Translations under genes and position numbers: made by a program | DNA from: an uncultured Bryobacteraceae bacterium | Lineage (GTDB): Bacteria; Acidobacteriota; Terriglobia; Bryobacterales; Bryobacteraceae | NCBI GenBank assembly: GCA_938003835.1 | Contig: CALKXJ010000007.1 | Location: forward strand, 186,001-250,000 | Reading direction: 5' to 3' | Length of the DNA stretch: 64,000 bases | Shown here: positions 1-64,000 of the stretch, piece after piece | Layout of the letters: each line of letters starts with the position of its first letter | How positions within the stretch are numbered: position 1 is the first letter of the stretch | Notes under the pieces: generated by a model | What the model was told of the DNA's origin: nothing | The model's database searches: none | What the model saw: only the letters and a program-made list of their open reading frames with translations

Positions 1-852
1 CAGGCCCGGCCGCCGGCCAGGCGTCTGCCTTGGCCATCGATCCTGTGGTTCACACTGCTCTTGCTCGGCGCCTATGCCCCTGTCCTGGACCGGCTCGTCC
101 GCCAGTGGCTTTCGGATCCCGACATGGGCCATGGCCTCTTTGTGCCGCTGGTCGCCGCCTACATCGCCTGGAGCCGACGTGACCGGCTCCTCACCGCACC
201 TCGCACGACAAACTGGTGGGGCCTGCCCCTCGTGATTTATGGCTCTTTGCAGATGCTGGTGGGCACCCTCGGCGCCGAGCTCTTTCTGACCCGCACCGCT
301 CTCCTGATCACGCTCGTCGGCGCCATCCTGTTGCTGTGCGGCCCCCACGTGCTCCGCATCCTTGCCTTCCCCCTCTTCCTGCTCGCCTTCATGATTCCCC
401 TCCCACGCGTGATCTTCAACCAGATCGCCTTCCCGCTCCAACTGCTCGCCAGCCGCGTCGCCGAAGCGAGCCTGGCTCTCCTCGCCATTCCCGTCCTGCG
501 CGAAGGCAACATCCTCGAGCTCGCCAGCCAGCGCCTGAATGTCGTGGAGGCGTGCAGCGGCATTCGCTCCCTGCTCTCGCTCTCCTTCCTCGCGCTCGTC
601 TACGCCTACTTCTTCGACGCCAAACCGTGGATGCGTGCCGTCTTGCTCGCCGCCAGCGTCCCGATCGCCATCCTCGCCAACGCCGGCCGCGTCACCATCA
701 CGGGCATCATCGGCGAATACGACGTCGCCCTCGCGCAGGGCTTCTTCCACAGCGTCGAGGGCTGGGTTATCTTTCTCGTCTCGCTCGCCGCTCTGGCGGC
801 GACCCACGGGGTAGTGAACGGAGTCTACGCCTTTGTCGCGAAACGTCGCTGA
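1..852 (+). CDS. Exosortase (XrtA/EpsH type), 5' end outside window
   Basis: Multi-pass membrane transpeptidase-like enzyme expected to process proteins with a C-terminal PEP-CTERM-type sorting signal at the inner membrane. The frame is open from base 1, so the gene begins upstream; the TTG at 61 is only the first start-like codon visible. The three exosortase catalytic residues are present: Cys at codon 553-555 in VEACSGIRSL, Arg at 688-690 in NAGRVTITG and His at 748-750 in FFHSVEGW. Several hydrophobic segments surround them, as in the family. The last 20 bases overlap the EpsI gene. Fusion to or pairing with EpsI is typical of exosortases in exopolysaccharide loci, and such a locus follows on the other strand. 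Confidence 0.9.
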   Translation, partial: QARPPARRLPWPSILWFTLLLLGAYAPVLDRLVRQWLSDPDMGHGLFVPLVAAYIAWSRRDRLLTAPRTTNWWGLPLVIYGSLQMLVGTLGAELFLTRTALLITLVGAILLLCGPHVLRILAFPLFLLAFMIPLPRVIFNQIAFPLQLLASRVAEASLALLAIPVLREGNILELASQRLNVVEACSGIRSLLSLSFLALVYAYFFDAKPWMRAVLLAASVPIAILANAGRVTITGIIGEYDVALAQGFFHSVEGWVIFLVSLAALAATHGVVNGVYAFVAKRR

Positions 853-1513
853 ACGCTTCTTCCCCTTCCTGGCCTCACGCGCTTCCCAGGCGCTTTCGGC
901 CGTCCTGTTGCTGCATATCTTGATCGTTTACGGCTTCTCGCGCGAAGAGATCGTACCCGCCAACCGCCCGCTGCGCGAGTTCCCCGCCACGCTCGGCCAC
1001 TGGACGCAAACCGGCGAGAGCGCTATCGACGAGGCCACCCGGCAGGTCCTGCGCGCCGACGAGGTGCTCTCGCGTTCCTACAGGAACACGGCCACTCCGG
1101 CGGCGCTTTCCTTTTTCGTGGCCTATTTCAAGTCTCAGCGCACCGGGGTCAACCCCCACTCGCCCAAGAACTGCCTCCCCGGCGCGGGTTGGTATCCGCT
1201 GGTGTCGGGCGTCATTTCCGTCCCGATGCCTGGCCGTACCGACGAGGTGCGCCTCAATCGTTACGTCGTCGCCAAGGGCGACGCCAAGAGCCTGGTCCTG
1301 TACTGGTACCAGTCCCGCGACCGCGTCATCGCCAGTGAATACGCCGCCAAGCTCTACCTCGTCGCCGATGCCCTCCGGCATAACCGCACGGAAACCGCCC
1401 TCGTGCGCATCACCGTGCCCTTCGTCGGCGACAACGTGGAGACGGCCACGCGCCTCGCCTTGGACTTCGCCCGCCAAGCTTACCCCGCCCTCAGGCTGCT
1501 CCTGCCCGCCTGA
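833..1513 (+). CDS. EpsI family protein, exosortase partner
   Basis: About 226 residues. An N-terminal membrane anchor (about residues 20-35) is followed by a soluble domain with the EpsI hallmark HSPKNCLPGAGW near residue 105. EpsI proteins accompany exosortases in exopolysaccharide clusters; their biochemical role is unsettled. The start is a TTG at 833 that overlaps the exosortase end by 20 bases, implying translational coupling; no better start lies nearby. A tyrosine/tryptophan-rich stretch (LVLYWYQSRDR) also fits the family. The gene converges on the ABC permease gene, with 33 bases between them and no clear terminator hairpin. Confidence 0.85.
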   Translation: MSRNVAERFFPFLASRASQALSAVLLLHILIVYGFSREEIVPANRPLREFPATLGHWTQTGESAIDEATRQVLRADEVLSRSYRNTATPAALSFFVAYFKSQRTGVNPHSPKNCLPGAGWYPLVSGVISVPMPGRTDEVRLNRYVVAKGDAKSLVLYWYQSRDRVIASEYAAKLYLVADALRHNRTETALVRITVPFVGDNVETATRLALDFARQAYPALRLLLPA

Positions 1514-1546
1514 GCCTCACGGTCGCGAAAAAACGGCGGTCGCACC

Positions 1547-2776
1547 TCAAATCACGTCCGCAAAGCTCCTCCGCAGCTTGCGGAACCAGGCGTACCCCAG
1601 CAGGCAGGCTCCGGCGCCGATCAGCCAGAGGCCGAAGACGGCCCTCCAGTCCGGCGCCGCCGCCTCGAGCAACGTCCGGCGAAAGCCGCGAACCAGCACG
1701 AAAAGCGGGTTCTTCTCGAGCACCGGCAGCACGGCCCCCGGTAACGACGCTTCGGGGTAACAGATCGGCGTTAGGAAAAACCACAGCGTCAACACGTAAC
1801 CCATCAGTTGCCCTAGGTCCCGGACATAAACCCCGAGCGCCGCCAGAAACCAGGCCACTCCCAGCGTAAAAAGGAATTGGGGCGCTATCAGCACCGGAAG
1901 CCACAGCGCCGTCCAGGGTACGCCGCCCCGAACCGCCGCAAGAAAGACAAGAAAACAGCCCAGCGCCAGCGCCTGCGTCACCAGGCCCGCCACACCCAGA
2001 TTCACTGGCAGGATCTCGATCGGAAAGACCAGCTTCTTGACAAAGTTCCGGTACTCGAGCACCACCGCCGGCGCTCGGCCCACCGCCTCTGCAAAGGCCA
2101 GCCACGGCAGCATCCCTGCCAGGAAATAGAGGGCAAAACCGGAGCGGCTCGGATCCCCCTCGAACCTTGCCCGTAGCACCAGCCCGAAGACGAAATAGTA
2201 AGTTGCCATCAGCAGCACGGGATTGAGCACCGACCACGCCACATCCCCTAGCGAGCCGCGGTATCGCGACGCCAGATCCCGCCGCACCATCGAGCGGATT
2301 AGCCCCCGGTTCCGCCAGACCGCCTCCACGGGACCGCTCACCAATCTGTCCAGCGAGCGCAATCGCCGCTCCCAGCTCAGGCGCCGGACCGTCGTCGTCC
2401 GCACCCCCGTGAGCTTGGCCTGCCCCTGCTCGACCTGCGCCTCGACTAGGAGCAACGGCCACCCCCGTAGGTAAAACCACCCGGAACCTTCGTCAAGCAG
2501 CGACACATAGACGTGATAGCGCCCAGCCTCTGGTGGCAGCTCGATCTCCACCTGCTGTCTGGCGTACCCGCCGGGTGCAACCTCCCGCTCCAGTCGCTTC
2601 CAGGGCCCCTCTTCAATAAACAAACCCGTTGCCGGGTCGAAAAGTTGCCAGCCTACGCACAGGCCTGCCTCCGGCCGCCAACTTCTCCCGGAGACGTTCT
2701 CGATTCGAAACCGAACAGAAAGGCGACGTCCCGCCGCGTCTACCTCCGCCTCCGGGTTCAAATACCGCGCACCCAT
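1547..2776 (-). CDS. ABC-2 type polysaccharide export permease with N-terminal beta-sandwich extension
   Basis: 409 residues. Residues ~150-409 form an ABC-2 permease of the Wzm/TagG type with about six membrane segments, beginning with the typical amphipathic stretch RSMVRRDLASRYRGS. Residues 1-~125 are an added soluble domain ending in SLLDEGSGWFYLRGWPLL, which resembles the Wzt C-terminal beta-sandwich normally found on the ATPase, or an Ig-like domain. Export of an O-antigen or capsule-like glycan is expected. No matching ATPase gene is in the window, so it must be encoded elsewhere. The gene follows the glycosyltransferase/methyltransferase gene with no gap and is the last gene of its operon. 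Confidence 0.85.
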   Translation of the reverse strand: MGARYLNPEAEVDAAGRRLSVRFRIENVSGRSWRPEAGLCVGWQLFDPATGLFIEEGPWKRLEREVAPGGYARQQVEIELPPEAGRYHVYVSLLDEGSGWFYLRGWPLLLVEAQVEQGQAKLTGVRTTTVRRLSWERRLRSLDRLVSGPVEAVWRNRGLIRSMVRRDLASRYRGSLGDVAWSVLNPVLLMATYYFVFGLVLRARFEGDPSRSGFALYFLAGMLPWLAFAEAVGRAPAVVLEYRNFVKKLVFPIEILPVNLGVAGLVTQALALGCFLVFLAAVRGGVPWTALWLPVLIAPQFLFTLGVAWFLAALGVYVRDLGQLMGYVLTLWFFLTPICYPEASLPGAVLPVLEKNPLFVLVRGFRRTLLEAAAPDWRAVFGLWLIGAGACLLGYAWFRKLRRSFADVI

Positions 2777-4735
2777 TCAGCCGTACAACCACTCCGGGTA
2801 GCGCGCCACCACCGGGCCGGTCTTCCTGCCCACCGCATAGATGGCGTCGCCCCTCAGCTCTTTTGAAAGCCCGTATCGCTCCAGGACGTTCTCGGCCCAC
2901 ACGAGCTCCGGTCGCGGCGCTTCGCGGTACGGGCCGGTCTCGAGCCGCACGACCTCGAAACCGGCATCCACCAGCAGCCGCGCTACCTCCCGCGGCGTGT
3001 ACTCCCGCGTGTGGCGCGCCTCGCCCTGCCGGCGCGCCTCCGGCCGCAAATAGGCGGGGAAATAGCCGGGATGATAGCCTTGCAACACAGCCGCAATTGC
3101 ACGCAGCGAAGCGATGTTCGGCGTCGTCAGCACCAGATGTCCGCCCGAGCGCAGCACCCGGTTGATCTCCGCCATCATGTGCATCGGATCCTCGGCCAGA
3201 TGCTCGATCAGCTCGCAACACAGCACCGTGGCGAAATGCCCGTCCGGGTAAGGAAACCGGTCGCGCTCGGCATCGAACAGATCGATTTCACACACAAACT
3301 GTTCGCCCTCGACCGAGCTCACCTGCTTGACCTCGACCTGCCCCGCCGGCCCATAGTAGCAGCCCCGCACCTCCCCGTAGCCGAGCCTGTTTCGGAGCGC
3401 GGGAGTGATCTGAAGATACGCCCCCATCTCCAGGATCCGGTCGTCCGGGCCGCCGGGCGGGGTGACGGCCAGCGTCCTCTCCAGCCTGCTGATGTGCCTC
3501 TCGACGTATGCGCTCTGCCCTGTCCAGCTCAACACCTCCTCGCGCCGGACCGCCTTTGGCGCCGTTTGGGGCGCCGCCGCTTCGCTCTTTGCCGGCCGCT
3601 CAGGAGGCGCCCACGGCTCACCGCGCGTCACTGCTCCGAGGAAGGAAACATACAAACTCGCCACCCGCTCCCAGGAGCACTCCCGCTCGGCCCACTGCCG
3701 CGCTCTCCGGCCGAGTTCCCGCCGAACCTCCGGCCGCGAGACCAGCAGGTTCAGATACTCGAACAGCAAGTCCTCCTCGTGCGCGTCGACGCCGACTTTC
3801 AGGCATACATCCTCGGGCAACTCGCGGAAGGCCCCCACGTCGGAGACGATGACTGCCTTGCCCATTCCGAGAGCCCGCTGAAGCGTCCCGGAGGTCTCAC
3901 CCACCGTCGGATAGCGCAGGTTCAAGACGATGTCGCAGGCCGCCAGCAGCCCCATAAAATCCTCCTCCGGCGTGAAGCCCAGCCGGCGCACCGCCGGCTC
4001 CAGTTCGAGCGCCTCGATCAACTCCCCGAGGGCTAGCTCGGGATGCTCCTCCCCGGCCAGAATCAGTCTCGCCCGCGGTTCGACCCGAAGCAACCGCCGG
4101 AACGCTCGCAAAGCTTCAGGGATCCGCTTGTACGGCTTCAGAAAACCCAGAATTCCGACCAGCGGCACGCTCTCGTCCAGGCCGAGCCGCTGCCGGTATC
4201 CGGCGCGGTCTCCGTCCACCAGCCACGCCCCGTGGGGAATCCGTCCCACCGGCCCCACAAATCCTGCCTCCCGAACCTTCTCCTCGACGAACCGGCTGTG
4301 AACGATCACCGCCCTCGCCCGTTCGAGAATCCGCCGCAGCATCGGCACGCCTTCATAATCGGGACCCGCTTCGAGCGCCCGTACGCGCCGGGCATGCTCG
4401 AGCGCCGCCTCCCCGCCTTCGTAGGCGACTGCCTCCAGATATCCGTCCCAGTCACCGCTGCGGATCGTCATCTCCGCCACCAGATGATGCAGGTTGGCTT
4501 CGTGGAGCACCACCACGCCGGGGTGCTCGAGCGCCGTGCGGTATGCCGTGGCGTGATGGATGTTGTTGCCGATCTGATAAACGAGGGCGTCGAACCGGGA
4601 AGCCGTGAAGTCCTCCGTCGAGTCTGCAAAGACCTCGACCTCCACGCGCCGCCTCAACGGCCCGAGCAGGGCCGCGGTGTAATCGGCAATTCCGCTTCGT
4701 GCCGGGGGAAGGGGCGAGAACAGCGCCAGCCTCAT
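2777..4735 (-). CDS. Bifunctional GT4 glycosyltransferase / SAM-dependent methyltransferase
   Basis: 652 residues. Residues 1-~370 form a GT-B fold family 4 glycosyltransferase: an N-terminal PPARSGIADY loop, a second Rossmann domain with GILGFLKPYKR, and TVGETSGTLQRALGMGKAVI as the nucleotide-sugar site. After an Ala/Pro-rich linker, residues ~425-640 are a class I methyltransferase with FATVLCCELIEHLAEDP and GGHLVLTTPN. Such fusions usually add a sugar and methylate the chain, which can cap polysaccharide length; that role is inferred. The ATG lies three bases after the stop of the DUF3108 gene and the permease follows immediately, so all are co-transcribed. Confidence 0.85.
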   Translation of the reverse strand: MRLALFSPLPPARSGIADYTAALLGPLRRRVEVEVFADSTEDFTASRFDALVYQIGNNIHHATAYRTALEHPGVVVLHEANLHHLVAEMTIRSGDWDGYLEAVAYEGGEAALEHARRVRALEAGPDYEGVPMLRRILERARAVIVHSRFVEEKVREAGFVGPVGRIPHGAWLVDGDRAGYRQRLGLDESVPLVGILGFLKPYKRIPEALRAFRRLLRVEPRARLILAGEEHPELALGELIEALELEPAVRRLGFTPEEDFMGLLAACDIVLNLRYPTVGETSGTLQRALGMGKAVIVSDVGAFRELPEDVCLKVGVDAHEEDLLFEYLNLLVSRPEVRRELGRRARQWAERECSWERVASLYVSFLGAVTRGEPWAPPERPAKSEAAAPQTAPKAVRREEVLSWTGQSAYVERHISRLERTLAVTPPGGPDDRILEMGAYLQITPALRNRLGYGEVRGCYYGPAGQVEVKQVSSVEGEQFVCEIDLFDAERDRFPYPDGHFATVLCCELIEHLAEDPMHMMAEINRVLRSGGHLVLTTPNIASLRAIAAVLQGYHPGYFPAYLRPEARRQGEARHTREYTPREVARLLVDAGFEVVRLETGPYREAPRPELVWAENVLERYGLSKELRGDAIYAVGRKTGPVVARYPEWLYG

Positions 4736-4738
4736 CGC

Positions 4739-5443
4739 TTACGGCACAAGTTCCATGCTGAAGCTCCCTAACTCGAGCGGAACCGTGATCCGCAGCGGCC
4801 GTCGGGCCTCCTCCTGCCCCACCAGCAGCTCGAAGGTGTGCTCGGAAACGGGACCTTTCACCTGCGCCAGAATCTGGTCCGCCGTTTGAACCGTCTCGCC
4901 AATGCGAACCTGCTTGGTGCCGCTGTAACGAAGCCGGATCTCATACTCGGCCCCGAAAAAGATCTTCTGCGGCGGCGGCAACCGCCCCTGGCTCAGCTCT
5001 CGCCGCAGGTGATACAGGAACGTCAGCGCGTCGCGCGGGCACTTTCCGGTCGCCATCTCCGAGGTGCCTCCGCCGGCAGTCTCGCGGCGTGCCAGCCCCG
5101 TCCCGGCGTCAAAGACCGTCTTTTCCCTCGCCGTCCTCCTGCCGTGCACGGCTTCCTTCTCCAGCCGCAGCGAGCACAACTCCGCCGTTGCCGCCGAGGC
5201 AAAAAAATCCTGCACCGTAAAACCCGGCACCGCCGCGTCCAATCGAAATTCGAAGTTCCACTGCGGCGCCTCCCCTGGAGCGCTCCGCACCAGCCGGGCC
5301 GACATCTCGCACTCGCCCAGACTCAACCCGCTCGGCCAGTTCACGCTGTACCGGAGGATCTCCTCCTCCGGGAAGGGGACCTCCTGCGCGGCGCTGCCTG
5401 CTGCCAGAACAAGCAGCACGACGGCAACACGATGGCGCATCAT
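4739..5443 (-). CDS. DUF3108 domain-containing secreted/periplasmic protein
   Basis: About 234 residues with a cleavable-looking signal peptide (hydrophobic VAVVLLVLAAGSAAQ at residues 6-20). The mature part resembles DUF3108: an early RYSVNWPSGLSLGE and a later FLYHLRRELSQG followed by short beta-rich repeats. DUF3108 proteins are periplasmic with no settled function. The chosen ATG at 5443 shares four bases (ATGA) with the stop of the upstream glycosyltransferase gene, which argues strongly for this start. The frame stays open far upstream, but that part overlaps the glycosyltransferase gene and has no protein-like character. Confidence 0.75.
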   Translation of the reverse strand: MMRHRVAVVLLVLAAGSAAQEVPFPEEEILRYSVNWPSGLSLGECEMSARLVRSAPGEAPQWNFEFRLDAAVPGFTVQDFFASAATAELCSLRLEKEAVHGRRTAREKTVFDAGTGLARRETAGGGTSEMATGKCPRDALTFLYHLRRELSQGRLPPPQKIFFGAEYEIRLRYSGTKQVRIGETVQTADQILAQVKGPVSEHTFELLVGQEEARRPLRITVPLELGSFSMELVP

Positions 5444-6594
5444 CCCGAGTGTACGACGCTCGGCGCCGTCTCCGCCCGCCTCCCCTCGCGAGCGCCCGCC
5501 ACCGCACAGTACACTTCGTAGGTCTTCTCCGCCGCCTTCTCCCAACTGAAGCGGGTAGCCCACTTCTGTCCCAGGCGCTCGCGTCGCAACCGCAACTCCG
5601 CATCCGCGATCAGATCCCGCATCGCCCGCATGATCTCGCCCGGATCCCGCGGATCGAACAGGAGCGCCGCGGCGTCGGCCACTTCCGGCATCGCCGTCGT
5701 GTTCGAGCAGGCCACTGCCTTCCCGCACGCCATCGCCTCCAGAATCGGCAGCCCGAAGCCTTCGTAAAGCGATGGAAACACGAACACCTCGCACGCCGCG
5801 TAAAACAGCAGCAGGTCCTCGTCCGGCACGAACCCCGGGAAATGAATGCGATCCCCCACGCCGCTCCGCGCCGCCATGCGGCGTACCTGCGCCCCGAACC
5901 AGCCGTCCTGACCGACGATAACCAGCCGGTGCGGCAGCGCCGGATAATGCCGGAGGAGTTCCGTATACGCGCGGATCAGACCCTCGTGGTTCTTTCGCGG
6001 CTGAAGATCTCCCACCGTAAGCAGGAACGGAGCCGGAATCCCGTAGCGCCTCTCGACTTCCGCCGCCGCCGGCGCCGCCGGTCGCGGCCGGAATTCCTCG
6101 GAAACCGCGTTGGGCACCACCACCACACGCTCTTCCGGCAATCCGAACGCTTTGAGGATCGCCCGCTTGGAAAACTCGCTCGGTGTCAGCAGGCGCGCCG
6201 CCCGCTGCGCTGTCCTCCGGACGGTGATCCGCAGTTGGAGCGCTCTGCCCCTCCGGAAAAACTCCGGGCGCTCGATGAAACTCACATCGTGCACGGTCGC
6301 CACCACGGGCGCAGGGCACCCGAGCGGCGCTGTGTACTGGACGTGCACAAGATCCGGCTTGTCCCGCCGTAGCTTCCGCGGAAGGTCAAAAGACAACCGG
6401 ATATGAGGCACCCGTGAAACCCTCCGGACGCGGAAGCCCGGCGGCAAATGAGCCTCCGCCCCCTCGGCGGATACATAGGTGATGAACTCCGCTGGCGGCT
6501 CCAGGCGGGCAAATCCCCAGAGCAGGTTTCGAATGTAGACTTCGTTCCCCGTTAAATTGAGCCCGATTGCGTGAGCGTCCACCGAAAAGCGCAT
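5440..6594 (-). CDS. GT4 family glycosyltransferase
   Basis: 384 residues, GT-B fold. The N-terminal domain starts MRFSVDAHAIGLNLTGNE; the C-terminal domain carries LTVGDLQPRKNHEGLI and FPSLYEGFGLPILEAMACG, the nucleotide-sugar binding motif with its EX7E glutamates. Similarity is to mannosyl/rhamnosyl-type transferases that extend polysaccharide repeat units in the cytoplasm; donor and acceptor cannot be read from the sequence. It is the first gene of the operon that ends with the export permease, and its stop overlaps the DUF3108 start by four bases. A TATACT hexamer lies 13 bases upstream of the ATG. Confidence 0.9.
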   Translation of the reverse strand: MRFSVDAHAIGLNLTGNEVYIRNLLWGFARLEPPAEFITYVSAEGAEAHLPPGFRVRRVSRVPHIRLSFDLPRKLRRDKPDLVHVQYTAPLGCPAPVVATVHDVSFIERPEFFRRGRALQLRITVRRTAQRAARLLTPSEFSKRAILKAFGLPEERVVVVPNAVSEEFRPRPAAPAAAEVERRYGIPAPFLLTVGDLQPRKNHEGLIRAYTELLRHYPALPHRLVIVGQDGWFGAQVRRMAARSGVGDRIHFPGFVPDEDLLLFYAACEVFVFPSLYEGFGLPILEAMACGKAVACSNTTAMPEVADAAALLFDPRDPGEIMRAMRDLIADAELRLRRERLGQKWATRFSWEKAAEKTYEVYCAVAGAREGRRAETAPSVVHSG

Positions 6595-6607
6595 CCGCGT
6601 TCCCTAC

Positions 6608-6613
6608 AGTATA
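6608..6613 (-). promoter_or_regulatory. Possible -10 element of the glycosyltransferase-permease operon
   Basis: The minus strand reads TATACT, 13 bases before the ATG at 6594. I see no good -35 box 16-18 bases further up, so this rests on the hexamer and its position alone. Confidence 0.3.
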
Positions 6614-6637
6614 GCCTGCCCCTCCGTGACGGGAGAG

Positions 6638-7837
6638 TTACAGCTCATCCGGAGACAGGCATTGGTCCAATCTCCTCCAACCCGCCTCCCATATGTACTC
6701 CCGCTCGTAAAGACTCCGCCCCGCCTCCCCGATCCTTGTTCGCAAATCCCCGCACTCGAGAAGTCTCAGGATTGCCTCGACGAACTCCCCGGGCGTGTCC
6801 GCGATCAGCAGATGTTGGCCCGCAATCGCCCCCAGTCCTTCGGCTCCCAACGATGTCGAAACCACAGGGGTTGTGGCTGCCCACGCCTCGAGAATCTTCA
6901 CCCGCGTCCCGCTCCCGCTCTGGACCGGCACCACCGCTACCTTGGCGCGCGCCAGTAGCTCGACCGCATCTTCCACCTCGCCCCACACCCTCACGCCATC
7001 TGCACCGGCGACATACCGCGCCACCACCTCCGGACGTTTCCCGGCCAGCCACCACTCCAGCCCCGGACGCCGCTCTTTGAGCCGCGGCCAGATCTCGCGT
7101 GCGAAATCGCGCACCGCCGCCACATTCGGCAAATACTCCAGGTTGCCGGTAAAAATCACCGCTTCCTGCTCGCTCCGCCGGGGCGCCTCGCGGTACGGGA
7201 TCGTGTTCGGATACACGCAGGCTTTCGTCGCCGCCGCGATCCCGCGCACCTGCGTCGCATCCGCCCCGGAGGCGACCAGCACCCGCCAGAACCGCGGCAG
7301 CCAGAACCGCTCCAGCCGCCGACAGCCGGCGGCGAACCGCCGATGCATGACGGAGATTGGCCAAAGCTCGACCCTCGACGCTCTCTCATGCCACACGGAC
7401 TCGACGTTATGCAGGTCGAGCACCAACCGCTCGGCGAACCGCCGGAGCAGCCCACCATAGGGCGCGCACCAGAAATGTTCGACAACCGCTAACCGGTACC
7501 GCCGTCCCTCGAGTCCTGCGGCAATCTGCTTTTCGAAGCCCGCAAACCGGTCCACCAGCGGCGGCACGCCTTGCAGGCATCGGCGCAGGTTTCGAACAAG
7601 CCGGGCCCAGCGGGCCCGCGAATGAACCGGCAGTTCGATTACCTTGATGTGCCGCGCCAGTTCGCTCAAGCGGCCCCCACGCGGGTCCGGAGCCCCCGCC
7701 TCCCGGAAGACGATGACATCGAGAGCGGCGCGCCGGGCCAGGTACTCCACGATCGCCGCCGTGCGGAGCGGGCCGCCCCCAACGGCAGGGTACGGCGCCT
7801 CTGGGGCGAGCACCAGCGCTTCGAACTTACCGTCCAA
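6638..7837 (-). CDS. GT4-type glycosyltransferase
   Basis: About 399 residues. The start chosen is a TTG at 7837, giving DGKFEALVLAPEAPYPAVGG, the normal beginning of this group; the frame runs further upstream but into the neighbouring glycosyltransferase and is low-complexity. GT-B features: PAVGGGP loop near the N-terminus, VIFTGNLEYLPNV at the start of the second domain, WLAGKRP, and VVPVQSGSGTRVKILEAWA replacing the usual EX7E region, as in transferases that move sugars in exopolysaccharide synthesis. It overlaps the preceding gene's end by 11 bases, with a GAGGAGG ribosome site 12 bases upstream. Confidence 0.85.
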   Translation of the reverse strand: MDGKFEALVLAPEAPYPAVGGGPLRTAAIVEYLARRAALDVIVFREAGAPDPRGGRLSELARHIKVIELPVHSRARWARLVRNLRRCLQGVPPLVDRFAGFEKQIAAGLEGRRYRLAVVEHFWCAPYGGLLRRFAERLVLDLHNVESVWHERASRVELWPISVMHRRFAAGCRRLERFWLPRFWRVLVASGADATQVRGIAAATKACVYPNTIPYREAPRRSEQEAVIFTGNLEYLPNVAAVRDFAREIWPRLKERRPGLEWWLAGKRPEVVARYVAGADGVRVWGEVEDAVELLARAKVAVVPVQSGSGTRVKILEAWAATTPVVSTSLGAEGLGAIAGQHLLIADTPGEFVEAILRLLECGDLRTRIGEAGRSLYEREYIWEAGWRRLDQCLSPDEL

Positions 7838-8894
7838 ACCGCCGCTTCGCCTCCTCGTATACCTCCCTGGTCTTCCGCGCCGTCCGGCTCCAGGAGAACT
7901 CCCGCGCCCGCTCGAGCGAGCGTCGCCGTTGCTCGGCCCGCCACTCCGGATTCGTGATGGCAAGCTCCAGCCCTTCGATCCACTGCCTCACGTCCGTAAA
8001 CTCCAGGCGCAAACCCGCCCCTGCGGCGACCTCCGTCACCGCCGGGTCCCGGCTTGTGATGACCGGGGCCCCGCAACTCATCGCTTCCACGACAGGCAGG
8101 CCGAAGCCCTCATACAGGCTCGGATACAATACCGCAAGGGCGTGCGAATAGAGCGCCGCCAGGCGCTCGTCCTCGACCTCCCCCTCCACCACAAGGCCGG
8201 GTGTCGGCTCGAGTTCCGGGAAATCTCGCCGGCGACGTCCCACCAGGACCAGCTCGACCGGGTGCCGCCGGCTCACATCCCGCCACGCCTCGACAATGAC
8301 ACCCAGGTTTTTCCTCGGCTCGAGCACGCCGACATGCAGAAAGTAGGGCGCCGCCCGCAGGCGCTCCTCGACAGGGCGGAACAACCCCGCCGCCGCCAGC
8401 GGCACGGCGACGATCCGCTCCGCAGGAACCCGGAACTTCGCCATCGCCTCGCGCCGGATCGCTTCGGTCGGCGTGACAACCATCGTCGCCAGGCCGAGCC
8501 GCAGCAACAGTGGCGTCCGCCTCCGTATGCGCCCGGCTTCCGGGTACCAGCGCCGCAACTTCCACGGGCTCAGATCGTGCAGCGTCATCACCGCCGGGCG
8601 CACCGGCAGGTAGGGCACGGCGAAGTCAGTGCCGTGGAACACGTCGATGCTTCGCCGCCGGAGTTCGCCGATCAACCCCGCCGACCACCAGCGCCGCTCC
8701 CAGAGCCGGACCGGCGGCCGCCCGCGCCGCAGGTTGGCTGGAGCTCCCGAAGGCATGGCGAAATCCTGGTCGGAGACCAACCAATATTCGTCCTCCGGAA
8801 AAGCCTCCGCCAGCGCGCAGCTCAACTCTCGGGTGTACCGGGCGATGCCGCCGCTCGTGACCGCGAGCGGCGTCCCGTCCAAGGCGACTCTCAT
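7827..8894 (-). CDS. GT4 family glycosyltransferase
   Basis: About 355 residues from the ATG at 8894 (MRVALDGTPLAVTSGG); an upstream ATG at 8918 would add eight residues that do not match the family. The N-terminal domain has the SGGIARYTREL loop; the C-terminal domain has FLHVGVLEPRKNLGVI and YPSLYEGFGLPVVEAMSCG. It is a clear relative of the transferase at 5440-6594 and presumably adds another residue to the same glycan. It is the first gene of a two-gene unit with the transferase at 6638-7837 and is divergent from rmuC. Confidence 0.9.
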   Translation of the reverse strand: MRVALDGTPLAVTSGGIARYTRELSCALAEAFPEDEYWLVSDQDFAMPSGAPANLRRGRPPVRLWERRWWSAGLIGELRRRSIDVFHGTDFAVPYLPVRPAVMTLHDLSPWKLRRWYPEAGRIRRRTPLLLRLGLATMVVTPTEAIRREAMAKFRVPAERIVAVPLAAAGLFRPVEERLRAAPYFLHVGVLEPRKNLGVIVEAWRDVSRRHPVELVLVGRRRRDFPELEPTPGLVVEGEVEDERLAALYSHALAVLYPSLYEGFGLPVVEAMSCGAPVITSRDPAVTEVAAGAGLRLEFTDVRQWIEGLELAITNPEWRAEQRRRSLERAREFSWSRTARKTREVYEEAKRRFGR

Positions 8895-8978
8895 GCGGCC
8901 CACGCGCGGGCCCGCCACTGCTCCCGCTCGCCTCCTCCCGCTCTCTTATACAACCTTTCGGGCAACCCCGGCACAACC

Positions 8979-8984
8979 GATAAT
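8979..8984 (+). promoter_or_regulatory. Possible -10 element for rmuC, very short leader
   Basis: GATAAT ends nine bases before the ATG at 8994. Transcription would start at or next to the start codon. No convincing -35 box is visible, and there is no clear ribosome-binding site in those nine bases. Confidence 0.35.
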
Positions 8985-8993
8985 TGAAACACG

Positions 8994-10220
8994 ATGGAAG
9001 TCACCCTCGCCCATCTGGCGTTTCTCGGCGTCGGCCTGTTCTTCGGTGGCCTCCTCGTCTGGCTGTTGCTGCGCAGCCGGCACGCAGCGCTCGAGCTGCG
9101 CCTGGCCGAGGCCGAAAACACCGGCCGGCAGACTACCGCCTTGCTCGAAGAGGCCGAGCGCAAGCTCTCCGACGCCTTCAAGGCCTTAGCCGCCGAAGCC
9201 CTGCGAGCCAACAATCAGATGTTTCTCGACCTGGCTCGCGAGAACTTCGCCCGGCTCCACCAGGAGGCCAAGGGGGATCTCGAAAGCCGGCAGCAGGCCA
9301 TTGACGAACTCGTGCGTCCCCTCAAGGAAGCACTCGGTCGGGTCGACGCCGCCATCCGCGAGATGGAGCAGTCCCGCGCAGCGGCCTTTGGCTCGCTCTC
9401 CGAGCAGGTGCGCGCGCTGGCCGAAGCCCAGCAACTGCTCCGGGCGGAAACCGCCAATCTGGTCCAGGCGCTTCGTACCCCCGCCGTACGCGGCCGCTGG
9501 GGAGAGATTCAGCTCCGCCGCGCCGCGGAGCTTGCCGGCATGCTCGAGCATTGCGACTTCGAGGAGCAGGTCCAGACCTCAGGCGACGCTGGCCGTCTCC
9601 GTCCCGACATGATCGTGCGCCTGCCCAACGGCAGACAGGTCGTCGTCGATGCCAAGGTCCCGCTCAAGGCCTATCTCGAGGCCCTGGAGGCGCCCGCAGA
9701 AAACGAGCGCATGGCCAGGCTCAAAGAGCACGCCGCGCAACTCCGGGCTCACCTGGACCGGCTGGCCGCCAAAGCCTACTGGAACCAGTTCGAACCAAGC
9801 CCCGAGTTCGTCGTCGCCTTTGTGCCGGGCGAAGCCTTCTTCAGCGCGGCGCTCCAGCATGATCCCGAACTCCTCGACTATGGCGCGGCCCGCCGGGTGT
9901 TGCTGGCGACTCCCACCACGCTCATCGCGCTGCTTCTCTCAGTGGCTCACGGCTGGCGCGAGGAACGGCTGGCGCGCAACGCCGAGGAGATCCGCAACCT
10001 CGGCCGTACGCTACACGACCGCCTCCGCACCTTCTCCGAGCACCTTCTCAGGCTCGGACGAAACCTCGAGCAGGCCGTCTCCGCCTTCAACGACGCCGCC
10101 GCCTCGCTCGAGAGCCGCGTGCTCGTGAGCGCCCGCCGGTTCCGCGAACTCGGAGCCGCCGCCGGCGAACTCCCCTCCGTCGAGCCCATCGATGTGCGTC
10201 CGCGGCTCCCGGAGGACTAA
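8994..10220 (+). CDS. rmuC: RmuC family DNA recombination protein
   Basis: 408 residues. One N-terminal membrane segment (about residues 8-27), then a coiled coil rich in Glu/Ala/Arg (about 30-150), then the RmuC nuclease-like domain with RGRWGEIQLRRAAELAGM and VVVDAKVPLKAYLEA. RmuC proteins limit DNA inversions and are thought to act on replication intermediates; catalytic activity is not established. Length is normal for the family. The gene stands alone, divergent from a glycosyltransferase operon. The leader between the -10-like hexamer and the ATG is only nine bases. Confidence 0.92.
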   Translation: MEVTLAHLAFLGVGLFFGGLLVWLLLRSRHAALELRLAEAENTGRQTTALLEEAERKLSDAFKALAAEALRANNQMFLDLARENFARLHQEAKGDLESRQQAIDELVRPLKEALGRVDAAIREMEQSRAAAFGSLSEQVRALAEAQQLLRAETANLVQALRTPAVRGRWGEIQLRRAAELAGMLEHCDFEEQVQTSGDAGRLRPDMIVRLPNGRQVVVDAKVPLKAYLEALEAPAENERMARLKEHAAQLRAHLDRLAAKAYWNQFEPSPEFVVAFVPGEAFFSAALQHDPELLDYGAARRVLLATPTTLIALLLSVAHGWREERLARNAEEIRNLGRTLHDRLRTFSEHLLRLGRNLEQAVSAFNDAAASLESRVLVSARRFRELGAAAGELPSVEPIDVRPRLPED

Positions 10221-10252
10221 CCCGCCGGGAGGGGCGGCGCCCGGGTGCTACC

Positions 10253-11584
10253 ATGGACCCAAAAATGTCTGTGTCGTCGCGCCTTACCCGAAGAGAGCTC
10301 CTGTTCGCTGCTCCCGCTCTGAAGCTCGCCGCGGCCGCTTCGCTCCGTGTCGGTGTCTTTCGCGCGGACGCCACACCGCCCAAAGGCGAACCCCTGATCT
10401 GGGTGGTGCCGCTTGAGGAAACGCTCGACCCGCTGCTCGCCAAGGGCATCATCCTGGACGACGGCCGCGAGCGCGTCGTCCTTTGCGCCATCGATTGGTG
10501 TGGGCTGGGCGGCGCGGCATTCCGCCAGTTCCAAAACGCCATCGCCCGAGCCGCCGGGGTCCGCCCGTCCCAAGTCATTCTCCAGTGCGTGCACCAGCAC
10601 GCCGCCCCCTACGTCGATGGGGATGCCTACCGTTTGCTGCGCGCCGCACCGGATACTCCGCTTTGCTTCAGCGAGGCCGGTCTGCGCGAAATTGCCGGGA
10701 GGCTTGCCGAGGCCGTGCGGACCGCCTCCTCCAACCTTGTGACCTGCGATCGAATCGGCATCGGCCAGGGCAAGGTCGAGCGCGTCGCCTCGGCCAGACG
10801 CGTCTGGGATCAGGGCAAGCTGCTGGTCCGCTACAGCAACGGCGGCAAGGATCCCCATATGGCCGCCCTGCCTGAGGGGCCTATCGATCCCTGGCTGAAA
10901 ACCATCAGCTTCGCTCATGGCGACCGGCCGATCGCGCGCCTCCATTTCTACGCCACTCACCCGCAAACCTTCTGCTGCGACGGAAAGGCCTCGGCCGACA
11001 TCGTCGGCGAGGCCCGCGAGCGCTGGGAGCGCGAGGAGGGCGTCGCCCAGATCTATTTCACCGGGTGCGCCGGCGACGTCACCGTGGGAAAGTACAACGA
11101 CGGCTCCATCGAGGCGCGGCGCGAGCTCGCCTCCCGGCTCCACGCCGGTCTGAAGGCCGCCTCCGCGGCCACCGAGCTCCGCCCCGTCGCACGCCTCGCC
11201 GCGCGAACCGTGCCCCTCAAGCTCCCGCCACGCGCCCCGTCGAAGCCTTTCGAGGACATCGCCGATCCGACCCTGCGCTATCGCACGGCCATCACGCACG
11301 CTTTCGCGCGCCGTAAAGAGCCGCTCGAAATCACCGCCATCGATCTCGGCGGCGTCCGCATCCTCCACCTTCCCGGCGAGCCCCTGCTCGAGTTTCAGCG
11401 ATTCGCCCAGCGCTTGCTGCCCGCAGAATTTGTCGCCGTCGCCGGATACGGCGACATCAGCCCCGGCTACGTCTGTCCCGACCGCGCCTTCGAAGAGGGC
11501 GGCTACGAACCCAGCGCCTCCAATCACCTGCCGGGCGGCGAGAGCCTCGTCAAAGATGCCATCCGTCAGGCGCTCGGCGCCTGA
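10253..11584 (+). CDS. Neutral/alkaline ceramidase-like secreted protein
   Basis: About 443 residues. A short twin-arginine-like leader (LTRRELLFAAPALKLAAAAS) is followed by a domain resembling the neutral ceramidase N-terminal domain: VGVFRADATPP at the start, then VILQCVHQHAAP with conserved histidines, LHFYATHPQTF and IYFTGCAGDVTVGKYN. True neutral ceramidases are longer (about 650-700 residues) and have a C-terminal immunoglobulin-like domain, which is missing here, so substrate is unknown. A second ATG at 10265 gives a cleaner leader and may be the real start. The downstream Gfo/Idh gene is 17 bases away. Confidence 0.7.
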   Translation: MDPKMSVSSRLTRRELLFAAPALKLAAAASLRVGVFRADATPPKGEPLIWVVPLEETLDPLLAKGIILDDGRERVVLCAIDWCGLGGAAFRQFQNAIARAAGVRPSQVILQCVHQHAAPYVDGDAYRLLRAAPDTPLCFSEAGLREIAGRLAEAVRTASSNLVTCDRIGIGQGKVERVASARRVWDQGKLLVRYSNGGKDPHMAALPEGPIDPWLKTISFAHGDRPIARLHFYATHPQTFCCDGKASADIVGEARERWEREEGVAQIYFTGCAGDVTVGKYNDGSIEARRELASRLHAGLKAASAATELRPVARLAARTVPLKLPPRAPSKPFEDIADPTLRYRTAITHAFARRKEPLEITAIDLGGVRILHLPGEPLLEFQRFAQRLLPAEFVAVAGYGDISPGYVCPDRAFEEGGYEPSASNHLPGGESLVKDAIRQALGA

Positions 11585-11601
11585 AGCGCTGCGCTAACAT
11601 A

Positions 11602-12888
11602 ATGGCCATGCGGTACAGTCGGCGCACCTTCCTGCAAGGCTCCCTGGCCACCTCCATCGCTGCGGCCACGGCCCGCCCCGCCGCGCCCAGTGACCAGGTC
11701 CGCATCGGATTGATCGGCTGCGGCGGCATCTCCGTCGGAGACACCAACGCCTTCCTGGCCCACCCCGAGTGCGAGGTCGTCGCCATCTGCGACGTCGACG
11801 ACTCGCGGATCCAAAAGACCCTGGAACGCCTGGCCTCGCTCGGTCGCAAACGCCCGGACGCCGTCAAAGATTTCCGCCGGATAGTCGACCGCAAGGACGT
11901 GGATGTCTGCCTGATCTGCACGCCGGACCACTGGCATGCCCTGCCCGCCATCGCCGCCTGCCGCGCCGGCAAGGACGTCTACTGCGAAAAGCCGCTCGCC
12001 ACCTCCATCGGTGAAGGCCGCCTGATGGCCGACGTCGCCCGCGAACATGGCCGCGTCTGCCAGATGGGAACTCAGTGGCGCAGCGGCGAACACTACCGCG
12101 AGGCCGTCGAGATGGTTCAGTCGGGCAAGATCGGCAAAGTCCGCCAGGTGCGCTGCTGGGCCTACCTGGACTGGATCACCGACATCGGCAATCCGCCGGA
12201 TGAGCCTGTGCCCCCGGGCGTCGACTACGACATGTGGCTCGGCCCGGCGCCCAAGCGCCCCTTCAACCGGAATCGTTTCCACTTCAATTTCCGCTGGTTC
12301 TGGGACTATGCCGGCGGCCTGATGACGGACTGGGGCGTGCACCTCATCAACATCGCCCTCTGGGCGATGGGACCCGAGTGGCCGAACAGTGTGGTCGCCT
12401 CCGGCGGCAAATATCTGCTCCAGGACAATTCCGAGACCCCCGACACCCAGATCGCCGTCTATGACTTCCCCTCCTACACCCTCATCTGGGAGCATCAGGT
12501 GCAGTGCGGCCTCGGCCCGGACCGCCGCGAACATGGCGTGATGTTCACCGGCTCGGAGGCCACGCTCATCGTGGACACCTCCGGCTGGGAGGTGATCGCC
12601 GAGCCAAAGAAACGCGGGATGATCGAGATGCGGCGCCGCGCCCGCACCGACGAGGCGGTTCGCGCCGCACACGTGCGCAACTTCCTGGACGCGATCCAAT
12701 CCCGCAGCCAGCCGAACGAAAACTTCGACATCGGCCACCACGTCTCCGCCGTGGCGCATTTGGGCAACATCGCCCTGCGCTCGCGCAGCCGGATCGAGTG
12801 GGATGCCGCCGCCGGGCGCGTCCGCAACAACGACGCCGCCAACGCGCTCCTCACCCAGCCCTACCGCGCCCCCTGGCGCCTCGCCTGA
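11602..12888 (+). CDS. TAT-exported Gfo/Idh/MocA family oxidoreductase
   Basis: 428 residues. The leader YSRRTFLQGSLATSIAAATA is a good twin-arginine signal. The Rossmann domain follows with IGLIGCGGISVGD and the EKP motif in DVYCEKPLATS; the C-terminal Gfo/Idh domain contains WDYAGGLMTDWGVHLINIA, where the conserved Asp/His pair sits. Exported members are common in Acidobacteria and Planctomycetes and are thought to oxidise or rearrange sugars in the periplasm with a tightly bound NAD(P). The second ATG at 11608 is the likelier start: a CATAAT hexamer overlaps the first. The stop codon touches a small repeat. Confidence 0.88.
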   Translation: MAMRYSRRTFLQGSLATSIAAATARPAAPSDQVRIGLIGCGGISVGDTNAFLAHPECEVVAICDVDDSRIQKTLERLASLGRKRPDAVKDFRRIVDRKDVDVCLICTPDHWHALPAIAACRAGKDVYCEKPLATSIGEGRLMADVAREHGRVCQMGTQWRSGEHYREAVEMVQSGKIGKVRQVRCWAYLDWITDIGNPPDEPVPPGVDYDMWLGPAPKRPFNRNRFHFNFRWFWDYAGGLMTDWGVHLINIALWAMGPEWPNSVVASGGKYLLQDNSETPDTQIAVYDFPSYTLIWEHQVQCGLGPDRREHGVMFTGSEATLIVDTSGWEVIAEPKKRGMIEMRRRARTDEAVRAAHVRNFLDAIQSRSQPNENFDIGHHVSAVAHLGNIALRSRSRIEWDAAAGRVRNNDAANALLTQPYRAPWRLA

Positions 12889-12920
12889 AATCGGGGACAG
12901 TATACTCAATCCCCATTTTT
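12888..12920 (+). repeat. REP-like imperfect palindrome, copy 1
   Basis: AAATCGGGG, a 14-base loop beginning ACAGTATAC, then CCCC and an A/T-rich arm. It begins on the last base of the Gfo/Idh stop codon and runs into the convergent antiporter gene, supplying that gene's last codons and stop. Related copies occur at 35094 and 50182 in the same orientation. Confidence 0.75.
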
Positions 12921-14375
12921 GGCCGACCCGAAAAGGCGGCTCAGGCACTCTAGATCCTTGACGTCCGCCAGCACCATAACCCGGTCCCCGGCTTCGAGCA
13001 CGGTGCCGCCCTTTGGCACTACGTAATCCTCCCTCCGGCTGATCAACACCACCAGAGTTGTTCTCGGCAACCGCAGGTCCACGATCTGCCGGCCGGCCGC
13101 CTTCGATCCCTGCTGCACCTCGAACTCTTCTAGCCGGCTCGTCGTGCGCCGCCCCGGCAAGAACTCCAGCGGCCTCTCCGGCCGGCCTTCGATCGGAGCC
13201 TGAAGGCCGAGCCGCCGTGCCACCCAGGCGAGCGTCGTCCCCTGAAGCAGCACCGACGTGATCACGACGAAGAAGACGACGTTGAAATAGAGCTCGGCAT
13301 GGGGCAGACCCGCCAGTAGCGGGAAGGTCGCCAGGATAATCGGCACGGCTCCGCGCAGGCCCACCCATGCGATCAGCAATTGCTCGCGCAGCGAGAATCC
13401 CGCCAGCAGCAGACTCGCGAACACACCCAGCGGCCGCGCCGCCAGCATGAGCACCGCCGCCACGAGCAAACCCGGACCGGCCACCCCGGCAAGATGCGAA
13501 GGCACCACCAGCAGGCCGAGCACGAGGAACATTACGATCTGCATCAGCCATGCCAGGCCGTCGTGAAACCGGATCAGGCTGCGCTTGTGAATGAAATCCT
13601 CGCGCGCCATCACCAGGCCCGTCAGATAAACGGCCAGAAAGCCGTTACCGCCTGCCAGCACCGTGGCACTGTAAGTGGCCAGCACCAGCGCCAGCGTCAG
13701 CACCGGATACAGGCCCTCGCTCTCCAGTCTCAAGCGATTCAAAGCGGCAAGTGCAAGCTTGCCGAAAACGATGCCCAGCACCGCCCCAAGCCCCATCTGG
13801 AGTAGGAAAAGCGGCAGAAGGTCCATGCCGCGAGCGCCCGGCTCCGTGAGCAGGCGAATGCAACCGACCGTGAGGAAAACTGCCATCGGATCGTTGCTGC
13901 CTGACTCGAGCTCGAGCAGAGGCCGCAGCCGCCCTTTCAGACTTGCATTGCGTGACCGGAGAACCGCGAAGACCGCCGCTGCGTCCGTCGATGAGACGAT
14001 CGAGCCGAGCAACAGTGCCTCCGCCCAGCCGAAATCCAGCCCCCAATGAGCGAAGGCAGCGACCCCCAGCGCCGTCAGCAGGACGCCAAGACTCGCCAGC
14101 CGGATGCCGCTGAACATTACCGGCGCGATCGCCTGCCACTCGGTATCGAGGCCGCCCGAGAACAGAATGAAGGCCAGAGCAACGACGCCGAGCGATTGCG
14201 CCAGCCTGGCGTCATCGAACGGGATCCCCGCGATCCCCTCGGAGCCGGCGAGCATGCCGATCGCCAGGAAGAACAGCAGCGCCGGCACACCTAGGCGGTC
14301 GGACAGTTTGCTCGCCAGGACACCCGCGACAAGCAGCAGGGCGCCGACGATCAGCCGCTGCTCAAGCCCATCCAT
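12906..14375 (-). CDS. CPA1-type potassium/proton antiporter (NhaP2/CvrA-like)
   Basis: 489 residues. About twelve membrane segments (residues 1-~385) with SIVSSTDAAAVFAVL and ELESGSNDPMAVFLTVG, the second containing the Asn-Asp ion-binding pair. Residues ~400-485 are a soluble tail with a TrkA-C (RCK_C) domain, RTTLVVLISRREDYVVP, which binds regulatory ligands. E. coli CvrA is longer (about 578). The last codons and the TGA come from a REP-like palindrome, so the C-terminal AKNGD is probably not ancestral. It exchanges cations for protons at the inner membrane; K+ versus Na+ cannot be decided here. Confidence 0.88.
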   Translation of the reverse strand: MDGLEQRLIVGALLLVAGVLASKLSDRLGVPALLFFLAIGMLAGSEGIAGIPFDDARLAQSLGVVALAFILFSGGLDTEWQAIAPVMFSGIRLASLGVLLTALGVAAFAHWGLDFGWAEALLLGSIVSSTDAAAVFAVLRSRNASLKGRLRPLLELESGSNDPMAVFLTVGCIRLLTEPGARGMDLLPLFLLQMGLGAVLGIVFGKLALAALNRLRLESEGLYPVLTLALVLATYSATVLAGGNGFLAVYLTGLVMAREDFIHKRSLIRFHDGLAWLMQIVMFLVLGLLVVPSHLAGVAGPGLLVAAVLMLAARPLGVFASLLLAGFSLREQLLIAWVGLRGAVPIILATFPLLAGLPHAELYFNVVFFVVITSVLLQGTTLAWVARRLGLQAPIEGRPERPLEFLPGRRTTSRLEEFEVQQGSKAAGRQIVDLRLPRTTLVVLISRREDYVVPKGGTVLEAGDRVMVLADVKDLECLSRLFGSAKNGD

Positions 14376-14426
14376 TCCAGTCCGGCCGCGGCGCCCTGTC
14401 GCCGCCCGGGAGGCACTTTCGACGCG

Positions 14427-15602
14427 TCAGACGCGCGTCAGAAAAACCGGCAGGCCGATCTTGCCGGCGTAGTTCGGCCGGTATTGCACCGTGTCGTACA
14501 TCGTGGCCACATCCACCGAGCGCGGCCCGAGCTTCGGATCGGGAATGGGCATCATCGTGTAGCAGCCCTTGACGATCGCCGTCATCGTCCCGCTGGCGCC
14601 CTCGAGGATCGCGTCCACGGCCATGTTGCCGAAGGTGATCGCCACCATCGAATCGATGAAATCGGGCGATCCGCTGCGGAGCTCGTAGGTCAGGTCGCTC
14701 ACCAGCGTCTCTTCCCCCGTGCGCTTCTTGATCTCGTCGGCCAGATCCTCGGCTACATTCATCTTCTTGCGGTGCCCGAAAGCATCCGGCTCGCCGTACT
14801 CCCTGACCGTGTAGCCCTCCCACTTGGCGCCCTCCGAGAGCACGACCAGACAATAATTGCTCGGATTCTCCCTCTTGTCCTCGAGTAACAATTCGATGAG
14901 CCGGTCCAGATTCACCGTGTACTCGGGGATGCAGCAGCGAATGCTCTGCACGTAAGCCGTGTACAGCGCCGTATAGCCGGCGTCGCGGCCGAACACGCGG
15001 AAGACGCCGATCCGCTCATGCGAACCCACCGTCGTGCGCTGCCGGGAAATGGCGTCCGTCGCCCGCGTGATCGCCGTCGAAAAGCCGATGCAATACTCCG
15101 TGTTCTGGACGTCGTTGTCCATCGTCTTCGGAATGCAGACGATCTTGACGCCCTCTTTGTCCAGACGGGCCGCGTAGCTGAGCGTATCATCGCCGCCGAT
15201 CGCCACGAGGTAGTCGAGCTTGAGCGCCTCAATGTTCTTGAGAACGTGTTTGGTAATATCCCAAACCGTCGACGTGATGCCCTTCTTGGTAACCTCGCGC
15301 TGCGGAAAATCCGCCGGATTCAGAAAATCCGGCAGCTTCTTCATGCTGGCCGGGTTCGTTCGCGAGGTGTGCAGGAAGGTTCCGCCGGTCCGGTCCACCG
15401 TCCGCGTCACCTCCCGGTCCAACGGATAAACGTAGCGGGCCCGGCTCTGCTCGTCGTCCATGTTCAGATGAGTCAGGCCCTCCCAGCCGCGGCGGAGCCC
15501 GATGACCTGATGGCCCAGCTCGGCGGCCCGGTAAACCACCGCCTTGATGGCATGATTCAATCCGGGGACGTCGCCCCCGCCCGTAAGAATGCCAATTCGC
15601 AT
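14427..15602 (-). CDS. Pyrophosphate-type 6-phosphofructokinase
   Basis: 391 residues, one PFK domain. GILTGGGDVPGLNHAI is the nucleotide/phosphate loop; GGDDT at residues 136-140 has Asp where ATP-dependent enzymes have Gly, and PKTMDND at 158-164 has Lys where they have Gly. Both changes are known markers of pyrophosphate use, so the enzyme probably phosphorylates fructose 6-phosphate reversibly with PPi; related proteins act on other sugar phosphates. D162 would be the catalytic base. A good ribosome site (AGGAGA) lies ahead of the ATG. It is co-directional with OsmC. Confidence 0.85.
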   Translation of the reverse strand: MRIGILTGGGDVPGLNHAIKAVVYRAAELGHQVIGLRRGWEGLTHLNMDDEQSRARYVYPLDREVTRTVDRTGGTFLHTSRTNPASMKKLPDFLNPADFPQREVTKKGITSTVWDITKHVLKNIEALKLDYLVAIGGDDTLSYAARLDKEGVKIVCIPKTMDNDVQNTEYCIGFSTAITRATDAISRQRTTVGSHERIGVFRVFGRDAGYTALYTAYVQSIRCCIPEYTVNLDRLIELLLEDKRENPSNYCLVVLSEGAKWEGYTVREYGEPDAFGHRKKMNVAEDLADEIKKRTGEETLVSDLTYELRSGSPDFIDSMVAITFGNMAVDAILEGASGTMTAIVKGCYTMMPIPDPKLGPRSVDVATMYDTVQYRPNYAGKIGLPVFLTRV

Positions 15603-15633
15603 TTGATCCGATTCTCTCCTTTTTGAGGAATGA

Positions 15634-16092
15634 TCACGGCGATCCCGCTTCGCCGTCCAGCCCTTCCACGTGCACCTCGATCGGGATGCCCTTCCGGACG
15701 CTCTGGGTCACCGTGCAGTAGTCTTCGAATAAGTCCAGACATCGGCCGGCCCGCTCGCGGTCCGCCTCCGCAAGCTCGGGCGAGATCACTACCTCGATCT
15801 TGCCGATCCGCAACCGCCGCTGCTCGTTGCGCACCGTCTCGACCCGCACCCGCGAACGCAGATGCTTCAGATCGAGCTTGGCCTTGCGGGCACAGAACAG
15901 CAGGCTCGCATTCAGGCAACCTCCTACCGCCGCCGCCAGCAGGCGCGCCGGATTCGGGCCCGCCGACTTGCCGAGCGGCGGCCCTTCGTCCACCGTCAGC
16001 GGCGCCAGCGCCGAGCCGTCGAAGCTCACCCGGAACTCATAGTCAGCCACCTGCTCGATCGATACCGTGAACGCGCTTACCGCCTCGCTCAT
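15634..16092 (-). CDS. OsmC family protein
   Basis: 152 residues. OsmC/Ohr fold with the two conserved cysteines in VGGCLNASLLF and LFEDYCTVTQSV, which form the peroxide-reducing pair in Ohr/OsmC. The mid-protein helix begins NPARLLAAAVGG. The protein likely detoxifies organic peroxides or acts as a general thiol-dependent stress protein. The C-terminal part IPIEVHVEG is typical of the OsmC rather than the Ohr branch. It lies between the sugar isomerase and phosphofructokinase genes in the same direction, with 10 and 31 bases between them. Confidence 0.85.
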   Translation of the reverse strand: MSEAVSAFTVSIEQVADYEFRVSFDGSALAPLTVDEGPPLGKSAGPNPARLLAAAVGGCLNASLLFCARKAKLDLKHLRSRVRVETVRNEQRRLRIGKIEVVISPELAEADRERAGRCLDLFEDYCTVTQSVRKGIPIEVHVEGLDGEAGSP

Positions 16093-16101
16093 TCGCTCCC
16101 C

Positions 16102-17076
16102 CTAGGTCGCCACGTTGTCCACCCACCACGGCGCCGTCGTACTCTCTTTGATCACAATCTGATTCAGGAACTGCGCTGCCTTGGTCAGGCCTTCTTCCGG
16201 CGACATCAGGCTGTCTTCGTGCTCGATCGACAGGACGTAATCGTAGCCGCACATCCGCAGCGTCGAGACGAAATCCCGCCACCAGTCCTCGCCGTGCCCG
16301 TAACCGCAGGTGCGGAAGATCCATGAGCGGTTTCGCTCATCCGTGTACAGCTTCATATCCAGTACGCCCGACTTCGGCAGGTTTGCCTCATAGATCTTGG
16401 TGTCCTTGGCATGCACATGGAAGATGCAATCGGCCAGAATTCGCACCGCCTGGATCGGATCGATCCCCTGCCAGAAGAGGTGGCTCGGATCGAAGTTGCA
16501 GCCTACGTTGTCGCCCGCCACCTCGCGCAGCTTCAGCATCGTCTCCGGGCTGTAGACGACATAGCCCGGGTGCATCTCGATGGCGATCTTCACCCCGTGG
16601 TCGCGCGCGAACTTGGCGTGCTTGGACCAGTACGGCGCCACTTTTTTCTCCCACTGCCACTTAAGCAGCTCCTGATAGTGCGGCGGCCAAGGAGAAACCA
16701 CCCAGTTGGGATACTTCGCCTTGTCGCTGTCGCCCGGACATCCGGAAAAGTCGCACACCACCGGCACACCGAGCTTCTCCGCCAGCAGGATCGTCTTGCG
16801 CGCCACCTCCTGGTTCTTCTTGGCGACGGCCGGATCTGGATGCAGCGGCTCGCCGTGGCAGCTCAACGCGCTGATCGTGAAGCCGTTGTCCGCGATCTTC
16901 TGCTTGAATTCCTTGAGCGCCGTCTTGTTCTCCAGCAGCGACAGCTTGCAGTGCGTGTCGCGCGTGTAATTGCCTGTGCCGAGCTCGATCGTGTAAATGT
17001 TCAGCCGCTTCAGCTTCTCCAGGACCTGATCGAGCGTCAGGTCCGCCAGCAGGACCGTCAGTACGCCCACTCGCAC
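16102..17076 (-). CDS. Sugar phosphate isomerase/epimerase (xylose isomerase-like TIM barrel)
   Basis: About 324 residues from the GTG at 17076, chosen because GGAGG lies about ten bases upstream and VRVGVLTVLLADL begins the barrel; the open frame continues upstream but as Arg/Gly-rich nonsense. TIM barrel strands carry the metal-ligand residues: IAIEMHPGYVVY (Glu), GCNFDPSHLFWQG (Asp/His), IFHVHAKDTK (His) and a late VLSIEHEDS (Glu). Members interconvert sugars or inositols; the substrate is not readable. No signal peptide, so cytoplasmic. Confidence 0.85.
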   Translation of the reverse strand: MRVGVLTVLLADLTLDQVLEKLKRLNIYTIELGTGNYTRDTHCKLSLLENKTALKEFKQKIADNGFTISALSCHGEPLHPDPAVAKKNQEVARKTILLAEKLGVPVVCDFSGCPGDSDKAKYPNWVVSPWPPHYQELLKWQWEKKVAPYWSKHAKFARDHGVKIAIEMHPGYVVYSPETMLKLREVAGDNVGCNFDPSHLFWQGIDPIQAVRILADCIFHVHAKDTKIYEANLPKSGVLDMKLYTDERNRSWIFRTCGYGHGEDWWRDFVSTLRMCGYDYVLSIEHEDSLMSPEEGLTKAAQFLNQIVIKESTTAPWWVDNVAT

Positions 17077-17125
17077 GGTTGTTCGACCTCCTCTCCCGAT
17101 CTTAGCCGGAAAGCTCGCCGCGCCG

Positions 17126-18742
17126 TCATCCGAGCGATTCGGCCAGCCTCCGGCCCAACTCCCGCCCGGTGACCTCTTCCTCGTCCACGATGGCATCCGC
17201 ACCCGCGCCCACCAGCTCGTCGACGGCTATGTGATGCCGCGCCCGCGCAATCACCCGCACCTGCGGCGCCAGCGTCTTCACCTGATGGATCACACGCCGC
17301 ACCGTGATCGTGTCCGGCACCGTCACCACCACACCGCGCGCCCGCGCCAGGCCCGCATGCTCCAGGATCTCCGGCTGGGTGGCGTCGCCCAACGCAATCG
17401 GCAAACCCGGCCGCCAGGCCGCCACGGTGTTGGGGTTCAGCTCGAGCACCACAAACGGGATTCCCTGCGCCCCGAGCGCCGACACCACCGCCTGCCCCGC
17501 CGGCCCGAAACCCACCACGATCACATGGCCGCTCTCCGGCCGCTCCTCGGTTCCCAGCCCCAGAGCCCGCGCCGGCGACCGCAGCCAGCGCTCCGGAATC
17601 GCCGTCGCGGCGCCAATCAGATAGGGTGCCGCCAGCAGGGTCACCAGCGAGGCCGCCAGAAACAGCTGGAAGTCGCTCTGCGGCAGGATCCGCGCCTGGC
17701 GCGCCGTCTCCCCCAGCACGAACGAGAACTCCCCGATCTGCGCCAGCGCCAGACCCGTGGCGAGCGCCACCCCCATGCTCAAACGGAATAGCCGCACCAC
17801 GCCGCTGACGATCAGCGCTTTGCCCGCCACGATCACCGCCGCCAGCGCCGTCGCCTTGAGCAGCGTCCCGGGATCGGGTAGCTCGACCAGAAGCCCCACC
17901 GAAGCAAAAAACACCGTGACGAAACCCGCCCGCAGCGGAATCACGTCGGCGCGGATCTGCTCGGCAAAAATGGTCTCGGCCAGAAGCATCCCGGCGATGA
18001 AGGCCCCCAGAATCGGCGACTGCTCCAAGGCATGCGAGGCCCACGTCACCAGCAGGAAGACCGCAACCGCGAGCAGGATCGGCAGCTCGCGGTTGCGCAG
18101 CGACGCCGCCAGATTCAACACCGGCGGCAACACGTACCGCCCCGCCAGGACGACTCCGGTCACCAACAGCGCCCCTTTGCCGAGCCGCAGCCCAAACTCA
18201 GCCGCCGCGCTCCACCCCTCGGAGACGCCGCCCAGGGCGTTCACCACCAGCACCAGTGGCACAACCGCCATGTCTTGAAGCAACAGGATGCCCACCGCGT
18301 TCCGGCCATGCAGGCTGTCGAGCTCGGCCCGCGCCGCGAGCACGCGGATCACCAGGGCCGTACTGCTCATTGAGACCGCCGCCCCCAACACCAGCGCCGC
18401 CTTGTACGACAGGCCGATCCAGTGAAACGCCGCGGTGAATGCCATCACCGTCGCCAGCACCTGAAGCGTCCCGCCGCCGACCGCCAGCCGCCCGAACGCT
18501 TTCAGGCGTCGCCAGGAAAATTCCAGCCCGATCGTAAACAGCAGCAGAGCGACGCCGAGCTCGGCAATCGCCTCGACCCCTTCGTCGGTCGACACCAGCC
18601 CCAGGCCGCCCGGACCGACGAGTACGCCCGTCAACAGATAACCGACGATGGCGTTTTGCTTAAGGCGTTCGGCGAGAAGGCCCAGCAGTAGCGCGGTGGT
18701 GATCAGCAGGACAATGTGATAGACGAGCGTCCAGGCTTGCAC
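17126..18742 (-). CDS. CPA2 family monovalent cation/proton antiporter with RCK (TrkA-N) domain
   Basis: 538 residues. About twelve membrane segments (residues 1-~390) with LLLFTIGLEFSWRRLKAFG, SMSSTALVIRVLA and QIGEFSFVLGE, all typical of KefB/KefC/YbaL-type antiporters. Residues ~410-530 form a TrkA-N Rossmann domain starting HVIVVGFGPAGQAVV, which binds NAD(H) and gates the channel. It likely exports K+ in exchange for protons. It is a different family from the CPA1 antiporter 3 kb away, so the region holds two cation/proton exchangers. No partner KefF/KefG gene is adjacent. Confidence 0.88.
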   Translation of the reverse strand: MQAWTLVYHIVLLITTALLLGLLAERLKQNAIVGYLLTGVLVGPGGLGLVSTDEGVEAIAELGVALLLFTIGLEFSWRRLKAFGRLAVGGGTLQVLATVMAFTAAFHWIGLSYKAALVLGAAVSMSSTALVIRVLAARAELDSLHGRNAVGILLLQDMAVVPLVLVVNALGGVSEGWSAAAEFGLRLGKGALLVTGVVLAGRYVLPPVLNLAASLRNRELPILLAVAVFLLVTWASHALEQSPILGAFIAGMLLAETIFAEQIRADVIPLRAGFVTVFFASVGLLVELPDPGTLLKATALAAVIVAGKALIVSGVVRLFRLSMGVALATGLALAQIGEFSFVLGETARQARILPQSDFQLFLAASLVTLLAAPYLIGAATAIPERWLRSPARALGLGTEERPESGHVIVVGFGPAGQAVVSALGAQGIPFVVLELNPNTVAAWRPGLPIALGDATQPEILEHAGLARARGVVVTVPDTITVRRVIHQVKTLAPQVRVIARARHHIAVDELVGAGADAIVDEEEVTGRELGRRLAESLG

Positions 18743-18792
18743 GGCTCAAATGGTCCTGGCGAGGGGCGCGCCGGTTTGCGGAGCGGCGCCGC

Positions 18793-19401
18793 TTATCGCT
18801 TGACGATCACCTCCCGCAGATTGTCCCGCGTCAGGAAAAACTTCACCGCGTTGAAGCGCTCGAATAACCGCTCGATGCCCCGGTTATTGAACTGCTGAAC
18901 CGTCAGGCGCCGCCCCCGCGGAACCAGATAGAGGGTCTCGCCGTCGGCGATCCGGTAGGAATACAGCGGAACTTCTTGCGGCCGTTCCGCCGTGTGGAAC
19001 AGCGTAAACATGTGCGCGCCCGGCCGCAGGGTCTCATAGAGCCGGTCGATGGTCGCCAGCAGCACCGGACGCGACAGGTACTGGAGCGTATCCCAGGCCA
19101 GCACGCCGTCGAGCGTGCCGGGACCGAAGTCGAAGCACTGCGCAAGGAAGGCCTCGATCTGCGCCCGTTGCGAAGGACCCCCGGGAGGATCCTCCTCGGA
19201 CGTGAGCGAATCCAGAGTCCGCAGCAGGTCTTCCGAGTAGAGCCGGTGTCCGAAACCCGTCAGAAAACTGACATTCTCCTGCGATATCCCGCCGAGATCG
19301 AGAATCGTCAATCCCGCCTCGTCCCGAATCGTCGCCACAAACTGGGCCAATCCGTGGCTCTTCTTGACTAAAGCCTCCTGCGTCATCTCCTCAGCCGCCA
19401 C
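18793..19401 (-). CDS. Class I SAM-dependent methyltransferase-like protein
   Basis: 202 residues. LTILDLGGISQENVSFL resembles motif I of class I methyltransferases, DGVLAWDTLQYLSRP motif IV, and RPGAHMFTLFH motif post-I. The glycine-rich loop is poorer than usual (LDLGG rather than DxGxGxG), so SAM binding is likely but not certain. The start could be GTG at 19401 or ATG at 19386. The C-terminal FERFNAVKFFLTRDNLREVIV is well formed. It lies directly after the bactofilin gene (39 bases), which hints at a role in envelope or morphogenesis, an inference only. Confidence 0.7.
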   Translation of the reverse strand: MAAEEMTQEALVKKSHGLAQFVATIRDEAGLTILDLGGISQENVSFLTGFGHRLYSEDLLRTLDSLTSEEDPPGGPSQRAQIEAFLAQCFDFGPGTLDGVLAWDTLQYLSRPVLLATIDRLYETLRPGAHMFTLFHTAERPQEVPLYSYRIADGETLYLVPRGRRLTVQQFNNRGIERLFERFNAVKFFLTRDNLREVIVKR

Positions 19402-19440
19402 GCCCGCCGGCCTGCTCTGCCGGCGGCACGCCCCGCAGCC

Positions 19441-20010
19441 TCACGACTTGGTTTCGGCTCCGGCCGCAGCCACCTTGGACGGCTCCGGGCGGGCCGGCGG
19501 CACTGTCGGCGTCGGCGCCGGGCGGGCCGGCTGCGGGGAGACGGGCGCGGCCTTCGGCGCCTCGGCCCGGATCACATCGATGCTGCCCTTGAAGTAGGCG
19601 CCGTCTTCGATCGCGATCCGGGCCGTCCTCAGATCACCGACGATCTTCGCCTCCTTGCGGATCTCGATCCGCTCGCTCGCCTCCATGTTGCCGTGCACCG
19701 TCCCCTGCACGATGATCTCTTTCGCCTTCACGTTGGCGTGCACCTTGCCGTTCGGACCGACGGTCAGGCGGTATTCCTGCACTTCGATCGTGCCCTCAAC
19801 TTCGCCGTCAACGTAGAGGTCCTCCCGGCTGAAGATCTGGCCCTTGACTACCACCGACTTGCCCACCGCCGCTGCTCCCCCACTGGGTTCGGCCACGCGC
19901 GTCGGCGCCGTCGAGATCGGAATCCCCTCCCGGCTCAGCTCCGCTGCCGTCGGGATCGGCGACGAGGGCCGCGCGCTCACCGGTTCCTCCTCTTTCTTTC
20001 TTGTCCACAC
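19441..20010 (-). CDS. Bactofilin (polymer-forming cytoskeletal protein)
   Basis: About 189 residues from the GTG at 20010, fixed by an excellent AAGGAGG ribosome site eight bases upstream. A charged, disordered N-terminus (about residues 1-55) precedes the bactofilin beta-helix with its repeated short strands: GKSVVVKGQIFSREDLYVDG, then VGPNGKVHANVKAKEIIVQG and AIEDGAYFKGSIDV. The C-terminal tail is Pro/Ala-rich and disordered. Bactofilins self-assemble into filaments that position cell-wall or stalk machinery. An open frame continues upstream of the start but overlaps the LysE gene and is not protein-like. Confidence 0.88.
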   Translation of the reverse strand: MWTRKKEEEPVSARPSSPIPTAAELSREGIPISTAPTRVAEPSGGAAAVGKSVVVKGQIFSREDLYVDGEVEGTIEVQEYRLTVGPNGKVHANVKAKEIIVQGTVHGNMEASERIEIRKEAKIVGDLRTARIAIEDGAYFKGSIDVIRAEAPKAAPVSPQPARPAPTPTVPPARPEPSKVAAAGAETKS

Positions 20011-20078
20011 CTCGAACACCTCCTTGCGCCTAACAGTTTCAAGAACGGGTTCACCTTTGCGCGATTTTACCACCCCGC

Positions 20079-20702
20079 TCAACGGCCGACGCCGAATCTT
20101 GTCAGACCACCCCAAACCAGCCACACGCCGAAGCCGGCGAGCGCCAGCCCCGCCAGCCGGAGCGCGATCCGGTAAGCGGTGGAGCCGGCCGGCCCGCGTA
20201 TCCGGTGCGTCGCCAGGGCCAGCACCACCTTGGAGCCGCAGAGGCAGACATAAAAGGCGGCGACGAAGGCCGCCGCCCTGCTCCAGCCGGCGGAGGCGCC
20301 TTCGATCACGAGCGGCCCGCCCACGGTCATCCAGAACAGATACACGTGCGGGTTCAGGAAGTTGACCGTAACGGCCTTCCGCAGCGAGCCCGGTGCGACC
20401 TCGATACCGGCGCGCGGATCCGGGCTGCGAATCAGCTCCGAACCCAGCCAGCCCAGGTACAATCCCCCGGCAACCGCCAGCCCGCCCAGCGCGGCCTCGA
20501 CCTGCTTCAGGCGCGCCAGGATCAGGAGGGCCGCGGCGACGATCGGCGTGTCCGTCACCAGTGGCGCCAGGCTCACCTTGACGCCTTCCCGCCAGCCGTA
20601 TCGCAGCGTCTGGGCCACCACCAGGGCCAGCATCGGCCCCGGCGCCAGCCCCGCCGCGAGGCCCAGCGTGACTCCGCTCAGCAGGTACCCGCGCAAGATC
20701 AC
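20079..20702 (-). CDS. LysE/RhtB family exporter
   Basis: 207 residues with about six membrane segments. The family motif GLAAGLAPGPMLALVV is at residues ~14-29, followed by KVSLAPLVTDTPIVAAALL. The sequence FLNPHVYLFWMTVGGPL is the usual conserved NP segment. These proteins export amino acids or similar small molecules. The start is a GTG at 20702. It is the first gene of the minus-strand run leading to bactofilin and the antiporters, divergent from the TAT-exported dehydratase gene. Confidence 0.82.
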   Translation of the reverse strand: MILRGYLLSGVTLGLAAGLAPGPMLALVVAQTLRYGWREGVKVSLAPLVTDTPIVAAALLILARLKQVEAALGGLAVAGGLYLGWLGSELIRSPDPRAGIEVAPGSLRKAVTVNFLNPHVYLFWMTVGGPLVIEGASAGWSRAAAFVAAFYVCLCGSKVVLALATHRIRGPAGSTAYRIALRLAGLALAGFGVWLVWGGLTRFGVGR

Positions 20703-20748
20703 ACTCTAGCACTGGCGCTTGGCAGCGACCGCCGTTCCGCCGCTGGGA

Positions 20749-20754
20749 TATAAT
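20749..20754 (+). promoter_or_regulatory. TATAAT -10 element upstream of the TAT-exported dehydratase gene
   Basis: A consensus TATAAT 44 bases before the ATG at 20799, followed by an AAGGAG ribosome site about 10 bases before the start. A TTGGCA lies 24 bases upstream, too far for a normal -35; the hexamer at the right distance (CGACCG) is poor, so an activator may be needed. Confidence 0.45.
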
Positions 20755-20798
20755 GAGCGAGATTTTTTTCGACCTGATCGGAAAAGGAGTCTTGTCAG

Positions 20799-22184
20799 AT
20801 GCGTCCTACGAGACCTCGCGTGACCCGTCGCGGCCTTTTGCGGCGCGCCGCCGCCCTGGCTGCCTTCGGCCCCCTGTTTCAGGCCACCAAACCGGCCTCG
20901 GCCGCGCAGACGGCCGCCCTCAACAAGAACTCGGCTCCCAGCAAGCTACGCATCACCGACATGCGGGCTTGCCGCATCGCCTCCAACTACGACTATCCGA
21001 TTATCAAGATCTACACCAATCAGGACGTCTACGGTCTCGGCGAAGTGCGCGACGCGGGTGTTGAAGGACTGGCCCTTGTGCTCAAGCCCCACCTCGTCGG
21101 CCGTAACCCGCTCGACATCGAGCCCAACCTCGACCGCATCCGCAAGTTCGCCAACCACCGCCGGACTGGCGGCGGCTACAGCGCTGTCGACATGGCTCTG
21201 CATGACATCGCCGGCAAGGTCTACGGCGTGCCCGCCTGGCGATTGATCGGCTCGAAATACCGGGACCGGATCCGCATCTATTGCGACACCGACGAGAGCA
21301 AGGATCCGAAGATCTACGCCGAGCGCATGCGCAAGCGCAAGGACAAGGGCTTTACGTTCTTCAAGATGGACATCGGCCCGCGGCTGATCGAACACATCCC
21401 CGGCGCGCTCATCGACGGCGTCGCCACCGAGAAGGGCCTGAAGATTTTCTGTGAGTTCATCCAGGCCGTCCGCGACGCGATCGGCTGGGACCAGCCGCTC
21501 GCGGCCGACCACTTCGGGCCGCTCGACTTGAACGCCTCCATTCGCTACGCCCGTGCTTTCGAACCTTACAACCTCGCCTGGGCCGAGGACATGATACAAA
21601 TCGGCCACCTCGGCCAGGGCGGCGACGCGCCGCTCAACTGGCGGGCCTACAAGACCCTGTGCGACTCCACCGTGACGCCGATCGCTACCGGCGAGAGCCT
21701 GTTCGGACTGGAAGAGGGCTTCAAGGCTTTCATCGACAACCAGGCGATCGACGTGATCCACCCCGATCCGCTCACCTCCGGGGCCATCCGCGAAACCAAA
21801 CGCATTGCCGACTACGCCGTCATGCATGGCGTGCGGACGGCCATACACTTCGCAGGCTCGCCGGTGGGCTGCATGGCCTGCGTTCACACCATCGCCACCT
21901 TCAAAGAGTTCCTTGCCATGGAGAACCACGCCGTGGACATCCCCTGGTGGGACGATCTGGTGAACGGCGTCCCCAAGCCCATCGTCAACAAGGGCTACAT
22001 CCAGGTCCCCGATACCGTCGGCCTCGGCATCGAGCTCAACGACGAGGTGGTCAAGCAGCACCTCCGCGTACCCGGCTACTTCGAGCCCACGCCCGAGTTC
22101 GATAAGTTCATCATCGACGACTTCCGGCGCGGCGGCCCCTATCCGCATCTGGACGAGCACGGCAACCTGGTAACCGACTGGTAA
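20799..22184 (+). CDS. TAT-exported enolase-superfamily dehydratase (mandelate racemase/muconate lactonizing family)
   Basis: 461 residues. Leader VTRRGLLRRAAALAAF is a twin-arginine signal. The N-terminal capping domain is followed by the TIM barrel: FTFFKMDIG (Lys), PLAADHFGPLD (metal Asp), LAWAEDMIQ (metal Glu), TPIATGESLFG (metal Glu) and a late AIHFAGSP. Enolase-superfamily enzymes abstract a proton alpha to a carboxylate, and most sugar-acid dehydratases are cytoplasmic, so the export signal is unusual. The gene has its own TATAAT element and converges on the GH172 gene across an 11-bp hairpin. Confidence 0.87.
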   Translation: MRPTRPRVTRRGLLRRAAALAAFGPLFQATKPASAAQTAALNKNSAPSKLRITDMRACRIASNYDYPIIKIYTNQDVYGLGEVRDAGVEGLALVLKPHLVGRNPLDIEPNLDRIRKFANHRRTGGGYSAVDMALHDIAGKVYGVPAWRLIGSKYRDRIRIYCDTDESKDPKIYAERMRKRKDKGFTFFKMDIGPRLIEHIPGALIDGVATEKGLKIFCEFIQAVRDAIGWDQPLAADHFGPLDLNASIRYARAFEPYNLAWAEDMIQIGHLGQGGDAPLNWRAYKTLCDSTVTPIATGESLFGLEEGFKAFIDNQAIDVIHPDPLTSGAIRETKRIADYAVMHGVRTAIHFAGSPVGCMACVHTIATFKEFLAMENHAVDIPWWDDLVNGVPKPIVNKGYIQVPDTVGLGIELNDEVVKQHLRVPGYFEPTPEFDKFIIDDFRRGGPYPHLDEHGNLVTDW

Positions 22185-22204
22185 CCAGGTTCTCACCCAT
22201 CCTC

Positions 22205-22240
22205 GGCGGCCTCCGCTCAACCAGGCTCCCGGAGGCCGCC
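22205..22240. terminator. Hairpin between convergent genes, possible bidirectional terminator
   Basis: A perfect 11-bp stem, GGCGGCCTCCG at 22205-22215 and its complement at 22230-22240, with a 14-base loop, centred between two converging stop codons. There is no T-run on either side, so if it terminates it does so without the classic U-tract. Confidence 0.5.
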
Positions 22241-22247
22241 CTTCGAC

Positions 22248-23426
22248 TCAGCCGCTCCGCGCACCGCCCGGCCCCGCCACGGCTACGATCCGCGGAATCC
22301 GCGCCTCCACCGGAGGCAGCGGTGGAAAGTCCGTGTACGCCCCGAGCTGATACCAGTACGCGCAGGAGTAGAAATTGTCGGCTCGGTGATTGGCGTGGCC
22401 GTGCTCCATCGTGTGTTTGAGATAGCGCGTGAACGTCACCGGGTTGTCCCCGTGGAAGCGGTAACACAGATACCGGCCGCCCGTGCGCTCGGGGAGCTGA
22501 ATGAACTGCGCCCCGTACATCCGGTGCGCAAAAGCCCGCGCCCCGTCGCGCCCGCCGAAGTTCCAGCTCCCCAGGAAGTAATCCTCCGACCCCGTGCCGA
22601 TGATGAGCGGCTTCGTCTCGTCGTCCACAAAGATCATGTCGTCGCCCTCTCCCATCCAGTACTCCTGATTCTGGAGCACACCGAGCGTGACGCCCATCAG
22701 GTGCCCGCGGCCGCGCGTCTCGCAGTACACATAGTTGTTCTTGCCGTCGGCGTTGAGCAACTTGTTGGCGTCGGCGTTCGTTTGCCAGTCGAAGGTCACC
22801 GCCGGGCACGGCGCGGACTGCCGGTACTGGGCATGAAAGTAGAGCGCGTTCTCCGGAAGCGACGGCAGGCTCATATAGTCGATGTTCGAGTAAAAGGCAC
22901 GCACCTGCCGCGTACCCTGATTCTCCACCGTAATCCGGGCGGATTTGCGATACGGCATGGCGAAGTAACAGTTCAGCGACCGGCCCGGCGAGCAACCGAG
23001 ATACTCGCACTCGTAGATCACATACTCGCCCAGGTTCAGCCCGAAGAAATCCCCGACGGGTGTCTCGACGCTCGGCCTGGCGTTGCCGTCCCAGTACATG
23101 CGCAACACCAGCTCTTTCAGATGATGCATGCTGTCGGCGGCGATCGTGAACCAGATGTGCGAGATCATGCCCGGCCCGTCGGCGCGGAAGACCTCCCTGG
23201 TTTCGCCCGGGGCGATGGGCCAGAAGTCGGCGTTGCCGCCCGAGCGGTCGTGACTGGACTGCTTGAGCGACTTGTAATCCTGAGCCAGCACGTACGCTGG
23301 CAGCACCGCTGCGCCCGCCTTCCCGGTACCCTGCGCCCCTGCCTGCCGGGGCGCGGCAACCGCCGCGGTCACCGCCGCGAGATTTCCAAGAAACCTTCTC
23401 CTCGCTGAAGGATTACTTCCTTCCAT
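22248..23426 (-). CDS. Glycoside hydrolase family 172 (DUF2961) protein
   Basis: 392 residues from the ATG at 23426, fixed by an AGGAGGAAG site just upstream. The leader RRRFLGNLAAVTAAVAAPRQ looks like a TAT or Sec signal. The mature protein shows the DUF2961 pattern: GPGMISHIWFTI, VLRMYWDGNARPSVETPVGDFFG, EDYFLGSWNFGG and a late FYSCAYWYQLG. Characterised members (difructose anhydride and alpha-fructofuranosidase or arabinofuranosidase enzymes) form trimers or hexamers and act on furanosides. It is opposite the TAT-exported dehydratase, which suggests a sugar-degrading neighbourhood. Confidence 0.85.
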   Translation of the reverse strand: MEGSNPSARRRFLGNLAAVTAAVAAPRQAGAQGTGKAGAAVLPAYVLAQDYKSLKQSSHDRSGGNADFWPIAPGETREVFRADGPGMISHIWFTIAADSMHHLKELVLRMYWDGNARPSVETPVGDFFGLNLGEYVIYECEYLGCSPGRSLNCYFAMPYRKSARITVENQGTRQVRAFYSNIDYMSLPSLPENALYFHAQYRQSAPCPAVTFDWQTNADANKLLNADGKNNYVYCETRGRGHLMGVTLGVLQNQEYWMGEGDDMIFVDDETKPLIIGTGSEDYFLGSWNFGGRDGARAFAHRMYGAQFIQLPERTGGRYLCYRFHGDNPVTFTRYLKHTMEHGHANHRADNFYSCAYWYQLGAYTDFPPLPPVEARIPRIVAVAGPGGARSG

Positions 23427-23526
23427 GAGCTTCCTCCTCCAGCGCATTTGACCATCTCCGGCGGGCCCGTCGCAAGGCACCCGGTAGAATGGGAACAGGA
23501 GGCCGGCCCGTCGCGGCCCGCAAGTC

Positions 23527-25263
23527 ATGCGCCTTTCCGCCGCGGCTCTCTCCGTGTTCCTGGGTGTCTCGGTCGGCCTGGTCCCGCCCGCCCCGGCCGC
23601 CTGGCTCGAACTGCGCTCGCCGCACTTCAGACTGGTGACCGACGCCGGAGAACGCGCCGGTCGCGAGCTCCTGCTTGCGCTCGAGCAGATCCGCTCCGCT
23701 TTCCTGACCCTGGCGGGCAGCCGCCACGACTCCCCGATCCCGGTCCGGGTTTACCTGTTCGCCTCCGCTGATCTGTACCACCGCTATCAACCCTCGCCCG
23801 CGGTCAAGGGCTTCTACCAGGGCGGAGCCGATGCCAACCACATCGTCTTGCTCGCCTCCGGGGCCGAGACGCGCCGCATCGCCTTCCATGAGTACGCCCA
23901 CCTGGTCCTGAATCATGCCTCCGTCCGCCTTCCCCAGTGGTTCGAGGAAGGCATCGCCGAGTTCTACTCGACGCTCGAATTCCGCTCCGGAAACCTCATC
24001 ATCGGCCGCCCGGTGGGCTCTCACCTGACGGCGCTCCGCGCCGCGCCCTGGCTCGACGCCGCCACGCTCGCCTCCGTGCGCCGCGGCTCCGCCATCTGGA
24101 ACGAGGCAAGCCGTGCCGGCATCTTCTATGCGCAGTCCTGGGCGCTCGTCCACATGCTGAATTTCCACGAGCCCTACCGGGATCGCCTGGCGCGCTTTGC
24201 CGCGCTGTTAGCCGACGGCCGGCCGTGGCTCGAGGCTTTCGAGCAGGCGTTCGGCCGCAACCTCGAAGAGGCCCTCGAGGACCTGCGCGCTTACGTCCGG
24301 CTCGGTCGCTGGCCCACGGCCCAATTTCCCTTCGACGCTGCCGGCGCCTCTGGCGTCGTCATCGCGCCCCTTTCCGGCGACGACCTCGATTCCACCCTGC
24401 TCGCACTCGAGCTCGAGCTGGGCCTTTGGGACGCCTCCGAACAGACCCTGCGCCGGCTCGCCCGGGGCCGGCCCGGCGCGCCCGAAGTCGAGACGGCCCG
24501 CGCCAAACTCGCCATGGCTCGCGGCGATCTTCCCTCTGCCCGGCGCCACTTCGAGGCAGCGATCGCCGGTGGCAGCCGTGAAGCGACTACCTACTTTGAG
24601 TACGCGATGTTGCTCCGGGACACAGGGGAGGACCCCGCCCGCGCCATCGAGCTCCTCGAACGTGCCGTCGAACTCAACCCCAGCCATGCCGAGGCCCACT
24701 TCCTGCTCGGCCAGTTTGCCTCCTCGCACGGCCGTCTCGAAGAGGCTGTGGAGCACATCCGGCAAGCCGCCGAGATCCTTCCCCGCCAGAGCAGCTTCTG
24801 GCATGCCCTGGCGCTCGCCTGCCACAAGAGCCGCCGCCCGGAGCTCGCCCGGCAAGCCGCCCGGCGCGCCCTCGAGGCCGCCGCGACCGAACAGGAGGCC
24901 GAGATGGCCCGTGCCGTGCTGGATCTCATCCACCGCTCGCCGGAGGAGCAGACCGTTTTCCAACCTGACGTCGTCACCCCGAAGGCCTGGTTTCCACCCC
25001 AGGGCGACAGTCGCGTCGAAGGCCTTCTCGAAGAGATCCTCTGCCACGGCCGCGAAGCCCGCCTCAAGATTCGCAGCCAAGATCGCGTCGTCCTGCTTCG
25101 AATTGACGACCCCACCAAAGTGGCTTTGAGGAACTCCGCCGCGCCCAGCTTCGAGTTCTCCTGCGGCCCCCAGCCCGGCCGGCCCGTCCTCGTCGAGTAT
25201 CTCGTCGCCTCCGGCGCCGCAGGCGACGCCCACGGGACAGTGACGGCGATCGAGTTTCGCTGA
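23527..25263 (+). CDS. Secreted peptidase-like protein with HExxH motif and TPR repeats
   Basis: 578 residues. Signal peptide at residues 1-25 ending PAPAA. Residues ~28-260 resemble the DUF1570/peptidase MA-like domain, with the zinc motif HEYAH in RRIAFHEYAHLVLN and the helper region WFEEGIAEFYS. Residues ~300-450 are tetratricopeptide-like repeats (for example AIELLERAVELNPSHAEAHF). The C-terminal ~90 residues are beta-rich and unrecognised. It is probably an envelope or secreted metalloprotease, but whether it cleaves anything is unknown. An AGGAGG site lies upstream of the ATG, preceded by a TAGAAT. Confidence 0.75.
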   Translation: MRLSAAALSVFLGVSVGLVPPAPAAWLELRSPHFRLVTDAGERAGRELLLALEQIRSAFLTLAGSRHDSPIPVRVYLFASADLYHRYQPSPAVKGFYQGGADANHIVLLASGAETRRIAFHEYAHLVLNHASVRLPQWFEEGIAEFYSTLEFRSGNLIIGRPVGSHLTALRAAPWLDAATLASVRRGSAIWNEASRAGIFYAQSWALVHMLNFHEPYRDRLARFAALLADGRPWLEAFEQAFGRNLEEALEDLRAYVRLGRWPTAQFPFDAAGASGVVIAPLSGDDLDSTLLALELELGLWDASEQTLRRLARGRPGAPEVETARAKLAMARGDLPSARRHFEAAIAGGSREATTYFEYAMLLRDTGEDPARAIELLERAVELNPSHAEAHFLLGQFASSHGRLEEAVEHIRQAAEILPRQSSFWHALALACHKSRRPELARQAARRALEAAATEQEAEMARAVLDLIHRSPEEQTVFQPDVVTPKAWFPPQGDSRVEGLLEEILCHGREARLKIRSQDRVVLLRIDDPTKVALRNSAAPSFEFSCGPQPGRPVLVEYLVASGAAGDAHGTVTAIEFR

Positions 25264-25306
25264 TTAGCGAGGACTCGCACGGGCGCTCGTGTGCTACTTT
25301 CATCCC

Positions 25307-26404
25307 ATGCGCTTCCTTCACACCGCCGACTGGCAGATCGGCATGAAGGCGGCGCATGCCGGCGCCGCCGCTCAAAAAGTCCGCGACGCGCGTTTGGAAA
25401 CGATCCGCCGCATCCAGGCGCTCGCTCGCGACGAGCGCCTCGATTTCGTGCTCATTGCCGGCGACACCTTCGAAGATCACGGAGTCAGCGGCGCGTTGAT
25501 CACTCAGGTGGGCGATCTGCTCGCCGGCTTCGACTGCCCGGTCTATCTCATCCCGGGCAACCACGATCCGTTCGTCGCGGGCGGAGTTTGGGAGCGAGCT
25601 TCGAGGCAGTGGAGCCGCCGCGTACACCTGCTGTTCGAGCGCCGCCCCGTAGAGATACCCGGCGGTCTGCTCTATCCCTGCCCGCTCTTTGAGCGCTGGT
25701 CGAACGAGGACCCGACGGCCTGGATTCCCCCCGAGCCGCTTGACGCAATCCGCATCGGTCTGGCCCACGGCAGCCTCGCGCTGCCGATCCTCGAAGGCGA
25801 GCGCCACCATCCGATCCATCCGGAGGCAGCCGAGCGCGCGAGGCTCGACTACCTGGCCCTGGGCGACTGGCATTCGGTGAAGCTCCTCCCGATCGGTGAC
25901 GGCGCCGTTCGCACGGCCTACAGCGGCACGCCCGAGCCTTCGAGCTTCTCAGAGAGCGAGAGTGGTTTCGTCCTTCTCGTCGAGATCGACCGCGCAGGTG
26001 CGCCACCCCGGATCGAGCAGCGCCGGGTGGGACAGCTCCATTGGCTGACCCTCAAGGAGGAGCTCAGCGCGCGGGGCGAACTCGATCGCCTCATCGCGAG
26101 GCTCGAGGCGCTGCCGGAGCCCGAGCGGACCCTGCTTCGTCTGGAGCTCAGCGGATTGTTTTTCGCCGCCGAGTCGGCTCGCCTCGACAAGCTCGAAACG
26201 CTGCTCGCCTCGCGCTTCCTTGACGCGAAGCTCGATGCCGGCCGGCTCGTTCCCGCCCCCGATGACGACGCCTGGATCGAGAACCTCCCCGCCGGCGCCA
26301 TTCGCGAGGCCGCGCGGCGCCTCAGAAACGCGGCGCCACGAGATGCCGCCGCCGCCCGAGCCCTCCTCGAGCTCTACCGGATTGCCCAGGGAGGCGACGC
26401 ATGA
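25307..26404 (+). CDS. YhaO/SbcD-like DNA repair exonuclease (metallophosphoesterase)
   Basis: 365 residues from the ATG at 25307 (MRFLHTADWQIG). The calcineurin-like phosphoesterase motifs are in order: HTADWQIG, LIAGDTFEDH, LIPGNHDPF and YLALGDWHS, which ligate two metals. The capping domain is short, closer to Bacillus YhaO than to E. coli SbcD. It is expected to pair with the ATPase encoded next, whose ATG overlaps its TGA by four bases, and to process DNA ends. A TACTTT hexamer ends seven bases before the start, so a leaderless message is possible. Confidence 0.85.
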   Translation: MRFLHTADWQIGMKAAHAGAAAQKVRDARLETIRRIQALARDERLDFVLIAGDTFEDHGVSGALITQVGDLLAGFDCPVYLIPGNHDPFVAGGVWERASRQWSRRVHLLFERRPVEIPGGLLYPCPLFERWSNEDPTAWIPPEPLDAIRIGLAHGSLALPILEGERHHPIHPEAAERARLDYLALGDWHSVKLLPIGDGAVRTAYSGTPEPSSFSESESGFVLLVEIDRAGAPPRIEQRRVGQLHWLTLKEELSARGELDRLIARLEALPEPERTLLRLELSGLFFAAESARLDKLETLLASRFLDAKLDAGRLVPAPDDDAWIENLPAGAIREAARRLRNAAPRDAAAARALLELYRIAQGGDA

Positions 26405-29118
26405 TCGTCCTGCGAATGGAAGTGTCCGGTTTCCGCTGCTGGCGCGAGCGCGTCGTCGTCGAATTCGACCCACAGCGTATCAACGTCCTTCACGGGCCGA
26501 ACGGCTCGGGCAAATCCACTCTGCTTTGGGCGCTGGCGCGTGCCCTGCTTGATACTTACAAGGCCGGCGGAAAAGCCGTTGAAGAGCTGCGCCCCTGGGG
26601 CACGGGCCTCGCCCCGAAGATCGCTGTCGAGTTCGAACACTCGGGCAAAAGATATCGCCTGGAGAAAGGTTTCCTCGAGAATCGCGGAGCACGTCTCGAG
26701 GAGTACAGAGACGGGCGGTTCCTCCCCCTGGCTGAGTTCGAGAAAGCCGAGGACACCGTGCGGGGGATGCTGCTGGCTGAACGGGCTCCGAAGGGACTGG
26801 CTACGCCCGAGGCCTGGGGCCTGGCTCGCGCGCTATGGTGCCCGCAGGACTACCTCGCCGTCGAAGAGCTCGATGAGCGCGTCCTCGGCGCCGTCCGGCA
26901 GGTTCTGGGCCAAGCGGGCCTCGACCCGACTGCCGCCCGCCTCCGCAAACGCATCGAGGACGCGTTCTCCGAATACTGGACGCCGACCGGCAAAGCCAAG
27001 ACCGGCAAAAACCAGCCGCTTTGGGTGCAGCTGGAACAAATTCTTCACGAGCGGCGCCAATCGCTCGATCAGGCCCGCAGGGAGCTGGAGGCATTCCACG
27101 CCGCGCAAGACAGAGCCCGGCAGCTCGAGGCGGCTCGCGCGGCGGCAGCACAGACGCGCGACAATGCCCGGCGCCGCGTCGCAGAGCTGGAGGCGAAGCT
27201 CGCCGCCTGGCGTCAGGCCGCAGCGGAAACCAAGACCCTGGAGGCTCAGTGGCAGGCCAAGCAGCAGGAGGCCGTCACACTCAACGACCGGGTGGAACAA
27301 CTTAACAAAGCGCGCCATAGCTTGAGCGCCATTGACGCACGGATCTCCCAGATTGATGCGGAGCTTCCGGAAAGACTGGCGGGGCGGGCACAGCTCGAAG
27401 CCGCCGTCACATCGCTTCGCCAGCAATTGGGCTCGCTCCAGGAGGACGAGGAGAAGCTCGCCTCGCGCGAGTCGCTGCTTGCTGAAGCCGAAAGCTACGT
27501 CCACTGCCGCGGCGAAGCAGAAGAACTGGAGCGTCTCATCGGCCGCGCCGCGCAACTCTCGGCTCGCCTCGACGAGGCGCAAGACGCTCTCGGATCGCTC
27601 GTCGTACCCGACGATCGGACTCTGGCCCAGATCGAGAAACTGATCGCCGAACGGGCTCAACTCGAAACCAGGCTCGAGGGCGCGCTCCTGCACGTCGAGC
27701 TCGCGCCTCATCAGGCCCGTCGCGTAGAGGTAGTCCGCGGCAATGCGCCCGGCCTGATCGAGCTCGCCGCCGGCCAAACGGTGCGCATCAGCGGCTCCCC
27801 AGTCATCGAACTCGAACTCGAAGGCTTCGGGCGCCTGGTTATCAGCGGTCCGGCGGAAGGCGCCGCCGAACTCCAAGCAAAGCTCAGGGAATCAGGGGAG
27901 CGCCTGGCGAACCTCACCGCCCCTTGCGGGACTACCGACCTCGAGGAGCTGCGGCGGCGGCGCGAGCGACGCTTGCATCTCGAAGCTCAGCTCTCTCACA
28001 CCCGGCAGGAGTTGGCCACTCTGCTCGGCGGCCGCTCACTCGAAGCACTCCAGAAGCGGCTCAGCTGGATCCGGGACGAGATTGGGCGCCTCGAAGCGGT
28101 CCACCCCGAGTGGCCCGGGGCGCCACCCGCACTCGAAGAGCTTCGCGCAGCGCTGGCCGCGGATCGCCCCGCACTCCAGCACCGTCGCCGTTCGCTCGAC
28201 GCCGAGCTCGCGGCTCGGCAACCGGAGTTGACCGCAGCCGGCCAGGAGTGCGCGCGGCTTGGCGCTGAACGGGACGCTCTTGCCGGGCAGCGGCGTGACA
28301 TCGAGGTCCAGATTCGCGACCTCGAAACCGACGGCCTCACCGACGCCGAGCGGGCCCGGCGCGCCAGGGAGGCGGCCGTCGAGGCCACCGGATTCAAGGA
28401 ACGCTACGAGCGGCAGTTGGGGACTCTGCAAGCCCTGGGGGCCGATCCCGGGCCGGAGCTCGATCGCGCCCGCCGGGACCTCGAGGCCGCAGAGAAGGCT
28501 TCCGAGTCGGCCGACCGCGACTACCACCACCACCTCGGCGTGCTCGCCAATCTCGCTGCACAGGCGCCCTATGAGACCGTGGCCCGCCTCGAAGAGGAGA
28601 GCGAAACGCTTCGCGCTCGAATGGAAACCGACCGGGCGCGCGCCGAGGCCCTCAAGCGCCTCCGTGACGAGATTGCCGCCTGCGAGGCAGAAGCCGGCTC
28701 GGCTCTGATCCGGCCTGTGGCAGAGCGCGCGGCGAAGCTGCTGGCTCGCATCGCCGGCGACCGCCTCCGCTCGATCGAGCTCGGCGAGAAACTGGGGCCG
28801 CAGAGCGTCCTTCCGCGCGACGCCGGCGCGGAAGCCCCCCTCGACGCCCTCTCGGCCGGCGAGCGCGAGCAGGTCCACTTCGCCGTTCGTCTCGCTTTGG
28901 CGGAGTTGCTGACCAAGGACGCCGGTGAGCGCCACCTGGTCGCCCTCGATGACGTGCTTGTGGTCACCGATGAGAATCGCTTGCGGCGCGTCCTCCAGTT
29001 GCTTGAGGAGCTCCGCCCCCATGCCCAGATCGTGATTCTCACCTGCCACCCGGACCGGTACCGCCCCCTCCCCTCGGCGCACTTCATCGACGCCGCCCAA
29101 CTGACCCGACCCCGCTGA
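26401..29118 (+). CDS. YhaN/SbcC/Rad50-like AAA ATPase, partner of the exonuclease
   Basis: 905 residues. Walker A HGPNGSGKST at residues 31-40; long coiled coils at about 170-330 and 470-760; ABC signature LSAGEREQ near residue 820; Walker B LVALDDVLVVTD near 850, followed by VILTCHPDRYRP. The DD-then-TCHP pattern is that of Bacillus YhaN-type ATPases rather than SbcC. No CxxC zinc hook is present; instead the middle (about residues 430-500) is a beta-rich segment with VRISGSPVIELELEGFGRLV. With the exonuclease it should form an Mre11/Rad50-like complex acting on DNA ends. Confidence 0.85.
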   Translation: MIVLRMEVSGFRCWRERVVVEFDPQRINVLHGPNGSGKSTLLWALARALLDTYKAGGKAVEELRPWGTGLAPKIAVEFEHSGKRYRLEKGFLENRGARLEEYRDGRFLPLAEFEKAEDTVRGMLLAERAPKGLATPEAWGLARALWCPQDYLAVEELDERVLGAVRQVLGQAGLDPTAARLRKRIEDAFSEYWTPTGKAKTGKNQPLWVQLEQILHERRQSLDQARRELEAFHAAQDRARQLEAARAAAAQTRDNARRRVAELEAKLAAWRQAAAETKTLEAQWQAKQQEAVTLNDRVEQLNKARHSLSAIDARISQIDAELPERLAGRAQLEAAVTSLRQQLGSLQEDEEKLASRESLLAEAESYVHCRGEAEELERLIGRAAQLSARLDEAQDALGSLVVPDDRTLAQIEKLIAERAQLETRLEGALLHVELAPHQARRVEVVRGNAPGLIELAAGQTVRISGSPVIELELEGFGRLVISGPAEGAAELQAKLRESGERLANLTAPCGTTDLEELRRRRERRLHLEAQLSHTRQELATLLGGRSLEALQKRLSWIRDEIGRLEAVHPEWPGAPPALEELRAALAADRPALQHRRRSLDAELAARQPELTAAGQECARLGAERDALAGQRRDIEVQIRDLETDGLTDAERARRAREAAVEATGFKERYERQLGTLQALGADPGPELDRARRDLEAAEKASESADRDYHHHLGVLANLAAQAPYETVARLEEESETLRARMETDRARAEALKRLRDEIAACEAEAGSALIRPVAERAAKLLARIAGDRLRSIELGEKLGPQSVLPRDAGAEAPLDALSAGEREQVHFAVRLALAELLTKDAGERHLVALDDVLVVTDENRLRRVLQLLEELRPHAQIVILTCHPDRYRPLPSAHFIDAAQLTRPR

Positions 29119-29178
29119 GCAACTGCCGCCGCAGCCTGCCCGCCGGGGATGCCACAATAGTTAACCGGCAGTCCCTCC

Positions 29179-30909
29179 ATGGAGAACGCCGAAATCGCCC
29201 GCTTGCTGGCGGAGACCGCCGATCTGATGGAGATCGCCGGCGAAGACCCGTTTCGTGTCCGCAGCTACCGCAACGCCGCCTCGGTCCTTGAGGGCTACCC
29301 CGAGCGCATCGCCGAGATCGCACGCGACCCGGCCCGCCGGCTCACCGAGATCGCGGGCATCGGCAAGGGCATCGCCGCCGTCATCGAGGAGATCCTGACG
29401 CGCGGTTCCTTTGAACGCCGCGACAAGCTGCTCGAGAAATACCCGCCCACGGCGCTCGAGATGCTCAAGATCCAGGGCCTGGGCCCCAAATCGATCGCCG
29501 CCATCATCGAGCACTACCGCTGCACGACCATCGACGAGCTGGAACGCCTCTGCCAGGAGCACAAGCTCCGCGAGTTGCCCCGCATGGGCGCCAAACTCGA
29601 GGAGAAGATCCTCCGCTCCATCGCTCAGTACCGCCGCAGCGCCGGCCGCTTCCTGCTGAGCTTCGCCCTGGCGCTGGCCGAGGAGTTGACCGCCTATCTC
29701 CGCGAGCAGGGCGACCTCGAGCAGATCACGCCCGCAGGCAGCCTTCGCCGCGGCAAGGAAACCGTCGGAGATCTGGACATCCTGGTCACCGGAGCCGGCG
29801 CCGCCGCCGCGCTCGATCGCTTCGTCCGCCATCCGAAGGTCACCGAGGTGCTCGGCAAGGGCGAAAACAAAGCCAGCGTCCGCGCGGGCGTCGAGGGCAT
29901 CCAAATCGATATGCGCGCCCTTCCGGCATCGAGCTACGGCGCCGCCCTTCAGTACTTCACCGGCTCCAAGGAGCACAACATCGCGCTGCGCAACCGCGCC
30001 CTCAAGATGGGCTATTCGCTCAGCGAGTACGGCCTCGAGCGACTCCAGGACCGGAAAGTCGTGGCCAGCGCCACCGAGGAGGAGATCTACGAGCGCCTTG
30101 ACCTGGTCTGGATCCCGCCGGAGCTGCGAGAAAACCAGGGCGAGATCGACGCCGCCGCCGAGCGCCGCCTGCCGCGCCTCGTCACGCTGGCAGACCTGCG
30201 CGGCGACATCCACATGCACACCCGGGAAAGCGACGGTCGCGCCACGCTCGAGGAGATGGCCCAGGCTGCGCAGGCGCTCGGCTACGAGTATATTGCCATC
30301 ACCGACCATTCGAAAAGCCTCGCCATGGCCAACGGCCTCGATGAGAAGCGCGCCGTCGCCTTTGCCCGGCGCGTGCGCGAAATCAACCGCAACGGCCTCG
30401 GCGTAAGGGTGCTTGCCGGCCTGGAGTGCGACATCCGCCGTGACGGCTCCATGGATCTGGCCGACGACGCCCTGGCCGAACTCGACCTGGTCATCGGCAG
30501 CGTCCACAGTTACATGAATCTGGAAGCGGCGGAGATGACCGACCGCCTGCTGCGCGCCCTGGAGAATCCCTACCTGCGGGTTCTCGGTCACCCCACCGGT
30601 CGCGTCCTGCTCCACCGGGAAGGTTTCCCCTTCGACTTTGAAGCCGTCGCCGCCGAGGCCGCCCGGCGCGCCGTATGCCTGGAGATCAACGCCAGTCCGG
30701 AGCGTCTGGATCTCTACGCGCCCCTGCTGCGCACCGCCAAGGCGCGCGGCGCGCGCTTCACCATCTCCACGGACGCTCACCATCCCGCGCATCTCAAGAA
30801 CATCCGCTACGGCGTGCTGATGGCGCGCCGCGGTTGGCTGGGACCGGGCGACGTGCTCAATACCCTCCCGCTCGAAGAATTCCTCGCCGCCCTGCGTCCA
30901 AAGCCATGA
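29179..30909 (+). CDS. polX: Family X DNA polymerase with PHP exonuclease domain (PolX)
   Basis: 576 residues, the usual PolX length. An N-terminal 8-kDa helix-hairpin-helix region (1-~150; RLTEIAGIGKGIAAVIEEIL) binds gapped DNA. The polymerase core has GSLRRGKETVGDLDIL with catalytic D198 and D200 and a third Asp at ~244 (IQIDMRA). The C-terminal PHP domain starts RGDIHMHTRESDG (H345, H347) and has YIAITDHSKS and STDAHHP, all metal ligands for the 3'-5' exonuclease and AP-endonuclease activity. It fills short gaps in base-excision repair. It follows the exonuclease/ATPase pair and overlaps the M16 start by ATGA. Confidence 0.93.
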   Translation: MENAEIARLLAETADLMEIAGEDPFRVRSYRNAASVLEGYPERIAEIARDPARRLTEIAGIGKGIAAVIEEILTRGSFERRDKLLEKYPPTALEMLKIQGLGPKSIAAIIEHYRCTTIDELERLCQEHKLRELPRMGAKLEEKILRSIAQYRRSAGRFLLSFALALAEELTAYLREQGDLEQITPAGSLRRGKETVGDLDILVTGAGAAAALDRFVRHPKVTEVLGKGENKASVRAGVEGIQIDMRALPASSYGAALQYFTGSKEHNIALRNRALKMGYSLSEYGLERLQDRKVVASATEEEIYERLDLVWIPPELRENQGEIDAAAERRLPRLVTLADLRGDIHMHTRESDGRATLEEMAQAAQALGYEYIAITDHSKSLAMANGLDEKRAVAFARRVREINRNGLGVRVLAGLECDIRRDGSMDLADDALAELDLVIGSVHSYMNLEAAEMTDRLLRALENPYLRVLGHPTGRVLLHREGFPFDFEAVAAEAARRAVCLEINASPERLDLYAPLLRTAKARGARFTISTDAHHPAHLKNIRYGVLMARRGWLGPGDVLNTLPLEEFLAALRPKP

Positions 30910-32213
30910 AATCGTTTCCCGTCACCCTCCCGCTCGAGCGATACCGGCTGGACAACGGCCTGCGCGTCGTGCTCTCGCGCGACCCCGCCACGCCGGTGGT
31001 CGCCGTCTATCTGCTCTATGGTGTCGGCGCGCGCTCGGAGGAACCCGGCCGCAGCGGCTTCGCCCACCTGTTCGAGCACATGATGTTTCAGGGCTCTCGC
31101 CACGCCCCCAAGGGCCTCCATTTCCAGATCGTCGAGGCCAACGGCGGTTACCTGAACGGCTCCACCCATCCCGACTACACCGACTATTACGAAGTCTTGC
31201 CCTCGAATAAGCTGCCGGTGGCGCTCTGGCTTGAAGCCGATCGCATGCGCGGCCTCGCCATTAACGAGGAGAATCTGGCCAACCAGAAGGAGGCGGTCAA
31301 GGAGGAGCGGCGGCTGCGGCTCGACAATCAGCCCTACGTCACCGCGATCGTCGATCGCTGGCCCCAGCTCCTGTTCCGCAACTGGAGCAACTCGCACTCC
31401 CTCATCGGCTCTTTCGAAGACCTGGATGCGGCCACCGTCGACGATGTCGCCCGGTTCTTCAAGACCTACTACGCGCCGAACAACGCGGTGCTCGTGCTGG
31501 CCGGAGATCTCCATCCCGAGGAATCGAAGCGCCTCATCGAGGCCTATTTCGGCGACATCGAACCCCAGGCCGAGCCCCCGCGGCCGGATACGGCCGAACC
31601 GGAGCCCCAAGGCGAGCGCTGCGCCGTCCACCACGACGCCCACGCCCGCCTTCCCGCGCTCATTCTCGGCTTCCCCGGCCCGCGCCGTCGCTCCGCCGAT
31701 TACTACGCGCTCGGCGTGCTCGACGTCATACTCACCGCCGGCCCCAGCTCCCGCTTCTACCAGAACCTCGTGAAAGGACGGCAAAGCGTCATCCAGTACG
31801 AGGCCAACCTGGGCTGGCCCTTCGCCTCGGCCTCGGATTACCTGGACCCCGGCGCTTACAGCATCTTCGCCCTTCACCGTCCCGACCTCCCCGCTCGCCA
31901 GGTGCTCGAACACATCACCGAGGAGCTCGCCAAAGTCGCCAATGACGGCATCGGCGGCGAGGAACTCGAACGCGCCCGGAACTTCCTCCGCGCCGAGCAT
32001 ATCAAGCAGCTTCAAAGCAACATCGGGCGCGCTCAGCTTCTCGGCCGCCACGAGCTGCTCGACGGCGATGCCGGCCTTGTGAACACGCAGCTCGAGCGCT
32101 TCCTCGAGGTCACTGCCGGGCAGATTCAGTCGGCGGCCCGCCGCTATTTTGATCCCGGCGTCCGCGCCGTGCTCGAGATCGTCCCCAGCCCCTCACAAGG
32201 AGAAGCCCCGTGA
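30906..32213 (+). CDS. M16 family metallopeptidase, catalytic member
   Basis: 435 residues from the ATG at 30906, which shares ATGA with the PolX stop. It carries the inverted zinc motif HxxEH in FAHLFEHMMFQG near residue 55 and the third ligand Glu about 75 residues later in KEAVKEERRLR. The C-terminal M16 domain has the Arg-Tyr-like features of RFYQNLVKGRQSVIQYE. There is no obvious signal peptide, unlike many M16 enzymes. It is paired with a second M16 protein that lacks the zinc motif, as in mitochondrial processing peptidase-type pairs and many bacterial operons. Confidence 0.9.
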   Translation: MKSFPVTLPLERYRLDNGLRVVLSRDPATPVVAVYLLYGVGARSEEPGRSGFAHLFEHMMFQGSRHAPKGLHFQIVEANGGYLNGSTHPDYTDYYEVLPSNKLPVALWLEADRMRGLAINEENLANQKEAVKEERRLRLDNQPYVTAIVDRWPQLLFRNWSNSHSLIGSFEDLDAATVDDVARFFKTYYAPNNAVLVLAGDLHPEESKRLIEAYFGDIEPQAEPPRPDTAEPEPQGERCAVHHDAHARLPALILGFPGPRRRSADYYALGVLDVILTAGPSSRFYQNLVKGRQSVIQYEANLGWPFASASDYLDPGAYSIFALHRPDLPARQVLEHITEELAKVANDGIGGEELERARNFLRAEHIKQLQSNIGRAQLLGRHELLDGDAGLVNTQLERFLEVTAGQIQSAARRYFDPGVRAVLEIVPSPSQGEAP

Positions 32214-33565
32214 CACCGAACCTCGATCGCACGCGTCCGCCCGTGACGCCCCCGCTCGAGCCCCTGCGCCTGCCCCCTGTCGAGGAGCTGCGCCTTGCCA
32301 ACGGGCTGGAGGTATTGCTGGTGGACGACGCCCGGTTCCCGATGACCCACGCCCGCCTGGGCTTCCACGCCGGCACGCGGTTCGATCCGCCGGCACTCGC
32401 AGGGCTCGCCGAGCTCACCGCCCAGCTCTTGAAAGAGGGGACCGAGACGCGCCCGGCGCGGCGTTTCGCCGAAGAGGTCGCTTCGATTGGCGGGACGTTG
32501 GAGGCGCGCTCCACGCCGGACTTCCTCATCGCCTCCGGCTCGGCTCTCAGCGAGCACAGCGCGAAGCTGCTCGAGCTCGTCGCCGACATGGTGCGCCACG
32601 CCTCCTTCCCCGACGAGGAGGTCGCCCTTCGCAAGCAGAACCGCCTCCAGGAACTGGCGCATGAACGCTCGCTGCCCGATGTGCTCGGCGCCGAGCGACT
32701 GTGCCGGCTCGTCTTCGGCCACCACCCCTACGCGCGCCTGCTGCCCGAAGCCGAATCGATCGAACGCATCGGTCGCGAAGAACTGCTCGACTTCCGTTCG
32801 CGTTTCCTCCACCCGGAGAACGCCGTCCTGGTTCTCGTCGGGCCGCTCGGCGACCGCCGCCGGCTGGTCGAAACCATCGAAACGCAATTCGCCGGCTGGA
32901 AGGCACTCCCCGCCCCTTCGGTGGCGGGCGGGGACTTCCCCGAGCCGGCCCGCTCGCTCGTCCTGCTGGATCGCAGAGATTCGGTCCAGGTGGACATTCG
33001 CGCCGGGCGCCGCACCGTCTGCCGCACTCATCCGGACTACTTCCCGCTGCTCGTAGCCAACACCATCCTCGGTTCCGGAGCGAGCTCGCGCCTGTTCCGA
33101 ATCTTGCGCGAGCAGATGGGCTTCGGCTACGACGCGCATAGCCGGATCGAGCCGCGCCGGGAGGCCGCCCTGTTCAGCGCTGAAACGCAGGTGCGCCCCG
33201 AAGTGGCCGCCGCGGCGCTCGAAGCCCTGCTCGACCAGCTCCGCGCGCTCACCGAGGAACCGGTCACGGCCGAGGAGCTCGAAACGGCACAGAACTTCCT
33301 GACCGGCACCTTCGCCATCAGTCTCGAGACTCCCGGCGCGCTCGCCGGTCAGCTCCTCTCACGGCGCCTCAACGGCCTGCCCGCGGATTACCTGGAGACC
33401 TTCGTGCCGCGTGTGCGTGCCGTTACCGCCGCCCAGGTCCGGGCAGCGGCAGCGCGCTACTTCGACCCGCAGTCACTGGCCATCGTCCTAGTCGGCGACG
33501 CCTCCCGTGTTGCCGCCACACTAGAAGCCTTCGGTGCTCTTCAAGTTGAACAGGTGACCTCATGA
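32210..33565 (+). CDS. M16 family protein, non-catalytic partner
   Basis: 451 residues. The fold matches M16 (VEELRLANGLEVLLVDD at the N-terminus; FGYDAHSRIEPRREAALF in the C-terminal half), but the position of HxxEH reads GLAELTAQL, so the zinc ligands are lost and it should be inactive. It starts with GTG at 32210, sharing GTGA with the stop of the catalytic gene; a 1:1 heterodimer is the likely design. Its own stop overlaps the Nudix start by four bases. Confidence 0.88.
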   Translation: MTPNLDRTRPPVTPPLEPLRLPPVEELRLANGLEVLLVDDARFPMTHARLGFHAGTRFDPPALAGLAELTAQLLKEGTETRPARRFAEEVASIGGTLEARSTPDFLIASGSALSEHSAKLLELVADMVRHASFPDEEVALRKQNRLQELAHERSLPDVLGAERLCRLVFGHHPYARLLPEAESIERIGREELLDFRSRFLHPENAVLVLVGPLGDRRRLVETIETQFAGWKALPAPSVAGGDFPEPARSLVLLDRRDSVQVDIRAGRRTVCRTHPDYFPLLVANTILGSGASSRLFRILREQMGFGYDAHSRIEPRREAALFSAETQVRPEVAAAALEALLDQLRALTEEPVTAEELETAQNFLTGTFAISLETPGALAGQLLSRRLNGLPADYLETFVPRVRAVTAAQVRAAAARYFDPQSLAIVLVGDASRVAATLEAFGALQVEQVTS

Positions 33566-34119
33566 GAGTCATCGCGTCCCGCGAGGTTTATTCCAACCCC
33601 ATCTTCCGTGTCGCCGAGGAGCGCGCCCTGGCCCCGGACGGCTTTGAAATTCGCCGCGACATCGTGCATCACCCCGGCTCGGCCGTCATGCTGGCCGTCG
33701 ACGAAAAGCACCGCGTCCTGCTGGTGCGGCAATATCGCCTGCCGGCCAGGCGGTACCTTTGGGAACTCCCGGCAGGCCGTCTCGATCCCGGCGAGACGCC
33801 TCTCCGGGCTGCACGGCGGGAACTTGCCGAGGAGACCGGATTCCGGGCCCGCCGCTGGAAGAAACTGGCTTCTTTTTACCCGTCTCCAGGCTACGTCTCC
33901 GAGAAAATGACGCTCTTCCTGGCGACGGATCTCGCAGCCGGCGGCGCCTCCCCCATGGAGGACGAACGCATCGAAACGCGATGGTTCACGCGACGAGAAC
34001 TCGAAGCGTGGCTGCGCTCTGGCAAGCTTCAGGACGCAAAGACCATCGCCGGAATCCTGTACTGGATGCGATTTGTCGTCAAATCCGAGGAGGCGAAACG
34101 GGAGAGGGCGGCCAGCTAG
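33562..34119 (+). CDS. Nudix hydrolase, ADP-ribose pyrophosphatase type
   Basis: 185 residues. A complete Nudix box, G(x5)E(x7)REUxEExGU, is visible from GRLDPGE to RELAEETGF, and [12 protein letters not shown] just after it is the conserved segment of ADP-ribose pyrophosphatases (NudF-like). It likely hydrolyses ADP-ribose or related nucleotide sugars. The ATG shares four bases with the M16 stop, ending a run of translationally coupled genes that starts at PolX. Its TAG stop lies in a palindromic CTAG shared with the stop of ribosomal protein L33 on the other strand. Confidence 0.88.
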
Positions 34120-34274
34120 GAGATCTTTGCCTCTTTATAGATGACGTGCTTGCGCGCCACCGGGTCGTACTTCTTGATCTCCAGCTTGTCCGGCTTGGTC
34201 TTCTGATTCTTCGTTGTCGTGTAGAAATGACCCGTGCCTGCCGTAGAAACCAGCTTGATGAGAACTCGCGGCAT
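34116..34274 (-). CDS. rpmG: 50S ribosomal protein L33
   Basis: 52 residues, read directly: begins [18 protein letters not shown], continues [18 protein letters not shown] and ends with KEAKIS. It is the cysteine-free (non-zinc) form of L33. The ATG shares one base with the L28 stop (TGATG). Its stop overlaps the convergent Nudix stop through CTAG, so the two genes overlap by four bases. Confidence 0.93.
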
Positions 34275-34510
34275 CAGACCTTCACCCCCTTCTTCCTCAA
34301 ATCAGCCACCACCTTCTCGATGCCGAGCTTATTGATCGTCTTGATCCCCGCCGCGCTCACCTTGAGCCGCACGAAGCGCTTCTCGCTCTCCAACCAGAAG
34401 CGCTTCCACTGAATGTTCGGCTTGAACCAGCGCTTCGTCTTGTTGTTGGCGTGCGACACACGATGCCCGCTCTTCGGACGTCGCCCGGTCACTTGGCAAA
34501 CAAGGGACAT
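34274..34510 (-). CDS. rpmB: 50S ribosomal protein L28
   Basis: 78 residues, the normal length. Starts [20 protein letters not shown] and includes [11 protein letters not shown] and [15 protein letters not shown], all diagnostic for L28. It forms an L28-L33 pair, a common bacterial arrangement. An AGGAAGT sequence lies just before the ATG. The gene is divergent from moaB, with 62 bases between them that must hold the L28 promoter; a TACACT hexamer about 30 bases up is the best -10 candidate. Confidence 0.95.
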
Positions 34511-34572
34511 ACTTCCTCGCTAGACTGGAGTGGTTCGACGTCTAGTGTAGCACATCGACGGCGCAACCCCCC

Positions 34573-35094
34573 ATGAGCGAGGCCCCTTTGAGCGCAGAGC
34601 GCCACCGCCGGACGGCGGAAGAACGGGGACCGGTCGCGGTCGCGCTCGTGACCGTGAGCGACACCCGCACACCGGAGACCGACGAAAATCGCGTCTATTT
34701 CGAAGCCCGGCTCGCCGAAGCGGGCCACCGGCTTGTCGCCTATCGCCTCGTCCCGGATGAGCCCGCCGCGGTCGCCTCGGTCCTCGAAGAACTTGCCGCC
34801 ACCGAGGCTCAGGTGGTGATCTTCAACGGCGGCACGGGGATTGCCCGGCGCGACACCACCTATGACGTGCTCGCCGGCCTTCTCGAGAAGACGTTGCCGG
34901 GCTTCGGAGAGCTGTTCCGGATGCTCAGTTATGCCCAGGTCGGGCCGGCGGCAATGCTCTCGCGCGCGGTAGCCGGCGTCTGGCGCGGCCGGCTCGTGGT
35001 CTCGCTTCCCGGCTCGCCCGCCGCGGTGCGCCTGGCCTGGGAAAAGCTGCTTGCGCCCGAGCTAGCCCACCTCGCCTGGGAACTCACCCGCTAA
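34573..35094 (+). CDS. MoaB/Mog family molybdenum cofactor biosynthesis protein
   Basis: 173 residues. The molybdopterin-binding (MogA/MoaB) fold: [18 protein letters not shown] at the N-terminus, [18 protein letters not shown] in the middle with the GGTG site, and [19 protein letters not shown] near the end. It should adenylylate molybdopterin before molybdenum insertion. A MOT1-type molybdate transporter gene is at 59.7 kb, so the organism probably makes molybdenum enzymes. The TAA stop abuts a REP-like palindrome. Confidence 0.9.
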
Positions 35095-35127
35095 AAATCG
35101 GGGACAGTATACGAATTCCCCAATTTC
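35094..35127 (+). repeat. REP-like imperfect palindrome, copy 2
   Basis: AAATCGGGG, a 14-base loop starting ACAGTATAC, then CCCCAATTTC. It begins on the last base of the moaB-like stop codon and lies 15 bases before the end of the convergent DUF362 gene. Core and orientation match the copies at 12888 and 50182. Confidence 0.8.
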
Positions 35128-35141
35128 GGCACACCCGCGGC

Positions 35142-36341
35142 TTACGTCCGGCGCCTCGGAATCAGCCACTCCGGCGGCGGTACGCCCCGCTCGCGCCGCG
35201 CCGCACGGAAATCGAATACGGCCTCGCGGATGGGGGTACCGATTACCTCGATCCGGTTCAGATCTCGAGTGCCGACCCCGAGCTCCTCGGCCAGGCGGAG
35301 CGTGCTGTCACAGAACTCAAATGGCGGCGCGCCGCGGTCGGCCATCGGATCGAAACCCATGAGCGCCGCGCCGACCGCATCCGTGCACACCGCATTCGTG
35401 CCCACTACGAGCAATCCCGGGCTCACCGGGAACGACCCGCGCGAGCCCGCCGTCTCGCCCACCGCCTGGCTCTCGATGCCGTCGATAATCGCCAGATCGA
35501 TCGGCCGGGCCGCCGCCAGATCCGCCACGCACCGCGGGACGCGGTAGCCGCCCTCGCGCGGGGAATTCGGGTCGATCTCCTGCGGCGCGCTCTTCGACGG
35601 CGGCCGCCGCCCGTAGTGAATCACCGCGCCACGCCCACCCCGCGGCACCAGGCTTGGCTCCTGCTCCCCCGCGCCCTCGCCGTAGATCGTGCAAGGCGTA
35701 ATTCCGAAGGAGTTTTTCATCGCCAGGGTGATGCCCGCCGTGAGATGTTCCTTCAGCTTGGCGATGGACACATAGACGTCGCAGTCGCGGTAGGAGTGGT
35801 TCAGGTCATAGGCCGGAAACAGATGGCCGCCCTTCGGCACCGGGAACCGGTAGTACTGCTTGCCATAGCCCAGGTAATTCGTGTTCTCGAATTCTACGCG
35901 CCGCGCCGTCGCCACGAAGTCCTGGGGCTCCCAGCCCGCCTTCAGCATGAACTCCTCGAGCGGCTCCGCCGTCGACCACGGACTTTCGAGCAACCGGATG
36001 CGGTGCGCTCCGGCGCGGTCCATCAACCGCATCGTCGCCAGAACCACCGCCGGGTGCGTCCACGTCGTCTGCTCGAGCGGCGCATGGCCCAGGCGCCGGT
36101 CCGCCGTGCCGGTCAGGTTCAGCTTGATCGCGACGGTCTTGCCTTTCACCAGCCGGCCCAATCCTCCGATCTGGTCGAACATGCGCTCGAGCACGGGGAA
36201 AAGCTCCCCGGGCTCGTAAGTCCGGCAGCGCGCCACCGCCACCGGCGCCGCCGGGGCGTTCGCCCGCGCCAGACCAGCCGCGCCCGCGGCGGCGGCCGCC
36301 TGCAACCACGCCCGTCTTGTATAGGTATGGAAAGAACTCAT
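35142..36341 (-). CDS. TAT-exported DUF362 domain protein
   Basis: 399 residues. Leader TYTRRAWLQAAAAAGAAG is a twin-arginine signal. The DUF362 domain shows KTVAIKLNLTGTADR near residue 70, VYVSIAKLKEHLTAGITLAM with the NSFGI motif after it, and DLAIIDGIESQAVGETA. DUF362 occurs in ferredoxin-like and uncharacterised exported proteins; here no 4Fe-4S cysteine motif is visible, so a redox role is not supported. It follows the enolase-superfamily gene 36402-37637 (60-base gap, same strand), suggesting co-expression. Confidence 0.8.
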   Translation of the reverse strand: MSSFHTYTRRAWLQAAAAAGAAGLARANAPAAPVAVARCRTYEPGELFPVLERMFDQIGGLGRLVKGKTVAIKLNLTGTADRRLGHAPLEQTTWTHPAVVLATMRLMDRAGAHRIRLLESPWSTAEPLEEFMLKAGWEPQDFVATARRVEFENTNYLGYGKQYYRFPVPKGGHLFPAYDLNHSYRDCDVYVSIAKLKEHLTAGITLAMKNSFGITPCTIYGEGAGEQEPSLVPRGGRGAVIHYGRRPPSKSAPQEIDPNSPREGGYRVPRCVADLAAARPIDLAIIDGIESQAVGETAGSRGSFPVSPGLLVVGTNAVCTDAVGAALMGFDPMADRGAPPFEFCDSTLRLAEELGVGTRDLNRIEVIGTPIREAVFDFRAARRERGVPPPEWLIPRRRT

Positions 36342-36401
36342 AGCACCCAGCCTTCTGCCTCTGGCTTCACTCTAGCCCAGCCCCTCCGGCCGCGTCAAAC
36401 T

Positions 36402-37637
36402 TTAGCCACGCTCCAGACCGTGCCGCTTGAGAAACGCCGGATCCCAGTCGATACCCAACCCCGGCGCCTCCGGAGCATGGACGAAGCCCTCGGAGTCGAC
36501 CGGATAGGGAGCGGCGAAGCCGACCTGAAAGCCCTCTGGATTCCAGTAGCCGGGATCGTACATGTATTCGATATAACCGCTGTTGGGCGCCGCGCATTGC
36601 ATGTGGAGATTCGCCATCATCCCCACGCCGCTCTTGCCGTGGTGCGGTCCGAAAAGAACGCCGAAGGCCTCGCCCATCGCCGCCATCTTGCGCACCAACG
36701 AGATCGGGCCGCTCACCACCGGGTCCGGCTGGATGTAGCTGAAGGCCCCTTTGACCAGGATCTCGCGAAATTCCCCGAGCCCGCGGTTGCCCTCGCCCCC
36801 GGCCAGATGCATCCGCGTAAGCCCGCTTCGTAGCCGCGCCAGCTCCTCGAGCGCCCCGCGCGCGAGCGGCTCCTCCAGCCAGTAGACGCCCATCTCCTCG
36901 AGCGCCCTCGCCGTCTCGGAGGCGCGCCGGTAATCCCACACCGGCGGCGGATCGCCGGGCCGCTTGCCCGCCTGATTGGCGTCCACCATGACGGTGATGC
37001 GATCGCCGGCCGCCCGCACCACCGTCTCGACCAGCCGCAGGTCGTCCTTCATCTCCGCGTGGTGCAGGCGCAGCTTGATGGCCCGGAAGCCCGCCTCGTA
37101 AAACCGGCGGGCGTCCTCGGCGCGTTCCTCCGGCGTCTTGTCAAAATGCACCGTCGCGGCGTAGGCGCGCACCTTGTCGGCGGACGCTCCCCAAACCCGA
37201 TACAGCGGCGCGCCGAGCGCCTTGCCCACGATGTCCCAAAGCCCGATTTCCAGGAAATAGAGACGAACCGGCGCCTTTTGCTTTTCGAAGAACTCCGTCT
37301 GGTGCCGCGCGATCTCAAACGGATCTTTGCCCGCGAAATACGCCTCGGCCCGGCCCTGCACCTCCGCGGCGATGCCCTCGGGCAAGCGGTAGTCGCCGTC
37401 GATGGTGGTGCCCACCAGACCCTGATCGGTCAGGAACTGGGTGACCACGTAGTCGCGCGTATCGAGCGGCGTCCGCTTTGGATCCCAGGGCAGGACAAGA
37501 CCCTTGCCGGTCGCCACGCCGCGCACTTCGATCGTCTTGACCGCCTTGATCCGCAGCGGCTTGACGCCGCGCGGCCGCTCCGGCGCCCGGCAGCCCGCCG
37601 CCAGCGCCCCGAGAATCGTAAAGTCGCGCCGTCGCAT
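36402..37637 (-). CDS. Exported enolase-superfamily (mandelate racemase-like) protein, possible TAT lipoprotein
   Basis: 411 residues from the ATG at 37637. The N-terminus MRRRDFTILGALAAGCRAP combines a twin-arginine-like start with a lipobox (LAAGC), so the mature protein may be lipid-anchored outside the inner membrane. The barrel has AIKLRLHHAEM (Lys), ITVMVDANQAG (metal Asp), YWLEEPLARG (metal Glu), LAGGEGNRG and FGPHHGKSGVG (His). The reaction is likely dehydration or epimerisation of a sugar acid. An upstream ATG at 37676 would bury the leader and is rejected. Confidence 0.85.
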   Translation of the reverse strand: MRRRDFTILGALAAGCRAPERPRGVKPLRIKAVKTIEVRGVATGKGLVLPWDPKRTPLDTRDYVVTQFLTDQGLVGTTIDGDYRLPEGIAAEVQGRAEAYFAGKDPFEIARHQTEFFEKQKAPVRLYFLEIGLWDIVGKALGAPLYRVWGASADKVRAYAATVHFDKTPEERAEDARRFYEAGFRAIKLRLHHAEMKDDLRLVETVVRAAGDRITVMVDANQAGKRPGDPPPVWDYRRASETARALEEMGVYWLEEPLARGALEELARLRSGLTRMHLAGGEGNRGLGEFREILVKGAFSYIQPDPVVSGPISLVRKMAAMGEAFGVLFGPHHGKSGVGMMANLHMQCAAPNSGYIEYMYDPGYWNPEGFQVGFAAPYPVDSEGFVHAPEAPGLGIDWDPAFLKRHGLERG

Positions 37638-37699
37638 CGCGCGGCCATCATAGACCGCTCTGGCACACCTGCGCAAGCCGCGATTCCCGGAGCGCTCCC

Positions 37700-39739
37700 T
37701 CAGCGCCGCGCCAGCGCCCGCTCCAAGTCTTCATGCACCGCCCGGAGCAGATCCTCCCCGGCCGTGTGCACGAACAGATGCCCGCCGGCGAACCACCGCA
37801 GGTGAAACTCCCCCTCCGTCTGCTCCCTCCAGGCTTCGAGCGCCTCTGGCGTCATTCGTACGTCCTCGGCGCCCGCATAGACCACGATGGGGCACCGAAG
37901 TTTCGGGCCGGGCTCGTACACATAGGCCCGGCTGAGGGCCACATCGGCGCGCAGGGCCGGCAACACCAGCCGTTTCAGATCCTCGCTTTCGAAAATCTCC
38001 CTCGTCGCGCCGAGTCGCTCCAGCTCGCCGAGCAGCTCCTCTTCACCCGGATCCGGCCCGATAATGGCTGTACGTCGCAACTGCGGCGCGCGGGCCGCGG
38101 CCACCAGCAACACCTGCGGTTCGGGCCTTCCCTCCCGCGCCAGCCGCCGCGCCAGCTCGAAGGCCACCAGCGCCCCCATGCTGTGCCCGAAAAAGGCATA
38201 GGGCCGGTCGAGCTCCGCCGTGATCGCCCGCGCCAGCTCGCCCACCAGCGTCTCGATCCGGTCAGCGGGCGCCTCCGCAATCCGGCTCTCCCGGCCCGGC
38301 AGCCGCGCCGGGCACACGGCCACCCACCGGGCCAACCGTCCCTCCCAGCCACGAAAAACCGCCGCGCCACCGCCCGCGTACGGGAAGCAGAATAGGCGCA
38401 GTTGCACCTCGGCGTCGCGCCGCAAACCCGGGAACCATCGCTCGGCCCCCTGCTGAGCGCGGCGGCGCAACCTGGCGACGAGCAACGCCCGCTGATCCGG
38501 CGAAAGTTTCTCCCGGAGAGAGCTGCCCGCAGGCCTCTTGACGCCGGTTCGCTGGGGCGGCCGACTCGCCACCGTCTCGAGCAACCGCTCGAGCGGCTCG
38601 ACGCTCACGCCGGCCGCATACTCGAGCGCCCGGCGCCGCCCTTCACGTGAAAGCCTCTCATAACGGTCGCGGTCACCGAGCAGCTCTTCGAGCGCCCGCC
38701 TCCACGGCCCGGTGTCCTGTTCGGGCACCTCCGCCACCGGCACCATCTGTTCGTCGACCTGATGCCGGTAGCGGGCAATTGGCCGCACCGGCACCAGATA
38801 GTCAAGGCCCATCATCGCCTCCGGAATACCGCCCACTTGGGCGGCGATGACCGGCACGCCGCGCAGCCAGGCCTCGACCACGATGCGGCCGCGCGCCTCC
38901 ACCCAAAGCGACGGAACCAGCATGACGCGCGTTCGCTCCAGGATCCGCTCGATGTCATCCACCGGCTCGAGCAAAGTCACGTTTGGGCGGCGGCGAAGCG
39001 CCTCGAGATCCGCGGCTGTGGTTCCCCAGGTCGGCACCGCAGCAAAGCGAACCTCCGGCAGGGCATCGGCGAGCGCCAGGAAAATCGCGATCCCCTTCAC
39101 GGCGCAGGGATTCACCATCGTGACGAACTCGTTGTCCCAGCGGCCGAGCTCCCGGTACGGCCCGCCTTCGAGCGGTGAAATCGGAAGCGCCTCGGCGGCT
39201 ATCCCGCTCCACCGCCGAACATAATCGGCGACGTACCGGCTCACTCCCACCACCGCGTCCACGCGCCGCAGCCGCTCGGTCATCTCCCTGCTTTCGAACG
39301 CCGCCTCCGGCCCGAACGGCAGCGCCAGCGTCGTTCGCACCAGATAGACCAGGGCCCCGCGCTCCTCCCGGAGCGCCGCCTCCAGGAAAATCTGCGCCGG
39401 GTCGTCGGTCGATAGCAGGATCACGTCGGGTTCGAATTCCCGGATCGCCCGCTGGAGCTCCGCGCGGAGATTCGTCTTGCCCGTGAGAACACGCAGGCGC
39501 ACGCCGTGGAGCGCCAGCCGCACGAGTCCCTCCTCGACGGCCAGCGGCGCAAGGCCACGCCGCTCGAGCTCCTCCAGATAGTTTCGCTCGACCTCCTCGC
39601 CGAAGTTCCCCGAAGCGCGCGCCACCACCTCGCAGGCGTGCGAGCGGGCCGCCAGCGCCTCCATCAGCAGCCGGTTGGATTTGTCTCCACCGCCATGCGA
39701 CGGGTAGTACGGCGAGTTCTGTGCCAGCAGGATCCGCAC
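37700..39739 (-). CDS. Fusion of a GT4 glycosyltransferase and a type II thioesterase
   Basis: 679 residues. Residues 1-~395 are a GT-B glycosyltransferase similar along its length to the next gene (VNPCAVKGIAIFL, PTWGTTAADLEALR, PSLWVEARGRIVVEAW keeping an EX7E). A linker with LSPDQRALLVARLRRRA (about 412-428) follows. Residues ~447-679 are an alpha/beta-hydrolase thioesterase: LRLFCFPYAGGGA, FFGHSMGALVAFELA with S520, D626 in AGAEDVRMTPE and H654 in FAGGHLFVH, a full triad. Type II thioesterases release or proof-read carrier-bound acyl chains. GTG start, six bases after the previous stop; third gene of the assembly-line operon. Confidence 0.87.
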   Translation of the reverse strand: MRILLAQNSPYYPSHGGGDKSNRLLMEALAARSHACEVVARASGNFGEEVERNYLEELERRGLAPLAVEEGLVRLALHGVRLRVLTGKTNLRAELQRAIREFEPDVILLSTDDPAQIFLEAALREERGALVYLVRTTLALPFGPEAAFESREMTERLRRVDAVVGVSRYVADYVRRWSGIAAEALPISPLEGGPYRELGRWDNEFVTMVNPCAVKGIAIFLALADALPEVRFAAVPTWGTTAADLEALRRRPNVTLLEPVDDIERILERTRVMLVPSLWVEARGRIVVEAWLRGVPVIAAQVGGIPEAMMGLDYLVPVRPIARYRHQVDEQMVPVAEVPEQDTGPWRRALEELLGDRDRYERLSREGRRRALEYAAGVSVEPLERLLETVASRPPQRTGVKRPAGSSLREKLSPDQRALLVARLRRRAQQGAERWFPGLRRDAEVQLRLFCFPYAGGGAAVFRGWEGRLARWVAVCPARLPGRESRIAEAPADRIETLVGELARAITAELDRPYAFFGHSMGALVAFELARRLAREGRPEPQVLLVAAARAPQLRRTAIIGPDPGEEELLGELERLGATREIFESEDLKRLVLPALRADVALSRAYVYEPGPKLRCPIVVYAGAEDVRMTPEALEAWREQTEGEFHLRWFAGGHLFVHTAGEDLLRAVHEDLERALARR

Positions 39740-39745
39740 CGATTC

Positions 39746-41059
39746 TCAACCGCCGCTTGCCGGCCGCAGCTTCTCCCGGAGCTTCTTGACGAGCAACGCT
39801 CGCCGCTCCCGAGCGGCCTCCTCGCCCGGCCGGGCCGCGACACCGCCCACTTCCTCGGGCATTCGCGGCTCGAGCCCGGCCAGATACTCCTCAAATGCCT
39901 CCGGCCGAACCGCAAGCACGAATCGCAAGGCTGCCTCACGCGCCGCGTCCGACTCCCGCCGGTAGAGGTCCGCATCGCTCATCAACTCTTCGAGCGCCTG
40001 CGCCCACGGCCCGATGTCCTGCTCCGGCACCACCGCCACCGGCATCCGGTTTTCGTCGAACACCGTCCGGTACCGCTCGATCGGCCGCACCGGCAGCACG
40101 TAGCGGGTGCCCTGCTTCGCTTCCGGCAGCCCTCCCTGATCGCTGGCCAGCACCGGCACCCCGTAAAGCATCGCCTCCATGACGACGAGACCGAAGCCCT
40201 CCGGCCACAGCGAGGGTACGAGCAGAATCTTCGTCTGGCGCAGCACCGCCTCGATGTGCCGCGCTTTGGCGAGCAGGGTGATGTTGTTCGCCGCCCGCAG
40301 AGCCGCAAGATCCGCCGCCGTCGTCCCCCAGCCCCGCAACGCTCCGAAGCGATACTGCGGAAACCGGCGCGCCAGCTCGAGAAAGATGGAGATCCCTTTC
40401 ACCGCACAGGGATTGATCATCGTGATGAGCCCGTCGGCGTTCGGATCCCGGTGCGCGTATGGACGCTTCCCATAGACGGGCGGATGGATCACCACCGGGC
40501 GCCGTCCCAAGTGCCTCTCGATGTAGCGTGCAGTAAAGTCGCCGATGGTGACGATGCCGGCCGCGCGCCGCACCAGCTCCGCTCTGGACGCGCTCGGGTT
40601 CAGGCTTGCGGGTCCGAACGGGAACATTTGGGGCGTATGGGCCAGATAAACCACCCGCCCTGGCGCCGCTCGCTGCGCCTCCCCCAGGAGCGCTTGCCCG
40701 ACGTCTTCGCTCGATACCAGCACCCAGTCCGGCGCGAACTCCCGAATCGTCTCGGCGAGCGCTGCGCGTATCCGGCCCGGCTCCCGCACCGCGTAGACCG
40801 TGAGCTCCCCCTGGCGCAGCACCTCGCAGCCGAGGCGAGGCTCGGTTCGGATGCGCTGCACCCGGATGCCCTGCTCCTCCAGATCGGCGCGGAGGCGGGC
40901 TCGGCGTTCGGGCGTGTCCTCCGCCGCTGCGGGCGCCACGATCCGGCACTCGTGGCCTCGCGAGGCCAGATGCTCCAGCCAGGCCAGGTTGCTCCGCGTC
41001 GAGCCTCCCCGCGGCGGCACATGCACCGCATTCGAGGTCAGCAGGATCCGCATCTTCAC
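39746..41059 (-). CDS. GT4 family glycosyltransferase of the assembly-line operon
   Basis: 437 residues. GT-B fold with SNAVHVPPRGGSTRSN at the N-terminus, ITMINPCAVKGISIFLELA opening the second domain and VPSLWPEGFGLVVMEAMLYG at residues ~281-300. It is clearly paralogous to the glycosyltransferase half of the next gene, implying a tandem duplication. Residues 417-431 (RERRALLVKKLREKL) match the linker of that fusion and resemble NRPS linker or docking helices. The GTG start shares GTGA with the stop of the giant synthetase, so translation is coupled. The sugar and acceptor are unknown; the carrier-bound acyl product is the obvious candidate. Confidence 0.87.
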   Translation of the reverse strand: MKMRILLTSNAVHVPPRGGSTRSNLAWLEHLASRGHECRIVAPAAAEDTPERRARLRADLEEQGIRVQRIRTEPRLGCEVLRQGELTVYAVREPGRIRAALAETIREFAPDWVLVSSEDVGQALLGEAQRAAPGRVVYLAHTPQMFPFGPASLNPSASRAELVRRAAGIVTIGDFTARYIERHLGRRPVVIHPPVYGKRPYAHRDPNADGLITMINPCAVKGISIFLELARRFPQYRFGALRGWGTTAADLAALRAANNITLLAKARHIEAVLRQTKILLVPSLWPEGFGLVVMEAMLYGVPVLASDQGGLPEAKQGTRYVLPVRPIERYRTVFDENRMPVAVVPEQDIGPWAQALEELMSDADLYRRESDAAREAALRFVLAVRPEAFEEYLAGLEPRMPEEVGGVAARPGEEAARERRALLVKKLREKLRPASGG

Positions 41060-44000
41060 GTCGCCCCTTCGCCCTGCTCCTCTTCGAGCAGCGCGCGGAT
41101 CTCCTCCTCGCTCATGCCCTCGAGCTCCTTGAGCAAAGCCGCGTACTCATCCGGGGAATCTCGCTCGATCCGCTCCAGCTCGATCGCCCTGGCGAGCTCC
41201 GCCACCGAAAAGTTGCCCGTAAAGATGACATCGAGCGGCAGCTCGACCTGGTAGCGTTCACGAACGCGGCCGAGCATCTGCACCGCCAGAAGCGAATGCC
41301 CGCCCAGGTCGAAGAAATTCTCGTGCAGGCCGACTCGCTCGACGCCGAGCATCTGGGACCACAGGGTGGCGAGCTCCTCCTCGAGCGGTGTCGCAGGCGG
41401 CACGTAGGCGCTTGCCGGCGCCGGCGGCCGTCTTTGGCCCCGCACCTGCTCAAGAATCGTCGCCGGATCCCGGAGCTCGCGCGCAATGCGCGCGTAATCC
41501 ACCGAAGGCGCCGCGGCCGCAGAAGGAACCTCTCGCGCGGCGGCCACTGGCACCCGCGCGTCCGGATCGTAGGTTACTTGCGCCGCCCGCTCCGCCGGGT
41601 AAGCGAAAATGGCGCCGCCTTCCGCAGGCTGCTCCCATTCGGCGCCGGTCTCGCGCAGGAAGCCGTAGGCCGGCTCGTTGCGGGCCGTCTTCACGTAAGG
41701 AATCATCACTCGGCTCAGGCCGCACCCGAGAGCGATCTCGCCGAGCCGCGCCAGCATACGGTGCTCCACGCCGCGCCCCAGTGCCCGGCAGCTCAGCAGG
41801 AAGGTGTCCACCTCCAACGCCTCGGCCGTCGTTTGGTAAATGACGACGCCCACTAATCCATAACTGCCGAAGCGATCCCGCACGTGAACCGCCAGACACT
41901 CGGCGCCGCCGGTGAGCATCGCCGCCACCTCGGTCTCGGTCCGCCGGCGCGGCGCGACGTTCATTTGATTTGTCCGCTGGGTGAGCTGGGCCACCCGCGC
42001 CAACTCCGCTGCCTGCGCCCGCTCGATCCGCACGTCAAGCTGCAGAGCATCGAGGAATTCCCGCAACGTCGCCACCTGATGCGCCAGCCGGATCCGTCTC
42101 AGCCGTTCCCCGTACATCTCGGCCCGCCGGCGGTCCTCCTCCGTGACCGCCCAGCGGTCGAACGCCCAGACGTGCTCGAGAAAATCCGGAATCTCCTCCT
42201 CCGCCTGCGGCAGCGCAAGCGTCAGCACTTCCGGGCAGTTCGCCTCCACCTCGGCGCATTCGGCCGGGTTGTCGTCCACGAATAAGAAACTGTCCAGTCC
42301 GAGATCGAGCTCGCACGCCAGGGCGCGCAGGTTCTCCGATTTCGGCCTCCAGTTGACCTTCCAGGCGACAAAATCCTCCCGGCTTAGCGGCATCTCGGGA
42401 TGCGCGGCAAAGACGGCCTCGACATCGGCCTCGTTGTTCTTGCTGACGAGGGCCAGCAGCATGCCCGCCTGCCGCCTGGCCCGCATGAACTGCTGCAACC
42501 GACGGTGCGCCGCGGTGATCTCGACGCCCTCAGGGCCGTCCTCGGCGCACACGCCCCGCCACAGCGTCTGATCGGCATCCAGGACGATCACCTTGTAGCG
42601 CGATCCCGCCAGCGCATGAATCCGGCGCGCGAGAAAGGTCCCCACCGCTGCAAAGAACTCCGGGGTGTAGGGCAGACGCCCGAGCTGGTCCGCATGCGGG
42701 TCGAAGACGGACGTCGCCGGATAAAGCGCGGCAATCTGTTCCCAGCGAACCACCTGGACCGTCGACGAGCTGGCGAAGCTCGCCGCAATCACAGCCTCCG
42801 CATGCCCCAGCCGCTCATCGCCGGAGTCGCTAGGACACAGAACGACTAGAAACGGCGCCATGGCCTGCCCGGCAGCGGTTCGGAGTGCCGAGACGAACTC
42901 GGCCGCGATCCGTTCGGCGAGCTCCGCGCCGCCGGCCAGCCAGTCCGCCAGACGGACCAGCAGGACGTTCGCGCCGCCGCGATTCGTGCACACCAGGCTG
43001 CCCGGATCGAGCAATTGCTGAAATACCTGATTGAAAGGAGCAAACCGAACCCGATAATCCAGTCCAAGCTCGCGAAACCAGAACTCGAGGACCTCTCCGA
43101 CCGGTTCGGCCGTGAAGGTCGCCGCCAGGGCAACGACGGCGACGTCCCTCTCATCACCCCGCAAGCTTTCGGCCACCTCCAGCTCGCTCAGTCGCCGCCT
43201 TTCGCCGTCACTCCATCGCTCGAGCAATCTCAGGTATGATTCGACAGCCGCGCGCACCCGGGCCGGCTCGAGCAGATCGAGGGCGAACAGCGCCTCGCCG
43301 CGCATCCGGTCGGCCTCTTCGACCAGGGTGATGAACAGCTCAAAATCCGTCTCGCCGGTGTCGATGCCCACCGCCTCGAACTCCAGCCCGGCCGGCGCCG
43401 TCCCCGGGATGGGGCCTTTCACCAGGCTGAACATCGCAGCCACGAGCGGTGGCGATCCCCGACCCGCCGCCTGCGCCACCTGGGCAAACGGCAGCTCCTC
43501 GTGCGCGTAGACCGCCGCGATCTCGCGCCGCGTGCGTTCCGCGATCTCCGCCTGATCCGGGTCGCCGCGTAGATCGATCCGCAACACCGCGGGCGCGGCA
43601 AAATAGCCGATCAACCCTTCGAGCTCCCGACGGGGGCGCCGGGCGGCGGTGATACCCAACACCACATCCGTCTGGCCGGTCCAGCGCGCCAGAAGGGCCG
43701 CCATGGCTCCCGCCAGCAGCGTGAACAGGGTCATGCCCCGCTCGCGGGCGGTTTCGCGCAGGCGCCTCGCCAGCTCGCCTCCCACCTCGAAGCGCTCCAC
43801 GCCGGCCTGGAAGACCGGCCTGTTCGGCCGCGGACGCCCCGGCGCCAGCTCCAGCCGCGGCGCGCCCGCCAGGTGCTGGCGCCACCACTGCTGGAGTTGC
43901 TCGCTCCTCTCGGCCGTAAGCCGCTCGCGCTGCCAGGCGGCGAAATCCCCGTAGCTGATTTCCAGCGGCGCAAGCTCCGGCGCCCGGCCCTCACCGCCGG

Positions 44001-46539
44001 CGCGATAGAGCTCGAACAGCTCCTCGAACAGGATCCGCACCGACCACAGGTCGCCGATCAGGTGGTGCATCACCGCCAGACACAGGTGATCCTCCGGGCC
44101 CACGCGCCAGAGGTTCAAGCGCCACAGCGGCGCCCGCGTCAAATCGAAAGGCCGCCGCGCCTCCTGCCTGGCCCGCGCCCAGGCGTCTTCAAAGCCGGCC
44201 GCGTCCTCCAGCACCAAAGGCGGCTCAGCGAGGGTCTCGCAGACGGCGAAAGGTCTGCCCTCTTCGCTGCGCGCCGAGGTGCGGAGTGACGGGTGGCGTT
44301 TCAGAAGCTCGCGCGCCCCGCGCTCAATCAGCCCGGCATCGAGCCGGCCCCGGATCCGCACCGCCACCGGAATGTGGCGCGCGGCGCTGCCCGGCGCAAG
44401 CTGCTCGAGCAACCACAGCCGCTCTTGCTCCAGCGAGAGAGGAGCTTTTTCTGCACCGCGTGATGCGATCTTTCCCTCCCCCGCCCTGCCGCAGATCAGT
44501 CTTTCAGCCAGTATGGCCGCCAGCCGTGCCACACCGGCGCCTTCCAGAACAGCCTCGAGCGGCACTGCCACTCCGAGCTCCCGCTCGAGCTCGTAGCCGA
44601 TCTCGAGCGCCGCCAGCGAATCGAGCCCGTAGGCAAGGAGCGGCCTTTCGGGGTCGAGCGCCTCCCGATTCATCCGAAGCTTGCGTGCCGCCGCTTGCCT
44701 CAGCCAGGCCCCCAGTCGCGCTTCGAGTTCGTCGCGAGGCAGCCCGTCGAGATCTTCCCGGCAAAGTTTCGGGCCGGACCCGGCCTCCGCGCCTTCCTTG
44801 AAGACCTCGTGGTAGAGAAGCGGCAGCTCGCCGCTGAGATATCGAGATCGGCAGAGCCCCCGCTGCACCTTCCCGCTCGAAGTGCGCGGAATCGCCCCTT
44901 TCGCCACCAGCGCGAAGGCGTGGAGTTGGACCTCGTGCTCGGCAGCGATCGCCTGCCGCACCGCCACAGCAATCGCCCCGGCGTCCTCGGGCCCTTTGCC
45001 AGCCGCCTCGATCGCCAGGGCGAGCTTCTCCTCCCCTTCCGCCTCGATGGCAAAGGCGGCCGCCACGCTCGATGCGACCTCCGGATGCGCCCGCCGCGCC
45101 GTCGCCTCGATGTCGTTCGGATGGTGATTGAGACCGCGGATGATGATCAGGTCCTTGAGCCGGCCCGCGATGTAGAGTTCGCCGTCGCGAAGGAAGCCCA
45201 GATCGCCCGTGCGCAGGAACGGCCCTTCGCCGGTATCCGACAGGAAGGCGCCGAAGGTCGCGCGCGTCTCCTCCGGCCGCCCCCAATATCCCTGCGCCAC
45301 GCCCGGTCCCGCGACCCAGATCTCACCGACCTCGTCCGGCGCGCACCTCCGGCCGGTTTCCGGATCGACGATCACGACGCGCGTCTCCAGAGCCGGGCGC
45401 CCGCAACCCACCAGCCGGCGCACCGGACCGCCGGCCGCCTCGCGCACCCGGTTGCGCTGAAGCCACGCCGCATCGGCTTTGAAACTCACCCAGCCGCCGC
45501 CACGTTCGCCGCCGCTCACCTTGAGTGTTGCCTCGGCCAGTCCGTAGGCGGGGTAAAACGCGGAAGCGCGAAAGCCGCAGCCGGCAAAAGCCCGGCTGAA
45601 GCGTTCGAGCGTCTCCGCCTGGACCGGCTCGGCACCGTTGAAGGCTACCTCCCAGCAACCGAGGTCGAGCCCCTCGCGATCCTCAGGCCCGATGCGCCGC
45701 ACGCAAAGCTCGTAGGCAAAGTTCGGCCCTCCGCTGTGCGTCGCCCGGTAGGTGCTGATCGCCTCCAGCCACGCCCGGGGCCGCCCCACAAAAGTCGCCG
45801 GCGCCATCCAGTAGCACGGAAAGCCACCGTAAAGCGGCGCCAGCAACCCGTAGATCAGACCCATGTCATGGAAATGGGGCAGCCAGCTCACCACGACGCT
45901 GTCCGGTCCGTGCCGGAACCCCGCGTCGATGTTCGCCAGGTTGTGCAGCACGTTCCCGTGAGTGAGCATCACGCCGCGTGGCGATCGGGTCGAGCCGGAG
46001 GTGTATTGCAAATAGGCGAGCTCGTCCGCTTCGGGCATCGGCCCCTCCCAGCCCGTCTCCCCTTGAGCTACCAGGTCTTCGGTCGCCTCCCAGGCCAGGC
46101 CCGGTATCGCCGTGCGCGCCGCGGCAAGATGGGAGGCGTCCGTGAGCGCCAGGCGCGCACCCGAATCTTCCATTACGGGCAAAAATTTCTCGAACCCGGC
46201 ACGCGTCGCCGCAAGCGGCAGCGGCGCCGCCAGCAGGCGGGCGTACAGGCAGCCGAACAGGGCCGCCAGGAAATCGAACCCGGCCCGGTGAACCAGCAGC
46301 ACCCGCTCGCCCGGCCCAAGACGGCGCTCGAGGGCGGCCGCCACCCGCCGCGCTCGCTCGTCGAGTTCCCGCCAGCCGAGGTGGACGGCCCCGCCATCCT
46401 CCCGGAGAAACGTGTAGCCGCAGGCGTCGCCGTCCTCCGCTCGCCGCCGTAAGAGTTCACACAGGGAAGAAAACTGCCTTGAACCTGCCGTTTCACACAC
46501 GGCTTCCACATTATCTCGCAGCCGGATGAGGCCCCTCAA
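41056..46539 (-). CDS. Hybrid megasynthase: FAAL - ACP - condensation - FkbH-like - PCP
   Basis: 1827 residues (numbered from the TTG at 46539; a GTG at 46500 is the likelier start because promoter-like boxes occupy the first 30 bases). Residues 20-575: fatty acyl-AMP ligase, with YTSGSTRSPRGV, WLPHFHDMGLIYG and YGLAEATLKVSGG. 605-680: carrier, Ser641 in YGLDSLAALE. 700-1110: condensation domain, active site HHLIGDLW at 825-832. 1130-1650: FkbH-like domain, with HAD motif LDADQTLWRGV (D1321, D1323) and SKNN, which in other systems transfers a glyceryl unit from 1,3-bisphosphoglycerate to a carrier. 1718-1790: second carrier, Ser1749 in DLGGHSLLAVQ. C-terminal acidic tail. No amino-acid adenylation domain. 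First gene of a coupled operon with two glycosyltransferases, one bearing a thioesterase. Confidence 0.88.
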   Translation of the reverse strand: MRGLIRLRDNVEAVCETAGSRQFSSLCELLRRRAEDGDACGYTFLREDGGAVHLGWRELDERARRVAAALERRLGPGERVLLVHRAGFDFLAALFGCLYARLLAAPLPLAATRAGFEKFLPVMEDSGARLALTDASHLAAARTAIPGLAWEATEDLVAQGETGWEGPMPEADELAYLQYTSGSTRSPRGVMLTHGNVLHNLANIDAGFRHGPDSVVVSWLPHFHDMGLIYGLLAPLYGGFPCYWMAPATFVGRPRAWLEAISTYRATHSGGPNFAYELCVRRIGPEDREGLDLGCWEVAFNGAEPVQAETLERFSRAFAGCGFRASAFYPAYGLAEATLKVSGGERGGGWVSFKADAAWLQRNRVREAAGGPVRRLVGCGRPALETRVVIVDPETGRRCAPDEVGEIWVAGPGVAQGYWGRPEETRATFGAFLSDTGEGPFLRTGDLGFLRDGELYIAGRLKDLIIIRGLNHHPNDIEATARRAHPEVASSVAAAFAIEAEGEEKLALAIEAAGKGPEDAGAIAVAVRQAIAAEHEVQLHAFALVAKGAIPRTSSGKVQRGLCRSRYLSGELPLLYHEVFKEGAEAGSGPKLCREDLDGLPRDELEARLGAWLRQAAARKLRMNREALDPERPLLAYGLDSLAALEIGYELERELGVAVPLEAVLEGAGVARLAAILAERLICGRAGEGKIASRGAEKAPLSLEQERLWLLEQLAPGSAARHIPVAVRIRGRLDAGLIERGARELLKRHPSLRTSARSEEGRPFAVCETLAEPPLVLEDAAGFEDAWARARQEARRPFDLTRAPLWRLNLWRVGPEDHLCLAVMHHLIGDLWSVRILFEELFELYRAGGEGRAPELAPLEISYGDFAAWQRERLTAERSEQLQQWWRQHLAGAPRLELAPGRPRPNRPVFQAGVERFEVGGELARRLRETARERGMTLFTLLAGAMAALLARWTGQTDVVLGITAARRPRRELEGLIGYFAAPAVLRIDLRGDPDQAEIAERTRREIAAVYAHEELPFAQVAQAAGRGSPPLVAAMFSLVKGPIPGTAPAGLEFEAVGIDTGETDFELFITLVEEADRMRGEALFALDLLEPARVRAAVESYLRLLERWSDGERRRLSELEVAESLRGDERDVAVVALAATFTAEPVGEVLEFWFRELGLDYRVRFAPFNQVFQQLLDPGSLVCTNRGGANVLLVRLADWLAGGAELAERIAAEFVSALRTAAGQAMAPFLVVLCPSDSGDERLGHAEAVIAASFASSSTVQVVRWEQIAALYPATSVFDPHADQLGRLPYTPEFFAAVGTFLARRIHALAGSRYKVIVLDADQTLWRGVCAEDGPEGVEITAAHRRLQQFMRARRQAGMLLALVSKNNEADVEAVFAAHPEMPLSREDFVAWKVNWRPKSENLRALACELDLGLDSFLFVDDNPAECAEVEANCPEVLTLALPQAEEEIPDFLEHVWAFDRWAVTEEDRRRAEMYGERLRRIRLAHQVATLREFLDALQLDVRIERAQAAELARVAQLTQRTNQMNVAPRRRTETEVAAMLTGGAECLAVHVRDRFGSYGLVGVVIYQTTAEALEVDTFLLSCRALGRGVEHRMLARLGEIALGCGLSRVMIPYVKTARNEPAYGFLRETGAEWEQPAEGGAIFAYPAERAAQVTYDPDARVPVAAAREVPSAAAAPSVDYARIARELRDPATILEQVRGQRRPPAPASAYVPPATPLEEELATLWSQMLGVERVGLHENFFDLGGHSLLAVQMLGRVRERYQVELPLDVIFTGNFSVAELARAIELERIERDSPDEYAALLKELEGMSEEEIRALLEEEQGEGAT
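46510..46539 (-). promoter_or_regulatory. Probable promoter of the megasynthase operon
   Basis: The minus strand reads TTGAGG (46539-46534), an 18-base spacer, then GATAAT (46515-46510). A GTG lies nine bases further on (46500), the same spacing as GATAAT to ATG in front of rmuC. This places the promoter inside the first codons of the longest reading frame. Confidence 0.4.
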
Positions 46540-46549
46540 GACCGGGCGC

Positions 46550-46555
46550 TAGAAT
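46550..46555 (+). promoter_or_regulatory. Possible -10 element for the phosphatase gene
   Basis: TAGAAT ends 11 bases before the ATG at 46567. It lies back to back with the megasynthase promoter, so the two divergent genes would share a control region of about 50 bases. Confidence 0.35.
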
Positions 46556-46566
46556 GAAAGCATCCC

Positions 46567-47283
46567 ATGGATCTGGTGATCTTCGACCTCGACGGCACGC
46601 TCATCGACTCGCAGCTCGACCTCGCGCATGCGGTCAATGCCGCCCGCGCCCATCTCGGTCTGGAGCCGATCGAGCTGCGCCTCATTGCCTCCTACGTGGG
46701 CGACGGGGCCCCGGTGCTGATCCGCCGCGCCCTCGGCCCCGAAGCGACCGAAGCCCAGATCCAGCAGGCGCTCCAGTTCTTCTATGACTATTACCGGGAG
46801 CACATGCTCGACCATACGCGCCTTTACCCCGGAGTACAGCCCGCCCTCGACCTGCTCCGCGATGCCGGCATCAAAATGGCCGTTCTCACCAACAAACCTG
46901 TGCGCTTCAGTCAGGCCCTGGTCGAAGGCCTCGGTCTCGGCGAGCATTTCTTCCGTGTCTATGGCGGTAACAGCTTCGAGCAGAAAAAGCCTCACCCCAT
47001 AGGCGTCGAGACACTCATCGCCGAATCCGGCGCCGCGCGCGAGGGCACGCTGATGGTGGGTGACAGCGCGGTGGATGTTCGCACGGCGCGCAACGCCGGA
47101 ATTCCCGTCTGCGGCGTCACCTACGGCTTCCAGCCGGAGGGCTTCGAGCAGGAGCCGCCCGATTTCCTCGTGGACAATCTCGAAGAGCTCGCCCGGATCG
47201 TCCTCGATGCCCGCCGCGACGGCCGCCCCCTGCTCGCCTTCAGGCCGGCACCGCTTCCGCAATCAGAGTCCGCACGAAGCTGA
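46567..47283 (+). CDS. HAD-family phosphatase, phosphoglycolate phosphatase type
   Basis: 238 residues. HAD motifs in order: MDLVIFDLDGTLIDS (nucleophile Asp), AVLTNKPVRF (Thr), the Lys in FEQKKPHP, and LMVGDSAVDVRTARNAG (acidic pair), with the helical cap typical of Gph/PpaX between motifs I and II. It likely dephosphorylates 2-phosphoglycolate or a similar small phosphate. It is divergent from the megasynthase, and a role in supplying or clearing its phosphoglycerate-type substrates is possible but unproven. The last 44 bases overlap the convergent isomerase gene. Confidence 0.85.
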   Translation: MDLVIFDLDGTLIDSQLDLAHAVNAARAHLGLEPIELRLIASYVGDGAPVLIRRALGPEATEAQIQQALQFFYDYYREHMLDHTRLYPGVQPALDLLRDAGIKMAVLTNKPVRFSQALVEGLGLGEHFFRVYGGNSFEQKKPHPIGVETLIAESGAAREGTLMVGDSAVDVRTARNAGIPVCGVTYGFQPEGFEQEPPDFLVDNLEELARIVLDARRDGRPLLAFRPAPLPQSESARS

Positions 47284-48136
47284 GGCTGTCGCCAACCAGA
47301 TCCCAGCAGCCCGCCCAGAAGCAGTGGTCGACGCACCACCACTCGACGCCGGGCAAGGCCACGAGCGCCGGTGCGAGCGTCTTGAAATCGATGCGGCCCT
47401 CGCCGAAAGGCCGGTGCGTGCTCGTTTCATCGGCATAGAGGGTGCCGTCGGAGTCGATGATATGCACATGACCGATTCGACCCTCGAGCATCTTCAGGAA
47501 CTCCAGGATCCCACCCTTGAGGATCTCCCGCCTCCCCTGTTGCCGCGCGCCCACCACGCTGCACATGTACGCGTGCGAGGTATCGAACAGCACATGGAAG
47601 TTCCGATGACCGACCGCTTCGTGCAACCGCACCACTTCGGAAGGCTTGTTGAAAAGAAAACCCGGCTCGAATTCCCAGGCCACCGCTACCCCGTGAGCCT
47701 GCGCCAGCTCCGCCGCCTCACGCCAGAGCTCCGCCAGCCGCTCAAAGGCCTGCGCGTACTCGGTCTCGCTGAGCGATCCCGGCGCTCCGCCGCTGTCCAC
47801 GCGCATGAGCGGGCTGCCAAGGTCGGCGCAAAGCTCGACATTGCGCCGGAACAGGTCAAGGTACCTCTCGCGGTTGCCCTCCGCCGCCGGGTTGACCGCC
47901 GTCAGATCCGGTGAGTAACCCGAAATGCCAAGCCCCAGGTCCTCCAGCCTCCGCCGCACCGCGCGCCGGGATGCCGCCGTCGGATAGGCCTCGAGCGAGA
48001 TGTGCGGCGGAAAGCCGCAAATCTCCACGCCGTCATAGCCACATTCGGCCGCGCGGACCAGGGTTTTCTCCCACGGCACCGGTTGATCTGCATACGGACC
48101 GAAGGAAAAGGCCCACGTGCCGAGCGAGATCTTCAT
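47240..48136 (-). CDS. Sugar phosphate isomerase/epimerase (TIM barrel)
   Basis: 298 residues. Starts MKISLGTWAFSFGPYADQP and carries the metal-binding pattern of the xylose isomerase-like family: VAWEFEPGFLF (Glu), HVLFDTSHAYM (Asp/His), GHVHIIDSDG (His) and a C-terminal glutamate/aspartate in WWCVDHCFWAG. Related proteins include hexulose and tagatose epimerases. AGGTGG lies just before the ATG. It overlaps the phosphatase gene tail to tail by 44 bases; no signal peptide. Confidence 0.85.
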   Translation of the reverse strand: MKISLGTWAFSFGPYADQPVPWEKTLVRAAECGYDGVEICGFPPHISLEAYPTAASRRAVRRRLEDLGLGISGYSPDLTAVNPAAEGNRERYLDLFRRNVELCADLGSPLMRVDSGGAPGSLSETEYAQAFERLAELWREAAELAQAHGVAVAWEFEPGFLFNKPSEVVRLHEAVGHRNFHVLFDTSHAYMCSVVGARQQGRREILKGGILEFLKMLEGRIGHVHIIDSDGTLYADETSTHRPFGEGRIDFKTLAPALVALPGVEWWCVDHCFWAGCWDLVGDSLSFVRTLIAEAVPA

Positions 48137-48154
48137 GAGCCACCTCGCCCTTCT

Positions 48155-48160
48155 ATTCTA
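48155..48160 (-). promoter_or_regulatory. Possible -10 element for the isomerase gene
   Basis: The minus strand reads TAGAAT 18 bases ahead of the ATG at 48136, back to back with the SDR promoter candidate at 48193. No clear -35. Confidence 0.3.
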
Positions 48161-48192
48161 CGCGCGCCGTCCGGAGACCTCCCGGGCAACGG

Positions 48193-48198
48193 TACAAT
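48193..48198 (+). promoter_or_regulatory. Possible -10 element for the SDR gene, leaderless geometry
   Basis: TACAAT ends exactly seven bases before the ATG at 48206, so transcription would begin at the start codon. The same arrangement is seen at proC (59636-59641). The seven bases contain no ribosome site. Confidence 0.4.
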
Positions 48199-48205
48199 TC
48201 AAGAC

Positions 48206-48955
48206 ATGGCTACCCCGTTCCGACTCGATGGCAAGATCGCACTCGTTACCGGAGGCGCCAGCGGCATCGGCGAGGCCACCTGCCGCGTGCTCACTGACGC
48301 AGGCGCCTCCGTGCTCATCCTCGACATCGATCGCGCGCGCGCTGAAGCCCTCGCCGGGGAGCTGCCCCGCGCCTCCGCCGTCATCTGCGACATCACGGAC
48401 GAGGCGCAGGTGCGCCAGACTTTCGCCTCCATCCCCACCCTCGATATCCTCATCAACAACGCCGGCATCGGCCTGGTCGGCTCGATCGAAGAGACCAGCC
48501 GCGAGGACTTCGAGCGCATCATGAGGGTGAACGTCGAGGGGCCGTTTCTTGTAACCAAGTATGCGCTCCCGCAATTGCTGGCTTCGCGCGGCTCGATTGT
48601 CTTCATCGGATCTGTCGCCGGCCTCATCGGAGTCAAGCGGCGCTTCGCCTATTGCGCCAGCAAAGGCGCCATCGTCGCCATGGCCCGGCAGCTCACCGTG
48701 GATTATCCCACTCAGCTCCGCGTCAACTGCATCTGTCCCGGCACCGTGCACACCCCGTTTGTCGAGGCGTACTTGGAGAAGTACCATAAAAATGAGAAGG
48801 ACAAAGTTCGCGAGGAACTGAACCGGAGACAGCCCATCGGCAGAATGGGGCGGCCCGAGGAGGTCGCCTACCTGGCGCTGTACTTGTGCTCCTCCGAGGC
48901 CGAGTTCGCGACCGGCTCCGTGGTGACGATCGACGGCGGCTGGACTGCGGCTTGA
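48206..48955 (+). CDS. Short-chain dehydrogenase/reductase (SDR)
   Basis: 249 residues, classical SDR. Cofactor loop TGGASGIGEA, ILINNAGIG, catalytic Ser in IVFIGSVAG and YxxxK in FAYCASKGAIVA. The loop after the second strand reads LILDIDRAR; Asp here favours NAD(H) over NADP(H). C-terminal MGRPEEVAYLALYLCSS and TGSVVTIDGGW are standard. The ATG at 48206 is preferred over upstream in-frame starts that overlap the isomerase control region. Substrate unknown; similar proteins oxidise sugars or hydroxy acids. Confidence 0.9.
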   Translation: MATPFRLDGKIALVTGGASGIGEATCRVLTDAGASVLILDIDRARAEALAGELPRASAVICDITDEAQVRQTFASIPTLDILINNAGIGLVGSIEETSREDFERIMRVNVEGPFLVTKYALPQLLASRGSIVFIGSVAGLIGVKRRFAYCASKGAIVAMARQLTVDYPTQLRVNCICPGTVHTPFVEAYLEKYHKNEKDKVREELNRRQPIGRMGRPEEVAYLALYLCSSEAEFATGSVVTIDGGWTAA

Positions 48956-48969
48956 CGCCCGTTGCCCCG

Positions 48970-50181
48970 ATGAAACAAAATGGCTCAATGCGGTCCCGAG
49001 CGCTCCCAACGCTGACGGCCCTGTTTGTTCTGCTCTGGCTGTGGGCTTGCCTGCCCGCTCTGGCCTCCGCCGCCGCGGCCAAACCCGCTCATCCCCGGCC
49101 CAAGACGACCGCCGTCCGCAAGGCCCCTTCGCCGGCGCCGCGCGCGGCAACCCGGACTGCCGCCCCGAAGAAAGCTCGGGCCGGAAAGCCCGCCGAACGC
49201 CAGGGCCCCTGGCGCACCCCCACCTACGCCGATTCCGCCGCCGGGGACGTGCCCGACGGCGACGATCCGCTCGTGCGCCGCATTGCCGTTGAGGCGCTCG
49301 GCCCGTACAACGGCTCCGTGGTTGTCGTCGAAGCCTCCACCGGGCGCATCCTTACGATGGTGAACCAGAAGGTCGCGCTGGCAGGCGCCTTCACGCCGTG
49401 CTCCACCATCAAGATTCCCGTGGCGCTCGCCGCTTTGAGCGAAGGGCTCATCGACCGCAGCACCCGCCTTCGCGTCGCCGGGCGCGCGCCGCTCGACATG
49501 ACCGAGGCGCTCGCTTATTCCGACAACCCTTACTTCGCCAGCCTGGGGCGTAAACTCGGTTTCGACCGCTTCACCTACTACGCGCGCCTGTTCGGCCTCG
49601 GCGAGAAGGCAGGCCTGAACATCGAGGGCGAACAGGCCGGCTCGCTCCCGGAAGCCCCGCCCGCCAACGGCGGCATCGGAATGATGTGCAGCTTCGGCGA
49701 GGGGATCACGCTGACTCCGTTACAACTGGCCGCTTTGATGAGTGCTCTGGCCAACGGCGGAACCCTGTACTACCTCCAGTACCCGCGCACGCAGGAGGAG
49801 CGTGACAACTTCGTACCGCGCGTCAAGCGCCGGCTGGACATCGGGCCCTGGATCGCCGAAGTCAAACACGGCCTGCTCGGCGCGGTCGCCTTCGGCACCG
49901 CGAGGCGCGTCGGCTTCGACCCGAATATCCCCGTCTTCGGCAAGACCGGCACCTGCACGGACCGGAACTCGCCCACGCATCTGGGCTGGTTCGGCGCCTT
50001 CAATGAATCGGAGCGGAACCCCATTGCCGTCGCCGTCCTGTTGACCGGGGGCGCGCCGGTCAACGGCCCCGTGGCCAGCGGTATCGCGGGCGAAATCTTC
50101 CGCCGTCTCGCCGAGGCCGGCTTCTTCGAACAGGACCGGCGCCTCTCCCCCGTGGCGCTGGTCCACAAAGAAGCCTGGTAA
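48970..50181 (+). CDS. Penicillin-binding transpeptidase-domain protein (single-domain, PBP/class D-like)
   Basis: About 403 residues. N-terminal membrane anchor or signal (ALFVLLWLWACLPALASA), a basic Pro/Ala/Lys-rich linker (about 35-85), then a transpeptidase domain with all three motifs: SxxK in CSTIKIPVAL, SxN in AYSDNPYF and KTG in FGKTGTCTD. It lacks the N-terminal glycosyltransferase or dimerisation domains of large PBPs, so it is a stand-alone D,D-transpeptidase/carboxypeptidase or a beta-lactamase-like relative. The start could also be the ATG at 48988. Its TAA abuts a REP-like palindrome. Confidence 0.8.
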   Translation: MKQNGSMRSRALPTLTALFVLLWLWACLPALASAAAAKPAHPRPKTTAVRKAPSPAPRAATRTAAPKKARAGKPAERQGPWRTPTYADSAAGDVPDGDDPLVRRIAVEALGPYNGSVVVVEASTGRILTMVNQKVALAGAFTPCSTIKIPVALAALSEGLIDRSTRLRVAGRAPLDMTEALAYSDNPYFASLGRKLGFDRFTYYARLFGLGEKAGLNIEGEQAGSLPEAPPANGGIGMMCSFGEGITLTPLQLAALMSALANGGTLYYLQYPRTQEERDNFVPRVKRRLDIGPWIAEVKHGLLGAVAFGTARRVGFDPNIPVFGKTGTCTDRNSPTHLGWFGAFNESERNPIAVAVLLTGGAPVNGPVASGIAGEIFRRLAEAGFFEQDRRLSPVALVHKEAW

Positions 50182-50215
50182 GAAATCGGGGACAGTACAC
50201 TCAATCCCCAATTTC
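50182..50215 (+). repeat. REP-like imperfect palindrome, copy 3
   Basis: GAAATCGGGG, a 14-base loop starting ACAGTACAC, then CCCCAATTTC. The stem is complete apart from one C-A mismatch. It starts on the base after the transpeptidase stop codon and ends seven bases before the convergent Gfo/Idh gene. Confidence 0.8.
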
Positions 50216-50221
50216 GCCCGG

Positions 50222-51370
50222 CTACTCCAACGGCTCTACCGCCACCCAGGCCCGCCGCCGCCAGCTCTCCAGGCCCCGCTCGGCAAGCTGCACCCCCTTG
50301 GCCCCCTCGAGCAGGTTCCACTTGAACGGCTCGTCCTTCACCACATGGCGCAGAAAGAGCTCCCACTGCGCCTTGAACGCGTTGTCGTACGCCTGATGGC
50401 TTGGCACCTTCTGCCAGTCGGCAAAGTAGTTGATTGGGCTCTCGAGATCCGGATTCCACACCGGTCGCGGCGTCGCCCCGTAAGGCTGGATCCAGCACTC
50501 GCGCAGGCCCGCCACCGCCGTCCCCCTGGTGCCGTCCACCTGGAGCACCAGCAGATCGTCCCGCCGCACGCGCACGCACCAGGAGGAGTTGATGTGCGCC
50601 ACCACGCCCCCGTCCAGCTCGAAGGTGGCGTAAGCGGCATCCTCGGCCGTGCAGTCGTACCAGTTGCCGTTCTCATCCCTCCGCCGCCTGATGTGCGTCG
50701 CCCCCAGACAGGAGACCGCCCGCACCTCCGCCACCAGATTGTCGAGCACATAGCGCCAGTGGCAGAGCATGTCCAGGATGATGCCGCCGCCGTCCTCCTT
50801 GCGGTAGTTCCACGAAGGCCGCTGCGGCTGGACCGGATCGCCGGCAAAGACCCAGTAGCCGAACTCGCCCCTCACGGAGATGATCTCGCCGAAAAAGCCC
50901 GTCTCGCGGAGCATCTTGAGCTTCAGCAGGCCCGGCAACCAGAGCTTGTCCTGCACCACGCCGTGCTTGACGCCGGCCTCGCGGGCCAGCCGGTAAAGCT
51001 CATAGGCCGCCTCGGTGGAGTGCGCGCTCGGCTTCTCGCAGTAAATATGCTTGCCGGCTGCAATCGCGCGCTTCACCGATTCGTAGCGCAACAAAGTGCT
51101 TTGCGCATCGAAGTAAATCGCGTTCGCCGGGTCGGCCAGCGCCTCCTCGAGGTCGGTGGTGTACTTCGTCACCCCGCTCATCTCCGCCAGCCGCTCCAGC
51201 TTCGCCCGGTTCCGGCCCACCAGCACAGGCTCCGGCAGGATGGTCTCCTCGGCGTCCAGCTTCAGGCCTCCCTGGCGAATGATCGCCACGATCGAGCGCA
51301 TCAGGTGCTGGTTCGTCCCCATGCGCCCCGTGACGCCGTTCATGATGATGCCGACTCGATGAACTTTCAC
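50222..51370 (-). CDS. Gfo/Idh/MocA family oxidoreductase, cytoplasmic
   Basis: 382 residues without a signal peptide, unlike the exported relative at 11.6 kb. The Rossmann domain reads HRVGIIMNGVTGRMGTNQHL, an altered glycine loop, followed by the EKP motif in HIYCEKPSAHS and a C-terminal domain with GGGIILDMLCHWRYVLDN (conserved Asp and His). It probably oxidises a sugar or cyclitol with NAD(P). The cupin gene lies directly upstream on the same strand (10-base gap), suggesting a small catabolic unit. Confidence 0.85.
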   Translation of the reverse strand: MKVHRVGIIMNGVTGRMGTNQHLMRSIVAIIRQGGLKLDAEETILPEPVLVGRNRAKLERLAEMSGVTKYTTDLEEALADPANAIYFDAQSTLLRYESVKRAIAAGKHIYCEKPSAHSTEAAYELYRLAREAGVKHGVVQDKLWLPGLLKLKMLRETGFFGEIISVRGEFGYWVFAGDPVQPQRPSWNYRKEDGGGIILDMLCHWRYVLDNLVAEVRAVSCLGATHIRRRRDENGNWYDCTAEDAAYATFELDGGVVAHINSSWCVRVRRDDLLVLQVDGTRGTAVAGLRECWIQPYGATPRPVWNPDLESPINYFADWQKVPSHQAYDNAFKAQWELFLRHVVKDEPFKWNLLEGAKGVQLAERGLESWRRRAWVAVEPLE

Positions 51371-51380
51371 GAATCCTCCT

Positions 51381-51830
51381 TCACTCCTCGCTCCGCCCGG
51401 TCCATTGTGGCCAGGCTCCCTCGGGCAGAGGCGGCGCCTCCACGCCCGCCCGGGGCAAGGTCCCGTCGAGCTCCTGGCGCCAGTGCGCGACGTCCCCGGC
51501 GGGCCCGTAGCAGTAAAGCATCCTGAGCGGCGTCTCGCCCGTGTTGGTGAGCTGGTGATAGACGCCCGGCGGAATGTAGACCGCCTGGCCCGCCTTGAGC
51601 GTTCGCCGCTCCTCGCCCAGGCACATCTCGCCTTCGCCCTCCAGGATGAAGTAGATCTCCTCCTGCTCTTGGTTGTGCCACGGCACCTGCCCGCCGTGCG
51701 GCTCGAGCGTCACGTGCCCCATGGCAAAGTTCTTGGCCTGGATCGGCGAAAGCCCGCCCACCAGATTCTGGGTCCGCCGCCGCGCCGGAAAGCGCCGCCC
51801 TTCGATCTCGCCCAAATCCGCTATGATCAC
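51381..51830 (-). CDS. Single-domain cupin protein
   Basis: 149 residues. The cupin barrel shows PWHNQEQEEIYFILEGEGEM (metal-binding His and Glu) and the second motif PPGVYHQLTNTGETP. Such small cupins act as isomerases, lyases or sugar-binding proteins; no specific activity can be read. It is the first gene of a two-gene unit with the Gfo/Idh oxidoreductase. A GGGAG sequence sits ahead of the ATG. Divergent from the Nramp-like transporter. Confidence 0.8.
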   Translation of the reverse strand: MIIADLGEIEGRRFPARRRTQNLVGGLSPIQAKNFAMGHVTLEPHGGQVPWHNQEQEEIYFILEGEGEMCLGEERRTLKAGQAVYIPPGVYHQLTNTGETPLRMLYCYGPAGDVAHWRQELDGTLPRAGVEAPPLPEGAWPQWTGRSEE

Positions 51831-51885
51831 TTTCGTCGCTCCCTCGAATCCACCAAGCTAGCAGATCCGCCGTGTCGCCCTGCGA

Positions 51886-51891
51886 TACAAT
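51886..51891 (+). promoter_or_regulatory. Possible -10 element for the Nramp-like gene
   Basis: TACAAT in GATACAATC, 14 bases before the ATG at 51906. No good -35 at 16-18 bases. Confidence 0.3.
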
Positions 51892-51905
51892 CACGCTCAC
51901 CTCGA

Positions 51906-53135
51906 ATGAAGCGGCGCACCGGCTGGTTCTCGCAGATCGCCCCCGGCATCCTGCTTGCCGCCACGGGCGTGGGCGCGGGCGACATCCTCACCACGAGCCT
52001 GGCCGGCTCCGAAGTCGGCCTTGTGCTCATCTGGGCCGTCGTGGCCGGGGCGCTGCTCAAATTCACGCTGAGCGAGGGAATCGCTCGCTGGCAGCTCGCC
52101 ACCGGCCTCACGCTGCTCGAGGGTTGGGCCTTGCGTCTCGGCGCATGGATCCGCTGGCTCTTCTTGAGCTACCTGTTGCTCTACAGCCTCTCGACCGGAA
52201 GCGCGCTGGTGAGTGCCTGCGGCGTCGCCGGCACCGGTTTCCTCATGCTCGGTGATGCGCAGAGTTCGCGCCTTGTCTGGGGTGTGCTGCATTCGGCCGC
52301 CGGTCTCGCGCTGGCTTGGCGGGGAAGCTTCCGCCTCTTCGAAGCAGTCATGGCCGCCCTGGCCGGCCTCATGTTCTTCACCGTTATCCTCACCGCCGTG
52401 GCCGTCGTCCCGGACCCTCGCAGCCTGGCCGCGGGACTCCTTCCATCGATTCCCGAAACGGGCTCCTCCTGGGTGTTGGCCGTTCTGGGCGGCGTGGGCG
52501 GAACCGTCACCCTGCTCTCCTACGGTTACTGGATCCGCGAAGAGGGCCGGGCGGGCGTCGAGGCGGTTCGCACCTGCCGCCTGGACCTCGCCCTCGGCAA
52601 CGGCATGACCGCCGTCTTCGGCATCGGCGCTCTGATCATCGGCTCCCGCCTCGAGCTCGAAGGCCAGGGCGCCGTGCTCGCCTCACAACTCGCCGACCAG
52701 CTCGCCCAGGTCGTGGGGCCGTGGGGACGGTGGCTGTTCCTGGCGGGCTTCTGGGGCGCCGTTTTCTCGAGCCTCCTGGGCGTCTGGCAAAGCATCCCTT
52801 ATCTATTCGCAAATTTCGTCACCCTCAGCCGCCGCTCCACGACTCCGGCGCCGGAGCTGCGCCGGACTCCCGCCTACCGGCTGTGGCTGCTGCTGATCGC
52901 CACAGTGCCGCTGCTCGGCCTGGTCCGCCCGGTCCGTGAGATCCAGCTCGCCTACGGCATCGTGGCCTCCCTATTCCTGCCGCTGCTCGCTTTGACGCTG
53001 CTCGTCTTAAACAACCGCCGCGCCTGGATCGGCGCGGAGCTCCGCACGCCGTGGCCGGCCAATCTGGTCCTGGTCGCGGCCCTGATCCTCTATTCCGTGC
53101 TCGGCGTGGTGGAAATCTCCGAGCTGCTCCCCTGA
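51906..53135 (+). CDS. Nramp-like membrane transporter with altered TM1 and TM6 motifs
   Basis: 409 residues, about eleven membrane segments. The first helix begins PGILLAATGVGAGDILTTSL, recognisably Nramp-like, but the metal-binding DPGN of true Mn2+/Fe2+ transporters is replaced by GVGAGD, and the helix-6 MPH motif is replaced by VTLLSYGYWIREEG. Substrate is therefore uncertain; relatives with such changes are annotated as divalent-metal transporters only by homology. An upstream in-frame extension overlaps the cupin gene and is rejected. It may be co-transcribed with the broken glycosyltransferase genes that follow. Confidence 0.75.
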   Translation: MKRRTGWFSQIAPGILLAATGVGAGDILTTSLAGSEVGLVLIWAVVAGALLKFTLSEGIARWQLATGLTLLEGWALRLGAWIRWLFLSYLLLYSLSTGSALVSACGVAGTGFLMLGDAQSSRLVWGVLHSAAGLALAWRGSFRLFEAVMAALAGLMFFTVILTAVAVVPDPRSLAAGLLPSIPETGSSWVLAVLGGVGGTVTLLSYGYWIREEGRAGVEAVRTCRLDLALGNGMTAVFGIGALIIGSRLELEGQGAVLASQLADQLAQVVGPWGRWLFLAGFWGAVFSSLLGVWQSIPYLFANFVTLSRRSTTPAPELRRTPAYRLWLLLIATVPLLGLVRPVREIQLAYGIVASLFLPLLALTLLVLNNRRAWIGAELRTPWPANLVLVAALILYSVLGVVEISELLP

Positions 53136-53147
53136 GCCTCCCCGGCC

Positions 53148-54112
53148 ATGCGCTTGCGTGGAGAATGGGTGGCGAGGGAAACTGTGCGCTTGCCGCCTGA
53201 TCTGGCCGCTATCCTCATCGCAGGCGAGTTGAGGGAGCGAGCGGGCAGGAGCCTTCGGCGCCTGCCGGCCCAGACGATCATCGGCCGGATGGAGGTCCTC
53301 GTAGCGGACCTCTGTCCGGAGCGAGGCCCGTTGCCACCGATCATCCGGCCGTGCGCTCTTTGGCGCTACCGCGCAACGCCTACTACTGCCGGGCGCAGGC
53401 CGCTGCGCTGTACGCGGCGCGCGCCCCCGTTGTCGCGTTTATCGAAGATCATTCCTACGCCTCGCTGGGTTGGGCCGAGGCGTTGCTTGAGGCTTTCGCC
53501 GAAGAACGGACGGGCGCGGTCAATTACACCTTCACGCCGGCCGCAAGCGGCTATCTGAGCCGCTCGATCCTGATGGCTGAATACGGCCACTGGATGGCGC
53601 CCCATCCCGGCGGAGCCGTGCGCTTTGCCTCCTCGACCAACATCGCCTACCGGCGCGACCTGCTGCTAAAGCACCTGCCCGACGAAGCGGCCTTCGAGGC
53701 GGAGTTCCTGCTCCACCGCGCGCTCGAAGCCGATGGCTGGCGCATCGTCGTCGCGCCGGGCGCGCTCGTGGCGCACGAGTCCCGGAGCCGCCTCGGCGAC
53801 GCCTGCCTGGCTAACGGAGCCAACAAGAGGGCTCTGGGCGCGCGCCGGGCGGCACTCGGCAACTGGGGTGCACCGCGGAGGACGCTGATGGCCCTGGCGA
53901 TAGCGGCGATGCCTGCCTTCGGCATTCTGCGACTCGCCCGTAGCTTGCGCCACCGCCCGGCTCTGTGGGGAACCTTCCTCGCCGGGCTTCCCATCGTCGC
54001 CTCCATCTACACGGACAGCGCGGTCTCGGAAGCGATGGGATATCTGTTCGGTCCCGGCCGCAGCCGCGAGAAGTTCGGCGCCCGCGAACTTGCCGTCACG
54101 CGCGATGGCTGA
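53148..54112 (+). pseudogene. Family 2-type glycosyltransferase, broken by a frameshift near 53315
   Basis: Residues from two frames join into one GT2-like protein of about 320 residues. Frame one (from the ATG at 53148) gives AAILIAGELRERAGRSLRRL and EVLVADLCPE; frame two then gives ARPVATDHPAVRSLALPRN, VVAFIEDHSYASLGWAEALL and a C-terminal membrane region. Adding one G at GAGCG (to GAGGCG near 53318) restores a continuous frame. Either the gene is decaying, the shift is programmed, or the assembly lost a base. An in-frame start at 53351 would leave a protein without its nucleotide-binding half. Confidence 0.65.
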
Positions 54113-54985
54113 ACCGGCGGTCTCGGTGATCCTGCCCGCCTTCCTCTCCCATCGAACCATCGCCGCCTGCCTGCACTCGCTCCGCCGGCAAACCTTCGAC
54201 GACTTCGAGACGATCGTCGTCGACTCTTCCCCGCACGAAGCCACAGCCCGCATCGTCGCGGCCGAGTTCCCTGAAGTGCGGCTGTTTCGGAGCCAAAACC
54301 GTCTCAGCGCCCACGCCGCGCGCAACCTCGGCACCCGACACGCTCGCGGCCGCATCCTGGTCTTCAGTGACCCGGACTGTCAGATGACGCCGGAGTGGCT
54401 GGCCCGACTGGTGCGAGCACACCGGTCGGGACACCAAGCGGTCGGCGGTTCGGTGGACAGCCTGCGGACCGGCTGGCTCGAATCGCGCATCCATTGGTCG
54501 AAGTACGCCTGGTGGCTCTCCAGCGGTCCTCGAGGGCCGCGGCCCGAGCTCCCCACGGCCAATGTCAGCTACTCGCGGGAGTTGTTCGAGAAGATTGGCC
54601 CTTTCCCCGAGGTCTGGTGCGGCGACCCAATCCTCTCGCGGCGCGCGGTCGCTCTGGGCATCGGGCTCTGGTTCGAGCCGAGGCGCGTGTCCTTCATGAT
54701 CATCGCCATGGCTGGTGGAGCTTCCTCAGCGAACGCTGGCAGCGCGGACTCGACTTCGGCGCGGAGCGTCCCCGCCTGGAAGGCTGGGGCGCCGCCCGCA
54801 GACTCGCCTACGCTCTGGCGGCCCCGGTTCTGATCGCGTGGATGCTCGCGCCAAGTGCGCGTTACGTGCAACGACCGGCGCAATGGCTCGCTTGGCTGCG
54901 CTACTCGCCGGTGCTCTTCGCCGGCTACGCCGCCCGCCAGTGCGGCGAATGCTACGGCTACTGGAAAACGATATGGGGAACCTGA
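54105..54985 (+). pseudogene. Family 2 glycosyltransferase, broken by a frameshift near 54680
   Basis: From the ATG at 54105 (overlapping the previous stop by eight bases) the GT2 core is intact: AVSVILPAFLSHRTIAACL, FETIVVDSSPHEATA, the DxD-like VFSDPDCQMTPEWL and LPTANVSYSREL. At about 54680 the frame slips by one base: the other frame continues EARVLHDHRHGWWSFLSER and runs to TGA at 54983-54985, with two likely membrane helices. Inserting one G in GCCGAGG repairs it. In the unshifted frame the protein ends at 54833 in a low-complexity tail. Confidence 0.68.
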
Positions 54986-56084
54986 TTGTCTCTCTGGTCC
55001 TGCTCTCGCTGGCCTACCGCATCAGCTTCGCGCTCGCAGCGCTATTTCCCCGGCGCGCGCAGCCCGCGCCGGACAATGCTCCTTCCGTTCGGATCCTCGT
55101 CGCCGCACGCAACGAAGAGGCCGGGCTCCCGGCATTTCTCGAGGCTCTGGATGCGCTGGCCAGCGAAGCCGATGAGCTCAATTTCGTTTTTGCCGACGAT
55201 GGCTCCGCGGATGCGACGCCGCGCCTGCTCGAAGAGTGGCGCCGCGGGCACCCGCACGCTAGAGTGGTGCGGCTCGAGAAGGCGGAGGGCAAGAGCGCTG
55301 CTCTGCGCCGCGCCTGGGAGCAGGCGCCCGGCGCCGAGCTGACGGTCTTGTTCGACGCGGACGTCTTGCCCGCCCCGGACGCCCTCGCCCTGCTTGCCGC
55401 GGAGTTCTCCGATCCGCGGATCGGCGCCGTCTCCGGAGAGGTCGAACCGCTCGACTCCGGCTCCGGCTTCGCCGCCCGATATGCCGCCTGCGAACTGTGG
55501 GGCTTTCATCAGGTGATTCAAACGGCACGCGACCGCCTGGGCCTGAATCCACCCGCGATCGGCGCGCACCGCGCCTTCCGGACCTCGGCGCTCTCGAAAT
55601 TGCCTGCCTTCCCCGCGGCGCCCTCCCTCGCCGAGGACCTCCAGACTTCGGCGGCGCTGGCCCGCGCCGGCTGGAGGACCCGGTTCCGGCGGCAGGCAGT
55701 GGTCCAGACCCGGGTGCCGGCCACGATTCGCGAATTTCTCGAGCAGCGCCGCCGCTGGGCTACCGGCGTTTTCTGGAGCGCTATGCATCAGCCGGGCTGG
55801 GCGTCGCCCTGGACGCAGTCGGATATCTCGAACGCGGCGTCGTTGCCGCGCACCTTGCCGGCATCGCTGCCGGCCTCGTCGCCGCGTTGTGGCTTCCCGT
55901 CTATCCGGCAGGTCCCGGGCTCCACCTGGCCCTCGCCCTCCGCCGCGCCCGGGTGGGAAGGCCCCTCCGCCACTTGGCCGCCGCCTTCTTCATGTTTCTG
56001 TTGAATGTGACCGTCACCTCGCAGGCATTTCTGCGGAGCCTGCGCCTCTTCACCAGAAACCTCCCGGAGACTCCGTGGCGGTAG
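54973..56084 (+). pseudogene. Membrane-bound family 2 glycosyltransferase, broken by a frameshift near 55772
   Basis: From the ATG at 54973 (overlapping the previous gene by 13 bases): an N-terminal membrane helix, then SVRILVAARNEEAGLPAFL, VFADDGSADATPRLLEEW, VLFDADVLPAPDALALL, PSLAEDLQTSAALARAGWR and the product-binding QRRRWATG. At 55770 a run of four T (GTTTTC) must be five for the frame to continue as FLERYASAGLGVALDAVGYL through two C-terminal helices to the TAG at 56082-56084. The unshifted frame ends at 56004 in a Pro/Ser-rich tail. Confidence 0.68.
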
Positions 56085-56102
56085 CCTCCGCACGGCGCCA
56101 CG
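56074..56102. terminator. Weak hairpin at a convergent junction
   Basis: A 7-bp stem (CGTGGCG at 56074-56080, complement at 56096-56102) with a 15-base loop spans the stop of the last glycosyltransferase and the space before the CPBP gene. No T-run. Confidence 0.2.
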
Positions 56103-56106
56103 ACGG

Positions 56107-56757
56107 TCAACGCTCGAGAACCGGCCGGTAGAAAAACTCGCCCAGCCCGACCGTGAAGGCCAAATCGCCGAGGATGGCGTGTTCGAGCGCCACCAACCAG
56201 AATGAGCCGGAAGCCAGATACGTCCTGGTGAACAGCAGCCCCGCGGCGAAGCTCAGCACCACTGACAGCCAGTGGCCAAACAGGATGTGAGCGAAGGCGA
56301 AGGCCCCGGCGCTCGCCAGAAAAGCGGCGCGAGGCTCCGGAAACAGGCACCGGTACCGGTGCAGCAGGAAGACGCGGAAGACGAGCTCCTGGGGCGCCGC
56401 CGAAAGCACGGGATACAGCAGCATCACGACGAGCCAAAGCCACGGGGCGCGGCGCGGAAAGACGAGAAACCGTTCCGGAGCGATGACCGCAACGGCTACG
56501 GCCAGCGCCAAGCCGATCAAGACACAGCGAAGCAGCACGCCGCGAAGCCGCCGCGCGGGCAGCGCCAGGGTGAAGATTCGCGCCCACGGGAAGCCGCTGT
56601 CGGCCCTTAGTCCGACGGTGACCGCCAGTGCGACAAGCAACAACACCGGAATCGGCCAGCGTGGCAGAAGGCCCGCTGCCATCGCCAGAGGCACACCCCC
56701 GAACAGCAGAACGAACTCGAGGGCCCGTGACACAACAGCGGCGCCGAATCTAACCAT
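56107..56757 (-). CDS. CPBP family intramembrane protease-like protein (Abi/CAAX type)
   Basis: 216 residues with about six membrane helices. The CPBP motifs are APQELVFRVFLLHR (the family's EExxxR with the first Glu replaced by Gln), GAFAFAHILFGHW (FxxxH) and LEHAILGDLAF. Members are glutamate-type intramembrane proteases, often of unknown substrate. The Gln change may weaken or abolish activity. The start overlaps the end of the oligopeptidase gene by eight bases, so it is translated from the same message as proC and the M3 peptidase. Confidence 0.75.
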   Translation of the reverse strand: MVRFGAAVVSRALEFVLLFGGVPLAMAAGLLPRWPIPVLLLVALAVTVGLRADSGFPWARIFTLALPARRLRGVLLRCVLIGLALAVAVAVIAPERFLVFPRRAPWLWLVVMLLYPVLSAAPQELVFRVFLLHRYRCLFPEPRAAFLASAGAFAFAHILFGHWLSVVLSFAAGLLFTRTYLASGSFWLVALEHAILGDLAFTVGLGEFFYRPVLER

Positions 56758-58795
56758 TCGGCGTCAGCCCCAGGCGCTCGAGCAGCGCGTCAATGCGTGC
56801 ATCGCGGCCCAAAAACTCCCGATACAGCTCGCTCGGATCGGCGCTGTCGCCTCGCTCCAGGATCGCTCGCCGGAAATGCCGCCCGGTTTCCGGATTCAGA
56901 ATGCCTTCGGCGCGGAACCGGCTGAAGGCGTCGGCGTCGAGCACCTCGGCCCACTTGTAGGAGTAATAGCCCGCCGCATAGCCCACGGGATCGCCGAACA
57001 GGTGCGTGAAGGAGGCCACCATGGCATGCTCTTCCGGCAGCGGCGCGGGGGAGAACTGCTGGAGGATCCCGCGGCTGTAAGCCGCCAGGTCTCCGTCGCG
57101 GCCCGGATCGTAGTCGCAATGCAGGGCGAAATCGAGCACGCCGAAGCCGAGCTGTCGCATCTGCGCATTGGCCGCGCGAAACGTTCGCGCGCGCTTCATC
57201 TTAGCGAACAGTTCTTCCGGAATCGGCTCGCCGCTCTCCCAGTGGCGCGCGAACAGGTCGAGCGCCTCGCGCTCCCAGCACCAGTTCTCCAGAATCTGCG
57301 AGGGTAGCTCGACGAAGTCCCAGGCGACGTGCGTTCCGGCGAGCGACCGGATCGGCACGCGGCTCAAGGAGTGATGCAACAGGTGGCCGAACTCATGGAA
57401 GATCGTTTCCACCTCCCGGTGAGTGAGCAGCGCCGGGCGCCCGCCGGCCGGCCGGTTCAGATTCCCGCAGACACAGCCCGCATGGGGCCGGAAGGCCCCG
57501 TTGGAGGGCCCACCCGTGATGAAGGCGTCCATCCAGGCGCCGTCGCGCTTGTTCTCGCGGGGGTGCCAATCGGCATAGAAGGCTCCGAGCAGCGTCCCGT
57601 CCTCGTCCCGGATCTCGTAGTAACTCGTCTCCGGATGCCACAGCGGCGCCTCCGCCTCCTCGATGCGCACGCCGAACAGGCGCTCGATGAGCCGGCGCAG
57701 CCCGGAGATCACCTGCTCGAGCGGAAAGTAAGGTCGCAGGTCCTCTTCGTCGAAGTCGAACCGGGCCCGGCGCAGCTTCTCGGCGTAGTAGGCGACGTCC
57801 CAGGGCGCCAGCGGCCGGGCGCGCGGCCCTTCGAGTTCCCGCCGGAATGCTTCGAGCTCGGCGTTCTCCCGCTCGAAAGCGGCCACGGTGGCCGCGCGCA
57901 GCTCCTCGAGAAAGGCGCGTGCCCGCGCGCCGGTCTTCGCCATCCGATCCTCGAGCACGAAGTCGGCCCAGTCGCGATAGCCGAGCAGATTCGCTTTCTC
58001 ACGCCGCAAGCCCAGGATGCGGTGAACCACTTCCACGTTGTTGAACGGCGGGCCGGCGGCGCGCGTGACATGTGCCCGGTAAAGGCGCTCTCGCAGCTCG
58101 GCATCGTCGAGATAGGTCATCACGGCGTGGTAGCTGGGCGCCTGGAGCGTGAAGCGCCACCCGCTCAGACCTTTCGCCGCCGCACTCTCCCGGGCCGCGG
58201 CCCGGGCCGTCTCCGGCAACCCGGCCAGACGCGCCTCGTCTTCGATCACCACCTCGAAGGCGCTCGTCGCATCGAGCGCGTTCTGCGCAAAGCGCGCCGT
58301 GAGCTTCGCCAGCTCGACGTCGATCGCCTCGAGCTTCGCCTTGCCCGCCGCGTCGAGCTCGGCGCCGTGCCGGCGGAACTCCGCGATCGTGCGCTCGAGA
58401 AAGCGCCGGCGCACGCCTTCGAGCGCCCGGGCTTCCCTCGCCTCGACCTCGCGCAGGGCTCGCCAGAGCGCCGCATCGAGCAGGATCTCGGTATGGAAGG
58501 CGCTCGCCTCGGGGTGGATTTCGTTGTAGGCCGCGCGGAGCTCCGGGCTGCTCACGACGCTCTCGAGATGATGGGCGAGGCCGGCGGCGTAATCGAGCTC
58601 CTCGGTCAGCCGGTCGAGCGCAAGCAGCGTGTTTTCGAACGTGCGCGGCCCGTCGCCCGAGCCGATCGCCCGCAGGCGCTCCCTCGCCGCTCCGATGTGA
58701 TGCCTCACGGCCGGAACGACGTGCTCGGCGCGGATCTTGTCGAAGGGGATCGGAAACCGGATCTCCGCCAGCGGGTTCGCATCCATGCCGTTCAT
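56750..58795 (-). CDS. M3 family metallopeptidase (oligopeptidase A type)
   Basis: 681 residues, the normal length for PrlC/oligopeptidase A. Zinc motif HEFGH in EVETIFHEFGHLLHHSLS with the downstream Glu in WDFVELPSQILENW; GDPVGYAAGYYSYKWAEVLD forms the C-terminal active-site lid. N-terminal helices start NPLAEIRFPIPFDKIRAEHV. A cytoplasmic enzyme that degrades short peptides, including cleaved signal peptides. Its ATG shares ATGA with the proC stop and its end overlaps the CPBP gene. Confidence 0.93.
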   Translation of the reverse strand: MNGMDANPLAEIRFPIPFDKIRAEHVVPAVRHHIGAARERLRAIGSGDGPRTFENTLLALDRLTEELDYAAGLAHHLESVVSSPELRAAYNEIHPEASAFHTEILLDAALWRALREVEAREARALEGVRRRFLERTIAEFRRHGAELDAAGKAKLEAIDVELAKLTARFAQNALDATSAFEVVIEDEARLAGLPETARAAARESAAAKGLSGWRFTLQAPSYHAVMTYLDDAELRERLYRAHVTRAAGPPFNNVEVVHRILGLRREKANLLGYRDWADFVLEDRMAKTGARARAFLEELRAATVAAFERENAELEAFRRELEGPRARPLAPWDVAYYAEKLRRARFDFDEEDLRPYFPLEQVISGLRRLIERLFGVRIEEAEAPLWHPETSYYEIRDEDGTLLGAFYADWHPRENKRDGAWMDAFITGGPSNGAFRPHAGCVCGNLNRPAGGRPALLTHREVETIFHEFGHLLHHSLSRVPIRSLAGTHVAWDFVELPSQILENWCWEREALDLFARHWESGEPIPEELFAKMKRARTFRAANAQMRQLGFGVLDFALHCDYDPGRDGDLAAYSRGILQQFSPAPLPEEHAMVASFTHLFGDPVGYAAGYYSYKWAEVLDADAFSRFRAEGILNPETGRHFRRAILERGDSADPSELYREFLGRDARIDALLERLGLTPNG

Positions 58796-59628
58796 TTCGC
58801 CGCGCCGTATTTCGCCACCAGGCTCTGGGTGAGCTCGCGCGAGCGCCGGGTCGCCGTCTCCACCGCCGAAATCAGCATCGCCCGCAGGCCGTGGCGCTCG
58901 AGCTCGTGAATCGCCGAGATGGTCACGCCGCCCGGCGTGATCACCCGGTCCTTCAGGATCGCCGGGTGCAGCATCGTCTCGCGCACCAGCTTCGCCGCTC
59001 CGAGCACCGTCTGTTCGGCCAGGCGCGTGGAGATCTCATGGGAGAGGCCCACCTTCAGGCCGCCCGCGATCAACGCTTCGATCACCATGTAGACGTAGGC
59101 CGGGCCGCTGCCTGAGAGCGCCGTCACCGCGTCCATCAGCTCCTCGTCCACCGTGCAGACCACTCCGGTCGAGCGGAAGATGCTCTCGACGAACTTGCGC
59201 TGCTCGGCAGTGGCCGCTCCGTTTACCGCCAGCGCCGTCGCTCCTTCCCCCACCACCACCGGGATGTTCGGCATCGCCCGGAAGACCGGCATCGGCTTGC
59301 CGATCAGTTTCTCGAGCAGCGCGATTGGGAAGGCGGCAGCTACCGAGATCAGCATCTGGTCTTCGCGAAGCGCGTCCCGGATCTCGGCGATGACATGGGG
59401 AACCGTCGGCGGCTTCACCGCGACGATCACTACCTCCGCCCAGTCCGTTACCTGGCGGTTGCCGCTGCGGCTGACCTCGATCAGGTACTTGGCGGCGATC
59501 TCCTCGGCGCGCGCCGCGGAGGCATCCGTGGCCCGCAGGTGCTCGGTGTCGGCGACCCCGGCCTTGAGAATCCCACCGATCAATGCGCCGCCAATGTTCC
59601 CGGCGCCCAGGACTGCGATTCGTTTCAT
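58792..59628 (-). CDS. proC: Pyrroline-5-carboxylate reductase
   Basis: 278 residues. NADP-binding MKRIAVLGAGNIGGALIGGI, the conserved VIVAVKPPTVPHV and RAMPNIPVVVGEG, and the proline-binding VTALSGSGPAYVYMVIEAL, with DRVITPGGVTISAIHELE at the C-terminus. Catalyses the last step of proline synthesis. It leads a three-gene unit with the M3 peptidase and CPBP protein. A TACAAT hexamer ends seven bases before the ATG, so its message may be leaderless. Confidence 0.95.
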   Translation of the reverse strand: MKRIAVLGAGNIGGALIGGILKAGVADTEHLRATDASAARAEEIAAKYLIEVSRSGNRQVTDWAEVVIVAVKPPTVPHVIAEIRDALREDQMLISVAAAFPIALLEKLIGKPMPVFRAMPNIPVVVGEGATALAVNGAATAEQRKFVESIFRSTGVVCTVDEELMDAVTALSGSGPAYVYMVIEALIAGGLKVGLSHEISTRLAEQTVLGAAKLVRETMLHPAILKDRVITPGGVTISAIHELERHGLRAMLISAVETATRRSRELTQSLVAKYGAAK

Positions 59629-59635
59629 CAGCGCT

Positions 59636-59641
59636 ATTGTA
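59636..59641 (-). promoter_or_regulatory. Possible -10 element for proC, leaderless geometry
   Basis: The minus strand reads TACAAT, then seven bases, then ATG. The hexamer lies in the 22-base gap after the upstream transporter stop, so it would give proC its own transcript. No clear -35. Confidence 0.4.
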
Positions 59642-59650
59642 GCGGCCGCT

Positions 59651-60784
59651 TTAGGCGCCCAGCCGGATGAGGCCGCGGCGAATCAGATGGTAGCAGGCCA
59701 GGCCCACTCCCATGCCCACGATGTAGCCGTAGGGAATCGAGCCCGCAATCAAACCGACGAGCACCGCAGTGACAAAATCGGCCCGGTTGGCGCCGAGGTC
59801 CCGCACCAGAGCCAGCAGCGTGAGCGCCTCAAACAGCAGCAGCACGCCCAGGATCGGCATCGGAAAGACTCCGATCACCGTCTCGAAGCCCGGCCCGAAG
59901 AACAGCCCCAGCACCAGATACATCGCCCCATAAATGATCACCGAGCCGCCCGTGCGTCCGCCGAAGGCGTAGTGGCCGGCCATGCCGCCCGAGCCGTGGC
60001 AGGTCGGCACGCCGCCGAGGAACGGGTTCACCAGGTTCATCGCCGAGTAGGTGAACCCGATCTGCCGCGCCGTCACCCGGCGATCCGGGAACAGGTCTTC
60101 GACGATCTGCCGCGTCGCCAGGACCGAGTTGGCAAGTGAGAGCGGAATCTGCGGGAGCGCCAGCACGAGGAACCCCGTCCAGATCTCCGCCGGAGTGGGC
60201 CGGTGCCAGTTGGGCAGGTGAAATCCGACGTGATCGAGCAGCTTCGACCCGTCCAGCTTGAACGCCAGCGCGTACGCCGCACCGAGGATCACCAGCACCA
60301 CCGCCGCGGGCACCCGCCGCCGGCCGATCAGCAGCAGGGCGACGGCGAAGCCCGCCGCTGCCAGCCACCATCCCTGGGGACCGTCTCGCTGGACGTACTC
60401 GCCAAGTGCGATGCCGGCCAGCTGCAAACCCAGCCCGAACTGGATGCCCCGCACAACGGGCTTGGGAACCAGGCGGTTCAACCACTCGATCAAGCCGCTC
60501 ACCGAAAGCGCCAGCATCACCACGCCGATCGCCAGCCCGCCGCCGTAGAGCACTCCCGGGGGCAGCTTCTGGGCGATCACCAGCGCCGCCATCGCCTTCA
60601 AGGGCTGCACGGGCATCGGCATCCGGTAGCGGAGCGCCGTGAGGATTTGCATCAGCCCGAAGACGGTCAGGACGCTTGCCGCGTCGAGTCCCGCGGCCAG
60701 AATCATGCCCACCAGCAGCGGCAGATCGGTGCCCAGATCCCCGAAGGCGCCCGACCACTCTCCTCGATCGAATCGGATTTTCAA
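59651..60784 (-). CDS. MOT1-type molybdate transporter family protein
   Basis: 377 residues with about ten membrane helices. Family landmarks: EWSGAFGDLGTDLPLLVGMI at the N-terminus, MPVQPLKAMAALVIAQ, LANSVLATRQIVEDLFPDR and the conserved GGVPTCHGSGGMAGHYAFGG. MOT1 proteins are SulP-related carriers for molybdate (some annotated as sulfate carriers). The window also carries a MoaB homologue, consistent with molybdenum use. The start is TTG at 60784, supported by a TATACT hexamer six bases upstream. Confidence 0.85.
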   Translation of the reverse strand: MKIRFDRGEWSGAFGDLGTDLPLLVGMILAAGLDAASVLTVFGLMQILTALRYRMPMPVQPLKAMAALVIAQKLPPGVLYGGGLAIGVVMLALSVSGLIEWLNRLVPKPVVRGIQFGLGLQLAGIALGEYVQRDGPQGWWLAAAGFAVALLLIGRRRVPAAVVLVILGAAYALAFKLDGSKLLDHVGFHLPNWHRPTPAEIWTGFLVLALPQIPLSLANSVLATRQIVEDLFPDRRVTARQIGFTYSAMNLVNPFLGGVPTCHGSGGMAGHYAFGGRTGGSVIIYGAMYLVLGLFFGPGFETVIGVFPMPILGVLLLFEALTLLALVRDLGANRADFVTAVLVGLIAGSIPYGYIVGMGVGLACYHLIRRGLIRLGA

Positions 60785-60790
60785 ACTGAC

Positions 60791-60796
60791 AGTATA
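60791..60796 (-). promoter_or_regulatory. Possible -10 element for the molybdate transporter, leaderless geometry
   Basis: The minus strand reads TATACT, six bases, then the TTG start at 60784. It supports that unusual start codon. No clear -35. Confidence 0.35.
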
Positions 60797-60821
60797 AGGA
60801 ACGGTTCAGCCGAGACCGGGC

Positions 60822-61733
60822 TCAGGCTGCGCCGAAAGCGGCGATCGGATTTTCCCACAACAGCCGGCGGCGCCAGGCCGCCTCCAGGCGGGGAACGAAA
60901 TCGGTGTAAAGGTAAGTGTATCCCCGGTAGGCGCCGCCGCCCGGCTCGCCCACGCGGTACCAGCCGGCATCTTGCGAGATCAGCACCCGGCCGAGCAAGC
61001 CCGCGCCGGCCATATGCCGGACACAGCTCAGGTGCCAGTCCGCCGTCTTCTCGCTGATGCCGTCGAACTCCACCCAGGCGCCGGCGCGCGCCACGCGCTC
61101 GTGAATCGCATGGTCCCGCTCGTTCTGCGCGTGCACCCAGACGAATTTCTCCGGCGCCACGCGCTCGGCGGCGAAAATCTCGAGCTGCTCGAGCGCCGCG
61201 GCCCCGTCGCCCGTGTGCGAGGCGATGGTGAGTCCGGTGGCCCGGCTGGTGAGGGCTGCGGCCCGGACCAGCTTCCGGTCCAGTTCGTCGAGCGGTGCTT
61301 TGTTGACGCCGGTCTTGATGAAGCGCGGCCGCACGCCGTCGATGCCCTGCTCATATTCGGCGATCCAACGCCGGGCCAGCTCTTCGGCCGTTTCACGCCG
61401 CGCGAACGCCGGCACGAATTTGTGATTCGCCGCGCCATAGAGGCCGGTATTGGTCCAGATCTCGACTCCGGTGGCCTGCTCCAACCTCAGGCAAAGCCGC
61501 GCGTCGCGCCCCAGATAGTTCGGCGTGCACTCGAGCAGGCGCACGCAACCCAGCTTGCGAACCTCCTCCAGCTTCGGCCGGGCCACGCGAAAAACCTCCT
61601 CCGGGTCGTAGCGCCCCGGCCGGATCTCCTCGGCGCCGATAAAGTCCACCAGGATGTGCTCGTGCACGAGAATGCTTTTTTCGGCCGCGACGAGACGGCC
61701 GGCGAGAGTGGCGAGAAATTCGCGCCGCTGCAT
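60822..61733 (-). CDS. Phosphotriesterase-like lactonase family protein
   Basis: About 303 residues from the ATG at 61733. The amidohydrolase barrel has the HxH pair in ILVHEHILVDFIG, the bridging Lys in RFIKTGVNKAP, His in TIASHTGDG and FVWVHAQNERD, and the metal Asp in VLISQDAGWY, so both metal sites look complete. Relatives are lactonases rather than true phosphotriesterases. The first residues, MQRREFLATLAGRL, look like a shortened TAT leader without an obvious cleavage site. It lies one base after the stop of the dehydratase gene; a lactonase feeding an aldonate dehydratase is a sensible pair. Confidence 0.85.
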   Translation of the reverse strand: MQRREFLATLAGRLVAAEKSILVHEHILVDFIGAEEIRPGRYDPEEVFRVARPKLEEVRKLGCVRLLECTPNYLGRDARLCLRLEQATGVEIWTNTGLYGAANHKFVPAFARRETAEELARRWIAEYEQGIDGVRPRFIKTGVNKAPLDELDRKLVRAAALTSRATGLTIASHTGDGAAALEQLEIFAAERVAPEKFVWVHAQNERDHAIHERVARAGAWVEFDGISEKTADWHLSCVRHMAGAGLLGRVLISQDAGWYRVGEPGGGAYRGYTYLYTDFVPRLEAAWRRRLLWENPIAAFGAA

Positions 61734-61734
61734 C

Positions 61735-62901
61735 TTACCAGTCAAGCACCGCACCGTCCGGTGCGTAGGCTGCGGAGGCGAGCGGCTCCTGCACAAACGG
61801 GTGGCGCGCCGCCTCTTTCTCGTTCACCTCGATGCCCAGTCCCGGGCGCTCCGCCGGCAGCCAGTAACCCTTCTCGGTGCGCAACGAACTTTCCACCACC
61901 TCCCAGCGCCAGGGCACGTCGGCGAGCATGTCCTCCTGGATGAGGAAATTGGGCGTCGAAAGCGCAAAGTGAAGCGCGGCCGCATTCGCCACCGGCCCCA
62001 GCGGATTGTGCGGCGCCACACCGACGTAGTATGCCTCGGCCATCGCGGCAATCTTCTTGGCCTCAAGCAGGCCGCCGCAATGGCAAAGGTCGGGCTGAAT
62101 GACGTGCGCCGCGCGCTTCTCCAGCACCTCGCGGAACTGGTGGCGCGTCACCAGCCGTTCGCCGGTGGCGATCGGCACGCGCACGGCGGCGCGCACCTCC
62201 GCCAGCGCGTCGATGTTTTCCGGCGGGACCGGCTCTTCGCAGAAGTAAGGCCTGAGGTCCGCGATCGCGTTGATATAGTCGATCGCCGTCGCGGGCCAGG
62301 TCCGGCCGTGAAAGTCGATCATGATGTCGACCTCGTCACCCACGGCGCTCCGGAGCCGCTCCATGAGCTGGCGAAGCTTTTTCGCGTAAGGCGGGCCCAT
62401 CAGCGGCTCCGAGATCGGAACGAAGACGACCTTCACCGCCGTGTAGCCGCGCTCGATGACCTCGAGCGCCAGCTCCACCACCGGCTCCGGATCGAAGCTC
62501 TGGTAGACCGCCTTCATCTCGCCGCCGCCCAGGTGCGTATACATGCGGACCTTGTCCCGGACGGCCCCGCCGAGCAGTTTGTAAACCGGCACGCCCAGGA
62601 GCTTCCCCGTGATGTCCCAGCAGGCCTGCTCGATGCCGGAGATCGCCGACATGCCGATGACGCCCGGCCGGAAGAACGGCTGGCGGTAGAGCTTCTGGTA
62701 GATGTGTTCGATCCGTGTTGGATCCTCGCCGACAAGGAACGGGCGCAGATCCTCGACCGCGCCCACGACGGCGCGCGTCTTCCATTCGGTGGAAGCCTCG
62801 CCCCAGCCGTACAAACCGTCGGTATCCGTTTCGACTTTCACGAACACCCAGTTCCGCATCTGGGCGTTCACCACCACCGTGCGAACGTCCGTGATCTTCA
62901 T
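61735..62901 (-). CDS. Galactonate dehydratase-like enolase-superfamily enzyme
   Basis: 388 residues from the ATG at 62901, no signal peptide. The active-site pattern matches D-galactonate dehydratases: IMIDFHGRTW (metal Asp plus catalytic His two residues on), YFCEEPVPPEN (metal Glu), IATGERLVTRHQF (metal Glu) and GVAPHNPLGPVAN (catalytic His). It would convert an aldonate to a 2-keto-3-deoxy acid in the cytoplasm. The next gene encodes a lactonase-like enzyme, one base away. The frame continues upstream, but the extension is Cys/Arg-rich and lacks homology features. Confidence 0.88.
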   Translation of the reverse strand: MKITDVRTVVVNAQMRNWVFVKVETDTDGLYGWGEASTEWKTRAVVGAVEDLRPFLVGEDPTRIEHIYQKLYRQPFFRPGVIGMSAISGIEQACWDITGKLLGVPVYKLLGGAVRDKVRMYTHLGGGEMKAVYQSFDPEPVVELALEVIERGYTAVKVVFVPISEPLMGPPYAKKLRQLMERLRSAVGDEVDIMIDFHGRTWPATAIDYINAIADLRPYFCEEPVPPENIDALAEVRAAVRVPIATGERLVTRHQFREVLEKRAAHVIQPDLCHCGGLLEAKKIAAMAEAYYVGVAPHNPLGPVANAAALHFALSTPNFLIQEDMLADVPWRWEVVESSLRTEKGYWLPAERPGLGIEVNEKEAARHPFVQEPLASAAYAPDGAVLDW

Positions 62902-63008
62902 AGCGAGCTTTCGGGAACCTCGCGCCTCGGAACATGGGCCTGTCGCCACAGGCACGAACCGCTTCCTCCGAGTGTGGCACAGATCCACGCAGTCGTGGCC
63001 GAGCCTGG

Positions 63009-63037
63009 TTGCCATCGCCGAGGCAGACTCCTACAAT
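63009..63037 (+). promoter_or_regulatory. Promoter for the last gene: TTGCCA - 17 bp - TACAAT
   Basis: TTGCCA at 63009-63014 and TACAAT at 63032-63037 with an ideal 17-base spacer, the best sigma70-type match in the window. A GGAGGAG ribosome site follows at 63067-63073. Confidence 0.55.
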
Positions 63038-63079
63038 AGCGGACGGACTCGCCTGGATTCCTTCGCGGAGGAGTGAACG

Positions 63080-64000
63080 CTGAGGAATCCGCCCGACCGG
63101 CGAACCGCAGCCGTCCTGTGGTGCGCAATCGGCATGACGCTCTGCGTGCCTGCCGAAAGACCCCAAGCGACCGCGCAAAGTGGCATCCCGCCTGCTCGAA
63201 GCAGCCAGACCGCGCGCCGCCCCCAGGGACGCCGGCCAAGGTCACGCCTATCGCATGAAGATGGTCAAGGCGATAGATGAGCGCCTTCAGGCGCCCTATC
63301 TTCGCCAGAAGCATCTTGGTTCCCGTCGATTGGCAATCCCAGGGGGCCGTCGTATGGAACATTCAGCCCCTGGACCGGTGCAACCAGGTCCAGATCGCGC
63401 TCCGCGCCGGCGGATCTGACGGGCGTGGCATCGAAATCTTCCCCGCCTATAACTGGATCTGGGACGACGATTCGGCACTCGTTCTTCAGGCCAACGCCAT
63501 GCAGGCTCACTTCGGCGTGCGCCCGTGCGACGTGCAGCCGCCCATGCCCGCGGCCGAGTCCATCAAGAGCAGGCTCGGCCAGATACGGCCGAATGCCCGC
63601 CTGGTGCCCATCGAGCCCGCTCCCAAGTTGCAGGAGATGCTCGAGCGGCAGGCGCGCCAGACCGAGCAGTCCTTCGCACAGCACGGTCTCCGCCAGAGCG
63701 TTCGCCCCGATGCGGCCCGGGCCCGGCTGAGCTATGACCTCGCGCGCCCCCGCCGGCCAGTTGGACGCCTCCGAGAGATTCTTCGATCTCGTCTGGAGCA
63801 CCTCCCGCAGGAACCCGGAATGGGAAGCCCGGGTGATTCGGCTGATTTTTGAAATCAAGGGGATGGAGCTGGAAGGCATCCGCGACCGCTCCCGGATCGT
63901 CTCCCGGATGGCACAGGAGATCGCCGAGATGCAGGCCGAGGGCTGGGAGAGGCGGCAGCGCGCCGAGGATCGCATGTTCGGCTCGATGGTCGCGAGCATT
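63080..64000 (+). pseudogene. Secreted protein of unknown function, frameshifted and cut by the window end
   Basis: Six to seven bases after a GGAGGAG site lies CTG at 63080, opening a signal-peptide-like run (TAAVLWCAIGMTLCVPAE). The frame then moves: HAYRMKMVKAIDE near 63260, then SILVPVDWQSQGAVVWNIQP and IEIFPAYNWIWDDDSALVLQ in the longest intact segment (63277-63740), then, after a run of five C near 63735, GQLDASERFFDLVWSTSRRN and GMELEGIRDRSRIVSRMAQE to the end. Reading four C instead of five restores the last join. The core resembles secreted hypothetical proteins with a VPxDWxxxGxVxW pattern; no function is known. A GTG at 63073 in another frame is less likely. Confidence 0.5.

Follow-up and report, generated by a model that had tools for sequence, protein, structure and literature searches.

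The locus lies in a 64,000-nucleotide stretch of DNA from an uncultured Bryobacteraceae bacterium (hereafter, the window); the host is a soil-type Acidobacterium, and the genome to which the window belongs (G000) comprises 5.0 Mb in 38 contigs. Between positions 37700 and 46539, three open reading frames (ORFs) on the minus strand, 41056-46539, 39746-41059 and 37700-39739, make up a tightly packed operon and encode proteins of 1827, 437 and 679 amino acids (aa), respectively. Where the first gene starts is uncertain: TTG at 46539 is one candidate codon, and GTG codons lie slightly downstream. The second gene most likely starts with the ATG at 41053, because its homologues begin with MRILLT or a similar sequence, so that a predicted gap of 2 bases separates it from the first gene; the gap between the second and the third gene is 6 bases. 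Two other minus-strand ORFs, 46549-47262 and 48158-49150, were considered as pathway genes and rejected, given that gene calling places plus-strand genes there instead. No PPTase is encoded in the operon, and two PPTases are found elsewhere in the same genome.

Pfam/NCBIfam domain searches and sequence matches to the PDB yield the order FAAL-ACP-C-FkbH-PCP for the 1827-aa protein (all coordinates here and below refer to the minus strand of the window). The first domain, residues 22-575 (44815..46476), is a fatty acyl-AMP ligase (FAAL) with a YTSGST motif at residue 179. It consists of an AMP-binding domain (E 2e-63) followed by a DIP2-like AMP-binding C-terminal domain (9e-11), and its best single-domain matches are NCBIfam fatty-acid--AMP ligase models, which are strong albeit below the curated cut-offs (the same holds for PRK05850, E 4e-125). 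Among the PDB chains, the best match is 7r7g (E 2e-139), which bears no label other than "Polyketide synthase", and the FAAL FadD23 (8hd4) is matched with E 6e-93. Assignment of this domain to the amino-acid adenylation domains was rejected, the TIGR01733 score being 164 bits against a cut-off of 317 and the closest matches being FAALs. The FAAL is followed by the first carrier (ACP; residues ~605-690, limits approximate; 44470..44727), a PP-binding stretch with a DSL motif that contains Ser641, and by the condensation (C) domain (residues 697-1122; 43174..44451; Pfam, E 5e-67) with HHLIGD at residue 825.

The FkbH glyceryl loading domain (~residues 1135-1640; 41620..43137) encompasses an N-terminal part, a HAD part and a GNAT-like part, and is recognized by TIGR01686 over residues 1315-1636 (E 4e-86, 289 bits against a cut-off of 147). 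Both the HAD-IIIC motifs and the GNAT-like half with its cysteine are present: each of the 48 aligned FkbH rows has D1321, D1323, K1400 and D1422 in the HAD part and Cys1584 in the GNAT-like half, and S1366, also in the HAD part, is retained in 47 (Thr in L036). A structural model of FkbH-PCP (seven sequences; pLDDT 82, pTM 0.63) has 3slr as the best PDB match and also partly matches GNAT enzymes and carrier domains. The motifs are intact, as in other FkbH glyceryl transferase-phosphatases (TIGR01686), although in the window the domain is joined to its own carrier with an acidic tail. This second carrier (PCP) is a PP-binding stretch at residues 1722-1786 (41182..41376) with a GGHSL motif that contains Ser1749.

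Both remaining genes encode GT4-type glycosyltransferase domains. GT1 is the entire product of the second gene (39746..41059), with the EX7E motif at residue 287, and GT2 is the N-terminal half of the third protein (38555..39739), with EX7E at residue 281; the motif is intact in both, and its second Glu is replaced by Gln in the GT1 of L036. By fold, the GT halves match the GT4 enzymes MshA, PimA and BshA, with which they share EX7E at a low sequence identity (15-19%); the window enzymes differ from these in their link to carrier machinery and in the thioesterase (TE) fusion. The BshA structure among these matches was solved with L-malate, which shows that a GT4 enzyme is able to use a hydroxy acid. 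The match of the GT2-TE model (four sequences; pLDDT 72, pTM 0.47) is to GT4 in general. The thioesterase domain (37730..38398; E 5e-41), identified by Pfam, PDB matches and the triad Ser520-Asp626-His654, is closest to the type II enzymes RifR, RedJ and BorB; however, it is fused to GT2, in the relatives as well, and is therefore classed as resembling a type II (editing) thioesterase rather than as one. Ser and His are present in 42 of 42 TE rows, and Asp in 40, with Glu in the other two; all catalytic residues checked in the three window proteins are present. Taken together, these annotations bear out the reading of the domains in the earlier note, which, from the sequence alone, had proposed this five-domain order with a FAAL rather than an amino-acid-activating domain at its front, an FkbH-like glyceryl domain, and two glycosyltransferases and a thioesterase in the same operon.

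According to published descriptions (PMC10099666, PMC8949500, PMC12397197), the vioprolide and corramycin assembly lines start with the same FAAL-ACP-C-FkbH-PCP order as the window protein, and in the vioprolide pathway a FAAL-loaded fatty acid is esterified to FkbH-loaded glycerate and the acyl group is cut off later. PMC10099666 reports that corramycin begins with two modules, FAAL-ACP-C-HAD-T, of the same architecture as those of vioprolide, into which glycerate enters by an unusual esterification. It names 1,3-bisphosphoglycerate as the proposed FkbH substrate and D-3-phosphoglycerate as the compound whose activation by the FkbH domain of vioprolide was demonstrated. The ester step in vioprolide is assigned to an ester-bond-forming C domain in PMC8949500. 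The chemistry proposed here thus has direct precedent, and the five-domain order is not new. By analogy, it is probable that in the window, too, FkbH loads a glyceryl unit that is then esterified with the FAAL-derived acyl chain, in line with the ester suggested as the simplest linkage in the earlier note; the window protein may accordingly be likened to the first two vioprolide/corramycin modules, an analogy that is taken to extend to these modules only. The expectation that the five-domain order itself might be novel did not hold, whereas for its occurrence beside glycosyltransferases, and likewise for a glycerate carrier with two GTs and a fused thioesterase, no description or assigned product was found in the open-licence literature searched. 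A search for full-length matches at E 1e-150 in 140 genomes of the phylum of Sorangium So ce26 yielded none; the vioprolide genes were not found there.

The same resemblance raises the question of whether the window protein makes a starter unit for a larger NRPS/PKS encoded elsewhere, in the manner of vioprolide and corramycin, with the GTs as tailoring enzymes. Besides the shared opening order, this possibility is in accord with C-FkbH-PCP modules seen elsewhere: L035 has one within an NRPS, and in L026 one closes a protein. It appears very unlikely, though, because the line ends in a carrier that is directly followed by the GTs and the TE, and because tblastn searches of 46 core stretches (without L120) with the C and FAAL domains as queries revealed no other condensation or adenylation module next to the core. 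Likewise, no further NRPS module was found in the operon or among the eight window proteins scanned between positions 35142 and 51370. Thus, whereas in vioprolide and corramycin the chain continues through NRPS modules, the window line stops, and GT1 and GT2-TE come next. In the aeruginosin-type compounds suomilide and dysinosin, FkbH is also proposed to load glycerate on a carrier; however, the module's own domains then methylate and sulfonate that glycerate, whereas here GTs are proposed to act in trans, with no peptide.

The phyletic distribution of these genes shifts the emphasis away from the acyl chain. In the 61 genomes searched first (the window genome included), the best non-fused matches mostly cover residues ~1130-1825 and lie in frames of ~700 aa; in the fetched neighbourhoods, the FkbH-PCP protein is followed by GT1 and then by GT2-TE, the last two sometimes as one protein. 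A single GT1-GT2-TE protein of ~1000 aa is found in several relatives (L107, L110, L113, L119, L174, L175, L200 and L202). Among the matches listed for 237 genomes of the family, FkbH-PCP is present in 97, GT2(-TE) in 99 and both in 93, compared with 40.5 expected if the two were independent (hypergeometric probability 7e-53, a figure that ignores relatedness); in 82 genomes, again among the matches listed, the two lie within 7 kb on one contig. The FkbH-PCP count leaves out rows below E 4.5e-116, among them fragments in G062, G112 and G179 and distant FkbH-like paralogues; the GT2 count leaves out GT1 rows, the NRPS-borne GT of G230 and second GT2-like rows (G102:C329, G175:C217, G178:C73, G002:C46, G191:C38 and G193:C329). 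By eye, 85 of the 99 listed GT2 rows span both GT and TE (start <=60, end >=550), and 14 are partial, some of them at contig ends. FkbH is found without a GT2 partner in G032, G075 and G116, all counted within the 97, and GT2-TE without a close FkbH-PCP row in G126, G192 and G254; the fetched stretches of G126 and G192 contain no FkbH beside GT2-TE, and that of G192 no GT1 either. The location of the FkbH-PCP and GT2-TE rows on different contigs in eleven genomes is due in part to short contigs. Among the matches listed for 396 genomes of the phylum, the window genome is the only one with the GT-TE fusion, and G311 and G443 have relatives of the GT alone.

By comparison, three of the 237 family genomes, those of the window, G178 (L022) and G033 (L036), have FAAL-ACP-C fused to FkbH-PCP; in a fourth case, G191, C-FkbH-PCP is seen, and the residues before the C domain are cut off by the start of the contig. 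The threshold of this search was 1e-100, and fused proteins cut by contig ends, as in G191, could escape it. Concordantly, tblastn on 46 fetched core stretches (the window excluded) found the C domain in three, all fused, and the FAAL in two of these. HHxxxD of the C domain is retained in all four fused proteins (HHLIGD, HHIISD, HHIISD and HHLIGD), in which the Gly that usually closes the HHxxxDG motif is replaced by Leu (as in the window) or Val. The two records with full-length relatives come from Solibacteraceae and Bryobacteraceae MAGs of the Acidobacteriota; comparison of the window with the stretches of L022 and L036 showed no common syntenic gene beyond the three genes. As judged from sequence comparison, the core is a glyceryl-carrier/two-GT/thioesterase system to which acylation is a rare addition, because FkbH-PCP, GT and GT-TE recur together in more than 80 of the 237 genomes and the acyl fusion in three or four. 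The acyl part, to which the earlier note gave prominence, is therefore not the heart of the system, and of the conservation on which it had asked for a survey, the GT neighbours of FkbH-PCP proved to be widely retained but the complete five-domain order was found in three genomes, with a partial fourth.

In a quick tree of 48 FkbH rows (SH-aLRT support; root unsure), the four fused rows form one group (94, not starred) inside a 41-row group of core proteins (94), and five NRPS-borne FkbH domains as well as L106 and L120 fall outside the latter. The L120 locus has FkbH-PCP beside an NRPS, with no GT partner. In a FastTree of 87 GT rows, the 39 GT1 rows group in a single clade (100), within which the four fused loci also form one clade (100); the GT2s of the fused loci are not a single clade, and GT2 is related to the N-terminal GTs of NRPS proteins in G311 and G230. 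GC3 along the 1827-aa protein ranges from 0.80 to 0.85 in the FAAL, C, FkbH and PCP domains, with a value of 0.73 for the short ACP, and hence shows no sign of a recent import of the front part.

Several features suggest that the GTs act on the carrier. The carrier ends in an acidic tail (DEYAALLKELEGMSEEEIRALLEEE...; 41059..41151), helical in the model, that is a candidate docking element; GT1 ends in a basic motif (ERRALLVKKLREK; 39749..39823), its putative docking partner, and a LSPDQRALLVARLRRR motif is located between GT2 and the thioesterase (38456..38509). A tail with the consensus LLxEIEGLSDEEVRALL closes 35 of the 42 FkbH-PCP proteins, and among 27 GT1s, 21 have the basic motif LSPEKRALLLxRLR within their final 60 residues. 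These counts come from a looser pattern than the first, strict one; a further relaxed pattern finds the tail in 36 of the 42 (6 missed) and the motif in 24 of the 27 (three missed, including the window GT1, a divergent copy), and the window tail fits this relaxed pattern but not the preceding one. Anywhere in GT2-TE, the motif is found in 36 of 43 proteins with the looser pattern; the first, strict one finds it in 26, with 0 expected. Shuffled ends gave 0.0 for the carrier tail and 0.05 for the GT1 motif. The background of the tail is 2 of 84 long PCP-containing ORFs, both of which are the fused relatives L022 and L036, and that of the basic motif is 2 of 158 C-domain starts and 4 of 790 random 70-mers (strict pattern, 1 in 105 C-domain ORFs). 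The mean net charge is -6.6 for the tail and +4.5 for the motif, values that are partly built in because the patterns contain charged letters and were drawn up after the sequences had been viewed. L106 and L120, FkbH-PCP proteins without GT partners, also lack the acidic tail. In the GT-bearing NRPSs of G230 and G311, the same basic motif sits between a GT and a C domain, and because of this position it may be a mere linker. The PaxA carrier-docking complex 7b2b is among the Foldseek matches of the FkbH-PCP model, a weak hint of docking.

The PPTases point in the same direction. In six of 54 loci (~51 genomes), a PPTase-like stretch directly adjoins the end of GT2-TE; those in L196, L197 and L118 pass the PF01648 cut-off, that in L214 passes PF22624 but not PF01648, and those in L168 and L102 (the latter partial) were detected by tblastn alone. 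On the strength of the tight linkage, the adjoining PPTases and the acidic tail/basic motif pair, the GTs probably work on the carrier, although the chances of glycosylation on the carrier as such are put at about even.

The converse order of events, whereby the TE first frees (acyl-)glycerate, and the free acid, or a lipid, then serves as the acceptor of GT1 and GT2, has in its favour that the GT halves match MshA, PimA and BshA, GT4 enzymes with small-molecule or lipid acceptors, and that the closest solved thioesterases are stand-alone type II enzymes. Stand-alone type II thioesterases act in trans. Given, however, that the TE is fused to GT2, that GT1-GT2-TE is a single protein in several relatives, and that the carrier tail and the GT motif co-occur, this order is unlikely. 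The fusion of the TE to the second GT could, on the other hand, reflect transfer rather than release: the GTs would assemble a saccharide on a different acceptor, and the TE would move the (acyl-)glyceryl unit to a sugar hydroxyl, yielding a glyceroyl ester of a glycan. Some thioesterases do form esters; nevertheless, the resemblance of this one to the type II enzymes RifR, RedJ and BorB, and the finding that no acceptor-pathway gene recurs widely in 50 neighbourhoods clustered by similarity, make such a transfer quite unlikely.

Based on the above considerations, the operon is proposed to encode a small thiotemplated pathway that modifies glycerate while a carrier holds it. FkbH would take the glyceryl unit from, by family precedent, 1,3-bisphosphoglycerate, remove the phosphate and place the unit on the second carrier. 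In the four fused cases, the window and its three closest relatives, the FAAL would charge the first carrier with a fatty acid, which the C domain would join through an ester bond to one of the hydroxyls of the glyceryl unit on its carrier, by analogy with vioprolide. Docked on the acidic C-terminal tail of the carrier, GT1 and GT2 would each contribute one sugar, attached either to the hydroxyl still free or to the sugar already in place; the GT2-fused thioesterase would release the product, presumably by hydrolysis as an acid. The predicted product is an O-acyl (di)glycosyl-glycerate in the window and an unacylated (di)glycosyl-glycerate in most relatives. That a glycosyl-glycerate is made on the carrier in this manner, and O-acylated in the window, has roughly even prospects. 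The product class could be the same as in GpgS/GpgP glucosylglycerate synthesis, a route that uses 3-phosphoglycerate and no carrier. Tentatively, the core might represent a family-wide class of assembly lines without chain extension, in which two GT4 enzymes dock on the carrier and glycosylate the glycerate there before a fused TE releases it, with FAAL-ACP-C as an optional front.

The combination of a glycerate carrier, two GTs and a fused thioesterase, present in ~40% of the family genomes searched, is the new part of the system. Its retention in this share of the 237 genomes implies that it probably makes something useful to a common lineage of Acidobacteriota. The system is a lead for a glycoside or glycolipid, possibly a new way to glycosyl-glycerates and glycolipids, with simple enzymology (three proteins and, in most members, one carrier), and the candidate docking pair could bring glycosyltransferases onto carrier proteins. 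If the proposal is correct, thiotemplated sugar transfer to a carrier-bound hydroxy acid would be a new biosynthetic logic, the acidic-tail/basic-motif docking pair would be common to the core and to GT-bearing NRPSs, and the FAAL-ACP-C front would turn a glycoside into a glycolipid.

Among the genes surrounding the core, a cluster of Gfo/Idh-like oxidoreductases (assigned by eye), found near 12 of 50 core loci, was considered as a pathway member and set aside as family background. An MFS gene lies near 11 of the 50 loci (none adjoins the window operon); one copy has EntS-type efflux models among its matches, below their cut-offs, and export of the product by the neighbouring MFS protein is possible.

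Downstream of the operon in the window, 23 bases past the gene for the glycosyltransferase-thioesterase fusion (GT2-TE) and on the same minus strand, lies a gene for a mandelate racemase-like member of the enolase superfamily (36402-37676), relatives of which are found near 3 other core loci of the 50 (L172, L173 and L204), none of these three being a fused relative. On the other side, a candidate HAD phosphatase gene, recognized by eye, is divergently oriented (46567-47283, plus strand), with 27 bases between its start and the operon's first gene; among the 50 neighbourhoods, it has a relative near one other core locus (L170).

FkbH domains also occur apart from the glycosyltransferase core. 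An FkbH-PCP-TE protein is encoded in an acidobacterial genome of a different family (G057, L106:9054-11987) and a C-FkbH-PCP-TE protein in a Verrucomicrobiales MAG (L026:3745-8331); no adjoining glycosyltransferase of the core's family was found for either. Within the bacterial family of the window, two large proteins (G075, L189:11090-19372; G116, L190:7279-18799) carry an FkbH domain in their N-terminal part, and neither genome is represented among the GT2 rows counted over 237 family genomes.

The EX7E motif of the GT1 from one fused relative (L036:15508-16830, plus strand) carries Gln at its second Glu position. At L194:4121-6254, G002 encodes a GT2 paralogue without the TE, and a gene for a methyltransferase of the FkbM type (PF05050) overlaps the gene of this paralogue; a similar-sized gene occupies the matching position in G102 (L193). 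Furthermore, GT2-type glycosyltransferases form the N-termini of NRPS proteins in G230 (L185:304-5781; GT-C-A-PCP-TE according to Pfam) and G311 (L161:11169-20000), the latter with an order that, judging from similarity, is probably GT-C-A-PCP-C-A-PCP-TE-like. The G230 protein is preceded by a carrier whose tail is similar to that of the core carrier.
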